NCBI GenBank assembly: GCA_945861435.1
Contig: CAMAUX010000039.1
Coordinates: forward strand, 1-50,805
Reading direction: 5' to 3'
Source: Chthoniobacter flavus
GTDB lineage: Bacteria; Verrucomicrobiota; Verrucomicrobiia; Chthoniobacterales; Chthoniobacteraceae
DNA length: 50,805 nt
Shown in pieces: positions 1-50,805 of the stretch. The notes under the pieces were generated by a model. It was given only the letters and a program-made list of their open reading frames with translations. It was not told the origin of the DNA and did no database searches. The stretch's first letter is position 1. The number at the start of each line of letters is the position of its first letter. A program made the translations under genes and the position numbers.

Positions 1-269
1 GCGCCATAGACCGTCTTGCGCCCCCGTCCCGGCGCATCATTTTCCAGACCCGCCCGGCCCAACTTCACAAAGCGCGCACGCCACCGCGAAGCTTTCTGCC
101 GACTGATCCCGAGCGCCGCCGCGATCTGTTCGTGGTTATTGCCCTCGGCCGAGAGCAAAACAACCCGGCACCGCTCCGCCAGACGCTTGGGAGCAATAGC
201 ACTGGAAGCGTGCTTGCGCAGCCACTGCAGATCTTCGACCGAAGGTTCAGGGGATTGTGCAATGCGCAT
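1..269 (-). CDS. IS630-family transposase, N-terminal part, cut by window edge
   Basis: Reading the minus strand from an ATG at 269, an open frame continues to the left edge without a stop (about 89 residues). It contains a helix-turn-helix of the IS630/Tc1-mariner transposase type: a helix around LAERCRVVLLSAEG, then HEQIAAALG, then a recognition helix ISRQKASRWRARF, followed by GRAGLENDAPGRG. This is the usual N-terminal DNA-binding region of IS630 transposases; the DDE catalytic domain would lie beyond the window. The sequence GGAAGG sits directly before the ATG. The element's right end should lie roughly within 300-345, but I cannot fix an inverted repeat without the other end. Whether the transposase is intact cannot be judged. 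Confidence 0.8.
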   Translation of the reverse strand, partial: MRIAQSPEPSVEDLQWLRKHASSAIAPKRLAERCRVVLLSAEGNNHEQIAAALGISRQKASRWRARFVKLGRAGLENDAPGRGRKTVYG

Positions 270-658
270 CCTTCCACTCTCGTTGCTCCGCTCCCCCGAA
301 ACAAGAACAACGTTACATTAATTTGGAAGCGCTACACCAGGATGCAGGAGTGCGCTGGCGTGCTGATGTGGTGAGGTTGAGGAGCTTTTCCGCGCAGCGG
401 TTGACGGATTCGAGCGGTGGAAGGCGGTGCTGTTGCGCGTGGGTGGTTGGGGTCCTTCCGTGCAGGATCCGGAGCGATTGCTGCGGGGTATCGAAGCTTC
501 CTTCTGTGCGTCCATTGTTGGTGTCAACGTTGATGCGGGATGGTTGTATGTCGTTTGTGGGGGGCCGGTGCCGCGCACGAGGTAGAGGGCTTAGCGAGGC
601 TCATTGGGTCTTGCGCAATAGGAGGAAAGCAGAGCGGGCCGCGGTGATTTGTGTGGGA
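270..658. other. Intergenic stretch next to the IS end
   Basis: No gene with a start codon, ribosome binding site and family resemblance is visible here. It presumably holds the right end of the IS630-type element and older chromosomal sequence. Within it, 367-585 is a 73-codon open stretch described separately as a possible remnant. Confidence 0.5.
367..585 (+). pseudogene. Possible 3' remnant of a decapitated gene
   Basis: An open stretch runs from just after a TGA at 364-366 to a TAG at 583-585 with no ATG. Its translation looks protein-like (for example EELFRAAVDGFERWK, then PERLLRGIEASF, then VDAGWLYVVCGG) and its codon choice resembles the neighbours. It lies just outside the truncated IS630-type transposase, so it could be the tail of a gene whose front was removed by the insertion. 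I recognise no family. It may equally be a chance open frame in GC-rich DNA. Confidence 0.2.
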
Positions 659-1073
659 GGCAGGTTATTGTGCGTCGTACATTACGGTGGCACCCGGAGT
701 GCCCATACTCAGGACGCTGCGAGGTCACCCTATTTCGCGATCCTCAATAATGCCCGAGCCTCAGTAGGAGATGGGCTCACTGGGAATGGTGTCGGTTGGG
801 ATGACGTGGGGGAGCGAGCGTGGGCTTGGACGGCCAGGCTCGCTGGGTTGGTTGGATTTTTTGGTCTGGAACCCGCAGGCTGAGAGGGTATGGGCGGTCA
901 AGCGCGTGGCGTTTGGTGGAGAAGTCCGAAAGCACAAACCAAGCATCGTTCAGTGTCTGGAGCGTTACAGATCGGTTGTATTATTGAGGATCGCGAAATA
1001 GGGTGACTGAGCACCGTGTAGATGATGGGCAGTCCGGGTGTCACCGTAATGTACGACGCCAAATAAGGCTGCC
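659..1073. repeat. Inverted-repeat element, MITE-like, with ~94-bp arms
   Basis: The left arm (659-751) and the right arm (980-1073) are inverted copies of each other. The best-conserved blocks are GTCGTACATTACGGTG followed by CACCCGGA, and the inner block TCACCCTATTTCGCGATCC plus TCAATAAT; the middle is more diverged. A 228-bp spacer without a convincing gene separates the arms. A smaller inverted repeat, CCTGAC-N5-GTCAGG, overlaps the outer edge of the right arm. The layout fits a non-autonomous element (MITE) or two facing copies of one small repeat. No flanking target duplication is obvious. Confidence 0.75.
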
Positions 1074-1126
1074 TGACGACGTGTCAGGGGAGATTTCTGA
1101 GGGGTTGCTTTGGCAGAAGTGAAGCG

Positions 1127-1420
1127 ATGCAAACTCTAGCGCCGGACGACCTTCTTGAATTGGTGCTGCTTGTGCGGGATGGGGTGGCTCGGCGCGGGTA
1201 TCACGAATTGGGTCTAAGCGAGTTGGGGCGGTTGTGGCCTGACAAGCCGGCCCAGAGTTTGCGTTTGTCGCGCATGCACCACTTTGCGCAGGCGTGCGGA
1301 GTGCGGTGCGAAGCGGACTGGAGCTTGAGTCAGGCTCGGTTTGTTCCGATGGGGAAGTGGGATGACGGGCGTCCTTTGGTTCGGCCGGTGGAATGGGCCG
1401 GCGACGTCCGTTGGAATTGA
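1127..1420 (+). CDS. Small hypothetical protein (97 aa)
   Basis: A 97-residue frame opens with MQTLAPDDLLELVLLVRDG and contains a stretch YHELGLSELGRLW that could form helices. Codon use is ordinary for the window and an AGAAG stands about 8 bases before the ATG. There is no signal peptide or membrane segment. I do not recognise the family. It stands alone between the inverted-repeat element and the end of the convergent TPR-redoxin gene, so context gives no functional hint. Confidence 0.45.
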   Translation: MQTLAPDDLLELVLLVRDGVARRGYHELGLSELGRLWPDKPAQSLRLSRMHHFAQACGVRCEADWSLSQARFVPMGKWDDGRPLVRPVEWAGDVRWN

Positions 1421-1517
1421 GTGCGGAGTGAGATCGCGCGCAACTCCGCCGACTGCGAATCGGCGGCCTTCACGACGCCGAGCGCTTTGTCGATGCGGTG
1501 GGGCTGGACGCCGGGGC

Positions 1518-3830
1518 TTAGCGAGCGGCCGCGGTTGCGGATGCAGAGGGGGCAAGTCGGTCTGCGGGGATGGCGAGGAGACGCTTGGACTCGGTCAGCA
1601 GCCATGAGGCGTCGCGGAAGGGTTGGAAGCCGATGTCCTGCCAGCGCACGAGGCCTTTGGCGTCGATGAGGAAGGCGCCGTGGAGAGGGGTTTTCTCAAA
1701 GTCGTCGTAGGCACGGTAGGCTTTGAAGGTGGCGAGTGTGGAGTCTGAGACGATCGGAAAATCGAAGCCGTCTTCCTTGGTGGCTTTGGAAAGGGTCCAG
1801 TGGAGGCGGGAGGGTTCATCGGTGCTGACTGCGACGATGGAGATGCCGGCTTCGCGGTATTGTTTGGTGAAGGGAGCGAAGATGTTGAGCTGTTCGATGC
1901 AGTGCACGCAGCCGCTGCCGAGGTAGAAGAGGACGAGGACGGGTTTGCCGCGGAATTGGTCGAGGGAGAGGGTGCCCCATTGGTCGTCGGGCAGCTTCCA
2001 TGAAGGAGCGGGTGAGGGATGCCAGCGGAAGGGGCCGAGTTGTGCGAGGGGCGGGCGCTCGCCGAGGTCAGTGGCGGGCTTGCGTGGGATGCGCCAGTCG
2101 CTGGGAAGCTTCTCGTTCTTTGCGATGGGATCGAGGCGGGTGAGGAAGGCGCAGTCGGTATCTGCGTCTGCGGCGAGGACGCGGACCTTTTGGAAAGTGT
2201 CGACGGCCTCCTTGTTTTTGCCGGCACGCCAAAGGAGGTGGGCGAGGCTGGCCATGGGGGTGAGGAGTTGGTCGTCGGGCTTTGCGGCGTCGCGTGCGAG
2301 TTCGAGGGCCTTGTCGGTCTGGCCAAGCTCCATGCGGAGGCGGGCCTGGCGTTCGGCGGGGATGTCCTTGGAGAGGTCGGCTTGTTGGATGGCGTCCTCG
2401 ATTCTGCCTTCCTTGAGGGCGAGCATGGAGCGGAGTTCGGCGAGAGCGGACTCGGCGTTTTCGATCTTGGTGGAAAGGCGGCGCACGGCTTGTCCGATGG
2501 CCTTGACGATGTCGTCCTCGGATTTTTTGTCGGCCTTGGCCTTGGCTTCTGCAGCGAGCATTTCGGTGATGCGTTGCTGGGCGAGGTCGGCGGCGAATTT
2601 CTCGAACTGGACGATTTGTTCGCGGCCCTTGGCGAGGCTGGCCTTGTCGCCCTTCTTCGCTGCGTGGAGGTGGGCGAGGCCGAGGAGGCGGCGTCGGCGT
2701 GTTTCGTCAGCTGGATCGGCCTCTGGGGCGGGATCGAGATAGCCGGAGGATACGAGGGTGATGGTTTCCTCCCAGAGCTCGTATTGGAGGAGGGTGTTGA
2801 GGAGTTCGTCGCGGCCGGAGGCGTAGCTGCTTTTTTTGGCGCTGCTGATGCGGGGGAGTTCGAGGAGGTTCTTGGAGAGATCGAGGGCTTCGTGGACGCG
2901 GCCGAGGTGGCGGAAGTCTTGGATGAGCCAGGCGTTGTTGTGCGCGTAGTTGTGGATCTGGTCGGGCATGATCCTGTGGGCGATCATCTGGGCGTGGTCG
3001 ACGCGTGCGGCGGCTTCCTGCTGCCATGCGGCGTCTGCATAACGGTGGAGGCCGGAGTAGGTGTGGCCGGCCATGTGCCACATGTGGGCGATGCCGGGGG
3101 CTGAAGGGCCCGAGCGGGCGGCGGCTTGGAGAGCGTGCTCGTTGGATTTACCGGAGTTCCAGAGGTGGATGAGGTAGTGGTTGGGGCCGGGGTGGAGGGG
3201 GTTTTTGTCGAGGACCTGCTGCGCGAGGGCGTCGACAGCCTGTCGGCTGGGAAGGGGGAGGTTGTGGGTTTTGTTATCCCAGAGTTGGAAGACGAGGAGG
3301 GCTTTGGCTTCGAGGTCGTCGGGATGTTTAAAGCTGATGTCCTCGAGGGCATCGATGAGGGCGTTGCGGCGGGCGCGGTCCTCCTTTTTGTCATCGGCGT
3401 GGTAGGCGCTCCAGGCCTTGATCCAGAGCTGTTCGCGTGGGCTGGCCTTGGCCTGGAGTTCGGCGGCTTTCTTGATGAATTTTGCGGCGCGCGCTGGGGT
3501 GTTGATGTTGGCCATGGCCATGCCCCAGTAGGCCATGGCGCAGTCGGGATCGAGGGCGGCGACTTGGCGGAAGGAGCGTTCGGCTTCGAAGTACCAGAAG
3601 CCGTGGAGCTGGCCGACGCCTTGGTTGAAGAACTCTGCGGCCTCGGGCTTGGAGGTGGTGATTGGGAAGTGGATGCGGCCCACGCCGGGCATGAGAACGG
3701 CCGCTTGGCGGGGGCCTTCGTTGAAAGCGTCGCCGTGTGTGGAGTGGCCGGGAGCGGGGTCCGCAGCGTGCAGGGAGGCGGCGAGGAGAAGGAAGAGGGC
3801 GTGGCGGGCGTGCAGGGGAACGCGTTTCAT
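1518..3830 (-). CDS. Exported TPR protein with C-terminal redoxin domain
   Basis: A 770-residue protein with an N-terminal signal peptide (KR followed by a hydrophobic run ending near SLHAAD). Most of it is helical and repeat-like, with TPR-type pairs such as AERSFRQVAALDPDCAMAYW near residue 80 and further repeats through the middle. The last ~170 residues form an AhpC/TSA-thioredoxin-like domain: GKPVLVLFYLGSGCVHC, with the CVHC pair at about residues 641-644, followed by IVAVSTDEP and a TPLHGAFLID strand. Such fusions occur in PVC bacteria and are thought to act as periplasmic thiol-redox or scaffold proteins; the substrate is unknown. The gene is monocistronic, with no close partner on its strand. 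Confidence 0.8.
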   Translation of the reverse strand: MKRVPLHARHALFLLLAASLHAADPAPGHSTHGDAFNEGPRQAAVLMPGVGRIHFPITTSKPEAAEFFNQGVGQLHGFWYFEAERSFRQVAALDPDCAMAYWGMAMANINTPARAAKFIKKAAELQAKASPREQLWIKAWSAYHADDKKEDRARRNALIDALEDISFKHPDDLEAKALLVFQLWDNKTHNLPLPSRQAVDALAQQVLDKNPLHPGPNHYLIHLWNSGKSNEHALQAAARSGPSAPGIAHMWHMAGHTYSGLHRYADAAWQQEAAARVDHAQMIAHRIMPDQIHNYAHNNAWLIQDFRHLGRVHEALDLSKNLLELPRISSAKKSSYASGRDELLNTLLQYELWEETITLVSSGYLDPAPEADPADETRRRRLLGLAHLHAAKKGDKASLAKGREQIVQFEKFAADLAQQRITEMLAAEAKAKADKKSEDDIVKAIGQAVRRLSTKIENAESALAELRSMLALKEGRIEDAIQQADLSKDIPAERQARLRMELGQTDKALELARDAAKPDDQLLTPMASLAHLLWRAGKNKEAVDTFQKVRVLAADADTDCAFLTRLDPIAKNEKLPSDWRIPRKPATDLGERPPLAQLGPFRWHPSPAPSWKLPDDQWGTLSLDQFRGKPVLVLFYLGSGCVHCIEQLNIFAPFTKQYREAGISIVAVSTDEPSRLHWTLSKATKEDGFDFPIVSDSTLATFKAYRAYDDFEKTPLHGAFLIDAKGLVRWQDIGFQPFRDASWLLTESKRLLAIPADRLAPSASATAAAR

Positions 3831-4019
3831 GCGCGGAGAATAGGATGGGGTTCCGGTGAGCGGGTCAATCCGCCCGTCCGTGCGAGGGGACGGCGGAGGG
3901 GCGCTAGCAGAGGCTCCCGGCGTTGTGCGGTCTGCATGGCGGCTAGTGAGCGGTCCGGTGGGCCCGGCGACGCGTAGGCCACGAAAGGAGCAGGAGGCTG
4001 GAAATGAGAAACGGGAGTG

Positions 4020-4799
4020 CTACTCCTTGAAGTCGGTGTTTGGAGTGGGGAGGGAGCGTTCGGCGATCCAGATATTGCGGTAGCGCACATCGTGGCCTTC
4101 GCACTGGAGTTTGAGGCCTCCGGGGGAATCGGTGATGCCCTTGCCGCCATCGTTGCCGCCGTCGATGCCGGAGTTGGGACCGCCCCAGACCTGGCTGATG
4201 GAGACGTTGGAGTGCACTTTGACGCCGTTGAAACAAACGGTGACGAGGGGCTTTTCGACGAGTTTACCGCCTTCGAAACGGGCTGCGCGGAAGAGGATGT
4301 CGTAGGCGTTCCATTTGCCGAGGCCCTTGTACTGGGTGTAGGGGGACTCGGTTTCATTGATCACGGCGCCCATGCCGTGCTTGGTCTGGTCGCCGTCGCA
4401 GATTTGGATTTCGTAGCGGTTCTGGAGGTACACGCCGCTGTTGCCTCGCGGGTTCATGACGAGGAATTCGACATGGAGGCGGAAGTCGCGGAAGGCTTTC
4501 TGGGTGACGATATCGGCGGCGCCGAAGCGGCCCTTGATGCCGGCGGGATCGTCGGTCATGACGGTGGTGCCAGCATCGACGGGATCGGCGACGATGGGCC
4601 ACTTGATGGGGAGGGAGGAGGCGAAGCGCGGGCCCTGCCAGTAGGTCCACTTGGAGTCGAGCATGGCGCGGGTGCCGTCGAAGAGCACCTCGGCATCCGG
4701 GAGGGGTTTGGCGCCGACGCCCACTTCGGCTCGTGCGTGGGTGGCGGGGAGCGCTGCAAGGGCGCTGCAGAGTGCGAGGAGGAGGGGGGTGGTTTTCAT
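4020..4799 (-). CDS. Exported DUF1080 (3-keto-disaccharide hydrolase-type) protein
   Basis: A 259-residue protein. The open frame continues upstream into thiC, but the ATG at 4799 opens a clean signal peptide (MKTTPLLLALCSALAALPATHARA), so I chose it. The mature part has the DUF1080 beta-sandwich signature: FRDFRLHVEFLVMNPRGNSGVYLQNRYEIQI, then VCFNGVKV and GGLKLQCEGHDVRYRNIWI near the end. DUF1080 proteins are lectin-like concanavalin-fold domains, some active on 3-keto-glycosides, and are expanded in Verrucomicrobiota and Planctomycetota. It lies 23 bases downstream of thiC on the same strand and may be cotranscribed, although no thiamine role is known for this family. Confidence 0.85.
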   Translation of the reverse strand: MKTTPLLLALCSALAALPATHARAEVGVGAKPLPDAEVLFDGTRAMLDSKWTYWQGPRFASSLPIKWPIVADPVDAGTTVMTDDPAGIKGRFGAADIVTQKAFRDFRLHVEFLVMNPRGNSGVYLQNRYEIQICDGDQTKHGMGAVINETESPYTQYKGLGKWNAYDILFRAARFEGGKLVEKPLVTVCFNGVKVHSNVSISQVWGGPNSGIDGGNDGGKGITDSPGGLKLQCEGHDVRYRNIWIAERSLPTPNTDFKE

Positions 4800-4822
4800 G
4801 TGGGGACGTGGAAGGGGACCGG

Positions 4823-6885
<2,063 letters not shown>

Positions 6886-6950
6886 GAGCGGAACAATAGG
6901 GGCGATGGGCGCTCAGTCAAGGCTGCCCCCTAGGCGGGAGCGGGGAGGGA

Positions 6951-8264
6951 TCAGAACAGCAGCTCGGTGCGGAGCGTGATGACCAGGGAATTGGACGCTG
7001 CGCGGTCCGCGAGTGGGTTGATGACGTACTGGAGATCTGGCTGCAGGCTCAACCATGGGGTGATGCGGGCTTTGTAGGAGAGCTCGATCACGTTCTCGCA
7101 GGCCCGAGCTTTGGTGGGCTGTGGATCGTCGGAAAGGAGGTGGGTGTCGGCTCGCAGCCAGCTCCACGCGAGGCCGAGTTGATCGTCGGAGCGACCGGAG
7201 ATGGGGCCGTTGCAGACGATGCCGGTTTGGGCGGAGCGGTCGACGAGATTGCGATCGGAGGAAGCGCCCATGGCGCGTGCGAAGACTTTCACGCTGCGGG
7301 TGGCGTCGGCGTTGGCCCAGACGGCGCAGTCCACAGCGGCGTAGAGTGCGGGGTTCCCGTGGTGCGGAGCGCGGCCGCGGGTGTCGAGGAAGGTGTCGGT
7401 GTGGTGGATGAAGCCGAGGGCGAAGCTGCGATCCAGCGGGAGGGGCTGGGCGGTGGCGGGCGCGGACGGCGTGGATTGGGAGGAGGGTGGGCGTTGTTGC
7501 CAGCCGAGTTCGCCTACCCAGAGAGCGCCTTCGCTGCGGCGCAGAGCCCAGTGGGTGCCGAAGGCGTTGGCGTTGGCATTGGTCGAAGCAGGGGAGGAGG
7601 GATCTGGGAAGACGCCTGGGGCGGGGTTGCCGTCGTAGAGTGCGCCCTTGATGTAGAAGTGATCGCCGGGTGTCCATGCGATGCGCAGGCCTGGGGCCGC
7701 GATGGGGAGGGTGGGTGCGGGGATGCCATTGGAGAGAACGGCGTCGGTGCCGAGGCTGTCGTTGAGAAAAAGGCCTGCAGAATCGAGACCACCGATCGCG
7801 AATTCGCCGTCGACGACGAGGAGGCCCGCGCGCAGGGAGAGCGCGGTGGGGGCGTGTTCGTACTGTGCCCAGGCTTCGTAGAGGTTGTAGCCGTGTGGGA
7901 AGTCGATGTTGGTGGAGTCGGTGAGGGCGCCTGAAGGGCGGGTTCCATCGTGGGAGCCGTGCGGGGCGAGGAAGCTGAAGTGGGTGGTGAGACCGTCCCA
8001 GTGGAGGAGGGGAGAGAAATCCGCGTCGAGGTTGAGTTGGAGCAGGCCGTCGTAGGTGATGTTGCGCTTTGTTCCACCGCGTACGGAAGCGCCGAGGTCC
8101 CCCAAATAACTACCGGAGAAGGCGAGGCCTTGCTGCTCGAGATCTTTGCGCCATTGCATCCACGGGGTGTCGGAGTCTTGCGGCGCTGCAGGTGCTATGG
8201 GAGCTGTGGCGGAACTAGCGAGGAGCGGCTCGGCGGGCTGGAGTAGCAGAAGGGCCAGCAACAC
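6951..8264 (-). CDS. OprB-family carbohydrate-selective porin
   Basis: A 437-residue outer-membrane protein with alternating beta-strand pattern and a C-terminal phenylalanine (TLRTELLF), as in porins. OprB features are WMQWRKDLEQQGLAFSGSY near the N-terminus, GLLQLNLDADFSPLL, GYNLYEAWAQYEH, a FYIKGALYDGNPAPG segment and the final ELSYKARITPWLSLQPDLQY. OprB porins let sugars cross the outer membrane. The start is a GTG at 8264, because the hydrophobic signal run (LLALLLLQPAEPLLAS) begins there; no ATG is available upstream, so the true start could be a little earlier. It sits alone between thiC and pyrG. Confidence 0.85.
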   Translation of the reverse strand: MLLALLLLQPAEPLLASSATAPIAPAAPQDSDTPWMQWRKDLEQQGLAFSGSYLGDLGASVRGGTKRNITYDGLLQLNLDADFSPLLHWDGLTTHFSFLAPHGSHDGTRPSGALTDSTNIDFPHGYNLYEAWAQYEHAPTALSLRAGLLVVDGEFAIGGLDSAGLFLNDSLGTDAVLSNGIPAPTLPIAAPGLRIAWTPGDHFYIKGALYDGNPAPGVFPDPSSPASTNANANAFGTHWALRRSEGALWVGELGWQQRPPSSQSTPSAPATAQPLPLDRSFALGFIHHTDTFLDTRGRAPHHGNPALYAAVDCAVWANADATRSVKVFARAMGASSDRNLVDRSAQTGIVCNGPISGRSDDQLGLAWSWLRADTHLLSDDPQPTKARACENVIELSYKARITPWLSLQPDLQYVINPLADRAASNSLVITLRTELLF

Positions 8265-8373
8265 GACACCAATGCGCAGCGGTGAGACAGCGCGGATTGT
8301 GAGGGGTGGCCGCGGTTTTATGGGGTGTGGGTTTTTTGAGCAACCGCGCCCGGTCGTGAGTGAGCCTGAATGC

Positions 8374-9981
8374 CTAGTCGATGTGCGCGAGGCTGGCGTT
8401 CACGAAGCCTTTGAAGAGCGGGTGGGGCTGGTTGGGCTTGGACTTGAACTCAGGATGGTACTGGCAGGCGAGGTACCATGGGTGGTCGCGCAGTTCGATG
8501 AGTTCGACCAAGGATCCGTCGGGCGAGGTGCCGCTGAACACGAAGCCCTTGGCTTCCATGGCTTCGCGGTACTTGAGGTTGAATTCGTAGCGGTGGCGGT
8601 GGCGTTCGGAGATTTCGCTGGAGCCGTAGACCTTGTGGGCACGGGTGCCTTCGGCGATTTTGGTGGGCCACGTGCCCAAGCGCATGGAGGCGCCCTTGTC
8701 GGTGACGTCGCGCTGAGTTTCGAGCAGGTCGATGATGGGATGTTCGGGCTTGGGATCGAACTCGGTGCTGTTGGCACCCTTGAGGCCGCAGACATTGCGG
8801 GCGAATTCGATGCTGGCCACCTGCATGCCAAGGCAAAGGCCAAGGAAGGGGACCTTGTTCTCGCGCGCAAACTGGGCGGCGCGGATTTTGCCCTCGACGC
8901 CGCGGTCGCCGAAGCCGCCTGGGACGAGGACGCCGGCGACGTCGACGAGGAGGGAGGAGGGGTCCTTGGTTTCGAGGTCCTCGGCGTCGACGAGAAGGAG
9001 GTCGATACCGCAATCGAGACTGGCGCCTGCGTGGGTGAGGGATTCGTAGATGGACTTGTAGGCGTCCTGGAGTTCGATGTACTTGCCGACGACGGCGATC
9101 TTCACGCGTTTCTTGGGCTTGATCACGCGGTCCACGAAGCGGCGCCAGTTGGTGAGGTCTGCGGGCGGAGCGGTGATGCTGAGGGCGCGGCACACGATGT
9201 CGTCGAGTTTCTCAGCCTGAAGCATGAGAGGCATCTGATAGATGGTGTGGTCGACGTCGCGGCCTTCGATCACGGCATCGCGCGGGACGTTGCAGAAGAC
9301 GGAGAGTTTCTGGCGGACTTCGTCGCCGAGCGGGAGTTCGGTGCGGCAAAGGAGGACCTGGGGTTGAAGGCCGATCTCGCGCAGTTTGGCGATGGATTGC
9401 TGGGAGGGCTTGGTTTTGAGCTCTCCGGCGGCGCGGATGTAGGGGACGAGGGTGACGTGGAGGATGATGGCGTTCTGCGGGCCGACCTCGAGGATGAACT
9501 GGCGGATGGCTTCGAGGAAGGGAAGGCCCTCGATGTCGCCGGTGGTGCCGCCGATTTCGGTGATGAGCACGTCGCAGGGTTGCTCGGAACCGAGTTTGCG
9601 GAGGCGCGCTTTGATTTCGTCGGTGATGTGCGGAATGACTTGGACGGTCTTTCCGAGATAATCCCCACGGCGTTCGCGGGCGAGGACGGTTTCGTAGACC
9701 TGACCGCTGGAGGTGGAGTTGGAGGCGGAGAGGACGGTGTGGGTGAAGCGTTCGTAATGGCCGAGGTCGAGATCGGTTTCGGCGCCGTCATTGAGCACGT
9801 AGACTTCGCCGTGCTGGAAGGGGTTCATTGTGCCCGGATCCACGTTGAGGTACGGGTCGAATTTCTGGAGGTTCACCTTGAGGCCGCGGTGTTCCAGCAG
9901 AGTGCCCAGCGAGGCGGCTGCGAGCCCCTTGCCGAGGGAGCTCACGACACCGCCCGTGACGAAGATATATTTGATGCTCAT
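8374..9981 (-). CDS. pyrG: CTP synthase
   Basis: A 535-residue CTP synthase, which makes CTP from UTP, ATP and glutamine. The synthetase domain opens with [16 protein letters not shown] and contains [19 protein letters not shown] and [11 protein letters not shown]. The C-terminal class I glutamine amidotransferase domain carries [12 protein letters not shown], the nucleophile in GLCLGMQ (Cys about 383) and the YHPEF catalytic pair near the end. Length and order match the family. A GGAGG lies 17-18 bases before the ATG, farther than usual. It is flanked by a same-strand transporter upstream and the porin downstream, with gaps too large to call an operon. Confidence 0.97.
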
Positions 9982-10587
9982 GGAAGAAAAAGTGGGTGCC
10001 TCCTGATTAGAAGAGGCCGGAAATCTAAACCTTCAAACAAAGCCTAACTTACCATGGATGGCTATAGGGATTGTTGGGGAAACTCCGCGGGAGCTTCCTT
10101 CCGGAGACACGGCGACCTGTGTCCCGTTTTTTGCGGGACGAAGAAGGGCGGTCGTGGTGTCTAATGACCAACGATTGAGTCAGCGGGGTTTAGTCGACGG
10201 CTGTCTGCGGTTGTCGGCGAGCCGTGGCGCACAGTCCGGACTGTTCAACGCCTCATTGATGGTGCAGCGCAGCGGAATCTGCGGATTTGCGAAGCTGGCG
10301 GGTCAGCAGCAGTGTCGCTCAGAGACGGATGGGGCACCTGTTTCGAGGCGAGTGTTTGAGGGGAGTCTGACGTGGCGCGGTGGGGTGGCGATGATGCGCT
10401 GGGTCTGAGTGGTGGGAGGATGAGTGGAGGAGGTGCTGTTTTTCTGGAGAGACCCTTTGAGGATGCGCATGGGTTCGGAGTGGGGCATGAGATCGCCGTG
10501 ATCCTCGATTTCAAAGCGCTTGGTGGGTGTGCGAAAGACGAGTCCGTGCCGTTCAAGGTTTGATGACGAGGGGGCGGGTGGTGCTCC
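9982..10587. other. Long intergenic region upstream of pyrG
   Basis: No supported gene. It should hold the pyrG promoter and leader and the end of the transporter transcript. A hairpin GTCCCG-N7-CGGGAC lies at 10121-10139, overlapping a weaker pair GACAC/GTGTC at 10106-10124; only one can form at a time. Several open frames exist on both strands but lack starts, ribosome sites or protein-like composition. Confidence 0.55.
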
Positions 10588-12045
<1,458 letters not shown>

Positions 12046-12351
12046 GGAGGGATGGGGGTGCGGTAGTTGGGGGGTGGGGGGTGAAGCGGTGAGCGAGATT
12101 GCGGTCCCCGGGTTGTGGCGGGCAACGCTGGATGTTTGTGGGCGGTGTGCCGTGAGGTGTTCTGCGAGATGAAGGGGTAGGGACTGGTCTGCTGGAAACT
12201 TTCTCGAAAAGGCGATCTCGGTGGCTTAGGGAGTGCGCCTGTGAAACGCGGGCGCGTTTTTTTCATGACTCGATGAAGCAACTACTGACACGCGCAATCC
12301 TTCGCCGGGTGGATTGCCGGGCGCATTGCCGGGCGCATCTTGCCCCTGCCC
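12046..12351. other. Divergent intergenic region between the peptide transporter and bioA
   Basis: About 306 bases that must contain the promoters for the leftward transporter and rightward bioA. It contains a terminator-like hairpin (12245-12263), a small upstream ORF (12273-12362) and two tandem copies of a 12-base unit, ATTGCCGGGCGC, around 12313-12337. No further gene is seen. Confidence 0.5.
12245..12263 (+). terminator. Terminator-like hairpin upstream of bioA
   Basis: On the plus strand AACGC-GGGC-GCGTT forms a short stem followed by a run of T. It faces toward bioA rather than away from a gene end, so if real it would act as an attenuator or block read-through from the left. The stem is short, so confidence is low. 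Confidence 0.3.
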
Positions 12352-12362
12352 ATGGCTGCTGA
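12273..12362 (+). CDS. Possible upstream ORF / leader peptide overlapping bioA start
   Basis: An ATG at 12273 opens a 29-residue frame (begins MKQLLTRAILRR, contains the repeat CRAH-CRAH) whose TGA lies 9-11 bases inside bioA, in a different frame. It follows the terminator-like hairpin. This arrangement could couple or attenuate bioA translation. There is no clear ribosome binding site, and the repeat DNA by itself could explain the open frame. Confidence 0.25.
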   Translation: MKQLLTRAILRRVDCRAHCRAHLAPAHGC

Positions 12363-13782
12363 GAAAGGCATGGACGGGGAGATGGTGCGTCTGGATCGTG
12401 CCCATGTCTGGCACCCCTTCACGCCCTTCTCCACATGGATGGACGAGGGTTACGAGCCCACCGTGATTGTGCGCGGGCGCGGTTCGCGGCTTTTTGATGT
12501 GGAGGGGCGCGAGTATCTGGACGGCAATTCGTCGATCTGGGTGAACCTGCACGGGCACTGCAATGCGCAGATCGACCGGGCGATCCGTGCGCAGTTGAAG
12601 CGCATTGCGCACAGCTCGTTTCTGGGGCTCACCAACGAGGTGGCGCCGATGCTCGCGGCGCGGTTGTTGGAGTATGCGAGGCCCCAAGGGCAGCACGGGA
12701 CCGATGGCGGCGGGTTCGAGCGCGTGTTCTTTTCCGATGACGGTTCCACCGCGGTGGAGGCGGCGATCAAGGTGGTTTATCAGGCGTTCCAGATGACGGG
12801 ACAGCAGGAGCGTACGCAGTTCGTTTCGCTCGGGCGCGGCTATCATGGGGACACGGTCGGAGCGATGAGTGTGGGCCACAGTGCGGTGTTTCACGGGGCT
12901 TACCGCGGATTGATGTTTTCGAGTGGCGAGGCGATGTCGCCGGCGTGCTATCGCTGTCCTTTCAACCGTGCGGCTCCCGAACGAGCGGATGCGCGCACGA
13001 CGCGCCGGTGCGGCTTTGAATGCGTGGGGCAGTTTGCCCAGCGTGTGGAGGAGGCTGGTGGGCGCTTTGCTGGGGCGGTGCTTGAGCCCGTGGTGCAGGG
13101 GGCTGCGGGCATGGTGATGCATCCCGAGGGCTATCTCTCCAAGGTGGCGGACATCGTGCACGACGCAGGAGGAAAGCTGATCTTGGACGAGGTGATGACG
13201 GGCTTCCACCGCACCGGACGGGCGATGGCGTTCCATGCGGAGTCGTGCCAGCCCGATGTGGTGGCGCTGGCCAAGGGGCTCACGGGCGGGTATCTGCCTC
13301 TGGCTGCGACACTCGTGAAGGCGGATCTCGTGGAGGCGTTCATGGGCGGCCCGGAGCGCACGTTTTACCACGGGCACAGCTATAGCGGGAATCAGTTGGG
13401 ATGCGCTGCCGCGCTGGCCAATCTGGACTTGCTGGAGGCACCCGGCTTTGGGGCGAAACTCGAGCGCCTTATCGCGCGGCTTGGGCGGGCGGGACAGCGT
13501 TTCTGGGCGCATCCGCATGTGGGAGATGTGCGGCAGCAGGGGATGATCCTTGCGGTGGAGTTGGTGGAGGACTGGCGTTCGCGCAAGCCCTTCGCTCCTG
13601 AGAAGCGCCTCGGTTGGCGGGTGAGCGAGGCTGCCAAGAAGCACGGACTCCTCACACGACCGGCCGGCGATGTGCTCATCCTGATGCCCCCGCTTTCCAC
13701 ATCCGCCGCCGATGTGGAGCGGATGGTGGAGGCGTGCTATCGGGCGCTGTGCGACGTCCTGCCTGTGTCCGCCGGGGTGTGA
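12352..13782 (+). CDS. bioA: Adenosylmethionine-8-amino-7-oxononanoate aminotransferase
   Basis: A 476-residue class III aminotransferase. It uses S-adenosylmethionine as amino donor to make 7,8-diaminopelargonate in biotin synthesis. BioA hallmarks are the N-terminal HVWHPFTPF (residues 18-26), GNSSIWVNLHGH, the PLP segment with ILDEVMTGFHRTG (Asp279) and the lysine in ALAKGLTGGYLPLA (Lys308). I placed the start at the ATG at 12352; a TTG at 12340 and an ATG at 12370 are alternatives and none has a good ribosome binding site. A cysteine cluster near 199-224 (CYRCPFN ... CGFEC) is characteristic of many BioA proteins. No other biotin gene is nearby. Confidence 0.9.
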   Translation: MAAEKGMDGEMVRLDRAHVWHPFTPFSTWMDEGYEPTVIVRGRGSRLFDVEGREYLDGNSSIWVNLHGHCNAQIDRAIRAQLKRIAHSSFLGLTNEVAPMLAARLLEYARPQGQHGTDGGGFERVFFSDDGSTAVEAAIKVVYQAFQMTGQQERTQFVSLGRGYHGDTVGAMSVGHSAVFHGAYRGLMFSSGEAMSPACYRCPFNRAAPERADARTTRRCGFECVGQFAQRVEEAGGRFAGAVLEPVVQGAAGMVMHPEGYLSKVADIVHDAGGKLILDEVMTGFHRTGRAMAFHAESCQPDVVALAKGLTGGYLPLAATLVKADLVEAFMGGPERTFYHGHSYSGNQLGCAAALANLDLLEAPGFGAKLERLIARLGRAGQRFWAHPHVGDVRQQGMILAVELVEDWRSRKPFAPEKRLGWRVSEAAKKHGLLTRPAGDVLILMPPLSTSAADVERMVEACYRALCDVLPVSAGV

Positions 13783-13896
13783 TTAAAAGGGCGGGGCAAG
13801 GTGGCGATCTTCCGTGAGCGTCTCAGCCTGGGGCGAATCCGCGGTAAACGCTCTGGGTGCACGGCGGGTTTGCGGTGGATGTCCGCCAGAGGATTG

Positions 13897-14112
13897 CTAT
13901 CGGCTGAGACCAACCGACAGCTCGTCCACAAGGCGAGGACGGCGTCCGTCCTCTTCGGTTATGACCGCCTCGGATCTGTCTGGGTTGGGGTCCAGAACGA
14001 TCTTGCCATCGACGATCTCAAAGGAAATGACCGCGCATGCAGGCGGGCCAAGCTTCTTGCGAATTTCCAAAGGAATCACCACCTGTTCCTTGCTTGAAAG
14101 GGGCGCTGTCAT
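13897..14112 (-). CDS. AbrB/SpoVT-type DNA-binding protein (antitoxin-like, orphan)
   Basis: A 71-residue protein. The first 45 residues have the swapped-hairpin AbrB pattern: SSKEQVVIPLEIRKKLG, then ISFEIVDGKIVL. Proteins of this size are usually antitoxins of MazE/VapB type or small regulators. No PIN, MazF or other toxin frame lies next to it on either side, so it appears to be an orphan. GTG at 14115 and TTG at 14118 are alternative starts. The frame converges on bioA. A -10-like TAAAAT ends only six bases before the ATG, suggesting a leaderless transcript. Confidence 0.75.
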   Translation of the reverse strand: MTAPLSSKEQVVIPLEIRKKLGPPACAVISFEIVDGKIVLDPNPDRSEAVITEEDGRRPRLVDELSVGLSR

Positions 14113-14118
14113 CACCAA

Positions 14119-14141
14119 ATTTTACTCGTCTTACTGCGAGT
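14119..14141 (-). promoter_or_regulatory. Promoter and palindrome before the AbrB-type gene
   Basis: On the minus strand, ACTCG-N8-CGAGT (14124-14141) directly abuts and overlaps a -10-like TAAAAT (14119-14124). AbrB-type antitoxins commonly repress their own promoters through such short palindromes, so this is a candidate operator. The arms are only 5 bp long. Confidence 0.35.
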
Positions 14142-14409
14142 TGACGGGGGGGGGCTTTTGCGGAACGAAATCGAGTTCCGAGTGGCGCACGGTGAAGGGC
14201 ATTGGTCGTGGAATGGGGAGAGCGCGCAGCTCGGCATGAAGTCGGGAGGGCGTGACGAGATCGCGTTGATTGGCAAGGGGGGCCTGCAGGCGGAAGGCGG
14301 GGATTTGAACGGGTGAGGGAAGTCGGGGACGCGGTCTGCGATTTGGTGAGTGATGCGAGCAGTAACTGCGATGCAACTTTGGTGGTTCTGGGGTGTTGGA
14401 ACGCATTGT

Positions 14410-15384
14410 ATGAAGTTTCTCCCTCCCTCCCTTGCATCGCTCTGCCTGCTCTGCTGCTCGCTTCACGCCGCTGACTCCGGCGCGGCGTCTGTGGATGCGG
14501 CGGTGAAGGTCCCGGTGGCTCCTGTGAAAAAGGAGCCCGCAAAGCTCAGTGTTCCGCCGACCGAGGCCGATGTGGCCTATGGCAGTCACCGCAAGCAGGT
14601 GCTGCATTTTTGGAGGGCAGTCTCCGAGAAGCCCACGCCGGTGCTCTTCTTCATCCATGGTGGCGGCTGGCGGGGCGGCGACCGCACTTCGGTCAACTCT
14701 CTGCTCAAACCCGCGCTCGAGAAGGGGATTTCCGTGGTGTCCGTGGAGTATCGATTCGTTCAAGAGTCCTCGGACCAGGAGCCTCCCGTGAAGGGACCCC
14801 TGAGCGACGCCGCACGCGCGCTGCAGTTTGTGCGCAGCAAGGCCGCGCAGTGGAATCTGGACAAGAGCCGGATCGGGGCCAGTGGCGGATCGGCTGGCGC
14901 GTGCAGCAGCTTGTGGCTGGCTTTTCACGACGACATGGCGGAGCCGAACAGCACGGATCCCGTCGCGCGGGAATCGACCCGTCTGACTTGCGCGGCGGTT
15001 TCCGGGGCGCAGACCACTCTGGACCCTCAGCAGATGCGCGAGTGGACGCCCAACAGCAAGTACGGCGCACACGCCTTCGGGATCACCGGGACCTTTGAGG
15101 TTTTTCTCGCCGAACGGGAGAAGATCCTGCCGTGGATCGCGCTGTATTCCCCGTACGCGCTGGTGAGTGCGGGGGATCCGCCGGTGGGTCTGTACTACGG
15201 TGCTCCGCCGGCCATGGGGCAGGATCAGAAGGACCCGACGCACAGTGCGAATTTTGGTGTCGGGCTGAAGGCGCGCTGCGACGCGCTGAAGGTGCCTTGC
15301 GAACTGGTGTATCCGGGCGCACCGAGTGTGAAACACGCAGGCATTTTCGACTTCCTAGTCGCGCATCTCCAGCCAGCCCAGTAG
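14410..15384 (+). CDS. Exported alpha/beta-hydrolase (BD-FAE/esterase-lipase type)
   Basis: A 324-residue secreted hydrolase. The frame opens at 14350, but the ATG at 14410 begins a clear signal peptide (MKFLPPSLASLCLLCCSLHA), so I chose it. Signatures of the esterase/BD-FAE alpha/beta-hydrolases are the oxyanion segment HGGGW (residues 83-87), the nucleophile elbow GGSAG (Ser161) and a late histidine in VKHAGIFDF near the C-terminus. Members remove acyl or feruloyl groups from small esters and plant polysaccharides; the substrate here is unknown. The next gene, 10 bases downstream, is also a secreted carbohydrate-esterase-like protein, so the two probably form an operon acting on acetylated glycans. 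Confidence 0.85.
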   Translation: MKFLPPSLASLCLLCCSLHAADSGAASVDAAVKVPVAPVKKEPAKLSVPPTEADVAYGSHRKQVLHFWRAVSEKPTPVLFFIHGGGWRGGDRTSVNSLLKPALEKGISVVSVEYRFVQESSDQEPPVKGPLSDAARALQFVRSKAAQWNLDKSRIGASGGSAGACSSLWLAFHDDMAEPNSTDPVARESTRLTCAAVSGAQTTLDPQQMREWTPNSKYGAHAFGITGTFEVFLAEREKILPWIALYSPYALVSAGDPPVGLYYGAPPAMGQDQKDPTHSANFGVGLKARCDALKVPCELVYPGAPSVKHAGIFDFLVAHLQPAQ

Positions 15385-15394
15385 CTCAGGAGCC

Positions 15395-16558
15395 GTGAAT
15401 CCTGTGTCTCGTTTGTTCCGTATTGCGCGGGTGCTGTTTGTGCCGTGGTTTGGCGTCAGCGCGTGGGCGGGATCCATGGTCCTCACCTCGCCGATCGACT
15501 ACCAAGTGGCCCAGCGCAACTCTGTGGAGGGCGGCAGTGTTCCCGTCACAGGCACACTTGCGGAGGGCGTTCCCGGAGACGGGATTCTTGAGGTGCGGGT
15601 CACGCGTGGTGGGATAGCTGGTTCCGATGGCGATGGATGGAGGGCGCTTCCCTTTGAGAAAAGCGGCAATGCGTTCAAGGCTGGCTTAAGGCTTCCGTCA
15701 GGGGGGTGGTACCGTCTCGAGATCCGCATCCGCGCAGGCAATGTGGAGGCTGGCGGGGCCGTGGTGGAGCATCTTGGAATGGGGGAGGTTTTTGTGGTGG
15801 CTGGGCAGTCCAATTCCGCCAACCACGGTGAGGAGAAGCAGCGGACCTCCACCGGGCTTGCCTCCACATTTGACGGAGCCAGATGGCGTCCCGCCGATGA
15901 TCCGCAGCCCGGGGCTTCGGGTGGAGGCGGCAGTTTTCTTCCACCGTTTGGCGACGCGATGGCGGAGCGATTGGGTGTTCCGATTGGTTTTCTTGCGTGC
16001 GGGATCGGAGCCACCAGTGTGCGCGAGTGGCTGCCGGCGGGGGCGACGTTTCCCAATCCGCCCACCATTGAGAGACGGGTTCGTGCGCTTCCGGATGGCC
16101 AGTGGGAGAGTCTTGGCGAGGCATACAGCGGGTTTCTCGTGCGGTTGAGGCAGCCCGGGGTTCGCGGTTTCCGGGCTGTTTTGTGGCATCAGGGGGAGAG
16201 CGATGCCAACCAGCGGGACTCGTCCCGGACACTTTCCGGGGCGCTGTATCGAGCGTCTCTGGAGCGAGTCATTCGGGACTCGCGTGCGGCCGTTGGATGG
16301 GAGGTGCCATGGTTTGTTGCGCAGGTTTCCTACCACGTTCCTGGAGACGAGGCCTCGGCCGACATCCGTGCTGCACAGGCTTCACTCTGGAAGGACGGGA
16401 TCGCTTTGGAGGGGCCGGACTCGGACGCGCTCACGGGCTTGTTGCGCGAGCGAGGGGGACAGGGTGTGCACTTTAGCGGGCCTGGCTTGCGCGAGCACGC
16501 AGCACGTTGGGTGGACAAGGTGGCTCCGTGGCTGGAGGGTCGTTTGAGAGTGCCATGA
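15395..16558 (+). CDS. Exported sialate O-acetylesterase-like SGNH hydrolase
   Basis: A 387-residue protein with a signal peptide (hydrophobic run ending near SAWAG). A beta-sandwich-like N-terminal domain of about 125 residues precedes an SGNH/SASA domain: the nucleophile motif GQSNSANH (Ser139), GFLACGIGATSVREW as block II, LWHQGESDANQ as block III, and a C-terminal GGQGVHFSGPGLREHA carrying the catalytic histidine. This matches the sialate O-acetylesterase / DUF303 acetylxylan-esterase group, which removes O-acetyl groups from sugars. It follows the preceding esterase by 10 bases, so they are likely cotranscribed. Confidence 0.88.
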   Translation: MNPVSRLFRIARVLFVPWFGVSAWAGSMVLTSPIDYQVAQRNSVEGGSVPVTGTLAEGVPGDGILEVRVTRGGIAGSDGDGWRALPFEKSGNAFKAGLRLPSGGWYRLEIRIRAGNVEAGGAVVEHLGMGEVFVVAGQSNSANHGEEKQRTSTGLASTFDGARWRPADDPQPGASGGGGSFLPPFGDAMAERLGVPIGFLACGIGATSVREWLPAGATFPNPPTIERRVRALPDGQWESLGEAYSGFLVRLRQPGVRGFRAVLWHQGESDANQRDSSRTLSGALYRASLERVIRDSRAAVGWEVPWFVAQVSYHVPGDEASADIRAAQASLWKDGIALEGPDSDALTGLLRERGGQGVHFSGPGLREHAARWVDKVAPWLEGRLRVP

Positions 16559-18227
<1,669 letters not shown>

Positions 18228-18806
18228 CGCGTGCCGCTATCCGGTATCGGCTCAAAGAGAAGGCGCTGCCGTCCTGCATTAAGTGTGCGGGCAGGTGTCT
18301 GTGGGTAGGGAGCCGCGCGGTGTCTCTCCAAGTCCGGCTTCCGTTTTGGCTCAATTGGCAGGAGGGGGTGGATCGCATTGAAGAATGCCGATCCGCCCTC
18401 TGCGGCGGGCAGTCGCGTTCACGAAGGAACCGATAGGGACGGGTTGGGTTTCGTTACATCCTCGGTCTTCTCACCCCATCCGCGTCGCGTCGCGTGGGGA
18501 GCTGCGATCCGGTGGTTCCCTGCGGTCGGGTTGCGAACTGTGGTCGCCAGACCGTTTCCAACGCCTACGGCATGCTGAGGTTGAGAGGAGCCTGCAGGAA
18601 TCGGGCGGATACTCTTCCCGAGCGTTGGGAGGAGGCGCAACCGTTGTGCGAACGGGTGGGAAACTGGCCGCGACTTTCCAGCGCGGGTGGGCGACTCCGG
18701 GGTGGAAGAGGAGCGGCGCATCTGTCAGGGTATCGGGCTGCAGAGTTGGCGCACCCCCAAAAGATGCGCCCATGCCACCCCGGTGTTTCGTCATCATTTA
18801 CTCATC
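18228..18806. other. Intergenic region before the DUF1592 gene
   Basis: About 579 bases with no convincing gene. The frame of the downstream gene is open from 18687, but its signal peptide starts at 18807. The middle of this region carries a degenerate copy of the structured repeat described at 38044-38741. Confidence 0.55.
18450..18585 (+). repeat. Degenerate copy of the structured repeat (third copy)
   Basis: The segment aligns in order with the repeat copies near 38.1 and 38.5 kb: TTTCGTTACATC against TCTCGTTATCATG, then CTTCTC, then GCGTCGCGTGG, then ATCCGGTGGTTCCCT (identical over 15 bases), GTTGCG-ACTG, and finally GCCT-CGGCATG. The internal hairpins are partly broken, so it looks older or decayed. 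Confidence 0.6.
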
Positions 18807-21260
18807 ATGCGAGTACAGCGTCTTCCTGCTCTTTTGTGGCTGGGAGCGGGCTTGGCGGCTGGAATCGTGTTGAGTGGTTCACTGGAGGGGGCGCCGTCGG
18901 TGAAGGCTGCTGGTGCGGCTTCTGGAGTGGGTTCGCAGGTGCCGGCGCCCTTGCGTGCGGTGTTCGAGAAGCACTGTCTGGACTGCCACGATGCGGGTGA
19001 ACGCAAGGGTGGGCTGGACCTCGATGCGCTGGCGTTCGATCTCGGTGATCGTCAGACGATGGCTGCGTGGGAGCGGGTCTACGATCGCATGTCCCTGGGG
19101 GAGATGCCGCCGAAGAAGAAGGCGCCGATCGCTGCTGGTGCGAAGTCGGCCGCGGTGGGTGTTCTTGGAACGGCTCTTTTGGAGGAGGACCGCAGGCGCA
19201 AGGGGACGGTGCTTCGGCGACTGAACCGGGTGGAGTACGAGAACACGCTGCACGACCTGCTCGGGGGCCACGCGGAGCTCAAGGAGATGCTGCCGGAGGA
19301 CGGGTCGGTGTTTGGGTTTGATAATGTGGGTGAGGCGCTGGATCTGTCGGCGGTTCATCTGCAGCGTTACATGGAGGCCGCCGGTGTGGCATTGCGCGAG
19401 GCGGTGCAGAAGGGGCCTGCGCCCGAGAGCAGGAAGGTGGCCGCCGCGTTTGATTCTGGGCGCAATGCGGAGCACATCGGCAAGCACTGGCACAGGCTGG
19501 AGGACGGATCGGTGGTGTTTTTTGCGCGGGGTGCATTTCCGTCCATCGAGTCGGGCGATGTGAGGATTGGGCAGGACGGGGTGTACCGCATCCAGATCAC
19601 GGGGCGGGCGTATCAGAGCGCGGCGGCGGTGGTGTTCGACGTGCTTGCGACGCAGCCGCGGCTTGGAGCTGCGACGCATCCGGTGGGGACGTTTGAGTTT
19701 TCGGAGCGCAAGGGCTCGATCACGGTGGAGGTGTTTTTGCGCAAGGATGAGAAGATCCGCTTCATCCCGCATCTCAGTCCGGACCAGAAGGCGCTGCAGA
19801 CGGGCGGGCCTGCGGCGTACAAGGGGGCGGGGCTTGCGTTGGAGCCTGTGCAGATGGAGGGGCCGTTGGTGGGGGAATGGCCGTCTGCAGGGCATCGGCT
19901 GCTCTTCGGGGATCTGGCTGCCACGGCGCGTCCCGCATGGAAGGGGGCGAAGACGATGGTGTACGAGATGGAGTCCACCGATGTGGGAAAAGATGCGGCG
20001 CGTCTTCTGGCGGGGTTTGCGACGCGTGCGTTCCGGCGTCCGGTGGGTGAGCAGAAGGTGACGCCGTATGTGAGGATGGTGGAGGAGGAGGTGAAGGGGG
20101 GCAGCAATTTTGAGGCGGCGATGCTCAATGCGTACACGGCGGTGCTCTGTGCGCCGGACTTTCTTTATTTGAAGGAGTCCGCTGGGAGGCTGGACGACTT
20201 GGCGCTCGCTTCGCGGCTGAGCTACATGCTGTGGGGGAGCCTGCCGGATGCGGAGTTGCTTGCGGCGGCGGCCAAGGGGCAGCTTGTGAAGAGCGAGGTG
20301 CTGCGGGCGCAGACGGAGCGGATGCTCAAGGATGCGAGGGTGGCGCGGTTCACGGAGAATTTCACGGGTCAGTGGCTGGGGCTGCGGGACATCGAGTTTA
20401 CGGTGCCGGACGCGAAGCTTTACCCGGAGTTTGATGGGGCGTTGAAGGAGGCGATGGTGAGGGAGACGCGGTTGTTTTTTGAGGAGATGCTGGGGAAGAA
20501 CCTGCATGTGCTGCAGTTCATTGATTCGGACTGGACGATGCTCAACGAGCGGCTGGCCCGGCATTACGGGGTGGAGGGAGTGAAGGGGGTTGGGTTTCGC
20601 AGGGTGCCGCTCAAGGCTGAGCATCACAGGGGTGGGGTGCTTACGCACGCGAGTGTGCTGAAGGTGTCGGCGAATGGGACGAACACGTCCCCCGTGGTGC
20701 GTGGGGCGTGGGTGCTGGATCGGATTCTTGGAACGCCGCCGGCGCCGCCTCCGCCCGGCATTCCGGGTGTGGAGCCGGACATCCGGGGTGCGACGACGCT
20801 GCGGCAGTTGTTGGAGAAGCATCGCAACTTGGAGAGCTGCAACGGGTGTCACAGCAAGATCGATCCACCCGGGTTTGCGCTTGAGAGCTACGATCCCACG
20901 GGAGGTTGGCGGGAGTTTTACCGGTCGCTTGGGGACAAGTTTCCCAAGCCCACGAACCTTCCGGCGGAAGTGCGGAATGTGGCATGGCGGGTGGGGCCGC
21001 CGGTGGATGCGTCTGGGGTGACGGCCGGAGGCGCGGCGTTCAAGGACCTCGCGGAGTTCAAGCGGTTGATCACGGCGAGTCCGGAGCGCTTTCCTCGTGC
21101 GCTGGCGCTCAAACTGGCGACCTACGGGAGCGGGCGGGGCATGGGGATCTCGGATCGGCCGGAGCTTGCGCGCATTACGGCGGCCGTGGCGAAGAAGGGC
21201 AATGGTTTCCGGGACATGGTCCACGAGGTGATCCAGAGCGATATTTTCCGCAGCAAATGA
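18807..21260 (+). CDS. Exported DUF1592/DUF1588/DUF1585 protein with cytochrome c motifs
   Basis: An 817-residue protein typical of Planctomycetota and Verrucomicrobiota. The ATG at 18807 starts the signal peptide (RVQRLPALLWLGAGLAAG). Domains in order: a cytochrome c-like segment with heme motif CLDCH (residues 57-61) followed by MPPKKK; DUF1587 (VLRRLNRVEYENTLHDLLG); a beta-rich insert; DUF1592 (RLSYMLWGSLPDAELL, FTENFTGQWLGLRDI); DUF1588 (RGGVLTHASVLKVSANGT, SPVVRGAWVLDRILG) with a second heme-type motif CNGCH; and DUF1585 at the end (RITAAVAKKGNGFRDMV). The function is not established; an extracytoplasmic redox or glycan role is proposed for the family. The stop codon overlaps the start of the DUF1552 gene, so the two are coupled. 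Confidence 0.92.
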   Translation: MRVQRLPALLWLGAGLAAGIVLSGSLEGAPSVKAAGAASGVGSQVPAPLRAVFEKHCLDCHDAGERKGGLDLDALAFDLGDRQTMAAWERVYDRMSLGEMPPKKKAPIAAGAKSAAVGVLGTALLEEDRRRKGTVLRRLNRVEYENTLHDLLGGHAELKEMLPEDGSVFGFDNVGEALDLSAVHLQRYMEAAGVALREAVQKGPAPESRKVAAAFDSGRNAEHIGKHWHRLEDGSVVFFARGAFPSIESGDVRIGQDGVYRIQITGRAYQSAAAVVFDVLATQPRLGAATHPVGTFEFSERKGSITVEVFLRKDEKIRFIPHLSPDQKALQTGGPAAYKGAGLALEPVQMEGPLVGEWPSAGHRLLFGDLAATARPAWKGAKTMVYEMESTDVGKDAARLLAGFATRAFRRPVGEQKVTPYVRMVEEEVKGGSNFEAAMLNAYTAVLCAPDFLYLKESAGRLDDLALASRLSYMLWGSLPDAELLAAAAKGQLVKSEVLRAQTERMLKDARVARFTENFTGQWLGLRDIEFTVPDAKLYPEFDGALKEAMVRETRLFFEEMLGKNLHVLQFIDSDWTMLNERLARHYGVEGVKGVGFRRVPLKAEHHRGGVLTHASVLKVSANGTNTSPVVRGAWVLDRILGTPPAPPPPGIPGVEPDIRGATTLRQLLEKHRNLESCNGCHSKIDPPGFALESYDPTGGWREFYRSLGDKFPKPTNLPAEVRNVAWRVGPPVDASGVTAGGAAFKDLAEFKRLITASPERFPRALALKLATYGSGRGMGISDRPELARITAAVAKKGNGFRDMVHEVIQSDIFRSK

Positions 21261-22612
21261 CTTCCTTCCGCAGCACGCAACCCGCCCAGAATTCCATGCA
21301 GACTCCCTCCTTCACCACCAAGGCGCATCTTTCGCGCAGATCCTTTCTGAGGGGCGCGGGTGCGCTCGTGGCGCTTCCGTGGCTGGAGGCGATGGTGCCG
21401 GCGCTGGCGACGAGGGCGCAGGCGGCGGAGGCGATGCGGGCGCCGCGGCGTTTTGTTGCGATCAACCACGGGCTGGGGATCCACGGGCCGTTTCTGTTTC
21501 CGAAGGAGGAGGGAGCGGGCTACGCGTTGACGCCGTATCTTGAGCCGCTAGGGGAGGTGCGTTCGCAGTTTTCGCTGATCTCGGGGCTTTCGCACGAGGA
21601 GCAGAACGGTGCGAACGGGCACACCTCGGAGCTGACATGGCTGACGGGCGCAAAGCATCCCGGGCTTCCTGGTTTTCGCAACAGCATCTCGATCGACCAG
21701 TTGCTCATTGAGAAGCTCAATCCCGACACGCGTTTCCTGAGTTTGCTGCTGAACACCTCTGGCTCGGATTCGATGTCGTGGTCCGCGAACGGGGTGAACC
21801 TGCCGGCGGAGACTTCGCCGGCAAAGGTGTTCCAGATGCTCTTTGTGAATGGGACGGCCGCTGATGTGCAGAACCAGGTACGCGGACTTCAGCGCGGACG
21901 CAGCGTTCTGGATACTGTGCGAGCACAGGCGAAGGATTTTGAGCGCGATCTGGGCGCGCGGGACCGGGAGAAGCTGGATCAGTACTTCACCGGGGTGCGT
22001 GAGTTGGAGGGGCGGCTCAAGGCGGGTGAGGCGTGGGCGGTGAAGCCGAAGCCGTCGGTTGCGGTGAAGGCTCCGGTGGACGTTGCGGACCGCACGGACG
22101 TGATTGCGCGGACGCGGTTGCTGCATGAGCTCATCGTGCTGGCGCTGCAGACCGACTCGACGCGGTTCATCACGCTGAAGGCGAGCGGCATGAATGCGGT
22201 GCCGAAGATCGAGGGGGTGTCTTCGGACTGGCACAACCTCAGTCATCACGGTCTCGACGAGAAGAAGATCGACGAACTCAAGCTCATCGAGCGCGCGGAG
22301 TTTGTGGAGATTGCGCGTCTGCTGGGCTCGCTGAAGGCGGCGGGCGAGGGGGGGGGCACGCTGCTGGATCACACGGTGGTGCTGGCGGGGAGCAACCTTG
22401 GAAACGCCAGCAGCCACAGTTGGCGAGATCTGCCCGTGCTGCTGGCCGGGGGCGGTTTCCGGCACGGCAACCATGTGGTGGCGGGAGGTGCGGGCACGCA
22501 GAACGCGCGTTTGGCGAATCTGTTTGTTCAGATCGCGCGGCACCTTGGGGCGCCGGTCCCGCACTTCGGTTCGAGCACGGGCGATAGTGTGAAGGGGCTC
22601 GCGAGCGCATGA
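21257..22612 (+). CDS. Exported DUF1552 protein with Tat-type signal
   Basis: A 451-residue protein. The start overlaps the previous stop codon as ATGA, indicating translational coupling; an ATG at 21296 is an alternative. The N-terminus holds a twin-arginine-like signal SRRSFLRGAGALVALPWLEAM. The mature part is DUF1552: INHGLGIHGPFLFP, ISGLSHEEQNGANGHTSE, SIDQLLIEKL, SDWHNLSHHG and AGSNLGNASSHSWRDLPVLLAGG. DUF1552 proteins nearly always sit directly after DUF1592 proteins in PVC genomes and belong to an alkaline-phosphatase/DUF1501-like fold by recollection. The pair probably works together in the periplasm; the substrate is unknown. Confidence 0.9.
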   Translation: MTSFRSTQPAQNSMQTPSFTTKAHLSRRSFLRGAGALVALPWLEAMVPALATRAQAAEAMRAPRRFVAINHGLGIHGPFLFPKEEGAGYALTPYLEPLGEVRSQFSLISGLSHEEQNGANGHTSELTWLTGAKHPGLPGFRNSISIDQLLIEKLNPDTRFLSLLLNTSGSDSMSWSANGVNLPAETSPAKVFQMLFVNGTAADVQNQVRGLQRGRSVLDTVRAQAKDFERDLGARDREKLDQYFTGVRELEGRLKAGEAWAVKPKPSVAVKAPVDVADRTDVIARTRLLHELIVLALQTDSTRFITLKASGMNAVPKIEGVSSDWHNLSHHGLDEKKIDELKLIERAEFVEIARLLGSLKAAGEGGGTLLDHTVVLAGSNLGNASSHSWRDLPVLLAGGGFRHGNHVVAGGAGTQNARLANLFVQIARHLGAPVPHFGSSTGDSVKGLASA

Positions 22613-22656
22613 GCTGGGGTGGTCGCTGAAGTTGTGTTGCAACCTTTCATCGTTTT

Positions 22657-23520
22657 ATGAAGACCCCGCATTTGCTCCTCGTGTTTCACGTTGCGTTCGC
22701 CGGCCTTGCCTCTGTGGCAGTGGCTCAGACGGCTGCACCTGGGCCGGCCCTTGTGGCGATGGGTGCGAAGTTTGAGAAGAACTGGCAGTTCAAGGAGCCG
22801 GCGCTGATTTTTCGGGCCGATGCGCCGCTCACGGCTGAGCAGTGGGGGGAGATCGAGGCTCTTGCGCCCTTGCGGATCGCGGCGAATGGGAAGGGAGTGG
22901 ACGATGCAGCGCTGCAGCGCTTCGCGAAGCTGGCGGTGGAGGAGTTTGCCACGGATGGATCGTCCATCACCGATGAGGGGTTCGCTGCTTTTGTGCGGAT
23001 GCCGCGGCTTGTGAGGCTCTCGGTGAGCCACAATCTTGTGATCAAAACGGCGCCCGGGCTTGCGGGGCATCCCAGTCTGCAGGTGGTGAACTTCGGGGGT
23101 ACGCGGATTGGGGATGGAGCGTTGCCGGTGCTTGCGAGCATTCGGACGCTGCGTGAGTTGAGCCTGCACCATTGTGGTGTGACGGATGCGGGGCTTGCGG
23201 CATTGGAGCGGCATCCTGCGCTTGAGAAGCTGACGTTGGATCCGCAGTTCAAGCCGTGGATCACGGATGCATGCATCGGTGTGCTGGTGACTTTGCCGAG
23301 GCTCCGTGAACTTGCGATGAACGAGACGGTGCTGTCCCTTCAGGGGTTGTCGCGGTTGAAGGCGGTGGGGGGGCTCCAGAAGCTCACGTTGCAGAAGAAC
23401 GGGATTGCGGCGGCTGATGTGGAGAAGCTGCGCGGAGTTCTGACGGGCGTGGAGATCCGGCATGAACCGGCGGACGAAGCGGCTGTGGCGAAGTGGAACG
23501 CTGCGCTGAAGCGTCCCTGA
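22657..23520 (+). CDS. Exported leucine-rich-repeat-like protein
   Basis: A 287-residue protein with a signal peptide (KTPHLLLVFHVAFAGLASVAVAQ). From about residue 110 it has irregular leucine-rich repeats of the type seen in planctomycete/verrucomicrobial proteins: LVRLSVSHNLVIKTAPGLAGHPSLQVVNFGG, then LRELSLHHCGVTDAGLAALERHPALEKL, LRELAMNETVLSLQGLSRL and LQKLTLQKNGI. Such domains bind other proteins. It is 44 bases downstream of the DUF1552 gene and may be part of the same transcript, possibly as a partner of the DUF1592/DUF1552 pair. A hairpin at the stop codon separates it from the convergent DedA gene. Confidence 0.8.
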   Translation: MKTPHLLLVFHVAFAGLASVAVAQTAAPGPALVAMGAKFEKNWQFKEPALIFRADAPLTAEQWGEIEALAPLRIAANGKGVDDAALQRFAKLAVEEFATDGSSITDEGFAAFVRMPRLVRLSVSHNLVIKTAPGLAGHPSLQVVNFGGTRIGDGALPVLASIRTLRELSLHHCGVTDAGLAALERHPALEKLTLDPQFKPWITDACIGVLVTLPRLRELAMNETVLSLQGLSRLKAVGGLQKLTLQKNGIAAADVEKLRGVLTGVEIRHEPADEAAVAKWNAALKRP

Positions 23521-23537
23521 AAGAGGCGCGGGACGCT
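23510..23537. terminator. Hairpin at the end of the LRR-like gene
   Basis: AGCGTCCC-N12-GGGACGCT is a perfect 8-bp inverted repeat overlapping the LRR-like stop codon. It lies between two convergent genes and could end transcription from either side, although there is no T-tract. Confidence 0.4.
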
Positions 23538-23586
23538 GTGGTGGGGATGCTGCGGGCTCGGTGGCTCGCGGGAGGAAGCAGCGGCT

Positions 23587-24279
23587 TTATTCGGATGGCG
23601 TGGCTGACTGGTTGCCGGGCTTGGGGGCGGTGAGTTTCATGGCGAGTGCGTAGAGTGCCAGGAGGAGAGCGATGAAGCCCAGGAGCGGCAGGGATTCGTG
23701 TTTGATGACATGGACGAGGGCCTCGGGATTGCGGATGAGGTCCTGGTCGGCGTGTTTTGCGAAGACGTGCTGGCTGAAGAGAGCGAGGACGAGGCACCAG
23801 AGGAAGGAGCCGGCGATGGTCATGAGGCTGAAGGTGCCGAAGTGCATGCGCACGAGACCCGCAGGGATGGAGATCACGTGGCGGACGACGGGGAGGAGTC
23901 GAGCGAAGAAGATGCCCCCGGCTTCGTAGCGGTGGATGAAGCGTTCAGCGCGGTCGATTTTTTCGGGGGTGAGATGGACCCATTTGCCGAAGCGTTCGAG
24001 AAAGGTTCTGCCGAGGGTGCAGGAGGCCCAGTAGGTGAGGGCGGATCCGATCCACGAGCCGATGGTGCCTGCGAGGACCACCATCCAGAAAGCCTGCGTG
24101 CTTGAGAGTGCGTGGCCTGCGAGGACGACCTGGCCTTTCTGGGCCCAGTAGATGGCGGGAGGAATGACGGCTTCGCTGGGCACAGGGAAGATGGAGCTTT
24201 CCATGGCCATGAGGAGGACGACCCCGAGGAGGCCGAACTTTTCCACCAACCCGAACCAGAACCCGACGAGAGCGTGCAT
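23587..24279 (-). CDS. DedA-family membrane protein
   Basis: A 230-residue inner-membrane protein of the DedA/VTT (SNARE-associated) family. I start at the ATG at 24279 (MHALVGFWFGL); the frame is open 13 codons further. Signatures are ESSIFPVPSEAVIPP in the first re-entrant loop, GSWIGSALTYWASCTLG, and ARLLPVVRHVISIPAGLVRM in the second. DedA proteins support membrane homeostasis; some flip undecaprenyl phosphate or phosphatidylethanolamine. It is convergent with the LRR-like gene and stands alone apart from a possible tiny membrane-protein gene upstream on the same strand. Confidence 0.9.
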   Translation of the reverse strand: MHALVGFWFGLVEKFGLLGVVLLMAMESSIFPVPSEAVIPPAIYWAQKGQVVLAGHALSSTQAFWMVVLAGTIGSWIGSALTYWASCTLGRTFLERFGKWVHLTPEKIDRAERFIHRYEAGGIFFARLLPVVRHVISIPAGLVRMHFGTFSLMTIAGSFLWCLVLALFSQHVFAKHADQDLIRNPEALVHVIKHESLPLLGFIALLLALYALAMKLTAPKPGNQSATPSE

Positions 24280-24351
24280 CACGCTCCGTTCTCTAGACGG
24301 GGTGGCTCGCGGGGGCAAGCGCTTGGGGGTTGGGGATTGGGTGCTGGGGTT

Positions 24352-24465
24352 TCAGGCTTCCAGCCAGCGAAAGAGGAGGGCGATGGCGACTGCTGCTGCG
24401 GTGAGTTCGAGGACGGTTTGGAACTCGGGGTAGAGGAGGTGGAGGGACAGCGGTGGCCGCTTCAT
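24352..24465 (-). CDS. Possible small membrane protein (37 aa)
   Basis: An ATG at 24465 opens a 37-residue frame (starts MKRPPLSLHLLYPEF) with one predicted membrane helix, LELTAAAVAIALLFRWL. GGAG stands about 4 bases before the ATG. It is on the same strand as dedA and 72 bases upstream of it. The clean ribosome site, the single helix and the compact layout suggest a real small gene; its length leaves chance possible. Confidence 0.4.
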   Translation of the reverse strand: MKRPPLSLHLLYPEFQTVLELTAAAVAIALLFRWLEA

Positions 24466-24624
24466 GCGCTCCAATGAACCACCCGAGCGAAGGGCCTGCA
24501 GCCTGAGCGTAGGCAGCGAGACGCACGATGAACCGGTAAAGAGACCTGCTTTAACCGTGCGGTGGAAGGGGCTTACGGTGGGCTTGTGGACTGGCTCCCC
24601 TGAGCGGCGTGGGGGGCCGCGTTT

Positions 24625-24912
24625 TTAGAAGATTTCCATGTCCTCGACCACACCCGAATCTTCGCGGATGACGTCGAGGCGGCGTCTTTCGCCACGGGCG
24701 GAACCCGGGCCGCTGACGGCGTGGGCGACGGCGGCGATGACGGCTGGCACTGCGAGGAGTGCGCCGACGCCGAGGAGGGAGGCGGCGGTGGCCCTCTGGG
24801 CGGAGCGTCCGATTTTGCCGGCCAGCAGGAGGCCGACGGCGCAGCCGACAGCGGTCTGGGTGATGGCCAGGAGGCTGTTCTGAAGCGGGTCGGGGGATTT
24901 AGCATTGGACAT
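24625..24912 (-). CDS. Small hypothetical membrane protein (95 aa)
   Basis: A 95-residue protein with two hydrophobic stretches, VGCAVGLLLAGKIG near residue 23 and ASLLGVGALLAVPAVIAAVAHAV near residue 45. A polar, charged tail of about 28 residues (RGERRRLDVIRED ... VVEDMEIF) follows. I recognise no named family; short proteins of this kind occur in verrucomicrobial genomes. The ATG at 24912 is divergent from manC, 111 bases away, so they share an intergenic promoter region. Confidence 0.65.
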   Translation of the reverse strand: MSNAKSPDPLQNSLLAITQTAVGCAVGLLLAGKIGRSAQRATAASLLGVGALLAVPAVIAAVAHAVSGPGSARGERRRLDVIREDSGVVEDMEIF

Positions 24913-25023
24913 GGCGCCTTGAGTATGTCGGAGGGGGGGGGATTTGCAAGGAGTGGGTTTTTGGCGTGTGAGGAAAACACGGCTTTCCCTGCTGCGGGGG
25001 AAACTTTAGGGAGGAGGGAAACA

Positions 25024-26097
25024 ATGAATCGTCCTCCTTATGTGCTCGTGCTTGCTGGTGGCAGTGGCGAACGGTTCTGGCCGTTGAGCCGGAAGACGCG
25101 TCCCAAGCAACTGCTGTCACTTTTTGGGGGTGAATCGTTGCTGGGGCAGACGGTGGCGCGGTTGGAGGGGTTTGTGCCGGCGGAGAACGTGCTGGTGCTT
25201 ACCAACGCGGAACAGGAGGCGGGGGTGCGTGCGCTGGGGTTGCCGATTCCGGCGGAGAACATTCTCGCCGAGCCTTCGAAGCGGGATACGGCGCCGGCGA
25301 TTGCGTTGGGGGTGGGCTGGGTTGCGGCCCGTGATCCGAAGGCGACGATGCTGGTGCTGCCGGCGGACCATCTGATCCGGGATCGTGCGGCGTTTCAGCG
25401 CACGCTGGGGCTGGCGGTGGAGGCTGCAGAGCAGACGGGGGAGTTGGTGACCATTGGGATCCAGCCCACCTGGGCGTGTCCGAGCTTTGGTTACGTGGAG
25501 CAGGGCGGGCGGGTGGAGCTGAGCGGCGCGGCGGCGGATGGTCCGGTGTACGAGGTGCGGCGGTTTCGGGAGAAGCCGAGTGCGGAGGTGGCGGCGGAGT
25601 TTCTCAAGCAGGGGAATTTTCGTTGGAACGCAGGGATTTTCGCATGGACGCTGGCGGCGGTGCGGCGTGGGTTCATGAAGCATGCGCCGGAACTCGAGGA
25701 GTTCATCCAAGGGTGGCCGCAGGGTGGGGATGTGAGGGGATGGCTTGCGCAGGTTTTCCCGACGTTGCCGAAGATTTCCGTCGACTATGCGTTATTGGAG
25801 AAGGCTGGGAGGGTGTTGATGGTGGAGGCGGGGTTTGATTGGGACGATGTGGGGAGTTGGACAGCGTTGGGCAAGTACCTGCCCGGAGACACGGAGGGCA
25901 ATGCGGCCAACTGTCCGCTGCATGTGTTGGAGGCTGGTGGAAACCTTGTGTTTTCGGAGCAGAAGACAACGGTGACTTTGCTGGGGGTGAGCGACCTGAT
26001 TGTTGTGCAGACGGGGGATGCGCTTCTGGTGTGCTCGCGCAAGGATGCGGAGAAGGTGAAGCACCTTCTTCCCCAGTTGCCGGCGGAACTTCTTTAA
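25024..26097 (+). CDS. manC: Mannose-1-phosphate guanylyltransferase
   Basis: A 357-residue nucleotidyltransferase that makes GDP-mannose from GTP and mannose-1-phosphate for polysaccharide or glycan synthesis. The N-terminus has the signature VLAGGSGERFWPLSRKTRPKQ, followed by EPSKRDTAPAIALG, LVLPADHLI, FREKPSAE, NAGIFAWTL and SVDYALLEKA. It lacks the phosphomannose-isomerase domain of longer bifunctional ManC proteins. GGGAGGAGGG stands 5-14 bases before the chosen ATG; the frame is open upstream, but the family N-terminus fixes the start. It leads an operon with ruvX (11-base gap) and truA (4-base overlap). Confidence 0.93.
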   Translation: MNRPPYVLVLAGGSGERFWPLSRKTRPKQLLSLFGGESLLGQTVARLEGFVPAENVLVLTNAEQEAGVRALGLPIPAENILAEPSKRDTAPAIALGVGWVAARDPKATMLVLPADHLIRDRAAFQRTLGLAVEAAEQTGELVTIGIQPTWACPSFGYVEQGGRVELSGAAADGPVYEVRRFREKPSAEVAAEFLKQGNFRWNAGIFAWTLAAVRRGFMKHAPELEEFIQGWPQGGDVRGWLAQVFPTLPKISVDYALLEKAGRVLMVEAGFDWDDVGSWTALGKYLPGDTEGNAANCPLHVLEAGGNLVFSEQKTTVTLLGVSDLIVVQTGDALLVCSRKDAEKVKHLLPQLPAELL

Positions 26098-26108
26098 GAA
26101 AGGCACCT

Positions 26109-26534
26109 ATGAAACGAGCGCTTGGAATTGACCACGGTGAGGCCCGGATCGGCATCGCCATCTCCGACGAGTTGGGAATGCTGGCGCATCCTGTGGAGAC
26201 GATTGTGGTGAAAGAGGTGCGCGATGTGTGTGGGCGCATCGCCGAGGTGGCCCGGAGGGAGAAGGTGGGAGTGCTTGTCCTTGGACTGCCGCGCAACATG
26301 GATGGCAGCTACGGTCCTGCGGCGGAGAAGGTGCGGGCGTTTGGTGAGAAGTTGAAGGCGGCGCTGCCGGAGGCGCAGTTGGTGTACTGGGATGAGCGGC
26401 TGACCTCGGTGGCTGCACAGCGCCTGCTGCATGATGTGGGGCGCGATGTGAAGAAGGGGCGCGCGGTGATTGATCAGGTGGCGGCCCATTTGATTTTGCA
26501 GGGGTGGCTGGATTCGCAGGCGATGCTGGGATGA
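26109..26534 (+). CDS. ruvX: Holliday junction resolvase-like YqgF/RuvX
   Basis: A 141-residue RNase H-fold protein. The catalytic first-strand motif ALGIDHGEARIGIAISD (Asp8), the strand VGVLVLGLPRNMDGS and the conserved WDERLTSVAAQRLL followed by DQVAAHLILQ match the YqgF/RuvX family. In bacteria this protein takes part in pre-16S rRNA maturation and is proposed to be a Holliday-junction nuclease. The ATG at 26109 is the second gene of the manC operon and its TGA overlaps the truA ATG (ATGA). Confidence 0.94.
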   Translation: MKRALGIDHGEARIGIAISDELGMLAHPVETIVVKEVRDVCGRIAEVARREKVGVLVLGLPRNMDGSYGPAAEKVRAFGEKLKAALPEAQLVYWDERLTSVAAQRLLHDVGRDVKKGRAVIDQVAAHLILQGWLDSQAMLG

Positions 26535-27301
26535 GTGCCGGACCCGCCAGCGGCGGGGGCATCGTGCGGATCCGCCTCCTGATTGCCTACGACGGCCGGC
26601 CCTTCCAAGGGTGGCAGAGCCAGAGCAAGGGTCAGGCGGTGCAGGATCATTTGGAGCGTGCGCTTGTGGAGCTGTGTGGCAGTCGCATTGTGGTGCACGG
26701 ATCAGGGCGTACGGATGCCGGGGTGCACGCGCTGGGGCAGGTGGCTCACATGGACGTGCCCGTCGCACCGATTCCTGAAGGGCGCTGGCAGCACGCCCTC
26801 AACTCCCGTCTTCCGCAGGAAATTCGGGTGCTGAAAGCGACGCGTGCCCGTGGCGATTTTCATGCCCGGTTCAGAGCCAAGGGAAAGGTGTACGTGTACC
26901 GGATCTGGAATGAGAGCGTGCTGCATCCCTTGGAGATCGGGAGGGCATGGCACTTTCCGGTGCCTTTGGACGCGGAGAGGCTGAGGGAGTGCGCGCGTCG
27001 TTTGGAGGGGAGGCACGATTTTGCGGGGTTTGCGGCCAACCGGGGCACACCGGTGGCGGACACGGTGCGCACGGTGCAACAGATTACGATTCGGCGGCAG
27101 GGGGCGTTGTGGACGCTGCGCTTCCGTGGGGATGGGTTTCTTTACCGGATGGTGCGTTTGCTGACGGGGACCATGGTGCGTTGTGCGCAGGGGAAGGCCG
27201 CTCCGGAATGGATCGACGAGCTGCTTGAGGCACGCGGTCGTGTGAAGACGAGTTTTGCCGCGCCGGCCGAGGGGCTTTACCTGCGGCAGGTGCTGTACTG
27301 A
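26531..27301 (+). CDS. truA: tRNA pseudouridine(38-40) synthase
   Basis: A 256-residue enzyme converting uridines 38-40 of the tRNA anticodon stem to pseudouridine. Motifs are IAYDGRPFQGWQ, VQDHLERAL, the catalytic GSGRTDAGVHALGQVAH (Asp62), and FLYRMVRLLTGTMV near the C-terminus. Length fits the family. The start overlaps the ruvX stop by four bases, so translation is coupled. It ends only 9 bases before the convergent STN-protein gene, leaving no room for separate terminators. Confidence 0.96.
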   Translation: MSAGPASGGGIVRIRLLIAYDGRPFQGWQSQSKGQAVQDHLERALVELCGSRIVVHGSGRTDAGVHALGQVAHMDVPVAPIPEGRWQHALNSRLPQEIRVLKATRARGDFHARFRAKGKVYVYRIWNESVLHPLEIGRAWHFPVPLDAERLRECARRLEGRHDFAGFAANRGTPVADTVRTVQQITIRRQGALWTLRFRGDGFLYRMVRLLTGTMVRCAQGKAAPEWIDELLEARGRVKTSFAAPAEGLYLRQVLY

Positions 27302-27310
27302 TCCATGCTT

Positions 27311-27925
27311 TTACTGAGGGGGCTCGGTGCCCGGGACGGCCGATGGTCTGGACGCGGCAGGTGAATTGGGCGGGGCTCCAGCTGGCGAGGCTGGTTTGAG
27401 AACGACGGCGAAGGGATCGTAGACCACGGCGGCACCGGCGAGTGCGGCGACATAGCGGAGAGCCTCGCTGGCGGGTACCGCGGTGAGGTCGAGGCTGATG
27501 GTCTTGGATTGGAGGAGCGAGGGGGGGAGTTGGGCCACGATGCTGAGGGTGACCTTGTTTTCCGATGCAATGGCGACTTGTTGCTTGAGCGCTTCGAGAG
27601 CTTGGGCCAGCGGTGCATCCTGAAACTGCACGCGAGGCAGGATCACGGCGCGGAGGCGTTTTTCAATGGAGTCGACGGGGCCTCGCTTTTTCTCCTCGAG
27701 TTGGATTTTGCGCATGAGCGCGGTCACCGCGGTGTTACGCGGGTCGAGTTTCTGGGCGATGGAGATGAGCTGGCGCGCGGTCTTCAAGTCCCCTTGCTGA
27801 TAGGCGGCTTGGGCTTGTGCGACCCATTCGCCGGGGGACTCCGCAAGGGCGGGCAGGGTGTGCGTGTAGAGGAGAAGGGAGGCGATGGGCAGCAGCAGCA
27901 TTCGAGGCAGGGGGGGCGTGCGCAT
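27311..27925 (-). CDS. Exported protein with STN (secretin/TonB N-terminal)-like domain
   Basis: A 204-residue protein with a signal peptide (LLLPIASLLLYTHTLPALA). A TPR-like helix pair follows (WVAQAQAAYQQGDLKTARQLISIAQKLDP). A coiled region then leads to an STN-like module: PRVQFQDAPLAQALEALKQQVAIA, VTLSIVAQLP, ISLDLTAVPASEALRYVAALAGAAVVYDPFAVVLKP. The C-terminus is Pro/Ala/Ser-rich. STN domains occur in secretins and TonB receptors, where they bind periplasmic partners; free-standing ones with short TPR parts are common in Verrucomicrobiota. Function here is unknown. An ATG at residue 9 is an alternative start. Confidence 0.7.
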   Translation of the reverse strand: MRTPPLPRMLLLPIASLLLYTHTLPALAESPGEWVAQAQAAYQQGDLKTARQLISIAQKLDPRNTAVTALMRKIQLEEKKRGPVDSIEKRLRAVILPRVQFQDAPLAQALEALKQQVAIASENKVTLSIVAQLPPSLLQSKTISLDLTAVPASEALRYVAALAGAAVVYDPFAVVLKPASPAGAPPNSPAASRPSAVPGTEPPQ

Positions 27926-28016
27926 TGGACCAATGAAGCAGATTGCGGTTGGAAAGTCAGGGCTTCTCAGTCATGGCGAACGTGGCTTTGCCCGGGCCAT
28001 TGATTCCACCGAGAGT

Positions 28017-29054
28017 CTACCAACCGCTGAGGACGACCTTGCCGAAGTGCGATCCTCCCGCGAGGTGATCATAGGCATCCGCGATGGCGGAGAACGGCAA
28101 CACCCGGTCGATAACGGGGCGGCTTTTGTGGAGGCGCAGGGCGCGGTTCATGGCTTCGAACTGAGAGCGGTTGCCGACATAGATTCCGCGCACGTGGGCA
28201 GCCTTGCCAATGATGTCGAGGAGGGAGAGTTCCGAGCTGAAGCCGCTGACGCCTCCGATCAAGTGGATCCTGCCGCCGAAGGCGAGGGCGCGCAGGGATT
28301 TTTGGAGGGTATCGCGTCCGCCGACTTCCACGACGTGGTCCACGCCGACGCGTTCGGTGAGTTCGAACACGTCCTTGGACCAGTCGGGGGTGGTGCGGTA
28401 GTTGAGGAGTGCATCGGCGCCGAGTGCGCGGGCGCGTTCGAGTTTGGATTCGCTGCCGGAGAGGAGGATCACGCGTGCGCCCTGCATTTTGGCGAATTGC
28501 AGGGCGAAGAGGGCGACGCCGCCTGTGCCTTGGATGAGGACTGTCTGGTCTGGGCGCACGCCATCGGGGCCGGCGATGGCATTCCATGCGGTGAGGGCGG
28601 CGCAGGGCAGGGTGGCGGCTTCCACGTCGGTGAGGTGATCGGGAATACGGACGAGGCCGTCGGCGGGGAATTCCACGAATTCGGCAGCGACGCCATCGAT
28701 GGTGCCGCCGAGTGCGCGATCCATGTGTTGGCGCTGCAAGGGGCCGTCGATCCAGCCTTGGAAGAAGGTGCCCGCGACTCGGTCGCCGGGTTGGAGGCTG
28801 GAGACGTGCTGGCCGGTGGAGATGATCTCGCCGGCGGCATCGGAGAGGGGGACGAGTGGGAGTGGGGGGCGGCCGTAGCGGCCGTCAGCCACCATGAGGT
28901 CGCGGTAGTTGAGGGAGGCGGCCTTGATGTGGACGACGACGTGGCCCGGGCGCGGTTGTGGGGCTTGGCGTTGGGAGAGGTGGAGGTCGTAGGGGCTGTG
29001 GATTCCCTGAGAGTTGTTGGTGCCGGTGAGGCTGCGCAATTCGACGCATTGCAT
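28017..29054 (-). CDS. MDR-family NAD(P)-dependent alcohol dehydrogenase/quinone oxidoreductase
   Basis: A 345-residue medium-chain dehydrogenase/reductase. The N-terminal GroES-like part has ASLNYRDLMVADGRYG, DAAGEIISTG and LQPGDRVAGTF; the Rossmann part has VLIQGTGGVALFALQFAK and VVEVGGRDTLQKSLRALAFGGRIHLIG; and the C-terminus ends GSHFGKVVLSG. The four structural-zinc cysteines are missing and the catalytic-zinc residues are not obvious, so it is likely a zinc-free quinone-oxidoreductase-like member. The substrate is unknown. It is 18 bases downstream of the universal stress gene on the same strand and may share its transcript. Confidence 0.85.
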   Translation of the reverse strand: MQCVELRSLTGTNNSQGIHSPYDLHLSQRQAPQPRPGHVVVHIKAASLNYRDLMVADGRYGRPPLPLVPLSDAAGEIISTGQHVSSLQPGDRVAGTFFQGWIDGPLQRQHMDRALGGTIDGVAAEFVEFPADGLVRIPDHLTDVEAATLPCAALTAWNAIAGPDGVRPDQTVLIQGTGGVALFALQFAKMQGARVILLSGSESKLERARALGADALLNYRTTPDWSKDVFELTERVGVDHVVEVGGRDTLQKSLRALAFGGRIHLIGGVSGFSSELSLLDIIGKAAHVRGIYVGNRSQFEAMNRALRLHKSRPVIDRVLPFSAIADAYDHLAGGSHFGKVVLSGW

Positions 29055-29072
29055 GAGTAAACGCTAGCCTGC

Positions 29073-29756
29073 CTACTCGGTTTGTCGATGGGTTGGGGAA
29101 TCCTGAGATTGAACGAACTCGTGTTCGCGTTCGCGCACGACGAGGACCGGGCAGGGGGCATGGCGCAGGACGCGTTCGGCGGTGCTGCCCAGGAGGACCC
29201 GTCGGATGCCAGTGCGTCCGTGAGTGGATAGGACGATGAGATCGGTTTGTGTCTCGCGTGCGACGTCGGTGACCACTTGGAAGGGAACGCCGAAATGGAC
29301 TTCCGCAGGGCCGCGTTCTTCGGGTGAGAGGGTTTCGGCGGCGAGTTGCTCGAGGCGTGCGCGCCATGGTTCCAATGGGACTTGGGAGAAGTGGGTGCCA
29401 ACGGCGAACTCGTCCGGGTAGGGGAGGGGTTCGACTGCGTGCACGAGGGTGACTACGGCGTGGTACTGGCGGGCGAGTGCGGCTGCGTAGCGGAGCGCCT
29501 TTTGGGAGGGTTCTGAAAAGTCGACGGGGACGAGGAGGCGTTGGAGATGGATCTCCGGGGCGGGTGGAGAGGGGGTTGTGGTGGAGGAGGTGATTGAGGC
29601 GGTGGAGAGTCGGTGGGTTTGGGATGGTTGGTTCGATGCGGCCTCCCCGTTATGGGTTGCAGGGTTCCGCGAATCCGTGGTGGCGGGACGTTCCCCTGGG
29701 ATGGGTTCGTCGAGGACTGCGGGGGATGATTGGTTTTGATCTCGGGTCTCACACAC
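29073..29756 (-). CDS. Universal stress protein with extended N-terminus
   Basis: A 227-residue UspA-family protein. The single Usp domain starts near residue 72 (LQRLLVPVDFSEPSQKAL) and ends with the ATP-binding signature STHGRTGIRRVLLGSTAERVLRHAPCPVLVV. The preceding ~70 residues are Ser/Thr/Pro-rich and low complexity, without a recognised domain. The start is a GTG at 29756; a later start close to the Usp domain cannot be excluded. It is divergent from the LtaS-like gene and is followed by the MDR dehydrogenase after 18 bases, compatible with a stress-response pair. Confidence 0.88.
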   Translation of the reverse strand: MCETRDQNQSSPAVLDEPIPGERPATTDSRNPATHNGEAASNQPSQTHRLSTASITSSTTTPSPPAPEIHLQRLLVPVDFSEPSQKALRYAAALARQYHAVVTLVHAVEPLPYPDEFAVGTHFSQVPLEPWRARLEQLAAETLSPEERGPAEVHFGVPFQVVTDVARETQTDLIVLSTHGRTGIRRVLLGSTAERVLRHAPCPVLVVREREHEFVQSQDSPTHRQTE

Positions 29757-29851
29757 ACCCTTGGAATCGGAGTTGGGTGGGGATGCGGTTGGGGTTGGGG
29801 TTTTGCCTTGCGGGCGTTGCGTACGGTGGCGGTGTCCCTTAGGGATGTGGG

Positions 29852-31810
29852 ATGATGAGCTTTCGAGAATGGCTGGCCGGGCGCCTGAAGTTTTTGTGTT
29901 TGCAGGCTGGGATTTTCGTCGTGCTGTCGGCGCTGTTGCGCATGGTGCTGCTGTTTCGCTTCGGGCCCGGGGGTGGTGGGGGTGCGGGGAGCGGAGTGGC
30001 GATGGGTGATCTTCTGCAGTTGTTTGGGGTGGGGCTGCACGTGGATCTTGCGATGGGGGCCTTGGCTCTTTTGCCGGTGGCCGGTGCGGTGCTGCTGGTG
30101 TCCGGGCGCTGGCTTGAGCGTGGCTGGCGGCGGCGGTTGTTGTGGGGGGGCTGCGGGGTGTGGTGGGGGGTGCTGATCTTTCTTTGGATTTCGGAGTTTT
30201 ACTTCTTCAAGGAGTACCTTGCCCGGTTCAACACGGTGGCCATTGACTACGTGCACTATTGGACGGAGGTGAGTGGGAACATCCGGGAGATGTACCCGGT
30301 GCGGGATATCATCGGGGCGTGCGTGTTGGGGGCGGCGGGGGTGGTGTTCCTTTGCTGGCAGTGCGCTCCGGCGCAGGGGGAGGCAGGGTTGGGGCGTCGG
30401 TTGACGGGGTTTGGGTTGTGGCTGGGCGGTTCGCTGGGGTTGTGCGCGACGCTGAGTTTGAGCGAGGTGCAGTGGAGCGCGGAGCGACTCTTCAACGAGA
30501 TGTCGAGCAACGGACTCTTTTCCGGGGCGGTGGCGGGATGGACGCGGGAGCTGCCGTACGGGGATTTTTATGCGACGATGCCGCGTGCGGAGGCGTTTGC
30601 GAAAGTGCGTGCGCATGTGGCTGGGGATGGGCAGTTGGTGGAGGATCCCTTTTCGATCCAGAGGCGGATTGCGGGCGATGCCCAGAGGCGGAAGCTCAAC
30701 GTGGTGTTGCTGCTGGAGGAGAGCTTTGGATCGGAGTTCTGGGGTGTGCTCAATGGTGCGGCGGACAAGGGGAGTCTCACCCCTCGCCTTGACGAACTCG
30801 CGCAGCGGGAGGGGTTGCTGTTCGAGCGCCTTTACGCCGATGGCAACCGGACCATTCGGGGAATCGAGGGGGTGTTGGCCAGTTTCCCGCCGATGCCCGG
30901 GGATTCGATCGTTGCGCGCACGCGCACGCAGGATTGCGAGACGATCGCGCAGGCGCTCAGGCGCGACGGGTACTCGACGACCTTCATTTATCCCGGACGC
31001 GGGGTTTTTGACGGACTGGGGCGCTTCGCACTTGGCAATGGGTTTGACACGTTTTTGGAGCAGAAGGATTTCAAGGATCCGGCGTTCACGACGGTGTGGG
31101 GGGCGTGTGATGAGGATTTGTACGACAAGGTGCTCGAGCAGATGCGGGAGAAGCACGGCAGCGGGCAGCCGTTCCTGATCACCGCGCTCTCAGTGACCAA
31201 TCACCAGCCGTTCACTTACCCCGCGGGGCGCATCCCGGAGCCCCCCAAGGGGCGCAGTCGCCGGAATGCCGTGAAGTACGTGGATTACGCATTGGGGCGG
31301 TTCTTTGACATGGCGCGCAAGGAGCCGTTCTGGAAGGACACGGTCTTTGTGGTGGTGGCCGATCATGGGGCGCGGGTTTACGGGAAGCAGACGATTCCGA
31401 TCCGTTCCTACAAGATCCCGATGTTGGTGTTGGGGCCGGCGGTGGTGGAGGGGCCGCGGCGGATTGGGACCCTTGGGTGTCAGCTTGATGTGGCGCCGAC
31501 GATTCTCGGGATGATTGGGCGGCCCTATGACAGCACGTTCTTCGGTCACGACCTGCTCAAGCCTGAGGCATCGAAAAGCCGGGTTCTGCTCAATCACAAT
31601 CGTTCCATTGGCATCTTCCGCGACGAGCATCTGGTCGTGCTCGGTTTGAACCGGACGACGGAGTATTTCAGCGTCCCGAAAGGGGGCGATCAGTTGGAGA
31701 AAGTGCCCGTGGCCGACGCGTTGGGGCGGGAGTTGGAGGAGGAGGCGACTGCGTTTTACCAAGTGGCGGATGAGCTCTACATGCAGCGCCGGTACAAGGT
31801 TGGGCGGTGA
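29852..31810 (+). CDS. LtaS/OpgB-like membrane phosphotransferase (sulfatase superfamily)
   Basis: A 652-residue protein. Four or five membrane helices lie in residues ~15-205 (for example FVVLSALLRMVLLF, LALLPVAGAVLLVSG, VWWGVLIFLWISEFYFF). An extracytoplasmic alkaline-phosphatase-superfamily domain follows, like that of lipoteichoic acid synthase and phosphoglycerol transferases: VVLLLEESFGSEFWG (Glu289-Glu290), the nucleophile in DGNRTIRGIEGV (Thr334), SVTNHQPFTYP and VVADHGARVYG. In Gram-negative bacteria such enzymes add phosphoglycerol or phosphoethanolamine to periplasmic glucans or lipids. Two adjacent ATGs (29852, 29855) are possible starts. It is followed by an acyltransferase and a sulfatase on the same strand. 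Confidence 0.85.
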   Translation: MMSFREWLAGRLKFLCLQAGIFVVLSALLRMVLLFRFGPGGGGGAGSGVAMGDLLQLFGVGLHVDLAMGALALLPVAGAVLLVSGRWLERGWRRRLLWGGCGVWWGVLIFLWISEFYFFKEYLARFNTVAIDYVHYWTEVSGNIREMYPVRDIIGACVLGAAGVVFLCWQCAPAQGEAGLGRRLTGFGLWLGGSLGLCATLSLSEVQWSAERLFNEMSSNGLFSGAVAGWTRELPYGDFYATMPRAEAFAKVRAHVAGDGQLVEDPFSIQRRIAGDAQRRKLNVVLLLEESFGSEFWGVLNGAADKGSLTPRLDELAQREGLLFERLYADGNRTIRGIEGVLASFPPMPGDSIVARTRTQDCETIAQALRRDGYSTTFIYPGRGVFDGLGRFALGNGFDTFLEQKDFKDPAFTTVWGACDEDLYDKVLEQMREKHGSGQPFLITALSVTNHQPFTYPAGRIPEPPKGRSRRNAVKYVDYALGRFFDMARKEPFWKDTVFVVVADHGARVYGKQTIPIRSYKIPMLVLGPAVVEGPRRIGTLGCQLDVAPTILGMIGRPYDSTFFGHDLLKPEASKSRVLLNHNRSIGIFRDEHLVVLGLNRTTEYFSVPKGGDQLEKVPVADALGRELEEEATAFYQVADELYMQRRYKVGR

Positions 31811-31922
31811 CGCTGGGGTGCGGTTGCGGTGCGGGAGTGTTTGAGCGGTTTTGGTAATCCGGGGTTGTTTGTTGTCGCAAACGACTTCGGCTCGTGGTGC
31901 ATTCCTCGGTCGGCCTGTCGCA

Positions 31923-31952
31923 GGGCGCGACCCGTCCGGGTGACGGGCGCCC
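31923..31952. terminator. GC-rich hairpin between LtaS-like gene and acyltransferase gene
   Basis: GGGCGC ... GCGCCC (31923-31928 with 31947-31952) encloses a nested ACCCG-TC-CGGGT stem. It lies about 110 bases after the LtaS-like stop and 37 bases before the acyltransferase start. It could be a T-poor terminator or a leader structure. Confidence 0.35.
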
Positions 31953-31988
31953 ATGGCCGTCCCCCCCCCGCCGCATCCCCCCAGAGTC

Positions 31989-33272
31989 ATGTCACTGCCG
32001 AATGCCGTTCCTGTGTCTGTCCCCGTGTTCGCTGGGTCGGGCGCGTCCGATGCCAGTGTTGCGAAAGAAACGGTGGGGCGGCCTTCGCGGCTGATCTCGG
32101 TGGATGCGCTGCGTGGGTTCGACATGTTTTGGATCATCGGTGGTGAGCAGGTGGCGCACGCGTTGGAATCGTTTGGCGGCGGCGAGGGGCCTCTCTCCGT
32201 CCTCGCCACCCAGCTCAAGCATGTGGAGTGGGCGGGGTTCCGTTTTTACGACGGGATATTCCCGCTGTTTCTGTTTCTGATCGGGGTGTCGATCGTTCTG
32301 TCTTTGGATCGTGTGGTGGCGACGGCGGGGCGTCGTGGGGCGTTGGGGCGCATTGCGCGGCGGAGCGCGCTGCTGTTTGTGGTGGGGGTTTTTTATTATG
32401 GCGGGGTGACGCGGGCGTGGCCGGACGTGCAGGTGTCCGGGGTGCTGCCACGGATCGCGGTGTGCTATCTGGTGGCGGCGTCGCTGTACGTGTGTCTTCC
32501 GCGCAGGGGGGTGGTGATCGCTGCTGTGGCGCTTCTGGTGGGATACTGGGGGCTGCTGAATTTCGTGCCGTTTCCGGACGTGGATCTCAAGCACGGGACG
32601 TTGGGCAAGAAGGGCAGTCAGACGGAGGCGAAGGCGCCGGAGGTGCTTTTGGAGGGGGTTTCCGGGACGGTGCGCGGGACGTTTGAAGAGGGGCGCAATC
32701 TGGCGCATTACGTGGACTTCCGCTGGTTGCCTGGACGCAAACGCAATTTGTATTACACGAACGAGGGATTGCTGAGCACGCTGCCTGCGGTGGCGACGAC
32801 GCTCTTTGGAATTCTAGCGGGCTGGGTGCTGACGAGTGGGGGGTGGACGGAGCGTCGGAAGGTGGCGGTGCTGGTGGGTGCGGGGGCCGCGGCGATGGCG
32901 CTGGGGTTTGTGTGGGGGTGGGAGTTTCCGGTGATCAAGCGGATCTGGACTTCCTCGTTCAGCCTCGTGGCGGGGGGCTTTGCGGCGATGCTTCTCGGGG
33001 TGTTTTATTTGGTGGTGGATGTGTGGCAGTGGCGTCGGTGGTGCGAGCCCTTTCTGTGGATCGGATCGAACGCGTTGGTGGCGTATCTGGCGGTGAATCT
33101 CGTGGACTTCGATGCGATCGCGGCGCGTTTGGTGGGAGGGGGTGTGAAGGAGTTTCTTGAGGTGCATTTCGTCAAGGGGGCCGGGGGTCTGTTGCTGGCG
33201 CTGATGGCGCTGGCGCTGCCCGTGCTCCTTGTGCGCTTTCTTCATGAGCGCAAGATTTTCATCCGGTTGTGA
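31989..33272 (+). CDS. HGSNAT-like (DUF5009/DUF1624) membrane acyltransferase
   Basis: A 427-residue integral membrane protein with about 10-11 helices. After a ~30-residue polar lead it has the family signature SVDALRGFDMFWIIGGEQ, then FRFYDGIFPLFLFLIGVSIVLS and RIARRSALLFVVGVFYYGG. Bacterial relatives of the lysosomal heparan-alpha-glucosaminide N-acetyltransferase share this layout and are thought to move acetyl groups across the membrane onto glycans. The frame opens at 31953, but I chose the ATG at 31989; neither has a strong ribosome site. Its stop codon overlaps the GTG of the next gene, a sulfatase, implying coupled expression and a shared role in sulfated or aminosugar glycan processing. 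Confidence 0.83.
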   Translation: MSLPNAVPVSVPVFAGSGASDASVAKETVGRPSRLISVDALRGFDMFWIIGGEQVAHALESFGGGEGPLSVLATQLKHVEWAGFRFYDGIFPLFLFLIGVSIVLSLDRVVATAGRRGALGRIARRSALLFVVGVFYYGGVTRAWPDVQVSGVLPRIAVCYLVAASLYVCLPRRGVVIAAVALLVGYWGLLNFVPFPDVDLKHGTLGKKGSQTEAKAPEVLLEGVSGTVRGTFEEGRNLAHYVDFRWLPGRKRNLYYTNEGLLSTLPAVATTLFGILAGWVLTSGGWTERRKVAVLVGAGAAAMALGFVWGWEFPVIKRIWTSSFSLVAGGFAAMLLGVFYLVVDVWQWRRWCEPFLWIGSNALVAYLAVNLVDFDAIAARLVGGGVKEFLEVHFVKGAGGLLLALMALALPVLLVRFLHERKIFIRL

Positions 33273-34747
33273 GTGGTGGCGTTGATTCTCGTTGGAGCCG
33301 GGGTTGCCTGTTTCCAAGGAGCCGCCTGCTCTGGGTGCTTGCGGTGTGGGGTGCGATGGCGTGCATGCTGCATGCGGCGCAGCGGCCGAATATTCTCTTC
33401 ATCCTCGGGGATAACTGGCGGTGGCCGACGGCGGGTGTGCTTGGGGATCCGATGGCGCGGACGCCGGCGTTCGACCGTGTGGTGAGGGAGGGGGTGCTCT
33501 TTCGGCACACGTTTAATGTGGTGCCGTCGTGCTCGCCGTCGCGTGCGACGATGTTGACTGGGCGTTACGCGCATGAGCTCGGGGAGCGGGCCAGTCTCTG
33601 GAGTGCGTTTCCCCAAGACACACCGGTGGTGACGCAGATGCTGCGCGATGCCGGTTATGAGCTGGGCTACAGCGGCAAGCCGTGGGCGCCCGGAAACGCG
33701 GAGGTGTCCGGCTGGAAGGAGAATCCAGTGGGGCCGAAGCACGCGAGCTTCGAGGCTTTTCATGGGAAGCGCACGCCGGGGAAGCCTTTCTTTTTCTGGC
33801 TGGGAAACACGGCGACGGCCACGCGCGGCGGGAGGCTGGACTTTGTGAAGGTGGCGCAGGATGCGGGTTTGGATGCCGGGGCGATCACGGTTCCGCCGGA
33901 GCTTCCGGATTGTGCGGAGGTGCGGCAGGACCTGCTTAATTATTACGGCGGGGTGTTGAAGTTGGACGAGGAGGCGGCACGGGCGCTTGCGGTGTTGGAG
34001 GGCGCGGGGGAGTTGGCGGAGACCGTGGTGGTTTACACGGCGGACAACGGTTGGCAGATGCCGCGCGGGCTCGCGAATTGCTACGATGCGGGGTCGCGCG
34101 TGCCACTGGCGGTGCGGTGGGGAGGGCGGTTGAAGGCGGGGCGGGAGGTGGATGCGTTTGTGAGTCTCGGGGATCTCGGGCCGACGTTTCTTGAGCTGGC
34201 CGGGATTGCGCCGCCTGCGGTGATGACGATGCGCAGCATCAAGGGGCTGCTGCTCGGGGAGTCCGAGGCTTTCGTGCGGGATGCGGTGTTTATCGAGCGG
34301 GAGCGGCATGCGGATGTGCGCCGGGATCATCTGGGCTACCCCGTGCGCGCCATTCGGACCCGGGATTTTTTATATGTGCGCAACTTGCGTCCGGATCGGT
34401 GGCCGGCGGGGGATCCGGATGTGTTCTTCATCCATGGACGGCCCTTTGGGGATGTGGACACCACGCGGGTGAAGGACTTTCTGCTCGCGCATTGGGAGGA
34501 GCCGGCGGTTGCGGGACGTTTTGCGCTGATCTTCGGGAAGCGTCCTGCGGAGGAGCTCTATGATCTGCGCAATGATCCGCACCAGATTCGTAATGTGGCG
34601 GGCAGCGCGGAGTTTGCAGTGGCGCTGGGCCGGTTGCGAAAGAGGGTGGAGGAGTGGATGCGGGAGACGGGGGATCCGCGGTTCGACCCGGCTTATGAGG
34701 GGTGGGATGGGTTGCCGTATTATGGAAGGCCGTCGGTGCGGGAGTGA
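33269..34747 (+). CDS. Exported formylglycine sulfatase (arylsulfatase family)
   Basis: A 492-residue sulfatase. The GTG at 33269 overlaps the previous stop (GTGA), and the N-terminus is a signal region (RLLWVLAVWGAMACMLHAA). The catalytic domain begins RPNILFILGDNW and contains the S1-family motif CSPSRATMLTGR (Cys88, the residue normally converted to formylglycine), YELGYSGKPW, YTADNGWQ and, near the end, EELYDLRNDPHQIRN. It should remove sulfate esters from carbohydrates in the periplasm or outside the cell. No formylglycine-generating enzyme is in the window. The second residue of the DDxxx metal motif is changed (GDNW rather than DD), which may affect calcium binding. Confidence 0.88.
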   Translation: MSGGVDSRWSRGCLFPRSRLLWVLAVWGAMACMLHAAQRPNILFILGDNWRWPTAGVLGDPMARTPAFDRVVREGVLFRHTFNVVPSCSPSRATMLTGRYAHELGERASLWSAFPQDTPVVTQMLRDAGYELGYSGKPWAPGNAEVSGWKENPVGPKHASFEAFHGKRTPGKPFFFWLGNTATATRGGRLDFVKVAQDAGLDAGAITVPPELPDCAEVRQDLLNYYGGVLKLDEEAARALAVLEGAGELAETVVVYTADNGWQMPRGLANCYDAGSRVPLAVRWGGRLKAGREVDAFVSLGDLGPTFLELAGIAPPAVMTMRSIKGLLLGESEAFVRDAVFIERERHADVRRDHLGYPVRAIRTRDFLYVRNLRPDRWPAGDPDVFFIHGRPFGDVDTTRVKDFLLAHWEEPAVAGRFALIFGKRPAEELYDLRNDPHQIRNVAGSAEFAVALGRLRKRVEEWMRETGDPRFDPAYEGWDGLPYYGRPSVRE

Positions 34748-34793
34748 GCGGTGACGGGGACTCCGGGGACTCCATGGCCTGCGGGGTCGGTCT

Positions 34794-35534
34794 TTACTGC
34801 GGATCGATGCGGTGGGTGGCTTCGAAGGCGGTGTAGTGCTGCTGGAGCTCGGCCCAGAAAGGGGCGAGGGAGGGGTCGCGTGCGGTGTGTTCGGCGGCGA
34901 GTTGTTCCCATGCAGGACCGTGCATGGGGGCGGGGAAGATGTGGACGGGGATGGGGATGGTTTCTGCGGCTGGTGGGGAGCCGGATGGAGATGTGGAGTC
35001 GGAGACTGCGAGGAAGATTTCCTCGATGGCGTCGTCGCCGATGGCGAGGCAGCCGATGGAGCGCGCTCCGCCGTGGATGTAGATGTCGCTGCCCGGGGCC
35101 GCGGGGTCGGCGTGGCGGAGGTCGCGGGGTGTGGGGTAGTCGAGACCGAGTGAGAGGTGGTAGGAGCTGAGCGGGTTGAGGACGGCGATGGAGTAGAGGC
35201 CTTCCGGGATCTGGCGGTCGCCTTCGCGTTTCTTCGGGCCGAGGGAGCCGGATTGGGCGAGGAGGGGGAAGGTGGCGATTTTGCGCAGGGGCTCGGAGGG
35301 GGAGGAGGATGCCCAGAGTTCAAGGATCTGGGTGTGCTTGAAGGCGCGGAGGAAAAGGCGGCTGGCGGGGTAGGAGACGCCGACGTCCGCAAAGCGAGTG
35401 CGGATGCGGTTTTCGGAGTGTTTGCGTGCGGCTTCGATGCGCTGTCGCGCTTCGGCGGGCAGGGGGGTGGAGCGCTTGCAGGCGGGGATGATCATCAGGA
35501 GCGCAGAGAGGAGCCAGATCCAGCGGCGCAGCAT
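34794..35534 (-). CDS. L,D-transpeptidase (YkuD/YafK type), lipoprotein
   Basis: A 246-residue protein with a lipoprotein signal (LLSALLMIIPAC, lipidated Cys at 19). The catalytic core has REGDRQIPEGLYSI, then SDIYIHGGARSIGCLAIGD with His154 and Cys162 as the expected active site of the HxxxxxxxC type. YafK-like L,D-transpeptidases cross-link peptidoglycan or release proteins from it. The C-terminal part (PIPVHIFP ... HGPAWEQL) matches the extended YafK arrangement. It is convergent with the sulfatase gene and is followed 29 bases away from a TraB-type gene on the same strand, so the two may be cotranscribed. Confidence 0.85.
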   Translation of the reverse strand: MLRRWIWLLSALLMIIPACKRSTPLPAEARQRIEAARKHSENRIRTRFADVGVSYPASRLFLRAFKHTQILELWASSSPSEPLRKIATFPLLAQSGSLGPKKREGDRQIPEGLYSIAVLNPLSSYHLSLGLDYPTPRDLRHADPAAPGSDIYIHGGARSIGCLAIGDDAIEEIFLAVSDSTSPSGSPPAAETIPIPVHIFPAPMHGPAWEQLAAEHTARDPSLAPFWAELQQHYTAFEATHRIDPQ

Positions 35535-35563
35535 GGGGGAACGTGGCAGGGGCGGTGGCGGAG

Positions 35564-36766
35564 TCAGGGGCGGTGTTCCGGGCCGCCGGTTTTCTCGGGC
35601 GAGCGGGTGAAGGGGATGGCGATGCGGGTGATGCGTTGGGTTTCACGAAAGCCGCGTTTGAGGATTTCGGATTCGATGCCGGGGAGGTGCGCGGCGCCCC
35701 AAGGGACGACGATGAGGGAGTGGGGGGAGTCGAGGTTCTGGTCGATTTCCGCGAGGAGGTGTTTGTTTCGGAGGGAGAGGATGTCGTTCATCATGGCGGT
35801 GGCGCGGGATTGATTGAGGTCGCTGAGTTCCGGGCTGCGGAGGATTGCGAGGGCCTCTGCGAGGGATTCAGCGGAGAGGAGGCGGCCGACGGCGCGCAGG
35901 AGGGCGAGGGTGTCGGGTTGGAAGGTGCTGATGTCGACGTCTGCGTGGCGGAAGAGGAGGGGATTGGCGGATGGGGACGTGGTGCGCGAGAGGGAGGATG
36001 GGGTGTCGGCGTGGAGGTCGGAGTCGGTCTGAGCGCTGAGGCCGAGGCGTTTTGCGAGGCGGGCGTAGTTGAAGGAAGTTTGGAGGAGGTGTTTTTCGTC
36101 GGTGACACCTTCCATGAGGACGACAGCGGAGGAGCCTTTCGGGACGCTGTTGCGGATCTGCTCGTAGAAGGTGGGGGATGCGATGTGGATCATGCCGACG
36201 AGGCGCACCTGTTTGTCGTCGCGCTGGAAGTGGCGTTCCTGGGAGCGGATGCCATCGAGGTGGAGGGTGAGGTAGCCGGCGGTCTCGCGTTGGATGGTGA
36301 AGAGGAGGGCGTGGGTGAGGAGGCCGCCCATGGTGGCGGCGAGGAGCGGGGTGTAGAGGGCTGCGGCAAGAAGGTTGGGCAGGGACATGGAGGGCCGCGC
36401 GGTGAAGCGGCCGATCCATGAGGGGTCATCGCGGCGGTTGCGCAGGAAGGCGAGGAAGGCGGCGGCGGCGGCGGTTTGAATGAGGGCGATGAGAAGGCGG
36501 TGTTGATCGGGCAGCAGGAGGCTGAGTGGGAGGCTGCCCATGGAGCGCCAGAGGATGAAGAGGGAGGGAAGAAGAAGGAGGCGCTTGGGTGGGCGGGGGC
36601 TGAGCGCCATGGCGACGTAGGCAGCGAGGGCGGCGATGCAGAGGAGGACCTGAGCGGTGATGCTGATGGCGGAGAGCCATGCGACAGACGGGCGCAGTGC
36701 GCTGGCGAGGCTCAGCAGCCCTTGGATGAGCCATCCGAGCAGGAAGATGTGGATGAGTGGGAGCAT
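35564..36766 (-). CDS. Membrane-anchored TraB/GumN-domain protein
   Basis: A 400-residue protein. The ATG at 36766 begins a hydrophobic N-terminal half with about five membrane helices (residues ~3-110 and 130-158). The C-terminal ~210 residues carry the TraB/GumN (TIKI-like) signature: a first GxxH in VGMIHIASPTFY (Gly191, His194), AVVLMEGVTDE, the conserved arginine in SLRNKHLLAEI and a second GxxH in VVPWGAAHLPGIE (Gly357, His360). TraB/TIKI proteins are proposed metalloproteases; the two GxxH motifs are the presumed metal sites. The frame is open far upstream, but that part overlaps the neighbouring gene's opposite frames. It lies just upstream of the L,D-transpeptidase gene. Confidence 0.82.
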   Translation of the reverse strand: MLPLIHIFLLGWLIQGLLSLASALRPSVAWLSAISITAQVLLCIAALAAYVAMALSPRPPKRLLLLPSLFILWRSMGSLPLSLLLPDQHRLLIALIQTAAAAAFLAFLRNRRDDPSWIGRFTARPSMSLPNLLAAALYTPLLAATMGGLLTHALLFTIQRETAGYLTLHLDGIRSQERHFQRDDKQVRLVGMIHIASPTFYEQIRNSVPKGSSAVVLMEGVTDEKHLLQTSFNYARLAKRLGLSAQTDSDLHADTPSSLSRTTSPSANPLLFRHADVDISTFQPDTLALLRAVGRLLSAESLAEALAILRSPELSDLNQSRATAMMNDILSLRNKHLLAEIDQNLDSPHSLIVVPWGAAHLPGIESEILKRGFRETQRITRIAIPFTRSPEKTGGPEHRP

Positions 36767-36873
36767 GGGCGGTTTTGAGTGCGAGCGTGTGGAAACGCGG
36801 GGGCCGGCGTGTGCGCGGTTGCGGGCAGCGATCAGGTGGGTGTGATCGCTGCGGTGTTTGTGAACGCAGCTGC

Positions 36874-37992
36874 TCAGCGCGCTGCGCTGGTGGCCTGTGG
36901 GAGTGCGGTGCCTGCGGAATCGCAGACGCGAAGTTGGAAATCCCATTCGACGGTCCAGGTTTCCTTCTGCTCGTTCTGACAGCATTTGACGACGAGGAGG
37001 TTGGGGCCCTTGAGGAGCGCAGCCTTGAGCTTGTATTGGTCCATACGCTGGCCGCGGTGGTATTCGTCGCGAGCGAAGAGGAGTTTGCCGTTGAGCCACA
37101 CCTTCCATGCGTTTTTGCAGCCGAGGCGCAGTTCGGCTTCGCGGGCGGTGTCCGAATCGAAGGTGGTGGCGGCGTAGGCGGTGGAATCCTTGAGCATGCC
37201 GAAGGGCTTGTTGAAATCGACCTTGCCGAAGGGGTCGTCGCTCTGGAGGGGTTTCCATGCGAGGGAACCCTGCGCGGTCTGATAGGTGGCGGCGGGGTTG
37301 AAGGGGGATGTGAGCAGTTCGGATTCGGGGGCGAACACGGTGTCGAAGCCGCGGCGTTCTGTGTTGTCGAAGGGGCCGACGACGTGCCAGCGGGTGAGGA
37401 AGCCGAAGTGTTTGGCGAGGTCGACCTTGGTGCCGAGTTTTTCGAGTTGTTCGGAGACGCGCTTGGTTTGGTCCTCGTCGCGGACGGCGTCGAGTGCCTT
37501 GAGGTAAAGGGCCTTGGAATCGTCGGCGGAGGCTGTTGCAGCGGCGGTGATGAGGCGTTGGACTGCGCCGCGGCGCAGTTCCTGGACGGGGTCGTTCAGG
37601 AGGGAGGGTTCGATTTCGTCGAGGCGCTTGGGGTCTGCTTTCTGGAGGAGATCGAAGGCGAGCTGGCGGGTGGGTGCGGGGCGCGTGGGGTCGAGAAGGA
37701 GGTGTTCGATTTCCTTGGTGGGGAGGGGTTGTTTGGCGCGTTGGGCGCGGTCGAGGATGGTGTCTGCGGCGAGGCGCAGCCAGTTGTCGGCGACGGGGCT
37801 TCCGGTGCCGGCTGCTTCAAGGAGGGGGAGGAGGATGGATGGGCCTTGGGCGACGACCTCTTTCCATGCGGTCTGTGCGGCCTCGTTGCCGCGGCCTTCC
37901 GGGCCGATGCGAGTGAGGACCTGGAGGGGGCTTTCGGCAGCCCAGAGGGAAACCGCTGAGGAGGCGAGGAGGACGAGGAGGGAGGCCTTCAT
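36874..37992 (-). CDS. Exported HEAT-like protein with C-terminal beta domain
   Basis: A 372-residue protein with a signal peptide (KASLLVLLASSAVSLWAAE). Residues ~25-175 form helical HEAT-like repeats (RQLAFDLLQKADPKRLDEIEPSLLNDPVQELRRGAVQRL). From about 190 the protein becomes beta-rich: TRWHVVGPFDNTERRGFDTVF, then ATTFDSDTAREAELRLGCKNAWKVWLNGKLLF, VVKCCQNEQKETWTVEWDFQLRV. This last part resembles carbohydrate-binding/lectin-like modules found in PVC proteins. The function is unknown. The ATG at 37992 fixes the signal peptide; the upstream open frame runs into repeat DNA and is not coding. It is 107 bases upstream of the TraB-type gene on the same strand. Confidence 0.75.
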   Translation of the reverse strand: MKASLLVLLASSAVSLWAAESPLQVLTRIGPEGRGNEAAQTAWKEVVAQGPSILLPLLEAAGTGSPVADNWLRLAADTILDRAQRAKQPLPTKEIEHLLLDPTRPAPTRQLAFDLLQKADPKRLDEIEPSLLNDPVQELRRGAVQRLITAAATASADDSKALYLKALDAVRDEDQTKRVSEQLEKLGTKVDLAKHFGFLTRWHVVGPFDNTERRGFDTVFAPESELLTSPFNPAATYQTAQGSLAWKPLQSDDPFGKVDFNKPFGMLKDSTAYAATTFDSDTAREAELRLGCKNAWKVWLNGKLLFARDEYHRGQRMDQYKLKAALLKGPNLLVVKCCQNEQKETWTVEWDFQLRVCDSAGTALPQATSAAR

Positions 37993-38043
37993 GGGGGCGC
38001 AGGCTAGCGGGGCGCGATGGGAGTGGTCACGCCCGATTGCGGC

Positions 38044-38336
38044 GGGGGGGCGGCCGTGTGGGCGGGTATCTTGAAGGGGCGAGGTCCGGGACCGAGGCGA
38101 TCGCGATAGGAGAGGTTTCCTCTCGTTATCATGCTTCTCGCGCCCCCTGCCGGGGCGCATCGCGTGGTGGGATGAAATCCGGTGGTTCCCTTCGTCCGCG
38201 TTGCGGACTGCGTCCACCACCGGCTAATTTTCTTTCATGCCTCCGGCATGGTGCAGGCACGCAGGGGTCAAAGCCCGTGAGCGCGTGCCGAACTTAAAGG
38301 GACCGCCTGGGTGCACGGCGGCCAAGAGCGAGTGGC
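38044..38336 (+). repeat. Structured direct repeat, copy A
   Basis: This 293-bp unit recurs exactly 405 bp downstream with about eight differences, roughly 97% identity. It includes an outer inverted repeat CCGGTGGT/ACCACCGG (38179-38186 with 38216-38223), a nested perfect stem GTCCGC-GTT-GCGGAC (38194-38208), and a following stem CATGCC-TCC-GGCATG (38236-38250). The pattern of nested hairpins resembles REP/BIME-like mobile sequences. Confidence 0.9.
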
Positions 38337-38353
38337 CAGTAATCCATGATCCG

Positions 38354-38374
38354 CGACGGACGACGGACGACGGA
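38354..38374 (+). repeat. Heptanucleotide tandem repeat between the copies
   Basis: CGACGGA is repeated three times, then decays into CGAAGAA. A second heptamer array, GAGTGGC twice plus GAG, follows at 38393-38409. Confidence 0.85.
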
Positions 38375-38448
38375 CGAAGAACGAAACACCGCGAGTGGCG
38401 AGTGGCGAGAAGAGGCGAAAGATTGCCTGTCCCTTGCGGCCGTTCCGT

Positions 38449-38741
38449 GGGGGGGCGGCCGTGTGGGCGGGTATCTTGAAGGGGCGAGGTCCGGGACCGA
38501 GGCGATCGAGACAGGAGAGGTTTCCTCTCGTTATCATGCTTCTCGCGCCCTCTGCCGGGGCGCATCGCGTGGTGGGGTGAAATCCGGTGGTTCCCTTCGT
38601 CCGCGCTGCGGACTGCGTCCACCACCGGCTAATTTTCTTTCATGCCTCCGGCATGGTGCAGGCACGCAGGGGGCAAAGCCCGTGAGCGTGTGCCGAACTT
38701 AAAGGAACCGCCTGGGTGCACGGCGGCCAAGAGCGAGTGGC
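38449..38741 (+). repeat. Structured direct repeat, copy B
   Basis: Near-identical copy of the 38044-38336 unit, with all three hairpins preserved (outer 38584-38628, nested 38599-38613, last 38641-38655). The differences are single substitutions. It ends in a heptamer array of GAGTGGC/GAGCGGC units (38735-38762), and copy A ends in the same GAGTGGC. Confidence 0.9.
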
Positions 38742-38940
38742 GAGCGGCGAGCGGCGAGTGGCCAAGCTCCAGCGGTCGATGCTGGACAGCACGCTTTTAT
38801 TAATCAGGCCATTGAATACCCGCGGTAATGATGCGACGCAGGCGGTATCTCGATGGCCGGTGAGCGAGGGATGAAGCTAATTTGCGCTGGCAAAGCGTAA
38901 CCAAATTGAACCGCGCGACCGCTGGTGGTTTGTGGTCGGA

Positions 38941-41900
38941 TTAATAACCGCTGACCGGTACCGGGTGAGACTCGTCTGGGGCCGGGAGTCCGGCTGAGTG
39001 GCGGAACTCGTCGGCTTCGGGGCGGGGTGCATCGCTCTGATGATTGCGGGCGATGAGCATGTAGAAGGCCGGGACGACGAAGAGGGTGAGGAGGGTGCCG
39101 ATGATCATCCCGGAGACGAGGACGACGCCGATGGAATTGCGCGCACCTGCGCCCGGGCCGGAGGCGAGGACGAGAGGGAAGTGGCCGACGACGGTGGCGA
39201 CGGAGGTCATGAGGATGGGGCGCAGGCGGGTGGCTGAGGCTTCGATGACGGCGTCGAGTTTGGAGCGGCCTTGTTCTTGGAGTTGGTTGGCGAACTCGAC
39301 GATGAGGATGCCGTTTTTGGAGATGAGGCCGACGAGGGTGATGAGGCCGACCTGGCTGTAGATGTTGATGCTGGTGTGGCCGAGGAAGCAGAAGAGGAGA
39401 GCGCCGGAGATGGCGAGCGGCACGGAACCGGCGAGGACGATGAGGGGGTCGCGGAAGCTTTCGAACTGTGCGGCGAGGACGAGGAAGATGAGGACGATGG
39501 CGATGAAGAGGGTGGTGCGGAGGCGGTCGCCTTCGGTGCGCAACTGGCGGGCCTCGCCGGCGTAGTCGATGGTGAAGCCGGGGGGGAGGATCTTGGCGGC
39601 TTCCTCCTCGAAGACCTTGAGGGCTTTGTCGAGGGAGATGAAAGGGGGGAAGGCTGCTTGGATTTTCGCGGCGTTGAGCTGCTGGAAACGGTTGAGGGTG
39701 CGGGGTTCGGTGGAGGTGGAGAGGGAGGCGAAGGTGGAGAGTTGGACGAGTTTGCCTTCGGGGCCTGAGACGTAGAAGTCCTTGAGTTGGTCTGGGGTGA
39801 GGCGTTCGACGCGGCTCACCTGGGGGATGACTTTGTAGCTGCGGCCTTGGATGCTGAAACGGTTGACGTAGTTGCCGCTGAGGAGGGTACCGAGGTCGGC
39901 GCCGACTTGCTGGAGGTTGAGGCCGAGGGAGGCGACTTTGTCGCGGTCGAAGACGACCTCTGTCTGTGGCATGTCGTACTTGAGGTCGCTGTCGGCGAAC
40001 ATGAAGAGTTTGCTCTCGACGGCTTTTGCGACGAGGCGGTTGGCGAATTCGAGGAGTTCGCGCGGTTCTGCGGTGGAGGCGATGATGAATTCGAGGGGGA
40101 ACTGGCCGCCGCCCGGGAGCGGGGGCGGGGTGGTGGCGATGACGCGGAGTCCGGGGACGGCGCCGACTTTGCCGAAGACTTCGCCGAGGATCTGGTCGGT
40201 GGTGCGTTTGCGTTCGCTCCAAGGTTTGAGGCCCATGCCGGAGAAGCCGCCGAAGGCTTCGGTGAGTTGGAAGGTGTGCTTGGTCTCGGGCACGCTCATG
40301 AAGGCTTCGTTGACCTTTTCAGAGAAGCGGGCGGTTTGATCGATGGTGGAGTTGGGGGAGGCTTGGACGATACCGAGGACGACGCCTTGGTCTTCCTTCG
40401 GCGCGAGTTCGTGCTGGGAGAGGAGGGAGAAGGGGGCGATGAGCAGGATGATGAGGCCTGCGAGGGTGAGGGTGACGGGGCGCCAGCGCAGGGTGTCGGC
40501 GAGGCTGCGCTGGTAGGCGTTGCGGAGGCGCTCGAAGCGGGCGTTGATCCAGCCGGCGTAGCCGCGGTGGGAATCGCCGGTGCGCAGGAGCTTTGAGGAC
40601 ATCATCGGCGAGAGGGTGAGCGCGACGATGCCGGAGACGAGCACGGCACCGGCGAGGGTGAACGCGAACTCGCGGAAGAGGGTGCCCGTGAGGCCGCCTT
40701 GGACGCCGATGGGGGCGTAGACGGCGGCGAGGGTGATGGTCATGGCGATGATGGGGCCGACCAGTTCGCGGCCCGCCTTGAGGGCGGCGGGGAGGGGTTG
40801 CATGCCTTCGTGGAGATGGCGTTCGACATTTTCGACGACTACGATGGCGTCGTCGACGACGAGGCCCACGGAGAGGACGATGGCGAGGAGGGTGAGCAGG
40901 TTCAGCGAGAAGCCGAAGAGGAGCATGAGGAAAGCGGCGCCGACCAGGGAGATGGGGATGGCGACGACGGGGATGAGCACGGAGCGCAGGGTGCCTAGGA
41001 AGAGGAAGATGACGACGACGACGATGGCGAGGGTTTCCAGAAGGGTGTGGAGGACCTCGTTGAGTGCGTCGTTGATGTAGCGGGTGGCGTCGTAGGGGAC
41101 GCCGAGGCGGATGCCGTTGGGGAGTTGGGCTTCGATGGCGGGGAGTTCGGCGCGCACGGCCTTGATGACGTCGAGGGAGTTGGCGGTGGGGAGGACCCAG
41201 ATGCCGATGAAGGTGGCCTTCTGGCCGGAGAAGCGGACATCGGAGTCGTAGCTTTCAGCGCCGAGTTCGACGTCGGCGATGTCCTTGAGGCGGATGATGG
41301 TGCCCTCGCTTTGGCGGACGACGAGTTCCTTGAATTCCTCGGCGGAGCGCAGGTCGGTGTTGGCGATGAGGTTCATGGACGTCATCGAGCCCTTGGTGAT
41401 GCCGACGGCGGAGAGGTAATTGTTGGCGGCGAGCGCGGCGCGGACCTGGGAGGGTGCGAGTTGGAGGGCGGCCATGCGTTTTGGATCCAGCCAGATGCGC
41501 ATGGCGAAGGTGCGTGCGCCGAGGATGTCGGCCTTCTGGACGCCGCTGACGGCGGTGAGCTTTGGCTGGACGACGCGGATGAGGTAGTCGGTGAGCTGGT
41601 TGGGGTCGAGGTCGTCGGAGGCGAAGGAGATGTACATCTGAGCGAACTGGGTGTCGCTGAGGGTGAGTTCGATCTCCGGGGCTTCGGCTTCGGGAGGCAG
41701 GTTGTTGCGGACTTGGGCGACCTTGGCCTGGATCTGGGTGAGGGCGGCGTTGGTGTCGTAGTTGAGCTTGAGGTGGACGTTGATGATGGAGAGGTTCTGG
41801 GCGCTCTGGGACTCGAGGTATTCGATGCCGTCGGCGCTCGCGATGACGCGCTCAAGGGGGGTGGTGACGAAGCCGCGCACAAGGTCTGCGTTGGCGCCGA

Positions 41901-42054
41901 TGTAGCGGGTTTTCACCTGGACGACCGCGATGTCGCTGCGCGGATACTGGCGCACCACGAGGTTGCGCGCGGCTTGGATGCCCGCGAGGAGGATCAGCAG
42001 GCTGAGTACCGTGGCCACCACGGGCCGGCGGATGAAGAGGTCCGTGAAGCTCAT
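38941..42054 (-). CDS. RND multidrug efflux permease (HAE1, MexF/AcrB-like)
   Basis: A 1037-residue permease of usual length, with two sets of six membrane helices and two large periplasmic loops. It opens with FTDLFIRRPVVATVLSLLILLAG. The proton-relay segment VGLVVDDAIVVVENVERHLHEG, the later GLISKNGILIVEFANQLQEQG and ASATRLRPILMTSVATVVGHFPLVLASGPGAGARNSIG are typical of hydrophobe/amphiphile efflux pumps. It exports drugs or toxic small molecules from the inner membrane or periplasm with protons. Its ATG overlaps the adaptor's stop (ATGA). No outer-membrane TolC-type factor is encoded nearby, so the pump must use one from elsewhere. Confidence 0.95.
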   Translation of the reverse strand: MSFTDLFIRRPVVATVLSLLILLAGIQAARNLVVRQYPRSDIAVVQVKTRYIGANADLVRGFVTTPLERVIASADGIEYLESQSAQNLSIINVHLKLNYDTNAALTQIQAKVAQVRNNLPPEAEAPEIELTLSDTQFAQMYISFASDDLDPNQLTDYLIRVVQPKLTAVSGVQKADILGARTFAMRIWLDPKRMAALQLAPSQVRAALAANNYLSAVGITKGSMTSMNLIANTDLRSAEEFKELVVRQSEGTIIRLKDIADVELGAESYDSDVRFSGQKATFIGIWVLPTANSLDVIKAVRAELPAIEAQLPNGIRLGVPYDATRYINDALNEVLHTLLETLAIVVVVIFLFLGTLRSVLIPVVAIPISLVGAAFLMLLFGFSLNLLTLLAIVLSVGLVVDDAIVVVENVERHLHEGMQPLPAALKAGRELVGPIIAMTITLAAVYAPIGVQGGLTGTLFREFAFTLAGAVLVSGIVALTLSPMMSSKLLRTGDSHRGYAGWINARFERLRNAYQRSLADTLRWRPVTLTLAGLIILLIAPFSLLSQHELAPKEDQGVVLGIVQASPNSTIDQTARFSEKVNEAFMSVPETKHTFQLTEAFGGFSGMGLKPWSERKRTTDQILGEVFGKVGAVPGLRVIATTPPPLPGGGQFPLEFIIASTAEPRELLEFANRLVAKAVESKLFMFADSDLKYDMPQTEVVFDRDKVASLGLNLQQVGADLGTLLSGNYVNRFSIQGRSYKVIPQVSRVERLTPDQLKDFYVSGPEGKLVQLSTFASLSTSTEPRTLNRFQQLNAAKIQAAFPPFISLDKALKVFEEEAAKILPPGFTIDYAGEARQLRTEGDRLRTTLFIAIVLIFLVLAAQFESFRDPLIVLAGSVPLAISGALLFCFLGHTSINIYSQVGLITLVGLISKNGILIVEFANQLQEQGRSKLDAVIEASATRLRPILMTSVATVVGHFPLVLASGPGAGARNSIGVVLVSGMIIGTLLTLFVVPAFYMLIARNHQSDAPRPEADEFRHSAGLPAPDESHPVPVSGY

Positions 42055-43175
42055 GAATTGGGCGGGCGCGGGGTGAGGGAATTGTCGGGTTGGACGCTGT
42101 TGTCGATGCGCACGGGGGCGGAGGGGCGCAGGCGGAAGACGCCGGCGGAGACGACCTCGTCGCCCTCCTTCAAGCCGGAGAGCACGACGACTTGGTCGCC
42201 GGTACGGGCGCCGAGTTTGATGAAGTGCTGGCGGACAATCTTGGCGGGCGTGCCATCCGCGCCGGGTTGGTCGGTGACGACGAAGACGGAGTCGCCGTAG
42301 GGGGCGTAGGCGATGGCGGTGGTCGGGATGGAGAGGACGGCGGGTTGTTCGGGCAGGAGGACTTCGAGGCTCACGAACATGCCCGGGCGCAGGAGGTGTG
42401 CGGGGTTGGCGATGGTGCCTTGGAGCTTGAGGTTGCGGGTGGCCTCGTCGATGCGCGGGGCGATGGCGGTGAGTTTTCCGGTGAGTTGATCCGGGACACC
42501 CTCGGCGCGGAGGCGCAGGGGGTTGCCGACGGCGAGGGTGGGGAGGTGCTGCTGCGGGAGCGCGAACTCGACGTAGATGGGGTCGAGGGATTCGAGAGGG
42601 ACGACGGGTGCGCCCGGGTTGAGGTACTGACCGAGGTTCACCTGGCGGATGCCGAGGAATCCGTCGAAGGGAGCGAGGAGGTTTTTGCGGGCGATGAGTG
42701 CGCGGGTTTCCTCGACCATGGCTTCGGCTTGGCGCAGTTCGCTCTCCCCCGTGTCGAGTTCGGAGGTGGAGATGGCTTTTTTGGCGGCGAGGTCGCGTTT
42801 GCGCGCAAGCTCGCTGAGGGCGAGGTCGCGGCGTGCTTCATGAGAGCGCAGTTGGGCTTCCTGTTCTGTCGTGTCGAGTTGCACGAGGAGGTCGCCCTTT
42901 TTCACGGGTGCGCCGGATTCAAAAGAGATTTTGGAGACGACGCCGGCGAGGTCTGTGGAGACGGTGACGCCTTGGACGGCGCGCAGGGAGCCGACGGCGT
43001 GGAGGACCGGCTGCCAGGATTGTTGGCGGACTTGGACTGTGGTGACCGCGGTGGGTTGAGGGGCGAATTTGGCCCCCATGGCTATGCCCGCGAGGATGGA
43101 GCGGTATTTGAGGAAGCCGATGACGGCGATGGCGGCGAGCGCGCAGCCGAGCATCAGGAGCATGCGTTTGAGCAT
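42051..43175 (-). CDS. RND efflux periplasmic adaptor (membrane fusion protein)
   Basis: A 374-residue adaptor of the AcrA/MexE type. An N-terminal membrane anchor (LLMLGCALAAIAVIGFL) is followed by a biotinyl-lipoyl-like half (VSTDLAGVVSKISFESGAPVKKGDLLVQLDT), an alpha-helical hairpin of about residues 105-155 (HEARRDLALSELARKRDLAAKKAIS), the returning lipoyl half (NLLAPFDGFLGIRQVNLGQYLNPGAPVVPL) and beta-barrel parts to the end. It links the permease to an outer-membrane channel. It is the middle gene of the marR-adaptor-permease operon, with a 56-base gap to marR and a 4-base overlap with the permease gene. Confidence 0.94.
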   Translation of the reverse strand: MLKRMLLMLGCALAAIAVIGFLKYRSILAGIAMGAKFAPQPTAVTTVQVRQQSWQPVLHAVGSLRAVQGVTVSTDLAGVVSKISFESGAPVKKGDLLVQLDTTEQEAQLRSHEARRDLALSELARKRDLAAKKAISTSELDTGESELRQAEAMVEETRALIARKNLLAPFDGFLGIRQVNLGQYLNPGAPVVPLESLDPIYVEFALPQQHLPTLAVGNPLRLRAEGVPDQLTGKLTAIAPRIDEATRNLKLQGTIANPAHLLRPGMFVSLEVLLPEQPAVLSIPTTAIAYAPYGDSVFVVTDQPGADGTPAKIVRQHFIKLGARTGDQVVVLSGLKEGDEVVSAGVFRLRPSAPVRIDNSVQPDNSLTPRPPNS

Positions 43176-43231
43176 AGGAAGGGAAGGGTGGGGCGTGAGT
43201 TTGAGAGCGGTGATGGTGTGTGCGGGTGCCT

Positions 43232-43951
43232 TTAGGCGGGGACTGTCTGGGCTGCGGGCTCTGGGTGGGAGGAGGAGATGCCGAGCTGGAGTTTTTGCAG
43301 GAGGCCGAGGAGCTGGGAGAGTTCCCGAGCGCTGAGGGATTGGAGCAGGCTGGCGACGTGGCGGAAGTAGCCGGGAGCGGCTTCGGTGAGAACGGTGCGT
43401 CCGGCCTCTGTGAGGCGCACGAGGGTGGTGCGGCGGTCGTCGGGGGCGGGGGTGCGTTCGATCATGCCGTCCTTGGCGAGGGTGTCGAGGAGGCCGGTCA
43501 TGGTGGCGCGGGTGACGCCTGCTTTGTCGGCGAGTTCGGCGGGGGTGGAGGCTGTGGCTGGGGTGGAAGGGGTCGAGGGTGTGGAGTCGGTGTCAGCGTG
43601 GTTGGAGGCGTTGAGCAGGAGCATGAGGACCATGAAGCGGCTGGAGCTCAGTCCGTGTTGGGCGAGGAGGCGGGTTTCTTGGGCGAAGAGGAGGTCGCCT
43701 GTGCGCAGGAGGTGGAAGAAGGATTCTGTGGCGAGGGGGTTGAGGTCTGGGTGGAGAGCGGCGGCGCGTTGGAGGCAGTTATAGCCTGGGAGTTCGCGCA
43801 GGAGGGGGCGCGGGAGGGTGGGGGTGCTGTGGGCGGGGACGTGCATCGGGGAGGGGAGGGCAAATGGGTGAGGCACCTGATGGTACGGGTCCGAATGGAA
43901 GTCAAGGCCTGGGGTGGAGGAGGGCGGGGGCGGGGGTGTTTCGTTAGACAA
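43232..43951 (-). CDS. MarR-family transcriptional regulator of the efflux operon
   Basis: A winged-helix MarR protein. The recognition region is ELADKAGVTRATMTGLLDTLAKDGMIERTPAPDDRRTTLVRLTEAG, with the DDRR wing typical of the family. A 25-residue Thr/Ser/Pro-rich insert (around STPSTPSTPA) between helices is unusual. The start is uncertain: the longest frame begins at TTG 43951 (239 residues), while the first ATG is at 43846 (204 residues), which removes a proline-rich lead. It heads the efflux operon and a perfect palindrome lies 12 bases before the TTG, so it probably represses itself and the pump until a ligand binds. Confidence 0.88.
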   Translation of the reverse strand: MSNETPPPPPSSTPGLDFHSDPYHQVPHPFALPSPMHVPAHSTPTLPRPLLRELPGYNCLQRAAALHPDLNPLATESFFHLLRTGDLLFAQETRLLAQHGLSSSRFMVLMLLLNASNHADTDSTPSTPSTPATASTPAELADKAGVTRATMTGLLDTLAKDGMIERTPAPDDRRTTLVRLTEAGRTVLTEAAPGYFRHVASLLQSLSARELSQLLGLLQKLQLGISSSHPEPAAQTVPA

Positions 43952-43963
43952 AGGTCGTTTGTT

Positions 43964-43981
43964 AATTAGATGTCGCTAATT
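43964..43981. promoter_or_regulatory. Palindromic MarR operator candidate
   Basis: AATTAG-ATGTCG-CTAATT is a perfect 6-bp inverted repeat with a 6-base spacer in an AT-rich island, just upstream of marR and overlapping a -10-like TAAATT read leftward. The 10-base half TTAGATGTCG recurs in the same orientation at 44047-44056, before the rightward lipoprotein cluster. Confidence 0.6.
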
Positions 43982-44197
43982 TATCAGAACTTATTGTTTG
44001 ACTAAAAAGTGGTTATTGTGGCTTTTATCTCATTAGTTGAAATCGTTTAGATGTCGGTTCGTCGCATTTTAGGCGATGCGCGATGTTTATCCGTTATCAG
44101 CCCAAGATGTTCCGTTTAAGACACTGTCTTTTCGAAGCGGTTCAGTGCCGGATGAACGCCTGAGTTTTTGAGTCAACCTGAAACAACAACCACCCCG

Positions 44198-44881
44198 ATG
44201 AAAAAGTACCTGATTAGAAACCTGATGATCTGCGGCGTTGCGATGTCCCTTGGAGCGTGTGCGGCCGTGATGACGCCCGAGCGTGTTGCGAAGCTGCCCG
44301 CGCCGATTCGTGCGGCGTTGGAGCCGATGATGGCGAGGCAGGCGGCGATTGCCCGCAAGTTCACCTCCGGCACGAAGAAGATGTTGGAAGGCTACTCCCT
44401 GGTGGCCGAGGCGATTGGTTTGAAGAAGGAGGCGGCCACGCTGCGTGCGGAGGCGGCAGCGCTTAATGCGGGATCTTCACTGAATGACTCGCGCAAGGCG
44501 ATGAGTCGCTCGGAGGGGCTCATGGGCGAGGTGCGTGCAAAGATTGGTGCATCGAAGGGTGTGACCTTGGCGAGCAAGGAGCGTTTTGCGGAGGGTGTCC
44601 GAGCGAAGAATGAAGCGTATATGATTGAGGTGGCGCTTGCCACCGAGGCGTCCATCGAGGCGGTGCGCGGGGTTCAGTTGATCGCCAAGGCGTCGCCATT
44701 GGACAAGATTCTGCTGACCACGACTCTGGATCCGCTGTTCTTCTTTGCGAAGGATGTGCCCCGCTTCCTCGAGCAGGAGCGCAAGTTCGAGGAGAACTGC
44801 CAGAAGTTCGCGAAGGATTACAGCATCGTGCTTCCGAAGAGGGAGTTGCCGACGCCTAAGCTGCAGTCGCTTTCGTTCTAA
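44198..44881 (+). CDS. Helical lipoprotein, first gene of the envelope cluster
   Basis: A 227-residue protein with a lipoprotein signal (LIRNLMICGVAMSLGAC, lipidated Cys at 20). The mature part is almost entirely helical and rich in Ala, Lys and Glu (PAPIRAALEPMMARQAAIARK, then KKEAATLRAEAAALNAG), with one more hydrophobic patch (ILLTTTLDPLFFFAKDV) near residue 180. I recognise no family. A coiled-coil or four-helix bundle is plausible. A hairpin follows the stop codon, so it may be expressed separately from, or more strongly than, the next four genes. No clear ribosome binding site precedes the ATG. Confidence 0.75.
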   Translation: MKKYLIRNLMICGVAMSLGACAAVMTPERVAKLPAPIRAALEPMMARQAAIARKFTSGTKKMLEGYSLVAEAIGLKKEAATLRAEAAALNAGSSLNDSRKAMSRSEGLMGEVRAKIGASKGVTLASKERFAEGVRAKNEAYMIEVALATEASIEAVRGVQLIAKASPLDKILLTTTLDPLFFFAKDVPRFLEQERKFEENCQKFAKDYSIVLPKRELPTPKLQSLSF

Positions 44882-44908
44882 GGAGCTCCTGCTTTCAAGA
44901 GCCATTCT

Positions 44909-44945
44909 GGGCGGGTCCTTAGTGAGTGCTTAGGGCCCGCCCTTT
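44909..44945 (+). terminator. Hairpin after the first lipoprotein gene
   Basis: GGGCGGGTCC pairs with GGGCCCGCCC over a 14-base loop (eight or more G-C/A-T pairs) and is followed by TTT. It is a terminator or partial attenuator between the first lipoprotein gene and the following four-gene run. Confidence 0.6.
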
Positions 44946-44973
44946 GGTTCCTGAAAACCCTGTCTTTCTTGCC

Positions 44974-46434
44974 ATGCGTTGCGCCGCTTTCGTCCGCCTT
45001 GTCGTGAGGCGGGCTGTGGTCTGCCTGATTCTGCCGGGCCTCTTTGGTATTTGTGCGGTGCATGGGCAGGAGGCGGGTGAGGCGGCGATTCCCATTAAGT
45101 TTTCGGGGCTGTGGCTGAGTGGAAAGTTTGTGGATATCGATGCGGACTTTCCGGTGGGCAGGGAGTTTATCGTGAAGGAGGGAGACGACGCATCGGCTGC
45201 CCTCACCCGAGAGATTCTGGTGCGGCTGCGCGAGATGAGTAAACCCGGGAGGGGGCGTTTGGTGGATGCGCTGGCGTCCGATGACTACACGCCGGATGCG
45301 TCGCAGGGTCGCGGATTGCTGATGGCGTGCGTGGTGAACCAAGAGTTTGTGGACAGGGTGACGATCGGTGGGGTGGTCAAGTTGACGGCGCAGGTGGGGT
45401 TTGACCTTGTGGTCTGTGATTTCACTTCGCGTCGGGTGTTGTTTGTGATGCCCGGGTGGGCGGGGGAGTACTTCAGCGCAGGCGATCTGGCCAAGAAGTT
45501 CGGAGGGGACGAAGGCAATGCGTTGAGATGGGTGTATCGCAATAAACTCGCGGGGGAGTTTGTGCGAGCGGCGGCGAATTTCACGCCGGAGCTCCGGGGG
45601 GACGGGCGTCTGGGGGTGACGAAAGTGACGATTTTCGATGAGGCAAAGGCGGTGCTGCCCAAGCAGTTTGCGGGCGACCGGGCAGAGGATTACATCAGCA
45701 GGCTGGCGGTTTCCAATCTGTCGGAGGGGTTTGGAATTCGCATGGGCGGCAAGGTCGCGCAGGAGAAGGCCTACCGAGCGGGTGCGAGCGCGGGAGGCGA
45801 GGGAATGAGCATGGAGTCAGCAAGGAAGAGTCAGGTTTCCGGGTTGGCAATCGCGCCTTTGGATTTGCCTGGGATTGGTTGCATGCCGTTATCGCGGGGT
45901 AACGAGATGATGTTTTGCGGAATGAGGGAGGGGCTGTCGGATGCGATGCGCGTGGCGGTGCAGAGCGAGAGGGAGGCACGGGGCGGGATGGCATTTGTGC
46001 TACCCAAGCCGGAGTACGAGGTGGAGGTGACGGTGCCGGCGTTCCGGACCGTTTCGACTGGGGACCAGGCGGCAGGGAAAGTGGTGCAGTACTGCAGTTA
46101 TGCGCGGGTTGCGGTGAAGCGTGGGGAGAAGGTGATTTACAGCAGTCAGCACGATTTCAACACGGCCGGTCTGATTCCGAGGGGGTCGCCGGAGAAGACC
46201 CAGTGGGTCTCGTACGAGGACTCGGTGTGCGGTCTTTTTCTGCGTGCGGGCGAGAAGATCCGGGAGGCGGCTTTTCTTGCGAAGGCGGTGGACGAGACCA
46301 AGCCGGCGGTGCGGGTGATCGATCCGTCTGCGGTCAAGGCGATGCTCCGTGATTGTGCTCCCTGGCTGCTGCAGAGCGGCGACGCGCCGAAAGATTTGAA
46401 TCCAAACCCCAAGACCAAACCCAAGAAGAAATAA
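44974..46434 (+). CDS. Exported protein of unknown family in the envelope cluster
   Basis: A 486-residue protein. I start at the ATG 44974, which gives a signal peptide (FVRLVVRRAVVCLILPGLFGICAVHG); the frame is open 16 codons earlier. The mature part is mixed alpha/beta: KFSGLWLSGKFVDIDADFPVGREF, ILVRLREMSKPGRGRLVDALAS, FDLVVCDFTSRRVLFVMPGW, AEDYISRLAVSNLSEGFGIRMG, then YEVEVTVPAFRTVS and YCSYARVAVKRGEKVIYSS. The C-terminus is basic (TKPKKK). I cannot assign a family. It begins a tight run of four genes (7-base gap to the next). Confidence 0.75.
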   Translation: MRCAAFVRLVVRRAVVCLILPGLFGICAVHGQEAGEAAIPIKFSGLWLSGKFVDIDADFPVGREFIVKEGDDASAALTREILVRLREMSKPGRGRLVDALASDDYTPDASQGRGLLMACVVNQEFVDRVTIGGVVKLTAQVGFDLVVCDFTSRRVLFVMPGWAGEYFSAGDLAKKFGGDEGNALRWVYRNKLAGEFVRAAANFTPELRGDGRLGVTKVTIFDEAKAVLPKQFAGDRAEDYISRLAVSNLSEGFGIRMGGKVAQEKAYRAGASAGGEGMSMESARKSQVSGLAIAPLDLPGIGCMPLSRGNEMMFCGMREGLSDAMRVAVQSEREARGGMAFVLPKPEYEVEVTVPAFRTVSTGDQAAGKVVQYCSYARVAVKRGEKVIYSSQHDFNTAGLIPRGSPEKTQWVSYEDSVCGLFLRAGEKIREAAFLAKAVDETKPAVRVIDPSAVKAMLRDCAPWLLQSGDAPKDLNPNPKTKPKKK

Positions 46435-46441
46435 CAATCCA

Positions 46442-47539
46442 ATGAAACGAGTACTGAGTGTGATTCTTGCCTGCGCACTGTCGCCCGCCTTGTGGGCAGC
46501 TGCGCCGATTCCCGTCAACGGCCGTGGGGAAGCCGACAATGAGTCGCTCATTGGCGGGCCCTCTGCGGATGTGGTGTATCTGGCGCGGCAGAATGCGCGG
46601 ATCAACGCGATTGAGAAGGCTTTGGAGAATCAGTCTGAAGCGTTGCGTGAACAGTTCAAGACGGTGGGGCGCAACTTGAAGGTCGAGGACTACGAGTCAA
46701 AGAAGATCCTGACCGAGACGAAGAAGTACAAGGAGGAGGTGGACGCGAAGGAGAAGAAGGTCCGTGCATATTTCGAGGGCAAGTTGGATATGAGTGCGCT
46801 GCGGGATGCACTCAACGCCATGCCTGCCATTGGAACGGACGTGAAGCTTTCGAAGATTGGTGCTGCGCTCTTTTTCACCGGGCGGATCACTGCGGCGAAT
46901 ATCGTCACTTTGGCGGACGTCACCAAGAGTGGCTCTAAAGCGAGGATGAAGGAGGCGGAGGGGAAAATGACCGCGACGGAGAATGGGACGAGTGTGTCGG
47001 AAGTGTCGGAGGAGAAGTCGAAGGAAAACATGAAAGTCACATCGGCCGACACTGCCGATAAGGCGAAGTATGAGCTCGACCCACCGGGCAAGGAAAACTT
47101 TGGCACCGGGTTGCTGGAGCGTTTTTCTTCCAAGGGGTTCGAGGGTCTTGTGGAAGGTGGAGTTCTGGACAGTTCCAAGGCGATTGATGAGGACTTTGGA
47201 GCGGGCAAGTCAGTGGAGGCAGCGCACCTCAAGGCTGCGATCAAGGAGGTGAAAGAGGGGGATCCTGAGATCAAGTATGTGATCGTGGGGAGCGTGGATT
47301 TCACGATTCCCTCGAAGGATCCCGTGACAGGAAAGCACAAGACGGCTGGGACGGTGAATGGGAAGGTTTATGACATCTCCAAGCCATCCTTTCCGAAGGT
47401 GGTGGCGGCAGTGGGGCCAGTGACCAAATCCATGGTGGCAGACACGCAGGCTGATGCGCGCACGCGGGTCATCGCGGTGCTCGCTGAAGAGGCGGCGGAC
47501 GACATCATCACGAAGCTCGGCAACAAGAAGGGTCTATGA
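46442..47539 (+). CDS. Exported protein with CsgG/FlgT-like C-terminal region
   Basis: A 365-residue protein with a signal peptide (RVLSVILACALSPALWA). A helical, coiled-coil-prone segment follows (VYLARQNARINAIEKALENQSEALREQFKTVG). Toward the end comes a strand-helix part, IKYVIVGSVDFTIP ... GTVNGKVYDISKPSFPKVVAAVG ... DARTRVIAVLAEEAADDIITKL. That order of a YVIVGSV strand, an amyloid- or motor-type beta unit and a terminal amphipathic helix resembles CsgG and FlgT middle domains by recollection, not by search. The ATGA at its end overlaps the next lipoprotein start, so translation is coupled. Confidence 0.7.
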   Translation: MKRVLSVILACALSPALWAAAPIPVNGRGEADNESLIGGPSADVVYLARQNARINAIEKALENQSEALREQFKTVGRNLKVEDYESKKILTETKKYKEEVDAKEKKVRAYFEGKLDMSALRDALNAMPAIGTDVKLSKIGAALFFTGRITAANIVTLADVTKSGSKARMKEAEGKMTATENGTSVSEVSEEKSKENMKVTSADTADKAKYELDPPGKENFGTGLLERFSSKGFEGLVEGGVLDSSKAIDEDFGAGKSVEAAHLKAAIKEVKEGDPEIKYVIVGSVDFTIPSKDPVTGKHKTAGTVNGKVYDISKPSFPKVVAAVGPVTKSMVADTQADARTRVIAVLAEEAADDIITKLGNKKGL

Positions 47540-48930
47540 AAAAAGCCAATCTGCTGATTGTGGTGCCTATGAGCGCGGTGACGCTCGGTCTCCTTGGCGC
47601 CTGCGACATCAAGCCTGCGGGTGGTGATGCCAAGGCTGCCGCGACTGAGAGTGCACCGAAATCGAATGACAACACTCCCAAGGTGAAGGTGACGTCGGTG
47701 GGGACGGGAGAGAACCGGGATCGTGCGTTGGTGGATGCGTGCCGTCTGGCGGTGTCCAAGGTGCATGGGACCCGTGTGATGGGGAAGTTGGGGAACACGG
47801 ACCAGATGGACTTCAAGTTTGATGTGGCGGGCAACTTCACGGAGAGCGTGGGTTCCGGGCCGAAGACTCAGAAGGATGGCGAGGTCTCCGGTATGGGGCG
47901 CGTGTATGGAGTGAAGGACGACACGGCGATCTCCTTCGCTGGTCTGCTGCTGAACTTCAGCATTCTGAATGAGGGCAAGCAGCCCGGTGAGAGCACGGCA
48001 CAGAAGAACACCGCCCGGTGGCGGGTGGAGATTGAGGCGGATGTGTTGGACAAGATGCCGGACCGTTTTGCGGGTCGCCAGGCGGTGGTATTGCCCAGTC
48101 TGGATCGGATTGTGAAGAGCCTTTCGGTGGATAACGCCGGTCCGAAGCTGGTGCAGGAGGTGGCGCAGGAGGTGAAGGGGGGGCTGGAGTCGACGTTTGC
48201 CAACCATCCGCAGTTCGTGCTGCTGGAAAGAAACAGCGAGGACGTCCTCGATAAGGAGGCGGCGCGCGCGGGCGGTGGGAATGCGGCTACTCGGGAGGAG
48301 AGCAAGCTGGGCGGGCAGAAGGTGGCGGATATTGTAGTGGAGTTGGAGAGCGAGCCTCTTTCTGTGAAGGTGGATACGACGAAGTTCGATCTGGGAGCGC
48401 CTTCATTGCAGAAGGTCCAGATCGCGGTGCGTGGCAGCATTCGTTTGCTGGACATGTCGACGCGAGGGGAGATCTGCCGGGTGCCTTTTGAGGCGGGCAA
48501 TAAGAAGCCGGTGGTTTCTCCAGGGGATGTGGAGCCTGCGGTGGCGAAGGCTGCCGGGGAGTTCCGCACGACGCTTGCGGATTCCATGCGCCGGGCGCGC
48601 ATCGGTCTGTTGGGGTATCTTGGGGTGGCAAATCTGCTGTCGGACGGAACTGGTGGTTGGCGCTTGGTGGGCGGGCTCGATCCCCAATTGATCAAGAGTG
48701 GGGACCGGGTGACGCTCCTGAAGGAGGAGGGGCAGGGCAAGTGGGTGCCCTTCAGCGACACCACGGTATCGCAGAGCGGGATGACTGTGACGTTCTCCAA
48801 GAAGATGGAGGAAGTGAAGTCAGGTCAGGTGGTTTCGTTCCGCATTGAGGCGCCCATTGAAGAGGCGGCGCCGGCGGCGGCAGCAGAACCCAAGGGGCCT
48901 TCACTCAAGGACCGCATCAAATTTGACTAA
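47536..48930 (+). CDS. Lipoprotein with FlgT/CsgG-like features
   Basis: A 464-residue protein with a lipobox (MSAVTLGLLGACD, Cys23). Residues ~50-80 have the pattern VTSVGTGENRDRALVDACRLAVSKVHG, similar to the FlgT/LPP20 N-terminal domain, which remodels repeated-name helices. A middle domain with VVLPSLDRIVKSLSVDN, VVELESEPLSVKVD and VQIAVRGSIRLLDMSTRGEICRVPFEA resembles the CsgG-type core. A C-terminal beta domain (IKSGDRVTLLKEEGQGKW ... VVSFRIEAP) resembles a FlgT C-terminal or outer-membrane collar domain. The start overlaps the previous stop by four bases. It could be the outer-membrane-anchored core of the cluster. Confidence 0.7.
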   Translation: MKKANLLIVVPMSAVTLGLLGACDIKPAGGDAKAAATESAPKSNDNTPKVKVTSVGTGENRDRALVDACRLAVSKVHGTRVMGKLGNTDQMDFKFDVAGNFTESVGSGPKTQKDGEVSGMGRVYGVKDDTAISFAGLLLNFSILNEGKQPGESTAQKNTARWRVEIEADVLDKMPDRFAGRQAVVLPSLDRIVKSLSVDNAGPKLVQEVAQEVKGGLESTFANHPQFVLLERNSEDVLDKEAARAGGGNAATREESKLGGQKVADIVVELESEPLSVKVDTTKFDLGAPSLQKVQIAVRGSIRLLDMSTRGEICRVPFEAGNKKPVVSPGDVEPAVAKAAGEFRTTLADSMRRARIGLLGYLGVANLLSDGTGGWRLVGGLDPQLIKSGDRVTLLKEEGQGKWVPFSDTTVSQSGMTVTFSKKMEEVKSGQVVSFRIEAPIEEAAPAAAAEPKGPSLKDRIKFD

Positions 48931-48940
48931 TAGTAATCCC

Positions 48941-49480
48941 ATGAAGAAAAATTCCATTTTCATTGCTGTTCCGTTTGCGCTGCTCCTTGGGGCCTGTGCG
49001 CATAAGACGGAGGTGATCGTTGTCGACGCTTCCGGTGCCGCGGGTGGCGCTACCAAGTCCAAGAGTGGGGCGGTTGGGAGCGGAACGAGTTCCCGTGGAC
49101 AAAGTGCTGCGGGTGGAGGCGAAGGTGGTGCCGCGGTTGGCAGTGGAGGCGGTACCCGTGGACATGGTGCTGCGGGTGGGGGAGAGGGCGGTGGCGGGAG
49201 TGGCGGGGGGGGGACGAAGGTCGCGGCGGCCTCGAGGGTGGTGGCGCTCGGCGTCTGGTCTGGCGAGGACAAACATCAACGGATCACGCTGAAGATTAGT
49301 TCCAACGGTCATCTCGTGTTTACCAATGCGGCCGGGGACAATGCCGGGCAATGGGAGGCACGGGGCGGTGACCAGTTTACTGTCATGATCGGCGGCTCAA
49401 CTGGCGTCTTCACGATGTTGGATCAATCCACTGCCACCTTGAAGATCGGCGGCGCGACGGTGGAGATGAGACGCCGTTAA
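48941..49480 (+). CDS. Lipoprotein with Gly/Ser-rich linker and small beta domain
   Basis: A 179-residue protein. The ATG at 48941 begins a lipoprotein signal (FIAVPFALLLGAC, Cys19); the longer open frame before it overlaps the previous gene and is not used. After the lipidated cysteine comes a low-complexity Gly/Ala/Ser linker of about 65 residues. A compact C-terminal domain of about 80 residues follows (VVALGVWSGEDKHQRITLKISSNGHLVFTNAAGDNAGQWEARGGDQF), with a lipocalin- or calycin-like strand pattern. I recognise no named family. It follows the preceding lipoprotein gene by 10 bases. The linker DNA is repetitive, so length variation between strains is likely. Confidence 0.7.
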   Translation: MKKNSIFIAVPFALLLGACAHKTEVIVVDASGAAGGATKSKSGAVGSGTSSRGQSAAGGGEGGAAVGSGGGTRGHGAAGGGEGGGGSGGGGTKVAAASRVVALGVWSGEDKHQRITLKISSNGHLVFTNAAGDNAGQWEARGGDQFTVMIGGSTGVFTMLDQSTATLKIGGATVEMRRR

Positions 49481-49610
49481 CGGTTTGGTGTTCTGATTAG
49501 GCGGGCGCAAGGAGAGCGCTCCGTCCCGGCGTTCGGCGGATATTGCGGCGGCGCCGGGTGGGTAATGGGCGGGCTGACCGCTGGGCCCTGGTCTCTAACA
49601 GGGCTGCGGA

Positions 49611-49689
49611 GCCACCGAGTCAGTCGTCAAAAGACCAATATGTCTCGTGTAGGAGCCGCTTGAGGCGTGTTTTCGCAAGACTCGGTGGC
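49611..49689. repeat. Inverted repeat between convergent genes, REP-like
   Basis: GCCACCGAGTC at 49611-49621 and GACTCGGTGGC at 49679-49689 are perfect 11-base inverted copies enclosing 57 bases. The enclosed segment contains GTAGGAGCCGCTTGAGGCG, similar to intergenic REP-type sequences of other Gram-negatives. It could serve as a bidirectional terminator between the lipoprotein cluster and the DUF2267 gene. Confidence 0.6.
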
Positions 49690-49704
49690 TTGGGCAACGC
49701 CGCC

Positions 49705-50142
49705 TCAGTGTGCTTGGAGCAGTTCGGGCCAGAGGTCCTGGAGATCGGCGGGGAAGCAGTGTCTGAGCTTGTCCATTTCGCCGCCGCTCACGAAGTGGGC
49801 GGTGGTGAGGAGGACCTCGCGGGTGACGCGTTCCGGGTCGAGGAAGCGGCCGGAGACGAGGCGCGAGCGCACGGTGTCGAGGAACTCGGCGCGGTGGAGT
49901 TTGATGGGTGTGGCGTCGAGGTCCCAGCCTTCGTAGAAGACGCCGCGCAGGAAGATGGGGAGCTGGGCTGCGAGATGGACGGCGTGTTCGGGTGGAAGGC
50001 GGTCGCGCAGGGTGTGGAGGACGGCGCGGAGCACCTTGTAGGCGTCGCCTTTTTCGAGGTGACCGAGTTGGGCGAGGTGGTTGAGCCACTCGTGGGTTTT
50101 TTGCAGGCTGGAATCCAGCACTTCTAATCCTTGTTCGCTCAT
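49705..50142 (-). CDS. DUF2267-domain protein
   Basis: A 145-residue soluble protein. It matches DUF2267: LQKTHEWLNHLAQLGHLEKGDAYKVLRAVLHTLRDRLPPEHAVHLAAQLPIFLRGVFYEGWD, then FLDTVRSRLV and ILTTAHFVSGGEMDKLRHCFPADLQDLW near the C-terminus (the last with VLLTTAHF). The function is unknown; members often sit near stress or membrane-maintenance genes. There is no signal peptide. It is convergent with the lipoprotein cluster and has no same-strand neighbour within the window. Confidence 0.9.
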   Translation of the reverse strand: MSEQGLEVLDSSLQKTHEWLNHLAQLGHLEKGDAYKVLRAVLHTLRDRLPPEHAVHLAAQLPIFLRGVFYEGWDLDATPIKLHRAEFLDTVRSRLVSGRFLDPERVTREVLLTTAHFVSGGEMDKLRHCFPADLQDLWPELLQAH

Positions 50143-50608
50143 GACGTTGTTCTCCTGTTCTGTGGCTTGCGCGGTGTTGTGTGTTGACGGGACTGGCGGC
50201 TTGGGGCGGTGAACGGCTCTGAGCGTTGCAACCTCCCTGAGTCGCCTTTGCCTCCCAGTGCCCGGGCGTCTTTGCGTGCCGGCGTCTTTGGTTTTCTGCG
50301 GCCCTTCGTCTTTGCGGCCCAGTTTCCTGAGGCATCAATGCGTTTCGGTCCGCACTCATGTATCGAGTGCGGTGGGCGGGGTGGTGGTGTGCGCGTCGAA
50401 TGGACGCGTGGCATGGGACGGATATTGCCCCTCTTTTTTACAGCTTGGTTCCTCGGTGCTTGGTGTGAGAACTGCGGCTGAAAGGCACACAGAGGCGCAC
50501 CGAGTACCAAGGCATCAAGCTGAGCCGGGATTCTGGGTGTGGACGGATAAGTTGCCTGACGAAGAGAGCTGTCTTGAATGGACTTAGATGAGGGGCTTCA
50601 CCGTGGTT
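50143..50608. other. Intergenic region before the group II intron-like sequence
   Basis: About 466 bases without a supported gene. It contains low-complexity text-like repeats of GTCTTTGCG type around 50250-50325 and a perfect hairpin CCGCACTC-N7-GAGTGCGG at 50350-50372. The hairpin lacks a T-run. Confidence 0.5.
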
Positions 50609-50609
50609 T

Positions 50610-50805
50610 TTTGTGACAACGAGGGCGCGCAGGTGAGTGCGAGTAGTGGAGCCGATAGGGACCGGCGTGCGCCGGTGAATGCGGTGCTCAAGCGGGTGAA
50701 AGTCCCGTCTGCCGAGTTGGCTGTATGCGGCAGTGATGGGTCGGTAACTGCGTCGCCGTGAGGCGGGGTGGGGAGCAACCGATCCAAGACAGCCAGGCCG
50801 TAATG
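50610..50805 (+). mobile_element. 5' part of a group II intron (domain I), cut by window edge
   Basis: The right end reads like the structured 5' domain of a bacterial group II intron: a GTGAC or GTGAGTGCG boundary near 50611-50633, GGAGCCGATAGGGACCGGCG with a tight hairpin GACCGGCG/CGCCGGT, then CGGGTGAAAGTCCCG (a motif common in these introns), GGTCGGTAACTGCG and GGGGAGCAACC. The segment has no protein reading frame on its sense strand. The reverse-transcriptase/maturase gene would lie beyond the window. The exact 5' splice site is uncertain. Confidence 0.6.

Follow-up and report, generated by a model that had tools for sequence, protein, structure and literature searches.

What do five consecutive genes with secreted-looking products encode when none of the products reaches a Pfam or NCBIfam cut-off? 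The question is raised by a locus near the right end of a 50,805-nucleotide stretch of Chthoniobacter flavus DNA, referred to here as the window. An earlier examination of the letters and their translations (the sequence-only reading) had suggested that the locus specifies an outer-membrane assembly or secretion module of a new type, with features of CsgG and FlgT. We have followed up this suggestion with profile searches, predicted structures and a survey of related genomes.

Organization and selection

The genes and the domains assigned to them are listed in Table 1. The five genes are consecutive and all rightward between 44198 and 49480, as first described, with intergenic gaps of 92, 7, -4 and 10 bases, and the coordinates confirm the close spacing that had been given for the last four genes. 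With a GTG start at 44926 gene 2 would code for 502 aa. The N-termini of all five products look like signal peptides, as had been claimed; these assignments were made by eye. The three lipoboxes that had been pointed out, in genes 1, 4 and 5, are visible, but that of gene 4 is not conserved among its relatives: it is clear in one of nine aligned gene 4 proteins, that of the window, and a cysteine is possible, by eye, in those of L025 and L028. The absence of any match over a Pfam or NCBIfam cut-off is in keeping with the earlier statement that none of the products fits a family as a whole. A search for defence genes with PADLOC, which gives no cut-off, returned one weak match, to gene 3 (E 0.0023, 14.6 bits), and scans for promoters and terminators did hardly better than chance. 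In the comparison of the two closest relatives pN is far below pS for every gene, with dN of 0.05-0.24 and dS of 1.2-2.5, the latter near saturation. The five genes are under purifying selection.

Table 1. Genes of the cassette and their assigned domains
Feature	Position	Strand	Description
Gene 1	44198-44881	+	227 aa; lipobox SLGAC (by eye)
Gene 2	44974-46434	+	486 aa from ATG; secreted-looking
Gene 2, C-terminal half	45598..46296	+	residues 209-441; predicted anticodon-binding-like, CsgG/PqiC/PelC/LptE/FlgT-middle type; AlphaFold model
Gene 3	46442-47539	+	365 aa; secreted-looking
Gene 3, N-terminal domain	about residues 20-132	+	possibly FlgT_N-like; Pfam FlgT_N 15.6 bits, E 0.024, cut-off 28.8
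Gene 4	47536-48930	+	464 aa; predicted FlgT-like three-domain; lipobox LLGAC in window genome
Gene 4, N-terminal domain	47680..48048	+	residues 49-171; predicted SHS2/FlgT_N-like; AlphaFold model, 3w1e aligned from residue 50
Gene 4, middle domain	48073..48627	+	residues 180-364; predicted anticodon-binding-like, CsgG/FlgT_M-like; profile and structure matches
Gene 4, C-terminal beta domain	48628..48846	+	residues 365-437; position of FlgT_C; strands only in model
Gene 5	48941-49480	+	179 aa; lipobox LLGAC; Gly/Ser-rich linker, small C-terminal domain

Conservation and distribution

All five genes occur in identical order in 5 of the 213 genomes of the order (that of the window and four others), and five additional genomes of the class have genes 1-4 in one group, in some cases in a different order, so that the conserved synteny which the sequence-only reading had looked to for support is present. 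The carriers total 10 genomes of several families; gene order varies among them and genes 1-4 are never lost, gene 1 being present in 10/10, while gene 5 was seen only within the order. The gene 2 profile, made from the five order genomes only, found five more genomes when 387 genomes of the phylum were searched with it. At these five further loci, with profiles from the same source, gene 1 adjoins gene 2 in every case and genes 3 and 4 are each recognized at four; at the fifth, L026, the assignment of genes 3 and 4 relies on their position, on alignment and on a CsgG match of 55 bits. In the 387 genomes gene 3 was found in the same six as gene 2, with one partial domain match in addition, and gene 1 gave four matches in 174 genomes, all of them carriers. 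Scanning genome contigs with gene 1 gave three loci and with gene 4 no match. In the sampled phylum genes 1, 2 and 3 were thus seen in carriers only, barring the one partial domain match, and their occurrence apart from one another, which had been named as evidence against a system, was not seen. The cassette is a real conserved gene set. No published description of it was found in the titles and opening lines of abstracts on FlgT/CsgG-type proteins, flagella and Verrucomicrobia.

Gene 4: a possible FlgT-like collar protein or CsgG-like pore

When the AlphaFold model of gene 4 was compared with the PDB by Foldseek, the best match was FlgT of the Vibrio H-ring (3w1e; E 5.3e-12 over 440 columns), followed by a chain of the LPHT ring (8z5n_0; E 7.4e-11) and CsgG (7brm; E 2.7e-6), in agreement with the earlier description of parts of this protein as CsgG/FlgT-like. 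VIA gave Z of 10.1 for the FlgT chain and 10.5 for the LPHT chain; its match extends over residues 50-364 only and thus the C-terminal domain is assigned from its position and its strands. The order of domains, SHS2-like, anticodon-binding-like and small C-terminal beta, is that of FlgT. On the other hand, identity to FlgT is 12-13%, none of FlgT_N, FlgT_M and FlgT_C reaches its Pfam cut-off, and the full-length TM-scores are low (0.24/0.30, rmsd 23), which means that the arrangement of the domains is not matched. Unlike FlgT, two distant gene 4 relatives, those of L028 and L026, start only a short way ahead of the CsgG domain and, by eye, appear to be without the N-terminal domain. The mean pLDDT of the models is only 65-69. 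Within these bounds the predicted structure supports a three-domain FlgT-like fold.

The topology predicted for the N-terminal domain is also that of FlgP/LPP20, the SHS2 proteins of the basal disk, including an insert between the helix and the second strand (PMC12222027), although FlgP is a small single-domain protein and the match of the gene 4 profile to the 'Lipoprotein, putative' chain of 9HMF is not significant (E 0.22). In gene 4 the insert is 60 residues long and modelled with low pLDDT; it is 33-51 residues in seven of the eight aligned relatives (33 in L024), and in the eighth, L028, the SHS2 domain is apparently absent. In this family, an insert at this place is reported to correlate with ring formation (PMC12222027).

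The fold predicted for the middle domain, whose highest VIA Z was with HpaA (12.0; an adhesin by its entry name), is shared with CsgG. Gene 4 could be read as a CsgG-like pore, with its hairpins inserted into the outer membrane, that secretes a non-curli substrate, the products of genes 1, 2, 3 and 5 being CsgE/CsgF-like helpers. Searched against PDB sequences, the gene 4 profile matches E. coli CsgG best (E 0.012), and the sequence-profile match to CsgG covers CsgG residues 56-176. Among nine gene 4 relatives scanned, two score above the 20.8 bits that Pfam requires for CsgG (L027 with 35.4 and L026 with 55.1), three fall under it (L028, 20.0; L006, 19.7; L007, 14.9) and four have no match, as is also true of gene 4 of the window. 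The segment facing the first membrane hairpin of CsgG is nearly as long in gene 4, if the hairpins lie where we take them to be. However, in the model a strand at 311-321 is followed by another at 326-329 and a helix at 332, a gap between strands that seems too short for the second hairpin, and gene 4 has an extra N-terminal domain, variable anchoring and, as its best fold match, FlgT, which is not known as a pore. The curlin repeat PF07012 was found in 0/10 carriers (the E. coli control was positive), which rules out a curli system, bears out the earlier remark that no csgA-like amyloid subunit is present nearby and also counts against the pore. We consider the pore improbable, and the secretion-pore part of the original proposal is not upheld; because room for the second hairpin seems to be missing and lipidation of gene 4 is not conserved, a collar of the FlgT kind offers the closer parallel.

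Genes 2, 3, 1 and 5

Gene 2 has two halves, each with the order strand-helix-strands-helix. In VIA its C-terminal half matched Cj1090c (Z 11.7), CsgG (11.7 and 11.5), PqiC (11.3), PelC (10.7), an LPHT-ring chain (10.5) and LptE (9.8), and for the gene 2 model Z with CsgG, PqiC, PelC and LptE was about 9-12. These lists are dominated by the middle domain of gene 4 and the C-terminal half of gene 2 and say little on other parts. Domains of genes 2, 3 and 4 were also compared by hhalign (21 pairs, eight column shuffles each). Only the pair of the gene 2 C-terminal half and the gene 4 middle domain stood well above its shuffles (25.8 vs 13.9 for the best of eight, at a probability of only about 10%) and a few others were slightly above; for the middle domain of gene 4 against the C-terminal part of gene 3 the score was 18.2 vs 14.9 in shuffles. 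The two halves of gene 2 had no sequence match to each other (12.3 vs 12.1), full-length comparisons among cassette proteins gave nothing firm, and no convincing relative came from searches of PDB sequences, whether single proteins or the gene 2 and gene 3 profiles were used as queries. The models support an anticodon-binding-like fold common to the C-terminal half of gene 2 and the middle domain of gene 4. Unrelated known folds, which the sequence-only reading had said would tell against it, were not found for these two proteins, both of which are predicted to be of the expected superfamily. The CsgG/LptE/PelC-type domain of gene 2 had not been recognized earlier.

Gene 3 had been called CsgG/FlgT-related as well. 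What stands is a weak link to FlgT_N at the sequence level: the sub-cut-off match in Table 1, and a bridging L035 protein which the gene 3 profile matches (E 5.6e-4) and which scores 28.7 bits for FlgT_N against the cut-off of 28.8. Gene 1 has a TLDPLFFF motif conserved within the order; it matches no Pfam family and its relatives give weak matches only.

The predicted gene 2 and gene 4 folds would also suit an adaptor of the LptE/PelC/PqiC/LpoB kind, with a role in plugging or activating a partner from another locus, either an outer-membrane barrel or a peptidoglycan synthase. Z is about 9-11 between gene 2 and PqiC, PelC and LptE and about 8-10 between gene 4 and PelC and LptE, and some gene 4 relatives have weak LpoB matches. 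We nevertheless think an adaptor unlikely: gene 4 of the window genome has the three-domain FlgT-like architecture in its model, and no outer-membrane barrel or penicillin-binding protein was found among 10 flanking proteins scanned. The likeness in fold extends to HpaA, for both genes; no sequence family match over cut-off links the cassette to PqiC, PelC, LptE or HpaA, whose gene context is different. At L006 a glycosyltransferase lies, by eye, about 3 kb from gene 1.

Relation to flagella

FlgT is known as a part of the flagellum, and the cassette might be an H-ring-like accessory of the flagellar outer ring in Chthoniobacterales. FlgI, the sole flagellar marker searched, is present in all five order carriers vs 34 of the 213 order genomes. 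The crude probability that all five would be FlgI-positive is 8e-5; it ignores relatedness, and since most genomes of genera g4 (11/12) and g1 (3/4) are FlgI-positive we do not count it as evidence, the overlap of cassette and FlgI being expected where FlgI is so common. Against such a role, the cassette is absent from 29 of the 34 FlgI-positive order genomes, and from 15 of the 20 with completeness of 90% or more and contamination of 5% or less; in each order carrier FlgI is on a contig other than that of the cassette; and the five carriers from outside the order, with a completeness of 97-100%, gave no FlgI match. The earlier statement that no flagellar gene is nearby holds locally, but the window genome does encode FlgI on another contig. 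Since no FlgI was found in half of the 10 carriers and most FlgI-positive order genomes are without the cassette, the cassette is not strictly flagellar, and on the distribution of this marker we reject a flagellar role as its general function. An accessory role within the order strikes us as very improbable. Chance clustering of unrelated secreted proteins is hardly conceivable, even though genes 1 and 5 show, at the sequence level, no detectable fold kinship to the others, because the set is kept in 10 genomes of several families and all of genes 1-4 persist through reordering.

Proposed assembly and its implications

We propose, tentatively, that the cassette codes for an outer-membrane-associated periplasmic assembly in which FlgT/FlgP-type and CsgG/LptE-type domains are put to a generally non-flagellar use, an account that may well be correct. 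The best reading of its form is a ring or collar of the FlgT/CsgG type under the outer membrane. Gene 4 would be the core, in the window genome with SHS2 (FlgT_N/FlgP-like), anticodon-binding-like (CsgG/FlgT-middle) and small C-terminal beta domains. Gene 3 would provide another FlgT_N-like protein, and the product of gene 2 would bring in one anticodon-binding-like half, probably two; the putative lipoproteins of genes 1 and 5 would anchor the whole in the outer membrane. We infer that the proteins are secreted, lipidated where a lipobox is present, bind one another and close into a ring or collar, and that the client would be either a surface polymer or a machine spanning the envelope; the neighbourhood of the cassette yielded no candidate for a client, a polymer or an energy source. 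Because FlgI was not found in some carriers, the assembly is probably a collar or platform for something other than the flagellum. The partner genes differ from those of FlgT. In its most specific form the proposal would have the domain set of the H-ring/basal-disk proteins (FlgT/FlgP) and CsgG make up an outer-membrane ring that is not flagellar and that scaffolds an envelope-spanning machine in Verrucomicrobiota; this we regard as doubtful. The anticodon-binding-like fold occurs without a ring in many small proteins, such as LptE and the N-terminal domain of TolB, and this counts against a ring. Also against the proposal are the modest pLDDT of the models and of the gene 4 insert, the low full-length TM-scores to FlgT, the two gene 4 relatives that seem to be without the SHS2 domain, the variable lipidation of gene 4 and the fact that HpaA gave its middle domain the highest Z.

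Genes 2 and 4, whose products lie below every Pfam and NCBIfam cut-off, now have a predicted fold. If a non-flagellar ring is indeed formed, the parts of the flagellar collar would belong to a wider, reusable family of ring builders. The FlgT domain design, occurring in a gene set that is also carried by genomes in which FlgI was not found, offers a place to ask how the flagellar outer rings originated and to what other uses such rings may be put.

Layout and conservation of the cassette

Re-examination of the window confirmed the five rightward genes at 44198-49480 with the coordinates, gaps and lipoboxes that had been read from the sequence alone. Consecutive genes are separated by 92, 7, -4 and 10 bases, and signal peptides were assigned to all five by eye. 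The start of gene 2 is most likely the ATG at 44974, which matches the start positions of its relatives in alignment.

The cassette is a real conserved gene set. A survey of verrucomicrobial genomes for synteny and co-occurrence upheld the grouping of the five genes in the sequence-only reading: gene 2 is present in 5 of the 213 genomes of the order Chthoniobacterales, and in all five (the window and loci L006, L007, L008 and L017) genes 1 to 5 are colinear. Gene 4 is present in 4 of 57 close genomes. Genome G027 falls in the same family as the window. The L008 copy of gene 4 has diverged, and two additional secreted-looking genes stand before it. The five genes are under constraint between L006 and L007: for genes 1 to 5 dN was 0.052, 0.103, 0.053, 0.086 and 0.235 and dS, which is near saturation, was 1.17, 2.51, 1.99, 1.61 and 1.78, with pN far below pS in each gene.

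Features of the cassette, its relatives and their surroundings
Locus	Position	Strand	Feature
Window	44198-44881	+	gene 1
Window	44974-46434	+	gene 2
Window	46442-47539	+	gene 3
Window	47536-48930	+	gene 4
Window	48941-49480	+	gene 5
Window	left flank	-	HlyD and MarR proteins, unrelated to cassette; nearest flanking genes scanned
Window	left flank, beside HlyD/MarR		RND-type pump, recognized by eye
Window	right flank	-	DUF2267 gene, unrelated to cassette; among nearest flanking genes scanned
L035 (genome G409)	1414-2676	+	N-terminal FlgT_N-like domain, 28.7 bits; genome without gene 2 match
L017 (genome G103)	2635-3813	-	adjoins cassette; N-terminal FlgT_N-like domain, 19.1 bits
L008 (genome G020)	10796-14130	-	beside cassette; three further genes: CsgG/FlgT_M/LpoB/PEGA-like and CsgG/GNA1162-like (weak sub-cut-off Pfam matches), and LPP20-like by eye (no Pfam match)
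L024	10309-10611		after gene 4; proline-rich ORF, lipobox-like start
L025	9691-10089		after gene 4; proline-rich ORF, lipobox-like start
L025	10430-11554		downstream of cassette in a distant carrier; GYF_2-domain protein
L025	before cassette		Ser/Thr kinase
L026	9215-11321		adjacent pair of genes following gene 1: the first with a PEGA domain that narrowly misses the cut-off, the second a CsgG protein (55 bits) that also matches FlgT_C weakly
L028	9937-11232		downstream of cassette in a distant carrier; SPFH/Band 7 domain protein, sub-cut-off GYF_2 match

Relation to FlgT and CsgG

None of the five window proteins reached a cut-off in Pfam or NCBIfam, and a PADLOC scan gave one weak match. Family scans of relatives gave only scattered weak matches for gene 1 (10 members, best E 0.0017), gene 2 (best E 0.018 in Pfam with 5 members, 0.039 in NCBIfam with 10) and gene 3 (5 members, best E 0.024).

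The CsgG/FlgT hint for gene 4 was borne out by predicted structure and by sequence. Its AlphaFold model has three domains (mean pLDDT 64.8, with large parts of the middle one at about 80-90), and in Foldseek against the PDB the top match was FlgT 3w1e (E 5.3e-12), followed by the LPHT-ring chain 8z5n_0 (E 7.4e-11) and CsgG 7brm_A (E 2.7e-6), with HpaA, PelC and LptE lower. Since the full-length comparison with 3w1e gave TM-scores of 0.24/0.30 and an rmsd of 23, the domain orientation is not matched to FlgT. In VIA, gene 4 aligned with HpaA (Z 12.0, 161 aligned, rmsd 3.0), the LPHT chain (Z 10.5, 149, 5.0), CsgG (Z 10.3, 157, 5.5) and FlgT (Z 10.1, 213, 11.8, residues 50-364). Independently of the fold search, CsgG ranked top, weakly (E 0.012), when the gene 4 profile was run against PDB sequences. 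Two of nine gene 4 relatives passed the Pfam CsgG cut-off of 20.8 bits (L027 35.4, L026 55.1), three fell below it (L028 20.0, L006 19.7, L007 14.9) and L017, L008, L024 and L025 had no match.

The gene 2 model (mean pLDDT 68.6, pTM 0.67) shows a strand-helix-strands-helix order twice. Its Foldseek E-values were modest (best 5.7e-4), and the fold matches concern the C-half, the N-half being barely covered: structural Z was 11.7 for Cj1090c, 11.7 and 11.5 for CsgG, 11.3 for PqiC, 10.7 for PelC, 10.5 for the LPHT chain and at best 9.8 for LptE. For gene 3 the link to FlgT_N is sequence-based and weak; its match scores 15.6 bits (E 0.024), in line with the earlier FlgT hunch, and its profile reaches the G409 protein (E 5.6e-4), itself just under the FlgT_N cut-off of 28.8 bits. 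The three further L008 genes are possibly a second related set.

Spread in the phylum

A gene 2 profile built solely from the five order genomes had matches in 6 of the 387 genomes sampled in the phylum: that of the window and five that had not been known as carriers. In these new loci order-only profiles found gene 1 adjoining gene 2 in all five and genes 3 and 4 in four each, with E-values that refer to the small ORF set of nine loci. In L026 the gene 4 profile matched the protein in gene 3's position (E 7e-4), which was assigned as gene 3 by position and alignment; gene 4's position, after the PEGA-domain gene, is held by a CsgG protein (55.1 bits). The order is 1-2-3-4 in L024 and L025 and 2-3-1-4 in L026, L027 and L028. 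Outside the order the carrier loci gave no match to the gene 5 profile, and the proline-rich ORFs of L024 and L025 did not match it either; in these two carriers of family f15 it is as if a linker lipoprotein were needed after gene 4.

Deeper profiles matched the same six genomes for gene 2, and for gene 3 these six plus a partial N-terminal match in G409. As the deeper profiles include carrier rows, re-finding those carriers is by construction; the informative result is that almost nothing else appeared among the 387 genomes. The gene 1 profile matched 4 of 174 genomes, all carriers, and gene 2 occurred in 2 of 150 genomes of G515's family, both already known. With matches so few, and all or nearly all in the same genomes, the set is rare and patchy and travels together.

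Proposed role

A curli system is ruled out because none of the 10 carriers has a curlin repeat. PMC6375700 describes FlgO, FlgP and FlgT as H-ring proteins of Na+-driven motors, Vibrio's among them. FlgI, the only flagellar marker searched, was found in the five carriers of the order, in the window's genome on a contig other than the cassette's, and in none of the five outside it. The cassette is absent from 29 of the 34 FlgI-positive genomes among the 213 of the order (15 of 20 when well assembled). Both absences speak against a flagellar part as such; a flagellar role limited to Chthoniobacterales is possible.

According to PMC12222027, the SHS2 fold is common to FlgP, Lpp20 and the FlgT N domain, and ring formation in this family is said to accompany an insertion that separates the SHS2 helix from the second strand. 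Gene 4 has a predicted insert there, 60 residues by alignment and of low model confidence; it is 42-51 residues in the four order relatives, 49 in L025, 42 in L027 and 33 in L024. With two lipoproteins and other proteins of anticodon-binding-like or FlgT_N-like type alongside gene 4, the most economical picture is a putative ring or collar beneath the outer membrane, with a putative client. Counting against it, the gene 4 protein apparently lacks the N domain in L028 and in L026.

The sequence-only reading had observed the cassette correctly and had proposed an outer-membrane assembly or secretion module of a new type. Rather than as a new type, the cassette, also present where FlgI was not found, is best filed as an FlgT/CsgG-type envelope module.
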